A DNA stretch of 26,928 nt from a virus (IMGVR_UViG_3300032242_000676:1-26928); one strand, 5' to 3'; counted from the first letter of the stretch, positions 1-26,928 are shown. The notes: generated by a model not told the origin, from the sequence alone. Numbers and translations: made by a program.

Positions 1-104
1 CCACCACCTCCAGCAACAACAAGATACTCCACAGTCTGAACAGGATAGTTCAAACCGTTGTACTGGGCTCCTTGAGAACCGCCAGGGAAAGACTGGAATG
101 TCAT
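1..104 (-). CDS. Glycine-rich tail protein, N-terminal fragment cut by window edge
   Basis: An ATG at 102-104 opens a frame that runs off the left edge without a stop. The 34 visible residues begin MTFQSFPGGSQGAQYNG and end VEYLVVAGGGG. The YLVVAGGGG signature is typical of the glycine-rich domain found at the start of many phage tail-tip and fibre proteins, where the Gly-rich part forms a rigid domain. The start lies 4 bases after the stop of the preceding gene (108-110) and has no strong SD, so translation is probably coupled. The position at the end of the fibre run fits a receptor-interacting or fibre-associated protein. The C-terminus and exact role cannot be seen. Confidence 0.7.
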   Translation of the reverse strand, partial: MTFQSFPGGSQGAQYNGLNYPVQTVEYLVVAGGG

Positions 105-107
105 GGT

Positions 108-515
108 TTAGGTGATCGCTTCAAACGATACGGCAAATGTGAGATTGTTTGCAGAACTTGACTGCACAGCAACCGACTGATTCTCGGTAATATAAAACGA
201 AGTTGTTTTATCCGAAACAATCACAGATGCATTTGGTGGCACAGTAATGTTATACGCCATGTAAGTCACTACTGTTGCGCTTGCGAAAGTGGGATTGTTG
301 CCAATAGCCACCTGACAAGTTGCGGCAGATGAACTCAAATTAGCAACAACAATTTGGTCAATCTTGTTAACAGTACTGGTGGCAGGTGTTAAGCCTGTCA
401 ATGTTGTTGTACCGTTATACGTCCAAGACGTTGTGTTGGTGTTTGCTGATGATGGAATAACATAGCCTGTATTTCCATAAATACTGGTTACGTTAACGAT
501 ATTAGGATTTGCCAT
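108..515 (-). CDS. Small tail/virion protein, beta-rich
   Basis: A 135-aa protein rich in Ser, Thr, Asn and Val with no charged clusters, a composition usual for beta-structured virion proteins. It starts MANPNIVNVTSIYGNTG, contains a hydrophobic alternating stretch around residues 50-100 (KIDQIVVANLSSSAAT, later VPPNASVIVSD), and has no signal peptide or catalytic motif. An AGGAG SD sits 8 bases before the ATG at 515. It lies between fibre-like genes in the same direction, 10 bases from its upstream neighbour. I take it as a fibre or fibre-accessory subunit because of context and composition. I do not recognise a named family. Confidence 0.75.
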   Translation of the reverse strand: MANPNIVNVTSIYGNTGYVIPSSANTNTTSWTYNGTTTLTGLTPATSTVNKIDQIVVANLSSSAATCQVAIGNNPTFASATVVTYMAYNITVPPNASVIVSDKTTSFYITENQSVAVQSSSANNLTFAVSFEAIT

Positions 516-525
516 TTAAATTCTC

Positions 526-921
526 CTAGAAGCCAAAAATGAGGGCCATTGCGATTGCTTTACCTGTTGATATACCTGCTGAAACTGCTGTCCATGTTGG
601 TGGTGATGATCCATTTGATTGTAAGTAATATCCAGATGTACCAGCCGATGTAAATGCATAAGCAGTACCTGTGCCATAAGCTACTGCACCCGCTGTAGGT
701 GTTGCTGTAGCATTAGTGCCACCATATGCAATCGCTACAGGCAAAGTACCTAAAGATGCATTAGCTAATACCGTAACTACACCACTACCATTTTTATAAA
801 AAAGTTTACCGTCGGCATAGTTAATGGCTAATTCACCATTACCTAAATTACTTGATGATGGTACGTTAGTGGTTGTTCCACTATTGTAAAGATATATCGG
901 TGTGTAATTCGTTGCCGCCAT
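526..921 (-). CDS. Short tail-fibre protein
   Basis: A 131-aa protein. Residues about 25-48 read NLGNGELAINYADGKLFYKN, a motif that recurs at the head of phage tail-fibre repeats. It is followed by YGGTNATATPTAGAVAYGTG and a YYLQSNGSSPPTW segment, both standard low-complexity fibre-shaft elements. The C-terminus STGKAIAMALIFGF resembles the GKAIAMA-type endings of other aquatic phage fibre proteins. A clear SD (AAGGAT) precedes the ATG at 919-921. It is one of several consecutive short fibre genes, so the fibre complex is probably assembled from separate polypeptides. Receptor specificity cannot be inferred. Confidence 0.8.
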   Translation of the reverse strand: MAATNYTPIYLYNSGTTTNVPSSSNLGNGELAINYADGKLFYKNGSGVVTVLANASLGTLPVAIAYGGTNATATPTAGAVAYGTGTAYAFTSAGTSGYYLQSNGSSPPTWTAVSAGISTGKAIAMALIFGF

Positions 922-931
922 GATTTAATCC

Positions 932-1393
932 TTAAAAAGTTCCGCCATTCACGCCATAAGCGGTAGCAGTACCACCGTTTGCTATCGGCAAAATTCCCGT
1001 CACTTGAGTTGCCAAATTAATTGTTCCAAGTGTTTGTTTCAAAGCTCCCGATGAATCGGTTGTGCCATCGGTTGACCATGTATCGTTAACATTCAAAGTC
1101 ACTTTTGCAATTTGTCTTAAAGTGCTATTGTCATTGTAAGAAACAATAATAGTGTTAGCAACCGTATCCAAGTTGGATATGTATATAGTCTTGATCAATC
1201 TTCTTGTAGATGACGCGGGAGCGGAAACTACGATCACCGCACTTGTACCATTCAAAGCTCCATCGCTTGAACCTTCGGTAAATGCACTACCCGTGTCGTC
1301 AGAATATGCGGTTACATATGTGGGATTTGTTGTCGTAGCCGCGCCCGACATAGCGACTGAAATCGATTTGGTTGTTGCGTCTAAAACTAACAT
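932..1393 (-). CDS. Tail-fibre-associated protein
   Basis: A 153-aa protein beginning MLVLDATTKSISVAMSGA. The middle (about residues 50-100) is a beta-rich domain with RRLIKTIYISNLDTVANTI and a run of alternating hydrophobic residues. The C-terminal 30 residues, [24 protein letters not shown], repeat the LPIANGGT element of the large neighbouring fibre (1403-3433). The shared element suggests that the two proteins assemble side by side or arose by exchange of repeat units. The SD is AAGG with further purines before the ATG at 1393. The function is assigned from composition, the shared motif and position only. Confidence 0.75.
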   Translation of the reverse strand: MLVLDATTKSISVAMSGAATTTNPTYVTAYSDDTGSAFTEGSSDGALNGTSAVIVVSAPASSTRRLIKTIYISNLDTVANTIIVSYNDNSTLRQIAKVTLNVNDTWSTDGTTDSSGALKQTLGTINLATQVTGILPIANGGTATAYGVNGGTF

Positions 1394-1402
1394 AATCGCC
1401 CT

Positions 1403-3433
1403 TTACCTTGAAATGAACCAAGAATACGCATACGCACTCGATTGGTTAGAAGTTGATGCAATTGTAATTGAGCCACTTGCATTTGTAATGGTTATATTGC
1501 TACCAGCAGTCAAAGTAGCTCTGGTAAATCCAGTTCCATTACCAATGTCAATTTGGCCGTTTGCTGGTGTCGTGGTCAATCCAGTACCACCGCTAGAAAC
1601 ACCCAATGTACCAGCCAAAGTGACTGCGCCTGAAGTGGCTGTGCTGGGCGTCAATCCGCTCAAAGACGTCTGGAATGTAGTCACTCCAGTAGCTGGAGGT
1701 GCCGACCATGATGCAGTTGTACCGTTTGACGTCAACACATAAGTGTTTGCACCAATAGCAAGCCTTGTGGCGTTATTAGTACCGTTACCAATGATCAAGT
1801 CACCCGTAGTGGTGATCGGCGATAGGTTGTTGAATCCAGCAGATGCCGTAGTGGCGTTTGTTCCACCGTTGGCAATTGGCAAAGTCCCCGAAACACCTGT
1901 CGTTAAAGGCAATCCTGTGGCGTTTGTCAGAATTCCGCTTGATGGCGTACCCAATGCCCCACCATTGACCACAACAGATCCAGTAGATCCTACAGTGATG
2001 GCAAGAGCAGTAGCTACGTTAGTCCCAAGGCCACTAACACCTGTTGAAATGGGCAATCCAGTAGCGTTGGTAAGCGTTCCAGAGCTTGGGGTACCTAGGG
2101 CACCACCATTGACTACAAAAGCACCTGCGGAGCCTGTATTCACTGCCAAAGCGGTTGCTACACCAGTACCTAAACCAGTGATTGCTCCAATTGCTGGAGT
2201 TATGGTCACGGTCCCAGCCAAAGTCAATTGGCCTTGGGCGTTAACAGTGAATGTCGCTACTTGTGTGGCTGAACCGTAAGATCCAGCAGTCACAGCAGTG
2301 TTTGCAATTGAAATTGTGCCTGTGCTAGTAACTGGACCTCCAGTTAAACCTGTTCCAGTGTTAACTTGAGTGACCGTACCGCCGCCCGATGAACTAACCT
2401 GCTGGATCACAAAGGCAGTTGTTGCAATTTGTGTTGTGCTGGTATTAAGAGCCGCTGTTGGTGCTGTCGGAGTACCCGTCAATGCAGGACTTTGACTTCT
2501 TACAGTGCTACCAGTACCCGTACTTGTATTGACGCCCGTACCGCCGTTAACGACAGACAGAGTACCACCGAGCGTCACCGCCCCAGCAGTTGGGCTTGTA
2601 GGAGTTAGTCCTGTGGACCCACCACTGAATGAAGTGACAATCCCTGAACCTGACGAAATAGCATTAGCAACGAAAGCCGTAGTGGCAATTTGTGTTGAGC
2701 TATCACCAGACGACGCTGTGGGGGCCACTGGCACACCCGTTAGTGTTGGACTGGCCTGCAAAACCACAGCACCCGTACCAGTTGTAGATGCGCTAGATGC
2801 TGAAGTCAAACGACCGTAAGCATCAACCGTCAAAGTCGCTAGACTATAAGATCCAGCCGTGACCGCTGTGGTATTTAATGAAAACGTAGGGTTTCCACCA
2901 ATTCCACTGGGGTTTGTAACCGTTATTTGACCCGCTGTACCAGACAATGTGGCTTGGCTTACAGTGGTTCCATTAATTGTCAACAGTCCAGTGCCAGAAA
3001 CGCTAGCAAAATTGGCCAATACGCCCGTTATAGAGAGCGTTGGGTTGCCAGATATACCGTTACCATTACTGATGGCCAAACCGTTGCCTGAAACCGATAT
3101 AGTCCTGTTTACGACGGTGTTTGCGGCAGTTTTGGCCAGCATACCGTAGCCAACACCCTCAAGCGATGCACTTGTGCCGTTCAAACTGATGGTGTAGCTG
3201 GATTGAGCGCCGCCATCGGTGATTCCAAGGCCAGTTCCCACAGCCAAATACCGACTTGCGGCCAAGGGAGCCGTAGTGCCGACAGTGATAAACGTGTAGG
3301 TGCTTAGATTGGCGGCGGCTTGAATCTGGCCCGTGGTTGTCTGGACAGTTACGCCATTTTGAACTACGGGCACAGCCTCATTGCCCGTAAGAGCACTGGC
3401 TGTTGGTAGCTGGGTGATGGTTATATTTGCCAT
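1403..3433 (-). CDS. Large repetitive tail-fibre protein
   Basis: A 676-aa protein made almost entirely of Gly/Thr/Ser/Ala/Val repeats. The N-terminus [20 protein letters not shown] is a common virion-attachment start in aquatic phage fibres. Further on are two [11 protein letters not shown]-type units (the LTGxPxAPTA followed by QIATTAFV pattern of phage fibre shafts), then two exact-length 48-residue tandem units containing [19 protein letters not shown], then [12 protein letters not shown] units and a C-terminal [15 protein letters not shown] segment. There is no visible chaperone, sialidase or lyase motif. The start ATG follows the preceding stop codon as TAAAATG, so the two genes are coupled. 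The role is host recognition by a trimeric fibre (inference from family). The antisense strand also stays open because of codon bias. Confidence 0.88.
1889..2176 (-). repeat. Two 144-bp tandem repeats inside tail-fibre gene
   Basis: Units 1889-2032 and 2033-2176 each encode 48 residues with the same frame and no gap: GLGTxVATALA at the start, then [13 protein letters not shown], and TNATGLPxxTGVS at the end. The DNA has diverged at many third positions while the protein stays close, so this is an old duplication kept by selection on the protein, not a fresh one. Confidence 0.85.
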
Positions 3434-3434
3434 T

Positions 3435-3782
3435 TTATTGACCTGGTGAGGGGCTCAAGGTGTCTAGATTACCAGTTCCAGACGGCGTTTGTGTGTTATT
3501 TTCAGGTGACAAGTCAACTTGAGCCTCGCCCGTAGTTTGAATTGCGTCTGGCACCACTGCAATGTCCGTATCTGGTCTTGGAAACCTAATGTTAATTCTC
3601 TCTGTCTTACGCGCGGCTAGACGATATGGGTCCTTCTCATCAGCACATCCCTCATTACACACCCGCAGGCCAGGGAAGTTTGGATCATTTCGCATCACCG
3701 CGTGAGGACGCTTCATTTTACATCGATCGCATATTGCAATCGATATCGTTGCCATCCCACGTGTATCAAGAAAAATTGACAT
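3435..3782 (-). CDS. Zinc-ribbon virion-associated protein
   Basis: A 115-aa protein. Residues 18-21 give CDRC and residues 42-46 give CNEGC in the segment [11 protein letters not shown]. This Cys pair pattern, followed by an acidic/Arg stretch and a disordered Pro/Ser/Thr-rich tail, resembles the small phage zinc-ribbon proteins with a GLRVCxxC knuckle found near neck and tail genes. The metal is probably structural. The start at 3780-3782 is preferred over the internal ATG at 3753-3755, because GAGG lies 5 bases before it and the adaptor gene stops only 2 bases upstream (TAAAGATG). The internal start has purines touching the ATG. The exact role is unknown. Confidence 0.72.
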
Positions 3783-3784
3783 CT

Positions 3785-4858
3785 TTACCTCGTATAAACG
3801 CTGATATTCGGCGCAAAATACTCTGGTGATTTGTCTCTTTCTTCTTGTTCAACGTCGTATAGAAACTTGTCCTGCATTTTCTCAAGATATGCAATTCTTG
3901 CCAAGTCCACAGCAGGCAATTCCAAGCTCATTCTGTGAGCTAGCATGAAAATAGTTGCCTCATACCAGCGTTGGGGGATAGCCAACTGGCCTGATAGCGC
4001 ACCAACGTCTTGAATATAGGCCGAATACCACACGGTCATCTGCACAAACGACGTACTAGGCACTGGCCACAGCGTCAAAGTAGGCTGATTGATGGTGCGA
4101 TTGAACCAATACTGAAAAGGTTGGTTAGCAGTGAAGTTTTTGTTGGGTAAATTGGTGTAATCGTCACGATTTAGGCGCGACATTTCAATTTCAGTGCTGT
4201 TGTTGCCAAAATATAGCTCTCTCAGCGCCAAAGTTGTGCCATTAAACGCTTGGATGCGGTAATAAGCTACATTTGCGCCAGGGTCTATATCCTGCCAAAT
4301 CCATTGGCCATCAGTCACCGTGACATTTGTGGCCGTGTACAACGTGGTCCAATTGCTACCGTCACTTGAACACTGCAAATAGTAGCTCCACGTGGCCGAT
4401 CCACTGTTGGCAACGTAAGGCATGATACCAATTGAGCCAATATATTGGGGGTCATTAGTACCATAGATGATTTCAAAGTTGCCGTTGGCGCTGTTTTGCT
4501 GGCAATACGTCGAGACATTGTTGTCATAGAGGTTACCAACAACACCACCTGCGCTTGAATAGTAACTGCCCGTGGGCTGTTTCATTTGGCGATATAAGAC
4601 GTTTAGAGCGTCGTTTGCACCACTAGGCAACGTGTACTCATATTGGTTCGCGTTCAAGCCTACAACAAGCTTTTGAATGGCAAAGTACTGTATTCCTCTG
4701 TTCATCATGTTAGACAACAGAAAATACAAATTCTCACGCGCGGCAATTTGCTGTTCAGAGGTGGTCTCTTCAGCCAGTTTTCCACAGCGACGCACAGCGT
4801 GATCTATCACCGTCTGCACGGTTACGACTGTTTGACCTGTTGTACCTGAGAATGCCAT
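3785..4858 (-). CDS. gp4-like tail adaptor/tubular protein with inserted discoidin-like domain
   Basis: A 357-aa protein. Residues 1-95 and 225-357 look like the helical adaptor that joins portal to tail in short-tailed phages (P22 gp4 / tail tubular protein A type): an N-terminal helical part with AARENLYFLLSNMMNRG, a beta element ANQYEYTLPSGANDAL, then PTLTLWPVP and the late LAIPQRWYEATIFMLAHRM helix. Between them, residues about 97-219 form an unrelated beta domain with features of F5/8 type C (discoidin) folds: LYDNNVSTYCQ, YIGSIGIMPYVA, YYLQCSSDGSNWTTLY and AYYRIQAFNG with LRELYFGN at the end. The family role is to seal and extend the portal channel. The insert probably projects outward and may bind glycans. 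The SD is AAAGGA. Confidence 0.8.
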   Translation of the reverse strand: MAFSGTTGQTVVTVQTVIDHAVRRCGKLAEETTSEQQIAARENLYFLLSNMMNRGIQYFAIQKLVVGLNANQYEYTLPSGANDALNVLYRQMKQPTGSYYSSAGGVVGNLYDNNVSTYCQQNSANGNFEIIYGTNDPQYIGSIGIMPYVANSGSATWSYYLQCSSDGSNWTTLYTATNVTVTDGQWIWQDIDPGANVAYYRIQAFNGTTLALRELYFGNNSTEIEMSRLNRDDYTNLPNKNFTANQPFQYWFNRTINQPTLTLWPVPSTSFVQMTVWYSAYIQDVGALSGQLAIPQRWYEATIFMLAHRMSLELPAVDLARIAYLEKMQDKFLYDVEQEERDKSPEYFAPNISVYTR

Positions 4859-4867
4859 GTTTTTCCT

Positions 4868-5260
4868 TTACCACCCAGGGCAATTCCATCGTTTGAGCGA
4901 TGCTTTAGCCCTCGGTGCGTCACCTGATGCGTGTTTAACTACCCCAGACATCCTTGCACAAAAGGAATCTTTGCGTGATCCACCTTGAGGTTGAGGAGCC
5001 TTCAAATGACTCCCAGTCTCACGGTTGTACTTAGCCCTACCTTTGGCTGTCAAGCCTGCTCCACGTTCAACTGAAAGCTTCTCACCCCGTCCTACGGCTA
5101 AAGATGGGCCGCCCTCTTTGTACTTAGCCGTTTTAGCTGATTCAACGAAAGCTTCAGCAGTCGGTGCGCCCTTAGAGCCGACCTTACGCATTTTTTCACC
5201 AGAGCCATGGGCTATTCTTTCTTGTTTTTTATGGATGTTGGCATAAAGACCGTTCTTCAT
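4868..5260 (-). CDS. Small basic DUF6321-like virion protein
   Basis: A 130-aa protein starting MKNGLYANIHKKQERIAHG. It contains GEKMRKVGSKGAPTAEAF, GLTAKGRAKYNRETGSHLKAP and a C-terminal FCARMSGV...LKRWNC pattern. This combination is characteristic of a conserved phage family of unknown function (DUF6321-like, from memory), usually encoded among virion genes. It is strongly basic, with two conserved Cys near the end, which suggests binding to DNA or to an acidic partner. I place the start at 5258-5260 because it overlaps the previous stop as TAATG. A GTG nine bases earlier is possible but less likely. No catalytic motif is visible. Confidence 0.82.
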   Translation of the reverse strand: MKNGLYANIHKKQERIAHGSGEKMRKVGSKGAPTAEAFVESAKTAKYKEGGPSLAVGRGEKLSVERGAGLTAKGRAKYNRETGSHLKAPQPQGGSRKDSFCARMSGVVKHASGDAPRAKASLKRWNCPGW

Positions 5261-5445
5261 TACCAGCACCCTTTGTGTTTTGAATTCTCATGATGCGTAG
5301 AAACGTGACCTCCATGTGCTTTTTTGGCGTGACGTTTTTCACTGTAGGCAATTGCTAGGGCTTGCTTTCTGGGCTTGCCTGCCGCCAACTCAGTCTTGAG
5401 ATTTTTAACAAAAGCCTCTTTGGATTTGGATTTAATTAGTGGCAT
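5260..5445 (-). CDS. Small basic DUF6496-like protein
   Basis: A 61-aa protein beginning MPLIKSKSKEAFVKNLKTEL, followed by AAGKPRKQALAIAYSEKRHA and a His-rich tail. The KSKSKxAF and AGKPxKQAxAIAYS elements are characteristic of a small, widespread phage family (DUF6496-like, from memory) of unknown function, typically next to the GLYANIH protein as here. It is very basic. The stop overlaps the next start (TAATG), and its own start follows the upstream stop by two bases with a GTAGGAAC ribosome site, so all three genes are co-translated. The tail HGGHVSTHHENSKHKGCW echoes the KGG/His style of the 582-aa protein at 6336-8084. Confidence 0.83.
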   Translation of the reverse strand: MPLIKSKSKEAFVKNLKTELAAGKPRKQALAIAYSEKRHAKKAHGGHVSTHHENSKHKGCW

Positions 5446-5447
5446 GA

Positions 5448-6293
5448 TTATGTTCCTACTCCAGTTGTTGTGTTATCGGCAGTAATCAAAACACCGCCTA
5501 CGTTGACCCCAACATAACTTTGTACTGTTGTTGAATCAGTAATTTGCCATTGAATATCAGTTCCAGCAGGATACACAAATGGGAAAGTTCTGATGATTTC
5601 ATACTTTAAACTGAATGGGCTTGATAGCACAACTCGTTTAATTAAAGTTGCCGATGATGACAATGAGCTTGGATATTGAGCTACGGCCCTCCAAGTATTG
5701 TATTCAGCAGAATTACCGTTTAAAGATGAATTACCAGTAAATCGTGTCAAATACAAATTATTGTTCGCAGGAACTGTGTACACCGCCATTTGAGATGTGC
5801 CAATACTTACAGTCGCACCGTTATAAGTGGCAGTATTAATTTGCGCGTAAACAGTAGCTCCAGATACTGTTGCTTGATTGTTTAGTGTAATAACACCAGT
5901 TGGATTGGCAGGCGATGTCAATGCAACAGAAATGTTATTAATTCTCCAATATGAATTTGTTGTAGCAACTCCTGTTGTGGTTGAGCTACCCAAAGTAACA
6001 GTTTCGCTTTGTAAAACGTAATTAGAGTTTAGACCAGTTACTGTAACTAAAGCGCCCGCATCACCTGCGGCCGTACTGGCTAAATACATTACTCCTGCAC
6101 TTGTTGGAAATGCATAGTTTGTCGTAGGTGAATTTTCCCAAGGTGTAGCATAAACACCTGCGGTTCCACTCATCTGACCATACCCAAAAATGTTAACTTG
6201 AGTATGACCCATAATTTGACCACGTGCTACTTGAAGATCAAATGGCTCATATGCACCTGCACGTGTTACTGAAGCAGTAATTCCATTACTCAT
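5448..6293 (-). CDS. Virion structural protein, unknown type
   Basis: A 281-aa beta-rich protein. The N-terminus MSNGITASVTRAGAYEPFDLQ is followed by GQIMGHTQVNIFGYGQ. The body is Thr/Ser/Val rich with YVLQSETVTL and a C-terminal FPFVYPAGTDIQWQITDSTT element. Such a layout is common for head- or tail-associated structural proteins in aquatic phages, in which a short conserved N-terminus precedes a beta-sandwich. No enzyme motif, signal peptide or membrane segment is visible. The SD TTAAGGA lies 8 bases before the ATG at 6293, directly after a UNCG hairpin. Candidates are a head decoration protein or a tail component. Position among virion genes is the main evidence. Confidence 0.72.
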   Translation of the reverse strand: MSNGITASVTRAGAYEPFDLQVARGQIMGHTQVNIFGYGQMSGTAGVYATPWENSPTTNYAFPTSAGVMYLASTAAGDAGALVTVTGLNSNYVLQSETVTLGSSTTTGVATTNSYWRINNISVALTSPANPTGVITLNNQATVSGATVYAQINTATYNGATVSIGTSQMAVYTVPANNNLYLTRFTGNSSLNGNSAEYNTWRAVAQYPSSLSSSATLIKRVVLSSPFSLKYEIIRTFPFVYPAGTDIQWQITDSTTVQSYVGVNVGGVLITADNTTTGVGT

Positions 6294-6310
6294 GATGTAT
6301 TCCTTAAAGA

Positions 6311-6330
6311 GTGGGAGCCGTAGCCCCCAC
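6311..6330 (-). other. Stable cUACGg hairpin between genes
   Basis: On the minus strand GTGGGGGC (6330-6323), TACG, GCTCCCAC (6318-6311) forms an 8-bp stem with one G-U pair and a UNCG-class tetraloop closed by C-G. It lies 5 bases after the stop of the 582-aa gene and just before the SD of the next gene. No U-tract follows, so it is not a classical terminator. Likely roles are blocking 3' exonucleases, or an RNA processing or translation control site. Confidence 0.7.
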
Positions 6331-6335
6331 CTTAT

Positions 6336-8084
6336 TTAACGCTTGATACTACCACCACGCTTTTTAGGCGGTGCAACCGTGACTGACTTAACAGTCTTAG
6401 TCACACTACCCGCTGGAGGGGCACCAAATCCCATGGCATTTTTGATCATTTCAATCGGTTTCATGGCGAAATTACGCATACTTTGATTGTCACGGGTTTC
6501 TTGTCTTGCAACAGAATCATATCCACCTCTGGATTCATCCGTAACAGCACTGCCGTTTTCGCCACTAAACTTTTTTACATGACCGCCCTTCTTAAACACA
6601 CCCGACAACATATTGATGTGGGTGGCCTTTGAAGGTGGCTTACTGGCCTGCAACATTTCCTTTGGTGCACCCATCTTATTGACAGATCCACCAGAAGCGT
6701 AATGTTTCTTAGATGAACCACCTCTCTTCATGAGATTCATCTCGGCTTGAGCATCCTTGTCGTATCCGCCAACGGGGGCAATGGATGTATATCCCCCGTC
6801 AGCAAACGCTTTTTTTGATGCGTGTCCTCCACGCTTATAGCCACCAGCATTGGACTCTTTGACCTCACCAGTCTTGGTGTTGGTTTTGCCCTTTGGTGTG
6901 CCATCAGCAGGACGGTTTTCCCAATTGCCACCTTCGTAGGTATCACGGGTTTCGTACTTGTCAATTGCGCCACCAGCCTTGTGATGGTGTTTGTGATGAG
7001 CTTTTCCACCGTGCTTATAGCCGCCAGCATTGCTCATACGCACACCACCTGTACCGTGGGCGCTATCGTGATGTTCACCATCATGCATCTCGGTGTTTTC
7101 GTACTTGGTAGCAACGTTTTGTGAAACAGTTCCACCAATAGCGTACTTGCCACCAGCGCACATAGCTTTGTGGTGCTCATGCATCTTCTTGTGATGAATG
7201 GAACCACCTTCTTTGTGCATCTTGGCATGGTGTTTAGCCATGTGTTTATGGTGCTCATGTGAGCCCTCAGGATGGCCAGAGATGTGATGAACTTTACCGC
7301 CATGCTTGTGGTGTGCGTGACCGCCACGCTTGTAACCACCTGCATTGCCCTCTTTCACCGAACCAGTACCGTGAACGCTATCATGGTGCTCACCATCATG
7401 CATTTCGGTTTGGACGTAAGGTTTTTCATCATGTTCAATGGTAGTCTTGGTTTCAAATTCGTCTATGGCCTTGCCTGTAGCGCCGCCTTTAGCCATCTTC
7501 TTCATTGAACCACCAGAACACTTGGCCAAATGCTCTTCGCACTTAGCAAGATGATGCATACCACCGCCCTCTTTGCATTTTTGCAATGCGGCGCGAGCTT
7601 TAGCAAGATGTTTCATACGTTCTGCGGCTGAACCACCAGCGGCCATGCCTTTATGAGCCAAATGAGCAGGCATATTTTCATGCTTTTTCAATTCAGCTTC
7701 AATTTTTGCAAAACGTCTGTTTTCCATTTCTTGTTGATGCTTGGTTTCTATCTCGCCACCTTTGGCCATGTGATGAGCCTTGCCACCCTTCTTCATCATA
7801 GGGGCAGGCATTGCGGCCATAGCCTTACGACGAATAGCCATAGCAGGTCGCTTGGGAGCAACACCAGCCATGGGAGGCATAGGACCACGGGGAGTAGCGG
7901 CCAAAGCATTCATGATCCCGCCATCCATCATGTGATGCATAGACTTGTGACCGTGCTCTTCTTTGTGCTCATGTTTTTTATGAACATGACCGCCTTTTTT
8001 CAGTTTCAAAATAACTGAAGGCTCGTCTGTCATCATTTTGGGCATTTGGCTAAAGCCGCCTGCACCTTTCATTGATTTAGCCAT
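6336..8084 (-). CDS. His/Lys/Gly-rich KGG-repeat protein
   Basis: A 582-aa protein, very rich in His, Lys, Gly and Met and almost without long hydrophobic runs. Short KxGG or KGG units recur from residue 30 to the C-terminus (MKKGGKAHHMAKGGE, KKGGHVKK, PKKRGGSIKR), separated by His clusters such as KKHEHKEEHGHKSMHH. Three longer repeats (see the repeat entry) end in NAGGYKxGGxA. Residues 115-190 form a Lys/Ala helical part with three Cys (AALQKC, AKCEE, AKCSG). KGG-rich proteins occur among virion genes of aquatic phages and have no known function. Here the His density suggests binding of Zn, Ni or Cu, or of nucleic acid (inference). The upstream stop overlaps the SD (TAAGGAG), indicating coupling. 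Confidence 0.75.
   Translation of the reverse strand: MAKSMKGAGGFSQMPKMMTDEPSVILKLKKGGHVHKKHEHKEEHGHKSMHHMMDGGIMNALAATPRGPMPPMAGVAPKRPAMAIRRKAMAAMPAPMMKKGGKAHHMAKGGEIETKHQQEMENRRFAKIEAELKKHENMPAHLAHKGMAAGGSAAERMKHLAKARAALQKCKEGGGMHHLAKCEEHLAKCSGGSMKKMAKGGATGKAIDEFETKTTIEHDEKPYVQTEMHDGEHHDSVHGTGSVKEGNAGGYKRGGHAHHKHGGKVHHISGHPEGSHEHHKHMAKHHAKMHKEGGSIHHKKMHEHHKAMCAGGKYAIGGTVSQNVATKYENTEMHDGEHHDSAHGTGGVRMSNAGGYKHGGKAHHKHHHKAGGAIDKYETRDTYEGGNWENRPADGTPKGKTNTKTGEVKESNAGGYKRGGHASKKAFADGGYTSIAPVGGYDKDAQAEMNLMKRGGSSKKHYASGGSVNKMGAPKEMLQASKPPSKATHINMLSGVFKKGGHVKKFSGENGSAVTDESRGGYDSVARQETRDNQSMRNFAMKPIEMIKNAMGFGAPPAGSVTKTVKSVTVAPPKKRGGSIKR
6819..7460 (-). repeat. Three degenerate protein-coding repeats in His-rich gene
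   Basis: Copies lie at about 7301-7460, 6987-7106 and 6819-6959. Copies 1 and 2 share TEMHDGEHHDSxHGTGxV, then NAGGYKxGGxAHHKH. Copy 3 keeps only the YETRDTYEGG start, GEVKESNAGGYKRGGHA and the spacing. Between copies 1 and 2 there is a His/Lys spacer. The boundaries are approximate, read by eye from the protein. Confidence 0.75.
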
Positions 8085-8097
8085 GGTTTATTTCTCC

Positions 8098-9339
8098 TTA
8101 GGCTTGAGTGACACCTAATGCGCCCAAACGGGTAGCATTGGGACCGACAGCGATGCCTGGCAGGGCGATAGTCATGACTAAGCGCTTGATGCCATCAGAT
8201 GCTGTTGTGGGAGTGAATGTTCCACGAACATCACCTGTAGTTGATGTTGCTGGGTTTGTCATATCAGCGGCAACAAAAGTACCAGCGTTTTGCAACAAGG
8301 TATTGTTCCAGCCCACTTTTACAATGTATCCAGCATCAAACACGCGAACAGGTATACCAAGAATATCGGTTGTGCCGATGGTGATGGTTGTCCCTGGGGC
8401 GCCTGCAATGGTTGCACCGCTAATTTGATAGAAGGCTTTCTTACCATTAACGCCAGTACTAACTGATGAACTACTTGTGATAGTTTCAGTCATTGCTTGA
8501 CCATAATAGTCATAGCCACTGATAGTCACTGCGCGAGGAGCGGCACCCAAAGTGAATGTCAAACCTGTGATCGTACCTGCTGTGGTAACTACTGCGGCTC
8601 CTGCCGTTGTAGTCAATGTTGCAGTTGTAGCAGTCACAGCCGACAAAATGTAAGTTGTGGGGTTGCTGTAACCAGTGATAGATCCTGTACCACCTGCTGT
8701 ACCTGTCACAGTCACATATTGACCAGTGAACACGCTAGCGTTAGATGTAAAGGAAATCTGGCCACCAGTACCAGTTGTTGCAACACCTGCCAAGGCAGAA
8801 CCTGTTGCAGTACCAGTAACAACTTGCAATGCACGTGGTGTATTCAACTGAATCACAGTTGAACCATAAGTGTTGGTAACTGACTTAGCAGATGTACCTG
8901 CTGTCAATGTCAATGCACCAGATGCAACGGGTGTTTGTGATGCGGCAATGTTTGCGGCTTGCAATGTTTGAGGAACACAATCCCAAATGTAGACACGGCC
9001 AAGAGGACCAACACCCAAATCCATGGGAGCGGGGTCGCCTAGGTATGCATCACCTGAAGATGTGATTGTGATAGAACCTGTAGCGCTTGAAGATGCGCTG
9101 AGTGTGTATGTACCAGCACCACCAGTACCGCTAACAAAGGCAGTAATGTAAGAGCCAGCAGTGATACCAGTTCCGCTTACATATTGTCCCAAAGTTAGGA
9201 TATCACCAGTCAAAAGTGAGGTGATGGTCATTGTGGTACCACTTACTGAACCAGTAAATGTACCTTCGGTTTGCGATAGATCCAAACCCATGTACGTTTG
9301 GGCTGGGCCTAGAAATAGGTCATCTGAAAATTGAGGCAT
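8098..9339 (-). CDS. Virion structural protein with beta-rich inserts
   Basis: A 413-aa protein. The core starts MPQFSDDLFLGPAQTYMGLD, resumes at DAYLGDPAPMDLGVGPLGRVYIWD (residue 97) and later has AVTISGYDYYGQAMTETIT and VRVFDAGYIVKVGWNN. Two Gly/Thr/Ser modules interrupt it: residues 26-95 (GSVSGTTMTITS ... GTGTYTLSASSS type) and about 178-264 (GGQISFTSN, GQYVTVTGT, TYILSAVTATTATL). Such modules recur as inserts in virion proteins of aquatic phages and are thought to form small surface-exposed beta domains. The gene is the first after the strong terminator that follows the capsid gene, with SD AAGGAG before the ATG at 9339. It is probably a head decoration, neck or tail component. Confidence 0.75.
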   Translation of the reverse strand: MPQFSDDLFLGPAQTYMGLDLSQTEGTFTGSVSGTTMTITSLLTGDILTLGQYVSGTGITAGSYITAFVSGTGGAGTYTLSASSSATGSITITSSGDAYLGDPAPMDLGVGPLGRVYIWDCVPQTLQAANIAASQTPVASGALTLTAGTSAKSVTNTYGSTVIQLNTPRALQVVTGTATGSALAGVATTGTGGQISFTSNASVFTGQYVTVTGTAGGTGSITGYSNPTTYILSAVTATTATLTTTAGAAVVTTAGTITGLTFTLGAAPRAVTISGYDYYGQAMTETITSSSSVSTGVNGKKAFYQISGATIAGAPGTTITIGTTDILGIPVRVFDAGYIVKVGWNNTLLQNAGTFVAADMTNPATSTTGDVRGTFTPTTASDGIKRLVMTIALPGIAVGPNATRLGALGVTQA

Positions 9340-9372
9340 TTTGTCTTCTCCTTGAAAAGCTTGACAAGTTTA

Positions 9373-9406
9373 TAAAAAAACGGGGAGAGGTTTTTGGCCT
9401 CCCCCC
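9373..9406 (-). terminator. Rho-independent terminator after capsid gene
   Basis: The minus strand reads GGGGGGAGG (9406-9398), loop CCAAAAA, CCTCTCCCC (9390-9382), a 9-bp stem with one G-U pair. One G and then seven T residues (9380-9374) follow. It begins 7 bases after the stop codon of the major capsid gene and is the only candidate in the window with both a strong stem and a T-tract. Genes further left lack a visible promoter, so partial read-through is likely, giving more capsid than tail mRNA. Confidence 0.93.
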
Positions 9407-9413
9407 TGTAGGC

Positions 9414-10328
9414 TTAGACGCCTGCTGTACCGTACATTGCGCGAGGGTCAGTCCAGTTAGGAATGTAACGCTCTGTCGCTTTGTAACGCATTGAGTCAGT
9501 CTCGAAGTCACCTTCCATGGTTTTCTCCAAACGACGACGCATCATGAGTTTCATACCCTCAGGAGCATCGGTCTGGACCCACCATGCAGTGGATGAAGTC
9601 AAACGTGACAACACTGCCGCGCCTTCGTCCAACAAACCAATAGACTTGACAGGATTCAAGTCGTTGTTTGCTGTACCAGTACGCAATACAGATTTCAACA
9701 ATACTTCAGCTTGGAAGATGTTGCCTGGGGCGACCACCAATTGGCGGGGCACCAAACGAATCTTCTTACCGTTATTGTCAACAGCTTGGCGAATTTGAAT
9801 CAACATCTGTTCGAGAGATGTCTGAGACAAGTTAGCAGAAGTTGCCAATTGGTTGCTGAATGTACCGTTCACGATTGGGTGAGCAGTGTTGATCAACGAC
9901 ACGCCGTCACCACCCAAATAAGAACTATTGAAGGCTCTGTTCAAAATGTTTGCACAGAGTGTTTCTTTAGTCTCAATGAGTGATTGAGCGAGATGTCGAG
10001 CATACACTTGACCGATACGGATATGGTCGCCGTCTTCAACCAACACTTTCGTCAACGCGAAGGCTAGGCCATACACGTTGTAGATGTAGCGTTGGAGGAA
10101 GAGTACACCACCTTGCTGATAGGACACTGGTGTTCCATCAGGCAATTGAGGTGCGGCTCCAAATCCATAAAGGACTGGCTCTTCGTGGTAGTTACGTGGA
10201 ATACCTTCTTGTTCACGGAAAACACGTGACCATTCGTCTTCGCGGAGGTCATAGACGCCATCAAAACATTCATTAAGAATTGGTTCAACGATCGATCTAA
10301 AGTCCGTACTTCGCATTGGTGCGGCCAT
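9414..10328 (-). CDS. Major capsid protein, HK97-fold / Mu gpT-like
   Basis: A 304-aa protein that forms the icosahedral shell. Visible elements are N-terminal MRSTDFRSIVEPILNECFDG, an E-loop-like YGFGAAPQLPDGTPVSYQQ, the long spine helix GLAFALTKVLVEDGDHIRIG with RHLAQSLIETKETLCANILN, then VSLINTAHPIVNGTFSN and RLVPRQLVVAPGNIFQAEVLL, which fit Mu gpT-type and related HK97-fold capsid proteins. The C-terminal AWWVQTDAPEGMKLMMRRRL and RYIPNWTDPRAMYG also match this group. There is no N-terminal delta/protease domain, so a separate scaffold (11511-12437) is expected. The SD is AAGGGGG. The gene lies after a decoration candidate and directly before a strong terminator, consistent with high expression. 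Confidence 0.9.
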   Translation of the reverse strand: MAAPMRSTDFRSIVEPILNECFDGVYDLREDEWSRVFREQEGIPRNYHEEPVLYGFGAAPQLPDGTPVSYQQGGVLFLQRYIYNVYGLAFALTKVLVEDGDHIRIGQVYARHLAQSLIETKETLCANILNRAFNSSYLGGDGVSLINTAHPIVNGTFSNQLATSANLSQTSLEQMLIQIRQAVDNNGKKIRLVPRQLVVAPGNIFQAEVLLKSVLRTGTANNDLNPVKSIGLLDEGAAVLSRLTSSTAWWVQTDAPEGMKLMMRRRLEKTMEGDFETDSMRYKATERYIPNWTDPRAMYGTAGV

Positions 10329-10339
10329 GATTTACCCCC

Positions 10340-10921
10340 TTATGCAAATGCTGTCACAGAACCGAAGAACTGAGACTGCGAGTTAACGACACGAACAACA
10401 ACATAGGCATCACCCCATGCATTGTCCACATATGGGCCAATATCAACGACGCGCATTTGACCTTGTCCAGTGTTACCAACGGCTGTCGATACACCTAAGG
10501 TGCACTGTGACAGACCAGTAGTGGTAGAACCGTTTGCCAAGTTAGCGGCTGTGAAGTTGTACTCATTACCAATTGAGGCTTGAGTGATAGTGGCATCGGT
10601 TTGAATTTCATAAACGATGTTTTGATCGTTATAGAAATATGCAACGATAGCTGTACCAGCGGTACTGGCAGGCCAATAGTTGCTAACACGACGACGACCT
10701 GTTGTATCGGTCCACTCAACACCAGCAAAAGCACCAGACCAAGCACCAGTGGTTGTCACTGCGCCAATGGTTCCAGCACTGCTGTTATAAAGGACTGGCT
10801 GTCCTTTTAGGATATTACTGGAATATCCTGATGCGATACCGTTAGCGAGCGCCTGTGCGCGATCCAGACCAGAAGGATGGAACGCAGGACGTAAGCCGAA
10901 CGGAGCGTTAGTTGCTGACAT
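10340..10921 (-). CDS. Capsid-associated (decoration-like) protein
   Basis: A 193-aa protein with N-terminus MSATNAPFGLRPAFHPSGLD and a beta-rich Thr/Ala/Gly body (QPVLYNSSAGTIGAVTTTGAW, AFAGVEWTDTTGRRRVSNYW, IVAYFYNDQNIVYEIQTDA, VDIGPYVDNAWGDAYVVVRV). The NAPFGLRPAxH start is one I know from small proteins encoded next to capsid genes in many environmental phages, usually called head decoration or virion structural proteins. It sits 11 bases upstream of the major capsid start in the same operon. A cement or decoration role is inferred from position and fold-like composition. No enzyme motif is seen. Confidence 0.78.
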   Translation of the reverse strand: MSATNAPFGLRPAFHPSGLDRAQALANGIASGYSSNILKGQPVLYNSSAGTIGAVTTTGAWSGAFAGVEWTDTTGRRRVSNYWPASTAGTAIVAYFYNDQNIVYEIQTDATITQASIGNEYNFTAANLANGSTTTGLSQCTLGVSTAVGNTGQGQMRVVDIGPYVDNAWGDAYVVVRVVNSQSQFFGSVTAFA

Positions 10922-10951
10922 AACTGACTCCTTGTTAAAAAATTCCGTACC

Positions 10952-11494
10952 CTAGTTAAAAACGGGATCAGGAACGTTCTTTCTGCTTAACTGCTTTAGC
11001 CCGTCGCCCTCAACTTCAGCCAGATTTCTACCTGAACTGTCTTGTCCACCTTGAAGTTGCTCAACTTGAACGCGGATCTTGTCCGATTCGTCATTGGGCA
11101 TATCATGGTGCACTTGCAACATATAGTCTTGATAAACATCCATTGGGATCTTAAACAAGAGCATTTCATTGCAAGCAACAAAACCAACGTGCTCTCCAGC
11201 TTTTACGCGAAAATTCTCGAATCCAGGCATTTCTTCCGCTTTTACAGGAACATACCCCAGTCGCATCCGCTTATCGATACTGTCGTAGCTATTGGTAGTT
11301 GATAACCAACAGAGATGCCACCCAGGCACTGTTGGGACTTTTGGCAAAGCACTCTGTGTCCATTCTTCGCTCCACATCCGACGACGTTCCTGCGATGTCA
11401 TGAACTTTTCCTCAGGCGGTTTTCTTGAGTCGTCCTCTTGAGCACGATTGTCGCGTCCACCAGCGTTGAGGGATTTTTTTAAACGTGATTCCAT
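10952..11494 (-). CDS. Conserved head-module protein, unknown function
   Basis: A 180-aa protein, hydrophilic with charged ends. Residues 1-40 are Lys/Arg/Glu rich and probably disordered. The centre has VPTVPGWHLCWLSTTNSYDS and IDKRMRLGYVPVKAEEMPGF, followed by VGFVACNEMLLFKIPMDVYQ and a Glu/Gln tail. I recall similar WHLxWLST...GY-type proteins between scaffold and capsid genes of environmental phages. Their function is not established. Its place between the scaffold candidate and the decoration protein suggests a capsid assembly or minor head role. The SD AAGGA lies 9 bases before the ATG at 11494. Confidence 0.75.
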   Translation of the reverse strand: MESRLKKSLNAGGRDNRAQEDDSRKPPEEKFMTSQERRRMWSEEWTQSALPKVPTVPGWHLCWLSTTNSYDSIDKRMRLGYVPVKAEEMPGFENFRVKAGEHVGFVACNEMLLFKIPMDVYQDYMLQVHHDMPNDESDKIRVQVEQLQGGQDSSGRNLAEVEGDGLKQLSRKNVPDPVFN

Positions 11495-11510
11495 TTGCTT
11501 GTTCCTTAGG

Positions 11511-12437
11511 TTATGTGTTACGTGACTCTTGCGCGTAGCGAGCTATCATCTTCGCTCTCTTTTTGGGGTCATCCCAAAAACCTGCATCTTTCATTGCCCG
11601 AACCTTTTCAGGGTCCAAAACAAATGAGGTGCGTGAGCTAGGTGCGTTTTCTCGCCCAGTACTGGTAACCACACTCCTTGGTCGTTTAGCAGACGGTTTT
11701 ACGTCCATGTTGTCATTGTACCTATGACTAATACGTTTTGACAAGCGATTGTCAAGTTCGTCCCAATACTCGGGTTCGTTGGGGTTCCAGCCCTCTCGAA
11801 CCAAGTCTTCGTCGATCACTTTTGCAATCCTGCTGTCAGTGTCCGATCCGTTAGGATTAAACCAGCTATTACGCTCCATCCAGTCGTTGGCGTTCTTTTG
11901 TAGCCTTGGGTCTGGAATAGATGACGTTTGTTGGGGTTTGATCTGGGCGTCTTTGAACCCCTTGAGGTCCCGAATAGACGTCCTTGTCTCGTCCCACAGT
12001 TCTTGCGCTTTGTTGAAAGCGTCACCGTCTTGGGCCTGCATGGCCTCGGACATCTTCATCTTGGCGTATTCAAGTCGGAGTTGTTGGTCTTCAATAGCCT
12101 TGTCTATACGGGCTAAATCGGCGCTGTGGGTCTTTTTTTCGACCACGGCAAGCCTAGACATTAACTCTTCGTTTTGGCGTCTCAAAAGGGTCAATTGGAC
12201 CTCTTTCTCTGACTTGGTGGCCTTGGCCAGATCTTTCTTGTGGCGGCGCTTTTGTTGGCGAATACGTCTTAGTTCGTCAGTTTCGTCATCAGGCGCGTTA
12301 GCGTCACTGTCTGGATCGTCATGGTCTTGATCTTCATCGATCGGGGCCATGTGTTCTGGCAGTTCAACTACGGCTGAACCGTCCAATTCTTCTTTGACCG
12401 TTATTTCAGGGTCTTTGTTTTCAGTTTCGGTACTCAT
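11511..12437 (-). CDS. Capsid scaffolding protein candidate
   Basis: A 308-aa very hydrophilic protein. Residues 1-55 are acidic (EDQDHDDPDSDANAPDDETD). Residues about 55-160 are a long predicted coiled coil (LTLLRRQNEELMSRLAVVEK, DQQLRLEYAKMKMSEAMQAQ). Then come WMERNSWFNPNGSDTDSRIA, YWDELDNRLSKRI and a C-terminal basic helix (MKDAGFWDDPKKRAKMIARY). An acidic N-terminus, coiled coil and short basic C-terminal segment is the usual layout of phage scaffolds, which bind capsid protein through the C-terminus. The gene overlaps the GroES-like gene by ATGA (12434-12437) and precedes the capsid gene by two genes. No protease domain is seen, so this would be a pure scaffold. Confidence 0.82.
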   Translation of the reverse strand: MSTETENKDPEITVKEELDGSAVVELPEHMAPIDEDQDHDDPDSDANAPDDETDELRRIRQQKRRHKKDLAKATKSEKEVQLTLLRRQNEELMSRLAVVEKKTHSADLARIDKAIEDQQLRLEYAKMKMSEAMQAQDGDAFNKAQELWDETRTSIRDLKGFKDAQIKPQQTSSIPDPRLQKNANDWMERNSWFNPNGSDTDSRIAKVIDEDLVREGWNPNEPEYWDELDNRLSKRISHRYNDNMDVKPSAKRPRSVVTSTGRENAPSSRTSFVLDPEKVRAMKDAGFWDDPKKRAKMIARYAQESRNT

Positions 12438-12868
12438 AGATAGGCTCTCATTTTGAGGGGATCACCCGTCACTTTGGCAATGACTTCGTGGTCGTTAAGG
12501 ATCATGAACAGAGCTTTTTCCTCAAGTTCATCTTCGTTTGGGACTGGAATTTCCCAGCGGTCGCCACCCCATTTGGGTACGCGAACGTAGTCACCGACTT
12601 GGCACCATGAACCTTCAGGCCAAGGGGCCATCGTGTCTCTGTTTTTAAATGCCAAAGGCCCAATCATGATGACTTTGGCCACCATGTTTTGCCACTTCTC
12701 GGTCTCTTTAGTTTCCTCAACCAGTATGATCCCACCCTCGGTAGTCTTCTTCTTAGTACGGCGTAACTGAACTAAAATTCTTGCACCTAGAGGACTTGCT
12801 TCGGGATCTACAATTGGGAATGACCAATTTATCTCAGCTTCGTTAAAAGCTACCGTGCTATCGCTCAT
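12434..12868 (-). CDS. GroES-like co-chaperonin
   Basis: A 144-aa protein. After a 25-residue N-terminal extension it shows the GroES fold in order: SPLGARILVQL (25-35), mobile loop with TTEGGIILVEE (42-52), in which GGIIL matches the GroEL-contacting tripeptide region, then VAKVIMIGP (63-71), VGDYVRVPKWGG (91-102) and the closing strand FMILNDHEVIAKV (121-133). Bacterial GroES is about 97 residues. The extra length is the N-terminus plus an insert at residues 72-90, as in T4 gp31 and other phage co-chaperonins. GroES caps GroEL and encloses folding clients. Phage versions adapt the cage for capsid protein. It overlaps the scaffold gene by ATGA and sits in the head module, which supports that job. 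No GroEL is present. Confidence 0.88.
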   Translation of the reverse strand: MSDSTVAFNEAEINWSFPIVDPEASPLGARILVQLRRTKKKTTEGGIILVEETKETEKWQNMVAKVIMIGPLAFKNRDTMAPWPEGSWCQVGDYVRVPKWGGDRWEIPVPNEDELEEKALFMILNDHEVIAKVTGDPLKMRAYL

Positions 12869-13052
12869 TGTCGTTTTCCTGTTCGTCGTTTAATAACTTG
12901 TTAATGGCATCCAAAACTTCTTGGTGCCCCAAATAAATACCCACCATGCGCTGGTACGATTCCCATGTCGAAGCGTTTCCACACCCCAGAGAAAAAGCTA
13001 TTTCAGCTTGTCGTGCCTTTATGACGCTGATGACTTGTGATACAGAGATCAT
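12858..13052 (-). CDS. Small conserved-looking helical protein
   Basis: A 64-aa protein, MISVSQVISVIKARQAEIAF ... NLLNDEQENDNER-like, with mostly helical composition. The centre has GNASTWESYQRMVGIYLGHQ, and the C-terminus is acidic. There are no Cys pairs, membrane segments or catalytic motifs. The start overlaps the stop of the 52-aa gene (ATGA, 13049-13052) and its stop overlaps the GroES-like gene by 11 bases, so translation of all three is coupled. The length and YQRMVGxYLGxxEVLxAI pattern resemble small head-module proteins of phages, for which I know no function. Confidence 0.75.
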   Translation of the reverse strand: MISVSQVISVIKARQAEIAFSLGCGNASTWESYQRMVGIYLGHQEVLDAINKLLNDEQENDNER

Positions 13053-13207
13053 TTTTGTTTTTTATGTACTACGTGGGCTAGACCCCCTTGTTTTTTAGGT
13101 GCAGAACCACCTTTGGGTTGATAGGATGTACCGTCCAGCTTTTCGCCTTGGGCAATACGCTTGTGCTGTGGAACGTCCACAGACTTTTGCTCGTTATCAC
13201 TAGCCAT
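13049..13207 (-). CDS. 52-aa basic protein gene, very short
   Basis: A frame from ATG 13205-13207 to TGA 13049-13051 encodes 52 residues: MASDNEQKSVDVPQHKRIAQ, then GEKLDGTSYQPKGGSAPKKQ, then GGLAHVVHKKQK. A near-perfect SD (TTAGGAGGCC) lies 6-7 bases before the start. The gene overlaps the portal stop by 8 bases and the next gene by ATGA, filling an otherwise empty 150-base gap. It is basic and Gly/Lys rich, and PKGGSAPKK echoes the KGG proteins in the tail module. No function can be given. It is short enough to be missed by automatic length cut-offs. Confidence 0.8.
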   Translation of the reverse strand: MASDNEQKSVDVPQHKRIAQGEKLDGTSYQPKGGSAPKKQGGLAHVVHKKQK

Positions 13208-15752
13208 TTTGGCCTCCTAAGTTTGACTGGCCTTGATTAGCAAAGTCCAGTGCAGTTTTCACCTGCTCATGGTGCAATTTGTTCGCGTCATGCGACAATT
13301 TTGCAGATTCGATTTGCTCTTTAGTCATGTTATCTTCAGAATTCATGGCTATTTCGAGTTGTTGTTGCTGTTGAATGACTGATTGCTCATTGGCCAACTT
13401 GGCTTGTTCAAGTTGTTGCTCGTTTTGGAGTTTGGCTTGGGCCAATTGGACATCAGCTTGATCACGTTGTGCGCGGCGCTTAGTCTCAGCCATGGCAGTT
13501 TGCATCAATACTTGTGCATCAGGACCCATTGGAGGTGCGGCCTGCTGTTTCAACTGTTGGACTTGTTGCATCATCTGGCTAAAGATGGGCATAACTTGGG
13601 CAAACGTCTCTTTTGAGTCTAACTGTACGTGTTGTGATGCCAACGCATAGAGTCTATCGGCCTTGGGTGTGACCTTAGGATCTTCGTAATTAATGGCGTT
13701 ATCGTGTAGCGCCTTATTCACGTACTCATCCATGCGTTGTTGGTACCACATACCGAAGTGTTCTTGGATGTGATCGACCATTGGCTGGAGTAATGCAGGC
13801 ATGATCAATGGGTTTGCACCCCCAAACACTGGGTTTTGATAGAAGTCTAGGTGTCCTTGTATGTGTGCTAGCTGGTCCTGCTCGCTATATGCCTTTGCTG
13901 GCTGGCCAGTCATCATCAATACATTCTCTTGAGCCACATCAATCATGTCCTCATCGGGTTCCATGATCATCAATTCATTGATCTGAGGCACCTTCATCTG
14001 CTTTAAGAACCGCTCAATCACCTTTTTACGGTTAAAGATGTCAGGATTCGTCTGCATAATGGCCATCACCGCTTGGGTTTGGGCCATCCGCTGGGTCTCA
14101 GAGAAGATGTGTGGGTCAGAAACAGGGATAACGTCAGTGTTGCGCTTAAAGTCCTCAGGGTAAATCTCTAGGTCGGCAACCAATTCACCCTTGCGTTGCT
14201 CGCTCAAGTACCAACGATTGAGGCGGCCAAGTACTTTAAGGACCCGTGCTTGGCTCTCATGCAACCTAGCGTGAATGGCTGAGTACACGTGAGCGCCTTG
14301 CTCGATTAGAGCTTGCGTTGTACCGACTGGCATATTGCTATTGACGTCGGCAATTTTCTCCTCTGCGGTCGTTACAACCCCCTTGGCGGCCGTGTCTAGC
14401 CAACCCATCAACTCCATCAGCACGGGGCTGGGTGGATTAAAGGGCATGGGCATGGCAATCTTGCGGACGTCATCAACGCCTGGGGCTCCCTCAATTTCAG
14501 CTACTTGCGTGACTTCAACTTGTTGAGTCTGGCCAGACATCCTCGCGCCCTTGAGCTTGAGCATAGTGGCCGTGTTGTTGATATGGGCAGAGTCGAGTAG
14601 CGCACGTAGTGAACCCGTGAGGGCGGCGGCAAGTCCACCAATGAGATGAGGGAGACCAATCGCATATGCACCTCGCCATGGTATGAATTTAAATTCAATC
14701 AGCCAATCCAGCTTGGTCATGGTGTCGTCGCCTTCTTCCCAGTTACGGTAGAGGCCAACCACCTTACGGTCAAGTTGATCAATCATCATGATGTACGGTG
14801 CCGACTCACCCTTGGACCGCTTGTCCTCTTCAAAGTTTAGCCATGTATAAACGTGAAATACATCACGCACACCGTCATCATTGTCTTGGAACTTCTTACC
14901 CTCAATCTTGATGTTGGCCTTTTCGGCATAGCTCATCTCTGGCTCGGCAGTAGCGCGAATCAAGTTGATGTCACGATACAAACCAGAGCGAACGCGGTTT
15001 TGGAATTCCCACGCGCTGATGGTGTTAACTTCGGTTACACGTTGAGTGGTATAGAAGTTGCTAGCAGAATAAGGCAAATAGATGTTGTCAATAGGAACGA
15101 ACTCAGCGCAAGGGCGCTTTTTGTTTTCGTCGTACCACATCTTGAGGTATTGCGAGCCACCTAGGGGCAACTGGGTCAGCAACTGCTCTTGCTCGTCTCT
15201 GAATTCTTCGATTTGCTCGGTCAACTGCCAGTTCATGTAGTCGCGCTTACGCTCGGCTATCTCAACCTTGTCTTTGTCCACATCACCTAAAATCTTGGTG
15301 CGTGTTGGACCGTCAGGCGGGAACATCTCTTTGATGGCGCGTGAGGCAAAGTCAACGCAAGCCTCGGCCAGTACTGGGTGGACTACTTTAGAGGCGCCTA
15401 AGAAGTTAGCCCCACCAGGGGCATCATTGCCGAGACCCGTCCGCTTTAAACCCTCTTCATACTTCTTATCGCGCTCTTCACGGCTCTCTTTGTCATTCTT
15501 GATCAAGTCAAGGTAATGTATAGCAGTGCGCTCAAGTTCATATGGGTCAAAGACTTCGGCGAGGTTTTGATAGAAGTCTTCATCTTCGAGTGGTCCCTCA
15601 AAGTCCTCCATTGAGACAAGGGCAGATCCGTCCTCCATCTCGGTGACTGTGGCATCCAAAGGCAAGTCATCGATTTCTTCATCGGGGCCTCCACCCTTCA
15701 AACCAGATATAAATCGATTGTAGTCTTGGTCAACGGGCATTTGTGTAGCCAT
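13200..15752 (-). CDS. Portal protein (long, podovirus type)
   Basis: An 850-aa protein that forms the dodecameric ring for DNA entry and exit at one capsid vertex. The N-terminal 70 residues are acidic and variable. Then comes the portal core: RTAIHYLDLIKNDKESREER, VVHPVLAEACVDFASRAIKE, LPLGGSQYLKMWYDENKKRP and VPIDNIYLPYSA (clip/wing region), INNTATMLKLKGARMSGQ, and SNMPVGTTQALIEQGAHVYS with ILNR-like LKVLGRLNRWYL helices. The last 170 residues form a Gln-rich coiled coil (MMQQVQQLKQQ, EQQLEQAKLANEQ), comparable to the barrel of long portals in P22-like phages. It lies after the terminase and polyvalent genes, with SD AAAGG before the ATG at 15752. Confidence 0.88.
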   Translation of the reverse strand: MATQMPVDQDYNRFISGLKGGGPDEEIDDLPLDATVTEMEDGSALVSMEDFEGPLEDEDFYQNLAEVFDPYELERTAIHYLDLIKNDKESREERDKKYEEGLKRTGLGNDAPGGANFLGASKVVHPVLAEACVDFASRAIKEMFPPDGPTRTKILGDVDKDKVEIAERKRDYMNWQLTEQIEEFRDEQEQLLTQLPLGGSQYLKMWYDENKKRPCAEFVPIDNIYLPYSASNFYTTQRVTEVNTISAWEFQNRVRSGLYRDINLIRATAEPEMSYAEKANIKIEGKKFQDNDDGVRDVFHVYTWLNFEEDKRSKGESAPYIMMIDQLDRKVVGLYRNWEEGDDTMTKLDWLIEFKFIPWRGAYAIGLPHLIGGLAAALTGSLRALLDSAHINNTATMLKLKGARMSGQTQQVEVTQVAEIEGAPGVDDVRKIAMPMPFNPPSPVLMELMGWLDTAAKGVVTTAEEKIADVNSNMPVGTTQALIEQGAHVYSAIHARLHESQARVLKVLGRLNRWYLSEQRKGELVADLEIYPEDFKRNTDVIPVSDPHIFSETQRMAQTQAVMAIMQTNPDIFNRKKVIERFLKQMKVPQINELMIMEPDEDMIDVAQENVLMMTGQPAKAYSEQDQLAHIQGHLDFYQNPVFGGANPLIMPALLQPMVDHIQEHFGMWYQQRMDEYVNKALHDNAINYEDPKVTPKADRLYALASQHVQLDSKETFAQVMPIFSQMMQQVQQLKQQAAPPMGPDAQVLMQTAMAETKRRAQRDQADVQLAQAKLQNEQQLEQAKLANEQSVIQQQQQLEIAMNSEDNMTKEQIESAKLSHDANKLHHEQVKTALDFANQGQSNLGGQNG

Positions 15753-15754
15753 GA

Positions 15755-18700
15755 TTAATTACCTTTAAACTTTCGGTTTTGTATGTCCATCCACATACTG
15801 TCGGGATTCTTTGTGATGTGCACAGCGCCCCCTTTTTTGTATTTAAACTCACCAGCTTTAGACAAGTTGCGAGCGTTCTTGGCCAGCACCAATGGTCCAA
15901 TCTGGAGTATTTCATCAGCATGGGTCACAGGCTCGCCAGTCTTTCGGTCATAGAAATAGCTATGACGCTCTGGGTCCATGCCGACTTGAGACCACTCAGG
16001 ATCGTTCAAGTAGTCCTTGGCCTCAACGTGCGCTTGCTTTTCAGTCGTTGGTTTCCACTTGCCCTCCATGGTGGCCAGCGTACTCTTCTCGGCACCTTGA
16101 GCAATCTTTAAGGCGCCTTGAGGGTGAACCATAAACTGGACGTCAGTGGCTTTAGCAACGGGCTCATAGCCAATTCTAGGGCCTGCGCCAGCGTACACCT
16201 TCTTGCCCGTCTGGGCCTTGTGTACTGTGACGACCCACGTGTTAGCGTCTTTATAGGATGGAATGTCCAACCTAATGCCAACTGGGTCGCCCTCTTTCAG
16301 AGTCTTTGAGGGAACGCCGAAGTATTCGGATTTGTTGGGAGTCCCTGGCTTTTCACGATTAGTTTTCTTCAGCGCGTCAATGATTTGCTGTTTAGTAGCA
16401 GGCGCTGGGGCTGATTGATAGGGCTGGATTGGCTTGTACTTGTTCACCAAGTCTTGGTACTCTTCAAGACTCAGGTTGCCTTCAGCAAGCTTTTGCGCGG
16501 CCTCGGTTAGCTGTGGTACGCGCTTTAAGACGTCCTTATGCGCCATGTTGACCCGATCGATAGCGGATTCAGATGGCTGGCTGAACTGTCGTGCGGCCTC
16601 ACGGTCGGCAACAGTCAACCCAAGATTCTTTAGCTCATTGTCAGTGAGGTTTGCTATGCTTTTGATTACATCCCTAGGCTTGGATGTGAGAGATGATCCA
16701 ACACCAGTTCCTTGATCCCCTCTAACTCCGCTTTCGTTGGGTAAGGCGCCCTCCCCAGCCTCTGCTCCAGCAGAACCGCCAAATTTTTTAACGAAGTTCT
16801 CGGCATTTTCGCTAGCTCTTCCTTCGAGCAAACCGTCAAGGCCGCCTTCGAGATATCGTCTAATGATATTTTGTCGTTGTGCATCTGTACCCTTCCATTT
16901 CATTATGACCAAAGGTGGATAACCGTGGACGTCAGGATCGTATCCTTTTGTACTGTCCTTCCAGTATTTTACCGCATCCTTTAACTTTGTGTTAGTGTAA
17001 TATTGTGGATCAAAGGGAACTTCACCTACTTTTTGAAAACCAAATGCTTCATAAAGTGTTGGCAAAAAACCATTAGGATATTTATCGTTCTTGACAGCAA
17101 ACGCATCAAGCACAGTGGCACCGTTCTCTAGTGCCTTCAGTACAACGGCTGGACCAGCAATACCCTTGGCGCCTTGTTCGTTATTGATGACTGACGACAG
17201 CTTGACTTCGTTCTTGCCAATCTCGGGGATGTCAATACCATAGTCGCTGGCGTAGGCTGGATCACCCTTGAGTAGTGAGAAGAAGATTTGGCCGTCATCA
17301 CCCAATTGGAACAACTGCATCTCTCCAGACTTGACCTTTTGCTTGACCTCTTCTGGGGTGTACTCATTCAATACAGACTTGGCTGGCGAGTTGTGTATAG
17401 CGTCAATGAACTCTTGCTGTGATATGCCGCCCTTGTTTTTGGCAACATCAGACGTCTTCCAGTTGGCTCTTGCTAGGTCAGCGGACAATCGTGCTTGCCT
17501 TGGACTCTCGATGTTTGCCTGCTCTAGCGGTCCGATCCTGTCCACCAAGTCTTGGGTAACATTGACAATAGGCTTGGCCAGATCAAATGCCCGTCGTGTA
17601 TTGGGTTTGAACTCGAAGTCTTCTTCTTTCGGTAAAGGTGTGCCTTCTTTTTGTGCCTCCTCAACGGCGGCGTCAAATGCCCGTTTCTTAGCCGTGTTGC
17701 TGGCGTTCTCTAACCAGTCTTGCCATAGCAACTCATAGTTGACTGGCGTCTTGAGGCGTCCAATAACTTTGCCACGCTTGCCGTACGGGAAGTCAAAGTG
17801 AGGTTGGGTTCCCTCTTCGCCCAGTTTAATCATGGGCGCGTTGTCTTCCATCTTGAGAATCAATGCACCGTCACCCCAGCGGTTGCCAGCCAAAGACTTC
17901 TCACGGGTTTCGTCAAGAATACGCTGGAATGATGGCACACCTAAGTCTTGAGCCTTCTTGCTAGACAAGATGTCCATCAGTCTGGCACGGGCCTCAAAGC
18001 TAATGCTCTGCAAGTATTCGTCTAATTTCTTCGGGTCCTCAACGCCAGGAAAGTTACTTATGTGCTCCGCAATCTTAGGGTCTTTGGTCTGGGACTCTTT
18101 GACCAAGTTGTTCAACAGTTCGGCATTCTCATGCGGAATGCGCTTGTCTTTGGCGTAAGCCTCTAGCGTACTAAAAAACGCATTGTTGACCGTGGTGTTG
18201 GACTTGTGCATATCCGCATCGCCCAGCACGACCATCATGTGATCTGCACCTGACTCGGCCTTGGACTCCTTTTGGGATATGACGCCCTTGCCTCGATCAG
18301 CCCAGCCGATGCCAGCTTGAACGTTGCTCTTACGCAATGGGAAGAACGGCCCACCAAGTAAAGGTATGGCGGCCTCTAATTCTGATGAGTCCACACCCTT
18401 ATACAATGCGGCGGCCGCTGTTCTGTCGGCAATGGTCGGGTAGATGTTCATCCCCACCAAGTCTTGCATTGTCAACTCTGGTATGTCTTCATGGTTAATT
18501 AGCTCATCAATGTGCGCTACGTCTTTGACATCATGACCAACAGCTTTGAGGTCGTTCTTTAGTTGGCCAGCTTGTTCTTGGTAGGCTTGGTGGTCTGGAT
18601 GCGCCTCTGGGTCAACAACAGGCACCTCTTCGGCTTTAGGCTTGCGTGTACGCTTGGGCTTGACTTGGATCTGTTCCTCTGGCCTGATAGCCTCGGCAAT

Positions 18701-19204
18701 GTTATCCACAGCTTTAGTGGCCAGTCCAACCGATGGTGGGTTTGCCCTTAGGTAGTCACCAGCCATCTGCTTGAACGGTGCAGTCACTTCGCCGACATTG
18801 TGAGCAAAGGTAAGGTCGCCAATAACTGGGGGCAAGTGAGCGGCTTCAAAAGCACTGCCAATGTCACCCATATACTCTTGGCCATATTTGCTGTCGGGCT
18901 GATAGCTAGGGTTATTCTGTAGGTACTCTTCAGCGTACTTGGCACCCAATGGTGCAGGAGGCTGGCCAGTTCTGATGGCCTCGGGGATACTTCTAGCAAT
19001 ACCGTAAGCCCCAGCAATCAGGGGATTGACCATGCCTGTGGCTGTTCCTAAAGCCGCTTGAACTGCTCCCAATGTCTTAGGGTCGGCTACCGTATCGGAC
19101 GTTCTTTGGGCGGCGTTAGCACGGGCCAGCGCCCCTTGACGCTGAATGTTCGGGTTGCCGAAGAACGGCTGGGACAAGTCATCAGGGGTTAGTTGATCAG
19201 CCAT
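15755..19204 (-). CDS. Large polyvalent protein with GNAT-like domain, probable ejected virion protein
   Basis: A 1149-aa protein, Gly/Ala/Lys rich, without a signal peptide. Residues 1-170 carry PFFGNPNIQRQGALARAN and small hydrophobic helices (GTATGMVNPLIAGAYGIARS) that may insert in a membrane. A basic linker (KPKRTRKPKAEE) is near 180. Residues 280-460 have LLGGPFFPL and DHMMVVLGDADMHKSNTTVN. Residues about 640-770 look like a GNAT acyltransferase C-half, with VVLKALENGATVLDAFAV and LPTLYEAFGFQKVGEV, ending LVIMKW. A low-complexity linker (790-846) precedes a C-terminal domain (KSEYFGVPSKTLKEGDPVGI to TRK-type tail). The gene sits between TerL and portal. Large multi-domain polyvalent proteins are generally thought to be packaged and ejected with the DNA to act on the host early. 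The activity here is untested. Confidence 0.72.
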   Translation of the reverse strand: MADQLTPDDLSQPFFGNPNIQRQGALARANAAQRTSDTVADPKTLGAVQAALGTATGMVNPLIAGAYGIARSIPEAIRTGQPPAPLGAKYAEEYLQNNPSYQPDSKYGQEYMGDIGSAFEAAHLPPVIGDLTFAHNVGEVTAPFKQMAGDYLRANPPSVGLATKAVDNIAEAIRPEEQIQVKPKRTRKPKAEEVPVVDPEAHPDHQAYQEQAGQLKNDLKAVGHDVKDVAHIDELINHEDIPELTMQDLVGMNIYPTIADRTAAAALYKGVDSSELEAAIPLLGGPFFPLRKSNVQAGIGWADRGKGVISQKESKAESGADHMMVVLGDADMHKSNTTVNNAFFSTLEAYAKDKRIPHENAELLNNLVKESQTKDPKIAEHISNFPGVEDPKKLDEYLQSISFEARARLMDILSSKKAQDLGVPSFQRILDETREKSLAGNRWGDGALILKMEDNAPMIKLGEEGTQPHFDFPYGKRGKVIGRLKTPVNYELLWQDWLENASNTAKKRAFDAAVEEAQKEGTPLPKEEDFEFKPNTRRAFDLAKPIVNVTQDLVDRIGPLEQANIESPRQARLSADLARANWKTSDVAKNKGGISQQEFIDAIHNSPAKSVLNEYTPEEVKQKVKSGEMQLFQLGDDGQIFFSLLKGDPAYASDYGIDIPEIGKNEVKLSSVINNEQGAKGIAGPAVVLKALENGATVLDAFAVKNDKYPNGFLPTLYEAFGFQKVGEVPFDPQYYTNTKLKDAVKYWKDSTKGYDPDVHGYPPLVIMKWKGTDAQRQNIIRRYLEGGLDGLLEGRASENAENFVKKFGGSAGAEAGEGALPNESGVRGDQGTGVGSSLTSKPRDVIKSIANLTDNELKNLGLTVADREAARQFSQPSESAIDRVNMAHKDVLKRVPQLTEAAQKLAEGNLSLEEYQDLVNKYKPIQPYQSAPAPATKQQIIDALKKTNREKPGTPNKSEYFGVPSKTLKEGDPVGIRLDIPSYKDANTWVVTVHKAQTGKKVYAGAGPRIGYEPVAKATDVQFMVHPQGALKIAQGAEKSTLATMEGKWKPTTEKQAHVEAKDYLNDPEWSQVGMDPERHSYFYDRKTGEPVTHADEILQIGPLVLAKNARNLSKAGEFKYKKGGAVHITKNPDSMWMDIQNRKFKGN
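16666..16884 (-). other. Possible overprinted 72-aa ORF inside polyvalent gene
   Basis: In the frame shifted by +1 relative to the large gene, a 72-residue ORF starts MHNDKISLDDISKAALTVCS and ends LDHLSHPSLGM. Unlike other shadow frames it looks like a real amphipathic helical protein (LKNLAVLLEQRLG, KAELEGIKELVLDHL). Its ATG has GGAAGG 6 bases upstream. It covers exactly the low-complexity linker of the host gene (residues 774-846). The host frame stays open and has the more typical codon choice, so this may be chance. Confidence 0.25.
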
Positions 19205-19263
19205 TCTGACCTCTCAGGGTTGAAATGGCTAGATTATGCCCTCGAATCATTGACTGGTCTACT

Positions 19264-20700
19264 TTACTGAGCATAGGGGTTGCCCTTTTGCTTGACCATG
19301 CCTGCATCAATCAAGTCGTCTTCGTCATACGCCTCTGGAGCAGGTCCATCAATGTCCAGCCATCCAGAGTCCCGCAGGTAGCGCAGTGCTTGAGTCATGG
19401 CGTCCACATAGTCGTCATGGGCTGACTCAGGGAACGAACACACTTGGCTGACCATTCCCTCGGCCCAGTCTTTGACATAGCCCTTGTTCTTACTGCTCTC
19501 GGGTATCCAAACACGCCCATGAGCAATGATGTTGGACACAATGTTCAAACGTTGGGTCTTATCGGCGTTGCCAGGGTTATACGCCCTCACAGGCAAGTGC
19601 GCCCTCTGTAAGTCTTGAATGAGCGATATGCCAGCCGCCTTGTTCTCCACCAGAATCAAGTCTATGCGCTTTTTGTCCTTGCCTTCACCATAGACTACCT
19701 CGAACTCCTCTTTGACCTTAGGACGCAGATCTGGGTACTGTAAGCGGTCTTGCCAACAGTCAATTACCATCACGCTCATTGGGCCGTCTGTTGGCTTAAA
19801 GCAACCGAACACAATATTCGCTGTGGCATCATTGACAGTCTTGTCTGTAAAAGCGACGTCATAAGAACTGAGAATGTACTCAAACTTAGGGAACGCCTTG
19901 CGGTCGGGCCAGAGTCTAAACATCGAGCGCTTGATGATGCCAGTGTCCTCAGGATCAAGAATCTCGGCATAGATCTCTTGGCGGCCGAGCTTGGTCCCCT
20001 CATACTGCAAGATCTGCTTTTGAAAGCTTGGAGCAAGGTTAGCAATGTTGTCGTACGTGGATGCCGTCGTGACCACTACGTCGTCTCCATTGCGGCCTAC
20101 AAGGTCAACAATGAGGTCCTTGGGTCGCGGGGTGGTGGTCGCTATGATCTTGGTCTTCTGACCTAGTCGGACGCCGAATTGGATCTGGTCCCACGCCTCT
20201 TGGATGTAGTCCCACGCGGCCAACTCATCTAGCCATGCCCCATGGAACTGTGGACCCCTAAACCGATCTGGCTCGGACGCTGGGATGCCAATGATCAATG
20301 AGCCGTTCTTCAACGTGATCTGGCCAATAGACTTGTTGTAATCGGAAATCAAAATATCAGGGATAACACTAAGTAGTCCAGAGTCACCCTCAAAGCAGGT
20401 CCCTCGGACGTCAGCGCTTGTTGGAGCGGCCACCAGCCAGCGGGTCTTAGTTTGGGTCCATGCCCACCAACCAATCGTCTCAGCGGCCATCCTAGTCTTA
20501 CCTGCGCCACGGCCAGCAAGGACCAATTGAATCGTGTACCAGTCGCCTGCTGGCTCGATCTGATGGTTGTGAGCGGTCGCTAACCAATTCATGCGCCACT
20601 GAAAGGCGGCCAGATCTTCAGGGGACAGTTTAGCTAAGTGGCCCTGCAACTCAGGGTTTTCGAGGTGTTCTTTGATTTCGTCAAGTAGTTCAAGTTGCAT
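19264..20700 (-). CDS. terL: Terminase large subunit
   Basis: A 478-aa packaging motor that cuts concatemers and pumps DNA through the portal. The ATPase domain shows Walker A GRGAGKT at residues 63-69, the Walker B strand AWLDE at 155-159 with catalytic Glu159, and a coupling ATTTPRP motif at 187-193. The C-terminal RNase H-like nuclease carries SSYDVAFTD (Asp281), ILVENKAAG (Glu352) and HDDYVDA (Asp429/430). All key residues are present and length is normal for the Terminase_6N/6C group. The start overlaps the TerS stop by 11 bases and lacks a good SD, so translation is coupled. Its product would act with the small subunit and the portal at 13200-15752. Confidence 0.97.
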   Translation of the reverse strand: MQLELLDEIKEHLENPELQGHLAKLSPEDLAAFQWRMNWLATAHNHQIEPAGDWYTIQLVLAGRGAGKTRMAAETIGWWAWTQTKTRWLVAAPTSADVRGTCFEGDSGLLSVIPDILISDYNKSIGQITLKNGSLIIGIPASEPDRFRGPQFHGAWLDELAAWDYIQEAWDQIQFGVRLGQKTKIIATTTPRPKDLIVDLVGRNGDDVVVTTASTYDNIANLAPSFQKQILQYEGTKLGRQEIYAEILDPEDTGIIKRSMFRLWPDRKAFPKFEYILSSYDVAFTDKTVNDATANIVFGCFKPTDGPMSVMVIDCWQDRLQYPDLRPKVKEEFEVVYGEGKDKKRIDLILVENKAAGISLIQDLQRAHLPVRAYNPGNADKTQRLNIVSNIIAHGRVWIPESSKNKGYVKDWAEGMVSQVCSFPESAHDDYVDAMTQALRYLRDSGWLDIDGPAPEAYDEDDLIDAGMVKQKGNPYAQ

Positions 20701-21202
20701 TTTGCAATTGACGTTTCATCTCGACGTTCTTAATTAGGGAAGTCACCACTTCCTTAGCCACAACGTCTACTACAAGGGGGTTATTCGCGTCTCCAGTGTG
20801 TTTGAGAACGTCACCGTACTTGGTAGCCTTCAGTTTGGATGCAACCCATTTACGGGCGTCTATTCTGTTCTTCTGCCACTGGACATACGCCGAATCAATC
20901 CGAATGTTGCCGTCTCTGTCGGTGATCTGATATGGGGTTTGGTCAGCAATATCAACGATTTCGTCAGCATGGGTCTCGGCTTGGTCTTCCCGAGCGCGAG
21001 CGTATTGGTCACAGAAATCTGGCTTTTCCAACAACCAACGATAAATCGTAGCCCTCTCAGGCATCTCATTGTCTAGTACTATTTTTCTGAGGCTCTCTCC
21101 TTCTGCTATACGTAAACAGATGACTTGAGCTAGGTTATCAGAGTATTTTGTTGGGCGGCCCAGCTTTTTGGGCGGCGCGGCTTGTTGTGTGTTGTCAGGC
21201 AT
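20690..21202 (-). CDS. terS: Terminase small subunit
   Basis: A 170-aa protein that recognises phage DNA and regulates TerL. The N-terminus PPKKLGRPTKYSDNLAQVIC leads into a helix-turn-helix at about residues 25-62 (RIAEGESLRKIVLDNE, RATIYRWLLEKPDF). A helical oligomerisation segment follows (QYARAREDQAETHADEIVDI), then a Trp/Lys basic part (KWVASKLKATKYGD). The GRPTKY...SLRKI...TIYRWL pattern is common in small terminases of this class. I place the start at the ATG 21200-21202, with AAGGA 7 bases upstream. A GTG at 21229 would add nine residues but has no ribosome site. It overlaps TerL by 11 bases. Confidence 0.9.
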   Translation of the reverse strand: MPDNTQQAAPPKKLGRPTKYSDNLAQVICLRIAEGESLRKIVLDNEMPERATIYRWLLEKPDFCDQYARAREDQAETHADEIVDIADQTPYQITDRDGNIRIDSAYVQWQKNRIDARKWVASKLKATKYGDVLKHTGDANNPLVVDVVAKEVVTSLIKNVEMKRQLQNAT

Positions 21203-21253
21203 TCCCTTATCCTTAAAAGTCCTATGCACTGTCTTTAGTTTAAGTCTTGTTTG

Positions 21254-21556
21254 TTATCCCTGCAAGACTCTGCGGTTTAGGCGGTCAATATTGGCCTTTT
21301 GGGCGTCGATTGTCTCTAATGCAGTGACCAGCTTGTTCTCTAAGTATTTAATGCGGCTTTGCGCGTATTCGACCCAATTCATCCATTCGTGGTCTTGGAC
21401 CTCGGCTAAAGTGGGTGCTTTGGTTGTACGCGCGTCTACTATGCTTTGCTTGGGTCTAAGTACTGTCTTGCGTTCTTTTGGTGGGTTCGGCGTCTTTGCT
21501 GTTTTTGCCTTCGTCGCAGTTGTCTTTGCCTTGGCAGTCGTGAGCTTTTGTGTCAT
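21254..21556 (-). CDS. Lys/Ala-rich small protein with C-terminal coiled coil
   Basis: A 100-aa protein starting MTQKLTTAKAKTTATKAKTA, a very basic Lys/Ala/Thr repeat that may bind DNA or the acidic surface of a partner. The second half has LAEVQDHEWMNWVEYAQSRI and KYLENKLVTALETIDAQKAN, a likely coiled coil. A GGAG ribosome site lies 9 bases before the ATG at 21554-21556. The longer TTG start at 21607 is less likely. It ends 51 bases before the terminase small subunit start. It overlaps the 74-aa zinc gene by 101 bases in another frame, which is unusual. No family recognised. Confidence 0.68.
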   Translation of the reverse strand: MTQKLTTAKAKTTATKAKTAKTPNPPKERKTVLRPKQSIVDARTTKAPTLAEVQDHEWMNWVEYAQSRIKYLENKLVTALETIDAQKANIDRLNRRVLQG

Positions 21557-21680
21557 CTTTTGTACTCCAGATTGTACCACATTGGGTGCATTTGTAAATA
21601 AAACCAATTACAACTTCAAGCCTTCGATTGCGTACTTCTCCCCTCAGTTTGGGGTTGTACGTCTTGATTTCTTCAATCAT
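21456..21680 (-). CDS. Small zinc-ribbon candidate
   Basis: A 74-aa protein, MIEEIKTYNPKLRGEVRNRR at the start, then a knuckle YKCTQCGTIW with KAHDC 15 residues later, giving C-x2-C ... H-x-C, a plausible zinc site. The last 27 residues (GKDNCDEGKNSKDAEPTKRT) are in the part that overlaps the Lys/Ala-rich gene in another frame, and look less like an independent protein. The start at 21678-21680 is preceded by AAGAG. It may be a small zinc-binding regulator, or the C-terminal part may be a by-product of overlapping coding. I am not sure that both genes are expressed. Confidence 0.55.
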   Translation of the reverse strand: MIEEIKTYNPKLRGEVRNRRLEVVIGFIYKCTQCGTIWSTKDDTKAHDCQGKDNCDEGKNSKDAEPTKRTQDST

Positions 21681-21715
21681 TTACTCTTGGTTAATTAATT
21701 TTTGGTTATTGTACA

Positions 21716-21931
21716 TTATCCGCAAGTACAACCGTTTTCACAAGCATAAAAAGTGCAATCCCCACACCCATGCACTTTGATGGGTATAAGGTGGTCGTTT
21801 GGGAACTTTGGTCTATCAGGGTCCATGGCGTACATGAAACCCTTAATGAACCAACTCTCCTCCAACGAAGTACAACCCATGAAAATCTGCTTGTTGTATT
21901 CGTTAAAAGCGTTTTTGGCCTCAAGATCCAT
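21716..21931 (-). CDS. Small Cys-rich protein
   Basis: A 71-aa protein, MDLEAKNAFNEYNKQIFMGC, with an aromatic middle (EESWFIKGFMYAMDPDRPKF) and a Cys cluster at the end (HGCGDCTFYACENGCTCG), which contains five Cys and could bind a metal or form a knuckle. It overlaps the upstream 64-aa gene by 11 bases. A frame shifted by one base gives a second 72-residue reading, but that frame is poor in composition. I do not recognise the family. Small phage Cys-rich proteins can act on host factors, but nothing here shows this. Confidence 0.68.
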   Translation of the reverse strand: MDLEAKNAFNEYNKQIFMGCTSLEESWFIKGFMYAMDPDRPKFPNDHLIPIKVHGCGDCTFYACENGCTCG

Positions 21932-22115
21932 AGTCTATACCCTCAGGCAATGTGCCTAGGAGCTCTTTAGCGGGCTTTAGGCGGCCGTTTTCTTCTACTT
22001 GGTACCCAAGGTAGGCCAGCAGGCCAGAAACGTCTGTACCAGTCTTTAATCCATATGTCTGGATTGAGACTGCTGAAAAATCTTCACCCATTGAAAATGC
22101 GTCTGCGTAGTCCAT
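21921..22115 (-). CDS. Small unknown protein
   Basis: A 64-aa acidic protein, MDYADAFSMGEDFSAVSIQT at the start, followed by YGLKTGTDVSGLLAYLGYQV, with no Cys pairs or membrane segment. The ATG at 22113-22115 has GGAG 8 bases upstream, and the gene starts 12 bases after the previous stop. It overlaps the next gene by 11 bases, so it sits in the chain of small genes between DUF6011 and the terminase, probably transcribed from promoter A. No family recognised. Confidence 0.68.
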   Translation of the reverse strand: MDYADAFSMGEDFSAVSIQTYGLKTGTDVSGLLAYLGYQVEENGRLKPAKELLGTLPEGIDYGS

Positions 22116-22127
22116 TTGTATTACTCC

Positions 22128-22364
22128 TTAATAATATTCGTTTGAGGATTCTTTGATGTCAGCGATTCTTGATTCAATTTTGTCAATGTAAAGGTCGTAT
22201 TCATACTGAGTCATTTCGTCAGTTATGTCAGTACCGTCTTCGTCAAATGCAAAAATTTCAAGGTTGTATCCCTTGTCTTCGCAGTTGTCTAAAAAGTTGT
22301 AAGCCACGATTGTTGAAAAAACAACAATGTGATCATAGAAATTTTGAGAATTAAATTTTTCCAA
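22128..22364 (-). CDS. Small acidic protein with TTG start
   Basis: A 78-aa protein rich in Asp/Glu/Tyr: FYDHIVVFSTIVAYNFLDNC, then LEIFAFDEDGTDITDEMTQY, then a helix IDKIESRIADIKESS. I read the start as TTG (22362-22364, minus strand), because AGGAG lies 8 bases upstream and no ATG in this frame gives a full-length product. It follows the GC hairpin at 22379-22394. The acidic character would suit a DNA-mimic inhibitor, but this is only composition. No family recognised. Confidence 0.65.
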   Translation of the reverse strand: MEKFNSQNFYDHIVVFSTIVAYNFLDNCEDKGYNLEIFAFDEDGTDITDEMTQYEYDLYIDKIESRIADIKESSNEYY

Positions 22365-22378
22365 GATTTTCTCCTAAA

Positions 22379-22394
22379 GGGGGGCGTACCCCCC
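22379..22394 (-). other. GC hairpin between DUF6011 gene and next gene
   Basis: The minus strand reads GGGGGG, TACG, CCCCCC: a 6-bp stem closed by G-C around a UACG loop, 7 bases after the DUF6011 stop codon. Only TTT follows, then the SD (AGGAG) of the TTG-start gene. It could stall transcription, stabilise the upstream mRNA end, or expose or hide the downstream ribosome site. It is a weak terminator at best. Confidence 0.6.
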
Positions 22395-22401
22395 ATTTTG
22401 A

Positions 22402-22953
22402 TTACCAGCCAAACTTCTCAGCACAGATAGGACCAATACCCCTTGCAACGCTCTCAGAATCGGTCAGAGTGCGATTGCAAACTGCACAAGCACCAAACAT
22501 CTTGCCGTAAGCAACAGCGCTGTCATGGGGCGCTTGAGCGACTTTGACGATTTCTGCTTTGGTGTCTTCGTCAGTGTAGGCAAACAACTTGCCGTTCATG
22601 ATTTTGCCAAGGTACTCGCCTTCTTTTTTGACATAGACGGCTCCAGCGTTTTTACCGTGGGCAGGTGCTGGACTGAATACGAAGGCGCCTAAGCGCAATT
22701 TGGGGAACTTGAGGCCAGTGGCCTTAGCGTTGTTAAATGCGACCTCTACGGCCTCAATAGACACCTCTGGAGCGGGTGCCTTGGTTTGTGCGGCCTGAGT
22801 AGCGAGCCGCTGTGCTGTCTCAAACTGCCGTGGAGTCAATGAGCCATAACGCTCGATTGATTGCAAGAGTGACTGAGCAAAAGAAAATGTGGGGGCGCTA
22901 GCCTGTAACCACTCTACGATTGACTCTGTGGGTTGTACAAAAGTTGTTGTCAT
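22402..22953 (-). CDS. DUF6011-like zinc protein
   Basis: A 183-aa protein. The N-terminal 60 residues are helical (SFAQSLLQSIERYGSLTPRQ). The middle has FPKLRLGAFVFSPAPAHG and VYVKKEGEYLGKIMNGKLFA, a beta-rich part. The C-terminal residues 153-183 hold a zinc-type knuckle, CAVCNRTLTDSESVARGIGP, ending ICAEKFGW, which matches the GxGPxC pattern of DUF6011 (from memory). Such domains occur in phage proteins of unknown role, sometimes next to DNA-processing genes. It is the first gene after promoter A, with AAGGA upstream of the ATG. Nucleic-acid binding is plausible but unproven. Confidence 0.78.
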   Translation of the reverse strand: MTTTFVQPTESIVEWLQASAPTFSFAQSLLQSIERYGSLTPRQFETAQRLATQAAQTKAPAPEVSIEAVEVAFNNAKATGLKFPKLRLGAFVFSPAPAHGKNAGAVYVKKEGEYLGKIMNGKLFAYTDEDTKAEIVKVAQAPHDSAVAYGKMFGACAVCNRTLTDSESVARGIGPICAEKFGW

Positions 22954-22961
22954 TTCTAAGT

Positions 22962-23025
22962 CCTTTTCAAATAACCTGCTTATTGCAGTGATTGCATCTT
23001 AACTCAAAATTAATGTCCTTGTCAA
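22962..23025 (-). promoter_or_regulatory. Promoter-leader element A
   Basis: On the minus strand: TTGACA (23025-23020), 18-base spacer, TAAGAT (23001-22996), then a leader hairpin CTGC-AATAA-GCAG (22988-22976), the word GTTATTTGAAA, and the SD AAGGA of the DUF6011 gene. A palindrome-like TTAAT...GTTAA spans the spacer up to the -10 box. It is one of three related copies in the window. The -35 and -10 match sigma70 well. The hairpin begins near the expected transcription start. Confidence 0.82.
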
Positions 23026-23049
23026 CAAGGGGGTTATTAGCCCCCGTTG
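23023..23049 (-). other. GC hairpin after DUF932 gene overlapping promoter A
   Basis: The minus strand has CAAC, GGGGG, a short loop, CCCCC, TT, GTTG: a five G-C stem extended by CAAC/GTTG with a two-base bulge, starting 3 bases after the DUF932 stop. There is no T-tract. Its right arm ends inside the TTGACA box of promoter A, so it may both end the upstream mRNA and limit read-through into the next unit. Confidence 0.55.
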
Positions 23050-23052
23050 TGT

Positions 23053-23904
23053 TTAAGCGACTACCAAGTCCTCCACATCAATGACGTTGGACTTTAGCTT
23101 GGCCATGCCGTCAGCGAGACTCCACAACGCACGGTTGAGTTTGACGTTCTCATTGACGCCTTGCACTCCTCTGGTGTGCATTCTTCTGCCAGTGGCTGTC
23201 TTGCCTAATACACCACCCTTGATGATGTTCTCTTGAACACGGTTAAACGTGGTCCAGAGGTCAGACTGTACGTCTTCATAGCGATTGGCTTGGAGAACGC
23301 GCTCTGCTGTCACTGGGGGCTTGTCATCCCAGCGTAGGGACAATGCAGTGTTGGCAAACAACTCTTGCTCTTGTCTGTCCAATGTAATGCTCTTGAATTC
23401 ATCAATACTGTTGCTAATTTGCTTGACGTTTTCCAATACCTTGAACGAACCCTCAATTACGTCTTGAACCACTCTGCCGCTGTGGCGTACACGTACGTCA
23501 GACTGAATGTCGCCAGCAATCAAACCGTTAGAGCACACAAAACGGAAAAATCCTGCGAGCAATTGGTAAGAACTTGTACCGTCGTGGCTGTTGATCAACA
23601 CCAACTCAGGCACCTCGCCTTGTGAGGCAATTGCATCAGGGTGACGCATACGCACCATGTGCTTAGTGAACTCGCGCTTTGCCAAGTCGCGGCACTTAGT
23701 TTGGCGAACTTCAAAGGGCTCAAACCCCTCAAGACGCAACCCGTCAATAACATCAAGCGTGGGAATAAACGTGTATTTTTGGCCACGTGACTCATGAGCC
23801 TCACTGGCCAACACGCTGGGAGCGTAGCGAGCAATCATATCGTTGCTCAATGCAGACTGTGAGCGGAAAGAAAACTGATTGGATGAAGTTGAAAAACGGT
23901 ACAT
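23053..23904 (-). CDS. DUF932-family phage protein
   Basis: A 283-aa protein, start MYRFSTSSNQFSFRSQSALS at 23902-23904, preferred over a start 45 bases upstream because AAAGGA lies just before it and the upstream part falls in the promoter leader. The body has YTFIPTLDVIDGLRLEGFEP, then HMVRMRHPDAI, LVLINSHDGTSSYQLLAGFF and RFVCSNGLIAGDIQSDVRVR, the signature run of DUF932 (phage/plasmid-like proteins). The function is unknown; DUF932 proteins are common in phages and plasmids. It is the single gene of unit B. The C-terminus GRRMHTRGVQGVNENVKLNR is basic. Confidence 0.9.
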   Translation of the reverse strand: MYRFSTSSNQFSFRSQSALSNDMIARYAPSVLASEAHESRGQKYTFIPTLDVIDGLRLEGFEPFEVRQTKCRDLAKREFTKHMVRMRHPDAIASQGEVPELVLINSHDGTSSYQLLAGFFRFVCSNGLIAGDIQSDVRVRHSGRVVQDVIEGSFKVLENVKQISNSIDEFKSITLDRQEQELFANTALSLRWDDKPPVTAERVLQANRYEDVQSDLWTTFNRVQENIIKGGVLGKTATGRRMHTRGVQGVNENVKLNRALWSLADGMAKLKSNVIDVEDLVVA

Positions 23905-23919
23905 GATGATTTCCTTTAA

Positions 23920-23987
23920 AGTTGTTTCAAATAAACTTGCTCTCTGCAAGTGCCTCTATCTTAACTGAAAGTTAATAACCTACGCAA
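23920..23987 (-). promoter_or_regulatory. Promoter-leader element B
   Basis: On the minus strand: TTGCGT (23987-23982), 18-base spacer, TAAGAT (23963-23958), hairpin ACTTGC-AGAGA-GCAAGT (23951-23935), then TTATTTGAAA before the DUF932 SD. The spacer carries the perfect inverted repeat TTAACT-TTC-AGTTAA. The -35 overlaps the stop of the glycosyltransferase gene. It is the second of three copies and has the strongest hairpin (6 bp). Its -35 is the weakest. Confidence 0.8.
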
Positions 23988-24948
23988 GTGTGTGGTTAAT
24001 AACGATTGATTTTATTTGTTGAAGTGTTGTTTGTTTGTCAACATACGCCTTAGCAAACATTTCATCTGGCAGGCTTTTATCGTAGGAGTTGATAACGTCC
24101 AACATATTGGCTTTGCTCTTGACGACTAATGCAGGATCAATTGGGTAGTCGCTCAGTGCAAGGGTGTCTTGGCATGACTCATCAAACAGGCATATGGTCC
24201 CGCTGTTCAGCGACTCATAAAAGCGATTGGCCAAGTAGTTGTACGCTGTATGCGTTTTCTGATCTTCGATGTACAGAGAAAATCCATATTTTGCTAGGTC
24301 ACCCCTTTGGATATTTAATCTATTGATGTAGTCTGGCTGTACACCAAGTGCATCAAACTTAATTCTGTTTTTTAAGTGCGTTGATACAGTCATACCATCA
24401 AAATACTTTTTGAAGTATTCTTTGCGGTCGTCTCTGTATGACCCATAGTAAATGCAGTTGTGGTCGCCTTGATTTACGTGCGAGTAGTTACCGTAGACAA
24501 GTGAGTTGAGATTCATGAGAATCCAATCGTCCACATATTTCATGACGACCTTGCTGACTCGGTGTGGGTGGTTGGCCAGTACAGTGTACTTGCGACCTGC
24601 TTTTGCGGCCATCCAGAGGGTCCTAGGTTCGCCTAAATTGTATTCGTTGGTGACATAGTACAGCTTGGCATTTGGGTTTTGTTCTAACCACGCATAGTCA
24701 GTGTAGGCGTAATGACTGGCATGGACAAAAACGATAGCATCATATCCACCACGCACATAGTCATTGACGTTAGGGTAAGACCAGATCAAGTCAGCACCAA
24801 GTGCATCAGCAATCATACGTGCGTTTTGCCAATGTAAATTTTCCACTGGACCGTCGTGACTAGCCTTGTGGCTGTCAATGACCAGAATGCGGCCAGTAAA
24901 TTTCTTCACTGGCTCCATGTCGTTAAATAAATTAAGTTGTTGATTCAT
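23980..24948 (-). CDS. Putative GT-B-like glycosyltransferase
   Basis: A 322-aa protein with start MNQQLNLFNDMEPVKKFTGR at 24946-24948 (17 bases inside the previous gene). The N-terminal half has RILVIDSHKA and GYDAIVFVHASHYAYTDYAW, a Rossmann-like pattern, then KLYYVTNEYNLGEPRTLW. The C-terminal half has NCIYYGSYRDDRKEYFKKYF (164-183) and NRFYESLNSGTICLFDES (241-258). The last resembles the acidic sugar-nucleotide-binding end of GT-B enzymes such as phage T4 alpha-glucosyltransferase. It may modify DNA, or sugars on the virion or host surface. The window has no hydroxymethylase, so the acceptor is unknown. It lies third in unit C. The assignment is from motif resemblance only. Confidence 0.62.
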   Translation of the reverse strand: MNQQLNLFNDMEPVKKFTGRILVIDSHKASHDGPVENLHWQNARMIADALGADLIWSYPNVNDYVRGGYDAIVFVHASHYAYTDYAWLEQNPNAKLYYVTNEYNLGEPRTLWMAAKAGRKYTVLANHPHRVSKVVMKYVDDWILMNLNSLVYGNYSHVNQGDHNCIYYGSYRDDRKEYFKKYFDGMTVSTHLKNRIKFDALGVQPDYINRLNIQRGDLAKYGFSLYIEDQKTHTAYNYLANRFYESLNSGTICLFDESCQDTLALSDYPIDPALVVKSKANMLDVINSYDKSLPDEMFAKAYVDKQTTLQQIKSIVINHTLA

Positions 24949-25129
24949 GTTGAGCCAACACTGCCTGCAAGCCTGCCAACAACTGCTCTGCCTCAACCTT
25001 GGTCAAAGTCACATTAAAAGAACCGTGACTAGCTTGTAGGCCCATCCAGACATCAGTGTCCTCCCACTCTGACACTGATACTCTAACGCCATCTTCGGTA
25101 CGAATAATTGTTTCGATTTGTGTTTTCAT
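24932..25129 (-). CDS. Small unknown protein in unit C
   Basis: A 65-aa protein, MKTQIETIIRTEDGVRVSVS at the start, then VWMGLQASHGSFNVTLTKVE, ending in a helix (EQLLAGLQAVLAQHE). It has a beta-beta-helix look but no conserved catalytic residue. The ATG at 25127-25129 is preceded by AAAGGA and by a UUCG hairpin. It overlaps the glycosyltransferase start by 17 bases, so it may be co-translated with it. No family recognised. Confidence 0.72.
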   Translation of the reverse strand: MKTQIETIIRTEDGVRVSVSEWEDTDVWMGLQASHGSFNVTLTKVEAEQLLAGLQAVLAQHESTT

Positions 25130-25143
25130 GATTGTTCCTTTGA

Positions 25144-25157
25144 GCCCCCGAAGGGGC
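25144..25157 (-). other. cUUCGg hairpin between genes
   Basis: The minus strand reads GCCCC-TTCG-GGGGC: a 5-bp GC stem with the very stable UUCG tetraloop closed by C-G, 7 bases after the stop of the 105-aa gene and 15 bases before the ATG of the 65-aa gene. No U-tract follows, so it is not a classical terminator. It may protect the upstream mRNA end or influence the ribosome site (AAAGGA) that follows. Confidence 0.65.
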
Positions 25158-25164
25158 GTTTGGT

Positions 25165-25482
25165 TTAACGTGATGTAACTTTGACTGAGAATTGTGTGGT
25201 GACTTTGGTGTATTCCAGATATTTAGTTTCACCAAATTCGGCAACAAATTTTTCTTTGTCAAAAAGAGTTTTGTTGCAACCAATATACGTTGCACTGAAC
25301 AAATTGCCTTCTACAAACTGGACTTCTTTGCCTTTAACAATTTTTTTGTCTAGCAAACCAAGTGAACCTTTGTCTTTAATGCTGTCTTTAATTGCTTCAG
25401 CTTGCTTTGTTAGCTCGGCAATGCGAGCAAGTAACTCGCCCAACGTGTCTACGGGGGAGAGGGTAATATCGTTTGCATTCAT
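25165..25482 (-). CDS. Coiled-coil phage protein, first gene of unit C
   Basis: A 105-aa protein with start MNANDITLSPVDTLGELLAR at 25480-25482; an upstream start 75 bases earlier falls in the promoter. A helical N-terminus (ELTKQAEAIKDSIKDKG) is followed by a beta part (VKGKEVQFVEGNLFSATYIG) and a C-terminal LEYTKVTTQFSVKVTSR. The coiled coil, beta hairpin, and xYxKxTTxxxVKVxxR ending resemble a small phage family I know from early genes (sometimes linked to nuclease inhibition, which I cannot confirm). AAAGGA precedes the ATG. It is driven by promoter C. Confidence 0.75.
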   Translation of the reverse strand: MNANDITLSPVDTLGELLARIAELTKQAEAIKDSIKDKGSLGLLDKKIVKGKEVQFVEGNLFSATYIGCNKTLFDKEKFVAEFGETKYLEYTKVTTQFSVKVTSR

Positions 25483-25496
25483 GATGTTTTCCTTTG

Positions 25497-25557
25497 TTTC
25501 AAATAACCTGCTCTGTTGCAGTGATATGAATCTTAACAGAAAGTTAATGCCTGTCAA
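25497..25557 (-). promoter_or_regulatory. Promoter-leader element C
   Basis: On the minus strand: TTGACA (25557-25552), 16-base spacer, TAAGAT (25535-25530), hairpin CTGC-AACAGA-GCAG (25521-25508), then GTTATTTGAAAC and the SD of the 105-aa gene. The spacer carries TTAAC-N5-GTTAA. This copy is nearest to a perfect sigma70 promoter. It follows the stop of the Ref-like gene by about 20 bases and starts unit C. Confidence 0.82.
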
Positions 25558-25578
25558 ACGACTATTTATATTGCCCTT

Positions 25579-25872
25579 CTAATCTGAGGGGTTATTCAAC
25601 AATTTTGCAACATCATTGGCTAGGTCGTCTTCTGTGAAACCCCAGTGCTTTGGAAATCCTTTGGTGCCTAGGCCGTGGACACCCGTATTTCCTCTGTGGT
25701 GCTCAGGACAGAGTGGCAATACATAAATGTTTTTTGACCGTCCCCAACCTTCAGCTTTGCGTCTGGGGTGATGCAGTTCAGCAGGTGTACCCTCATACCC
25801 CATGCGTTTACAGACTACACACCCGAGTTCAGCCACCGAATTCATGTATTGTTTTTCTGCCTTAGTCGTCAT
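25579..25872 (-). CDS. Ref-like HNH nuclease
   Basis: A 97-aa protein similar in layout to P1 Ref, a RecA-dependent HNH endonuclease that cuts DNA at D-loops. Visible are GCVVCKRMGYEGTPAELHHP (Cys18, Cys21, His34, His35), SKNIYVLPLCPEHHRGNTGV (Cys55, His58, His59) and KGFPKHWGFT near the end. The AELHHP and LCPEHHRG elements are the HNH core. P1 Ref is longer, with a basic N-terminus that this one lacks. It could act on recombination intermediates or nick DNA. The start overlaps the previous gene by ATGA, so it is the last of four chained genes upstream of promoter C. Confidence 0.82.
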   Translation of the reverse strand: MTTKAEKQYMNSVAELGCVVCKRMGYEGTPAELHHPRRKAEGWGRSKNIYVLPLCPEHHRGNTGVHGLGTKGFPKHWGFTEDDLANDVAKLLNNPSD

Positions 25873-26213
25873 ACTACGGCCTTATCGAACGCCCTATTGC
25901 TGGCCTCTTGAGAGCGCCATACGTCGATTCTTGCTTGTGCCGCTACCAGTTGCCACCTCAGTTGTTCCTCTAGCTGTATGGACTCTTTAATGGCCGTCAA
26001 ATGGGCTTTGTATCGGGGATTGCTGTACGCCTCACGTTCTTGGGCATTCACAGCCTCATAGCCTGCCTCAAGCGCTTCTTTGCACAATTCTGCCTTCAAA
26101 GTCTTTCGATATTCTTCCAAGTAAAAACGATTGGCTTTTGCCTGAGCAAAAACAACTGCATGACTGTACATAAAATCTACAGCCGCATTTGGATCAATTA
26201 ATTTTTCAGTCAT
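25869..26213 (-). CDS. Helical protein upstream of Ref-like gene
   Basis: A 114-aa, almost fully helical protein: MTEKLIDPNAAVDFMYSHAV, then AKANRFYLEEYRKTLKAELC, and a long charged helix with EREAYSNPRYKAHLTAIKES followed by EEQLRWQLVAAQARIDVW. This arrangement recurs directly upstream of Ref-like nucleases in phages that I recall, so the two may work together, possibly on single-stranded DNA. That is inference, and no motif shows it. It overlaps its neighbours by ATGA on both sides. Confidence 0.75.
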   Translation of the reverse strand: MTEKLIDPNAAVDFMYSHAVVFAQAKANRFYLEEYRKTLKAELCKEALEAGYEAVNAQEREAYSNPRYKAHLTAIKESIQLEEQLRWQLVAAQARIDVWRSQEASNRAFDKAVV

Positions 26214-26542
26214 GCGTTTTTCTCCTTCAACAACTGCTCTGCTTGCAATACGGTGTGTTTGATGATTGCTTGCATAGTTTCACCACCGTGTGGCCATGCT
26301 ATGTTGTGAATTTCCTCATCAGTTAATCCCGCCCATTGTTTTTGTTTAGTAAAATTTATTAGTGGTTGTGTTTCAAGTTCAATGCGTCTTTCAATACGTT
26401 TAAATTCTTCATCTTCTTCAATCATGTGTTTTTCTACTTTTGTTTTTGGTATGTAATGTGGATATGGTTCATTGACCAGTTCCACGCCTTGGCCAGTCTC
26501 ATAGGCTTTGACAGCTTTGCTATCCCACATTGGTTTTATCAT
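26210..26542 (-). CDS. Small WxGLT-module protein
   Basis: A 110-aa acidic protein, MIKPMWDSKAVKAYETGQGV at the start, with helical middle (EEDEEFKRIERRIELETQ). The C-terminal 41 residues begin WAGLTDEEIHNIAW and end EQLLKEKNA. The same module layout ends the neighbouring protein (26539 onward). The module recurs in small proteins of aquatic phages, from memory, without a known function. It overlaps both neighbours by ATGA. Confidence 0.78.
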   Translation of the reverse strand: MIKPMWDSKAVKAYETGQGVELVNEPYPHYIPKTKVEKHMIEEDEEFKRIERRIELETQPLINFTKQKQWAGLTDEEIHNIAWPHGGETMQAIIKHTVLQAEQLLKEKNA

Positions 26543-26928
26543 GTGTTCTTCTCCTTCAGCTTGGCTTCAACTAAGTCAACAATTTGTTCTATACAAGCGC
26601 CCATCATCAGTAAATCTGAGCGAGTAAATCTTGCATCATTAATTAGTTTTTCAAACTCTCCTTGCGTTAGTCCTACCCATGTGCGTTGTGGTGTGGTGTC
26701 GGCATAACCAAACAATTCTGCAAACTCACGCAACAAATATGTTCCATGAGAACCGTCATCAAACCTAATTTCAGGAGAACCACCAGCGGTTAAATAATGA
26801 ACTACGCCAAGGCTTTCGTCTTCAATGCAAACAACCCTATCGCCAACTTTTGGCATACGCATAGACACAGGCTCATCTTTTGTTTCTGGTTGTGGTGTGG
26901 TGGTGTAGGTATACTGTTGTGCATAAAG
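26539..26928 (-). CDS. WxGLT-module protein, 5' end beyond window
   Basis: The frame is open to the right edge: 20 further codons (LYAQQYTYTTTPQPETKDEP) precede the GTG at 26866-26868 and the two ATGs (26860-26862, 26854-26856), none of which has a good SD. I therefore take it as a partial gene whose start lies outside. The visible part has MPKVGDRVVCIEDESLGVVH with GGSPEIRFDDGSHGTYLLRE, a small beta-barrel-like domain, and then the shared module WVGLTQGEFEKLI ending EAKLKEKNT. It overlaps the next gene by ATGA. Confidence 0.7.
   Translation of the reverse strand, partial: LYAQQYTYTTTPQPETKDEPVSMRMPKVGDRVVCIEDESLGVVHYLTAGGSPEIRFDDGSHGTYLLREFAELFGYADTTPQRTWVGLTQGEFEKLINDARFTRSDLLMMGACIEQIVDLVEAKLKEKNT

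Follow-up and report, generated by a model that had tools for sequence, protein, structure and literature searches.

The three repeated elements A, B and C of the analyzed window (the virus record IMGVR_UViG_3300032242_000676:1-26928, a fragment of 26,928 bases) are best explained, with a probability of roughly three in four, as promoters of a dispersed phage regulon of the Cro/YdaS type, whose mRNAs would carry a 5′-terminal stem-loop. The host RNA polymerase would read these sigma70-like promoters, and a 17-bp dyad of the TTTAAC-N5-GTTAAA type, lying in the spacer and -10, would serve as the operator, on which a dimer of a small repressor would shut out the polymerase from all sites at once, including the repressor's own promoter. 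In the long-leader mRNAs, a short stem-loop would open the transcript at about +1/+2, with an A/U-rich stretch and then the SD behind it, and most likely this stem-loop would slow 5′-initiated decay of the RppH/RNase E type. Repressor binding, repression, timing and RNA stability are what we infer from features that the sequences support, namely the promoter words, the symmetric change of the dyad, its co-occurrence with cro, the operators at the cro promoter and the start-anchored hairpin.

Nearly all genes of the window lie on the minus strand and its non-coding share is just 3.5%; A, B and C occupy three of the few larger gaps. Read on the minus strand, each element has, in this order, a -35-like hexamer, the -10 hexamer TAAGAT, a short hairpin, the word TTATTTGAAA, an SD and the ATG, and all three share a dyad, TTAAY-N5-GTTAA, extending into the -10 of the sigma70-like promoter (Table 1). 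A sequence-only reading of the window had described these three elements; we find them where it placed them, to about one base, each before its gene (for the DUF6011, DUF932 and 105-aa proteins) and each with TTATTTGAAA and an SD. Other parts of that description hold only in part. The -35 resembling TTGACA is found in A and C, whereas B has TTGCGT; the proposed core word fits B and C as ATTAACTTTCnGTTAAGAT but reads ATTAATTTTGAGTTAAGAT in A; and the small hairpin is present in all three with short stems of 4, 6 and 4 bp, of which only that of A is better than shuffles when folded singly. In the window, TTAAYNNNNNGTTAAGAT is found three times, in these elements only, and so is TTAAY-N5-GTTAAGAT, against 0.005 expected (first-order Markov control); TTATTTGAAA likewise has exactly three occurrences, every one inside an element. 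Antisense pairing by TTATTTGAAA was considered and rejected, as in the window the word and its complement have no copies beyond the elements, and elsewhere they are rare.

A G/C-rich inverted repeat, GGGGGCTAATAACCCCC, abuts the -35 of A, and here the DUF6011 unit begins fused to the terminator-like end of the DUF932 unit. A 322-aa ORF, located in the segment from the 105-aa gene to DUF932, has its stop codon inside element B, at the boundary of -35 and operator; Pfam and PHROG searches with it gave no match.

Table 1 Coordinates of the elements in the window and of associated features in related phages
Feature	Position	Strand	Remark
Element A, whole	23025-22954	minus	
A: -35 hexamer TTGACA	23020..23025	minus	
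A: putative operator dyad ATTAAT-TTTGA-GTTAAG	22998..23014	minus	
A: -10 hexamer TAAGAT	22996..23001	minus	spacer 18 bp
A: 5′ hairpin CTGC-AATAA-GCAG	22976..22988	minus	predicted +1 = A at 22989
A: word TTATTTGAAA, leader before SD	22965..22974	minus	SD about 22961-22964
Gene under A: DUF6011 protein, 183 aa	22402..22953	minus	PF19474, 9.7e-15
Inverted repeat GGGGGCTAATAACCCCC	23029-23045	minus	abuts -35 of A
Element B, whole	23987-23905	minus	
B: -35-like hexamer TTGCGT	23982..23987	minus	
B: putative operator dyad ATTAAC-TTTCA-GTTAAG	23960..23976	minus	
B: -10 hexamer TAAGAT	23958..23963	minus	spacer 18 bp
B: 5′ hairpin ACTTGC-AGAGA-GCAAGT	23935..23951	minus	predicted +1 = A at 23951
B: word TTATTTGAAA	23925..23934	minus	SD AGGA about 23912-23915
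Gene under B: DUF932 protein, 283 aa	23053..23904	minus	PF06067, 4.3e-48
322-aa ORF	23980-24948		
Element C, whole	25557-25483	minus	
C: -35 hexamer TTGACA	25552..25557	minus	
C: putative operator dyad ATTAAC-TTTCT-GTTAAG	25532..25548	minus	
C: -10 hexamer TAAGAT, extended (TG before)	25530..25535	minus	spacer 16 bp
C: 5′ hairpin CTGC-AACAGA-GCAG	25508..25521	minus	predicted +1 at 25522-25523
C: word TTATTTGAAA	25497..25506	minus	SD AGGA about 25490-25493
Gene under C: 105-aa protein	25165..25482	minus	weak PHROG 6244 match
Operator-like dyads at cro promoters	G003, G004 (IMGVR_UViG_3300032271_000563), G005, G007, G016, G017, G018, G020, G022/G023, G025, MW202545		
Sixth dyad of MW202545, TATAACTAGGAGTTAGA	L016:54348-54364		
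Betaproteobacteria-1 RNA, MW202545	L016:5829-5946		RF02932, 100 bits
int-alpA RNA	L140:12570-12637; L007:4413-4479; L005:6348-6416; L060:450-526; L178:10440-10508		RF02996
tRNA-like leader RNA	L149:5900-5990; same region L151, L153, L154, L160; L136:3285-3392; L060 1-215		

The element recurs in other phage records before orthologous and unrelated genes, in agreement with the earlier view of a conserved unit rather than a recent copy. A pattern scan of IMG/VR found the full element in 12 contigs, bearing out its expected presence in related phages. In contrast, 85,000 scanned cellular genomes yielded one match (L048), within a coding gene and with a span of 57 bases, which we attribute to chance, and an element common to hosts was therefore rejected. 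Homologues of the DUF932 and 105-aa proteins were gathered at 87 loci: close homologues have the element before the same gene, as anticipated for close relatives, whereas the more distant loci often have a diverged form or none. The records of 22 relatives were examined, most of them whole or nearly whole. The comparison set comprised 31 non-redundant elements (A, B, C and 28 more), whose first genes belong to 14 unrelated groups. Of these elements, 12 precede a member of the 105-aa family and three precede DUF932, the former being the most constant regulon member across relatives. Because the first genes fall into 14 unrelated groups, we regard the element as a regulatory module kept by selection and not as a recently copied gene block. 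Its recurrence across phage records also supports the suggestion that the phage could control the three units jointly.

By portal and terminase, the window shares 60-65% identity with MW202545 (57 kb, Manatee Spring) and about 42-46% with the Caulobacter phages RW, RLK, KcrB and GB2A; Caulobacter phages are among its nearest cultured relatives. The group as a whole probably consists of uncultured freshwater phages. In MW202545, a Betaproteobacteria-1 RNA adjoins a cluster of six tRNA genes, a hint of a betaproteobacterial host.

The 17-bp dyad occupies the spacer and -10 in all 31 elements. It reads [AT]TTAAC-N5-GTTAA[AG] in the window's clade and TCTAAC-N5-GTTAGA in MW202545, both arms being altered together; the dyads of G020, G022 and G023 belong to the TCTAA class and equal or nearly equal that of MW202545, and TTTAAG-N5-CTTAAA is found at one site of another lineage. 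Given this symmetric change of the arms between lineages, an operator, more than a promoter word, is the best reading of the dyad. The 57-kb genome of MW202545 has six sites at up to two mismatches, five of them at promoter positions. The sixth, TATAACTAGGAGTTAGA, lies 44 bp from a promoter operator, downstream of the 54392 promoter, where it spans the SD and the surroundings of the start codon in gene 54020-54346 and may be a second repressor site.

The same substitutions bear on a reading in which the dyad, as TTAA-N7-TTAA, would be a CtrA box through which an alphaproteobacterial host placed the phage promoters under its cell-cycle control. The CtrA consensus consists of TTAA halves at N7 spacing, both of which the dyad shares, and the presence of Caulobacter phages among the closest cultured relatives in portal and terminase would fit such a host. 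However, the site in MW202545, G020, G022 and G023 is TCTAAC-N5-GTTAGA or close and holds no TTAA, the Caulobacter phage GB2A has no dyad, and MW202545 has the Betaproteobacteria-1 RNA, while to our knowledge CtrA would be unexpected in Betaproteobacteria. With its TTAA halves symmetrically replaced in the MW202545 lineage, the CtrA box is largely refuted, and we rejected it as extremely improbable. A long common block upstream of several units in one phage could also be a promoter for a phage-encoded RNA polymerase or sigma factor instead of an operator on a host promoter. This appears very unlikely in view of -35/-10-like hexamers spaced 16-18 bp and a dyad symmetry that survives base changes. 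Moreover, in G005 and G007 the dyad is shifted off the -10, the usable -10 lying about 10 bp beyond it, and the hairpin is placed relative to the -10 rather than to the dyad; a search of 11 records for the RNA_pol family, run without a positive control, gave no match.

One of the MW202545 sites separates two divergent genes, for proteins of 66 and 218 aa. The smaller product is an HTH protein of the YdaS/Cro kind (Pfam YdaS, 9.5e-11; PHROG 35, 'transcriptional repressor'), and the AlphaFold model of the Cro-like protein (pLDDT 95) has its best PDB match in the N-terminal domain of YdaS from CP-933P (TM 0.87). A profile of 16 Cro-like proteins found a match in all 20 records of good coverage, whether element-bearing or related, and no Cro-like gene in four structural relatives (GB2A, CRP-901, HTVC027P and DSL-LC04); these cro-less genomes contain 0, 0, 1 and 0 dyads, respectively, versus five in MW202545. 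Operator-like dyads are also located at the cro promoter itself in about 11 genomes. Furthermore, proteins with WLS or WMS in helix 3 together with IHG or IHE go with TTTAAC sites and those with WLG and without HG go with TCTAAC sites, a match that rests on few independent events because both types are shared by descent. The core word of the sequence-only reading is thus likely a dyad operator, and since it co-varies with the Cro-like protein, shared repression is the likely logic. There is no cro gene in the window, as expected of a 27-kb fragment, and the repressor of the A, B and C sites is presumably of the kind encoded by relatives that are 60-87% alike.

The Cro-like protein might instead bind the dyad as an activator, or another phage regulator might bind it. 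No CI-like partner was found (Peptidase_S24, 12 records searched), which gives this alternative some room, but the overlap with the -10 is the usual place of steric repression and cro itself carries the same operator, and we consider it distinctly unlikely. A lambda-like lysogeny switch is unsupported, because the searched records contain neither an S24 repressor nor an integrase (Phage_integrase, seven records), with the proviso that CI types may lack S24.

Several structured RNAs were noticed around the cro-like gene. An int-alpA RNA lies directly downstream of it in five relatives, in a context on which the family name may mislead, because no integrase was found in those phages. A tRNA-like RNA with four arms occurs in one to three copies in the cro leader of relatives. 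It has a 7-bp closing stem (GTTGGCG/CGCCAAC), small arms and a conserved CTGCTTTATG loop, and four of its pairs are changed on both sides; it was not called as a tRNA and matched no Rfam family at gathering score. Upstream, some genomes have more hairpins (CCAACACG..GGGGATTG..CAGTCCCC..CGTGTTGG). In G016 and G017, the cro mRNA start is predicted to be paired at about +1, in the 9-bp closing stem of a larger fold.

A hairpin whose stem measures 4-7 bp begins 4-9 nt past the -10, mostly 6-8 nt, in 27 of the 31 elements, compared with a mean of 2.1 and a maximum of 8 elements after leader shuffles and almost none at other offsets. Going beyond the sequence-only reading, this puts the hairpin at about +1/+2 of the predicted transcript start, within the ~2-4 nt that characterize a 5′-terminal stem-loop. 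Fourteen different stem sequences occupy this position. The hairpin is present in all 27 elements with leaders of at least 33 nt and in none of the four with leaders of at most 26 nt, which, at 14-26 nt, cannot hold a stem plus SD. Folding energies of single sequences are modest (-5 to -11 kcal/mol, about -5 for 4-bp stems) and most are no better than those of shuffles, and the case for the hairpin therefore rests on position and stem variety; a pair count of 56/56, made after the choice of stems and hence circular, was left out in favor of the leader shuffles. An intrinsic terminator was rejected, as A and C have no U-run and the hairpin sits between promoter and SD; only the hairpin of B, among the three, reaches a loose terminator pattern.

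As is established for ompA and papA (Emory, Bouvet and Belasco 1992, cited in PMC3997798), a stem at the extreme 5′ end hinders decay initiated from that end, and by analogy the hairpin probably contributes to mRNA stability. With the operator unchanged, it could alternatively serve an RNA-binding protein of phage or host, promoter escape or pausing. Around the stem, CACTGC and GGTTATTTGAAA, for example, are conserved past the need for pairing in the window's clade, which is in favor of such a role, whereas stem, loop and the next word differ freely from one clade to another (14 stems), which speaks against an RNA-binding protein with sequence specificity, and short-leader elements manage without any hairpin. 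We find these other functions somewhat doubtful and retain protection of the mRNA as the probable role.

More tentatively, and with somewhat less than even confidence, we propose that this freshwater phage group, apparently without CI and integrase, has a genome-wide regulon under a lone Cro, with a hairpin free in sequence in every long-leader promoter, such that one module would set both timing and mRNA lifetime and some cro mRNAs would start with a tRNA-like leader. The reading of A, B and C as a Cro-type regulon provides a readable regulon, a likely regulator and a putative built-in device for RNA stability for genes of no known function (DUF6011, DUF932 and the 105-aa family), makes an orphan word testable as a switch with two natural operator-repressor specificities, and offers a clean test of 5′-terminal hairpins as a general means by which phages protect selected mRNAs.

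Cro-type control, dispersed operators and 5′-terminal stem-loops are each known already, and their combination is a new variant; the open-access literature yielded nothing to the point on leader hairpins of phage promoters or on Cro-like regulons of lytic phages. As in ompA and papA, the stem is predicted to lie at most 1-2 bases from the 5′ end and precedes an A/U-rich stretch and the SD, but here it occurs in every long-leader promoter of a phage regulon, with a stabilizing role proposed by analogy. YdaS of CP-933P is an analogue of lambda Cro, and its footprints cover its own and the opposing promoter (PMC8630535). The phages described here share with this system and with Cro of SfV and lambda a small YdaS/Cro HTH protein, inverted-repeat operators over promoters, its own included, and a divergent control region. 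In the lambdoid phages, however, the operators are gathered in one switch region, whereas here no S24 CI-like repressor or integrase occurs in the searched records and the operators are scattered singly before several operons. Mycobacteriophages of cluster A likewise have one repressor with many sites dispersed over the genome; those sites are asymmetric and many of them stop elongation (stoperators; PMC9283540), whereas the sites of the present regulon are symmetric and located in promoters.
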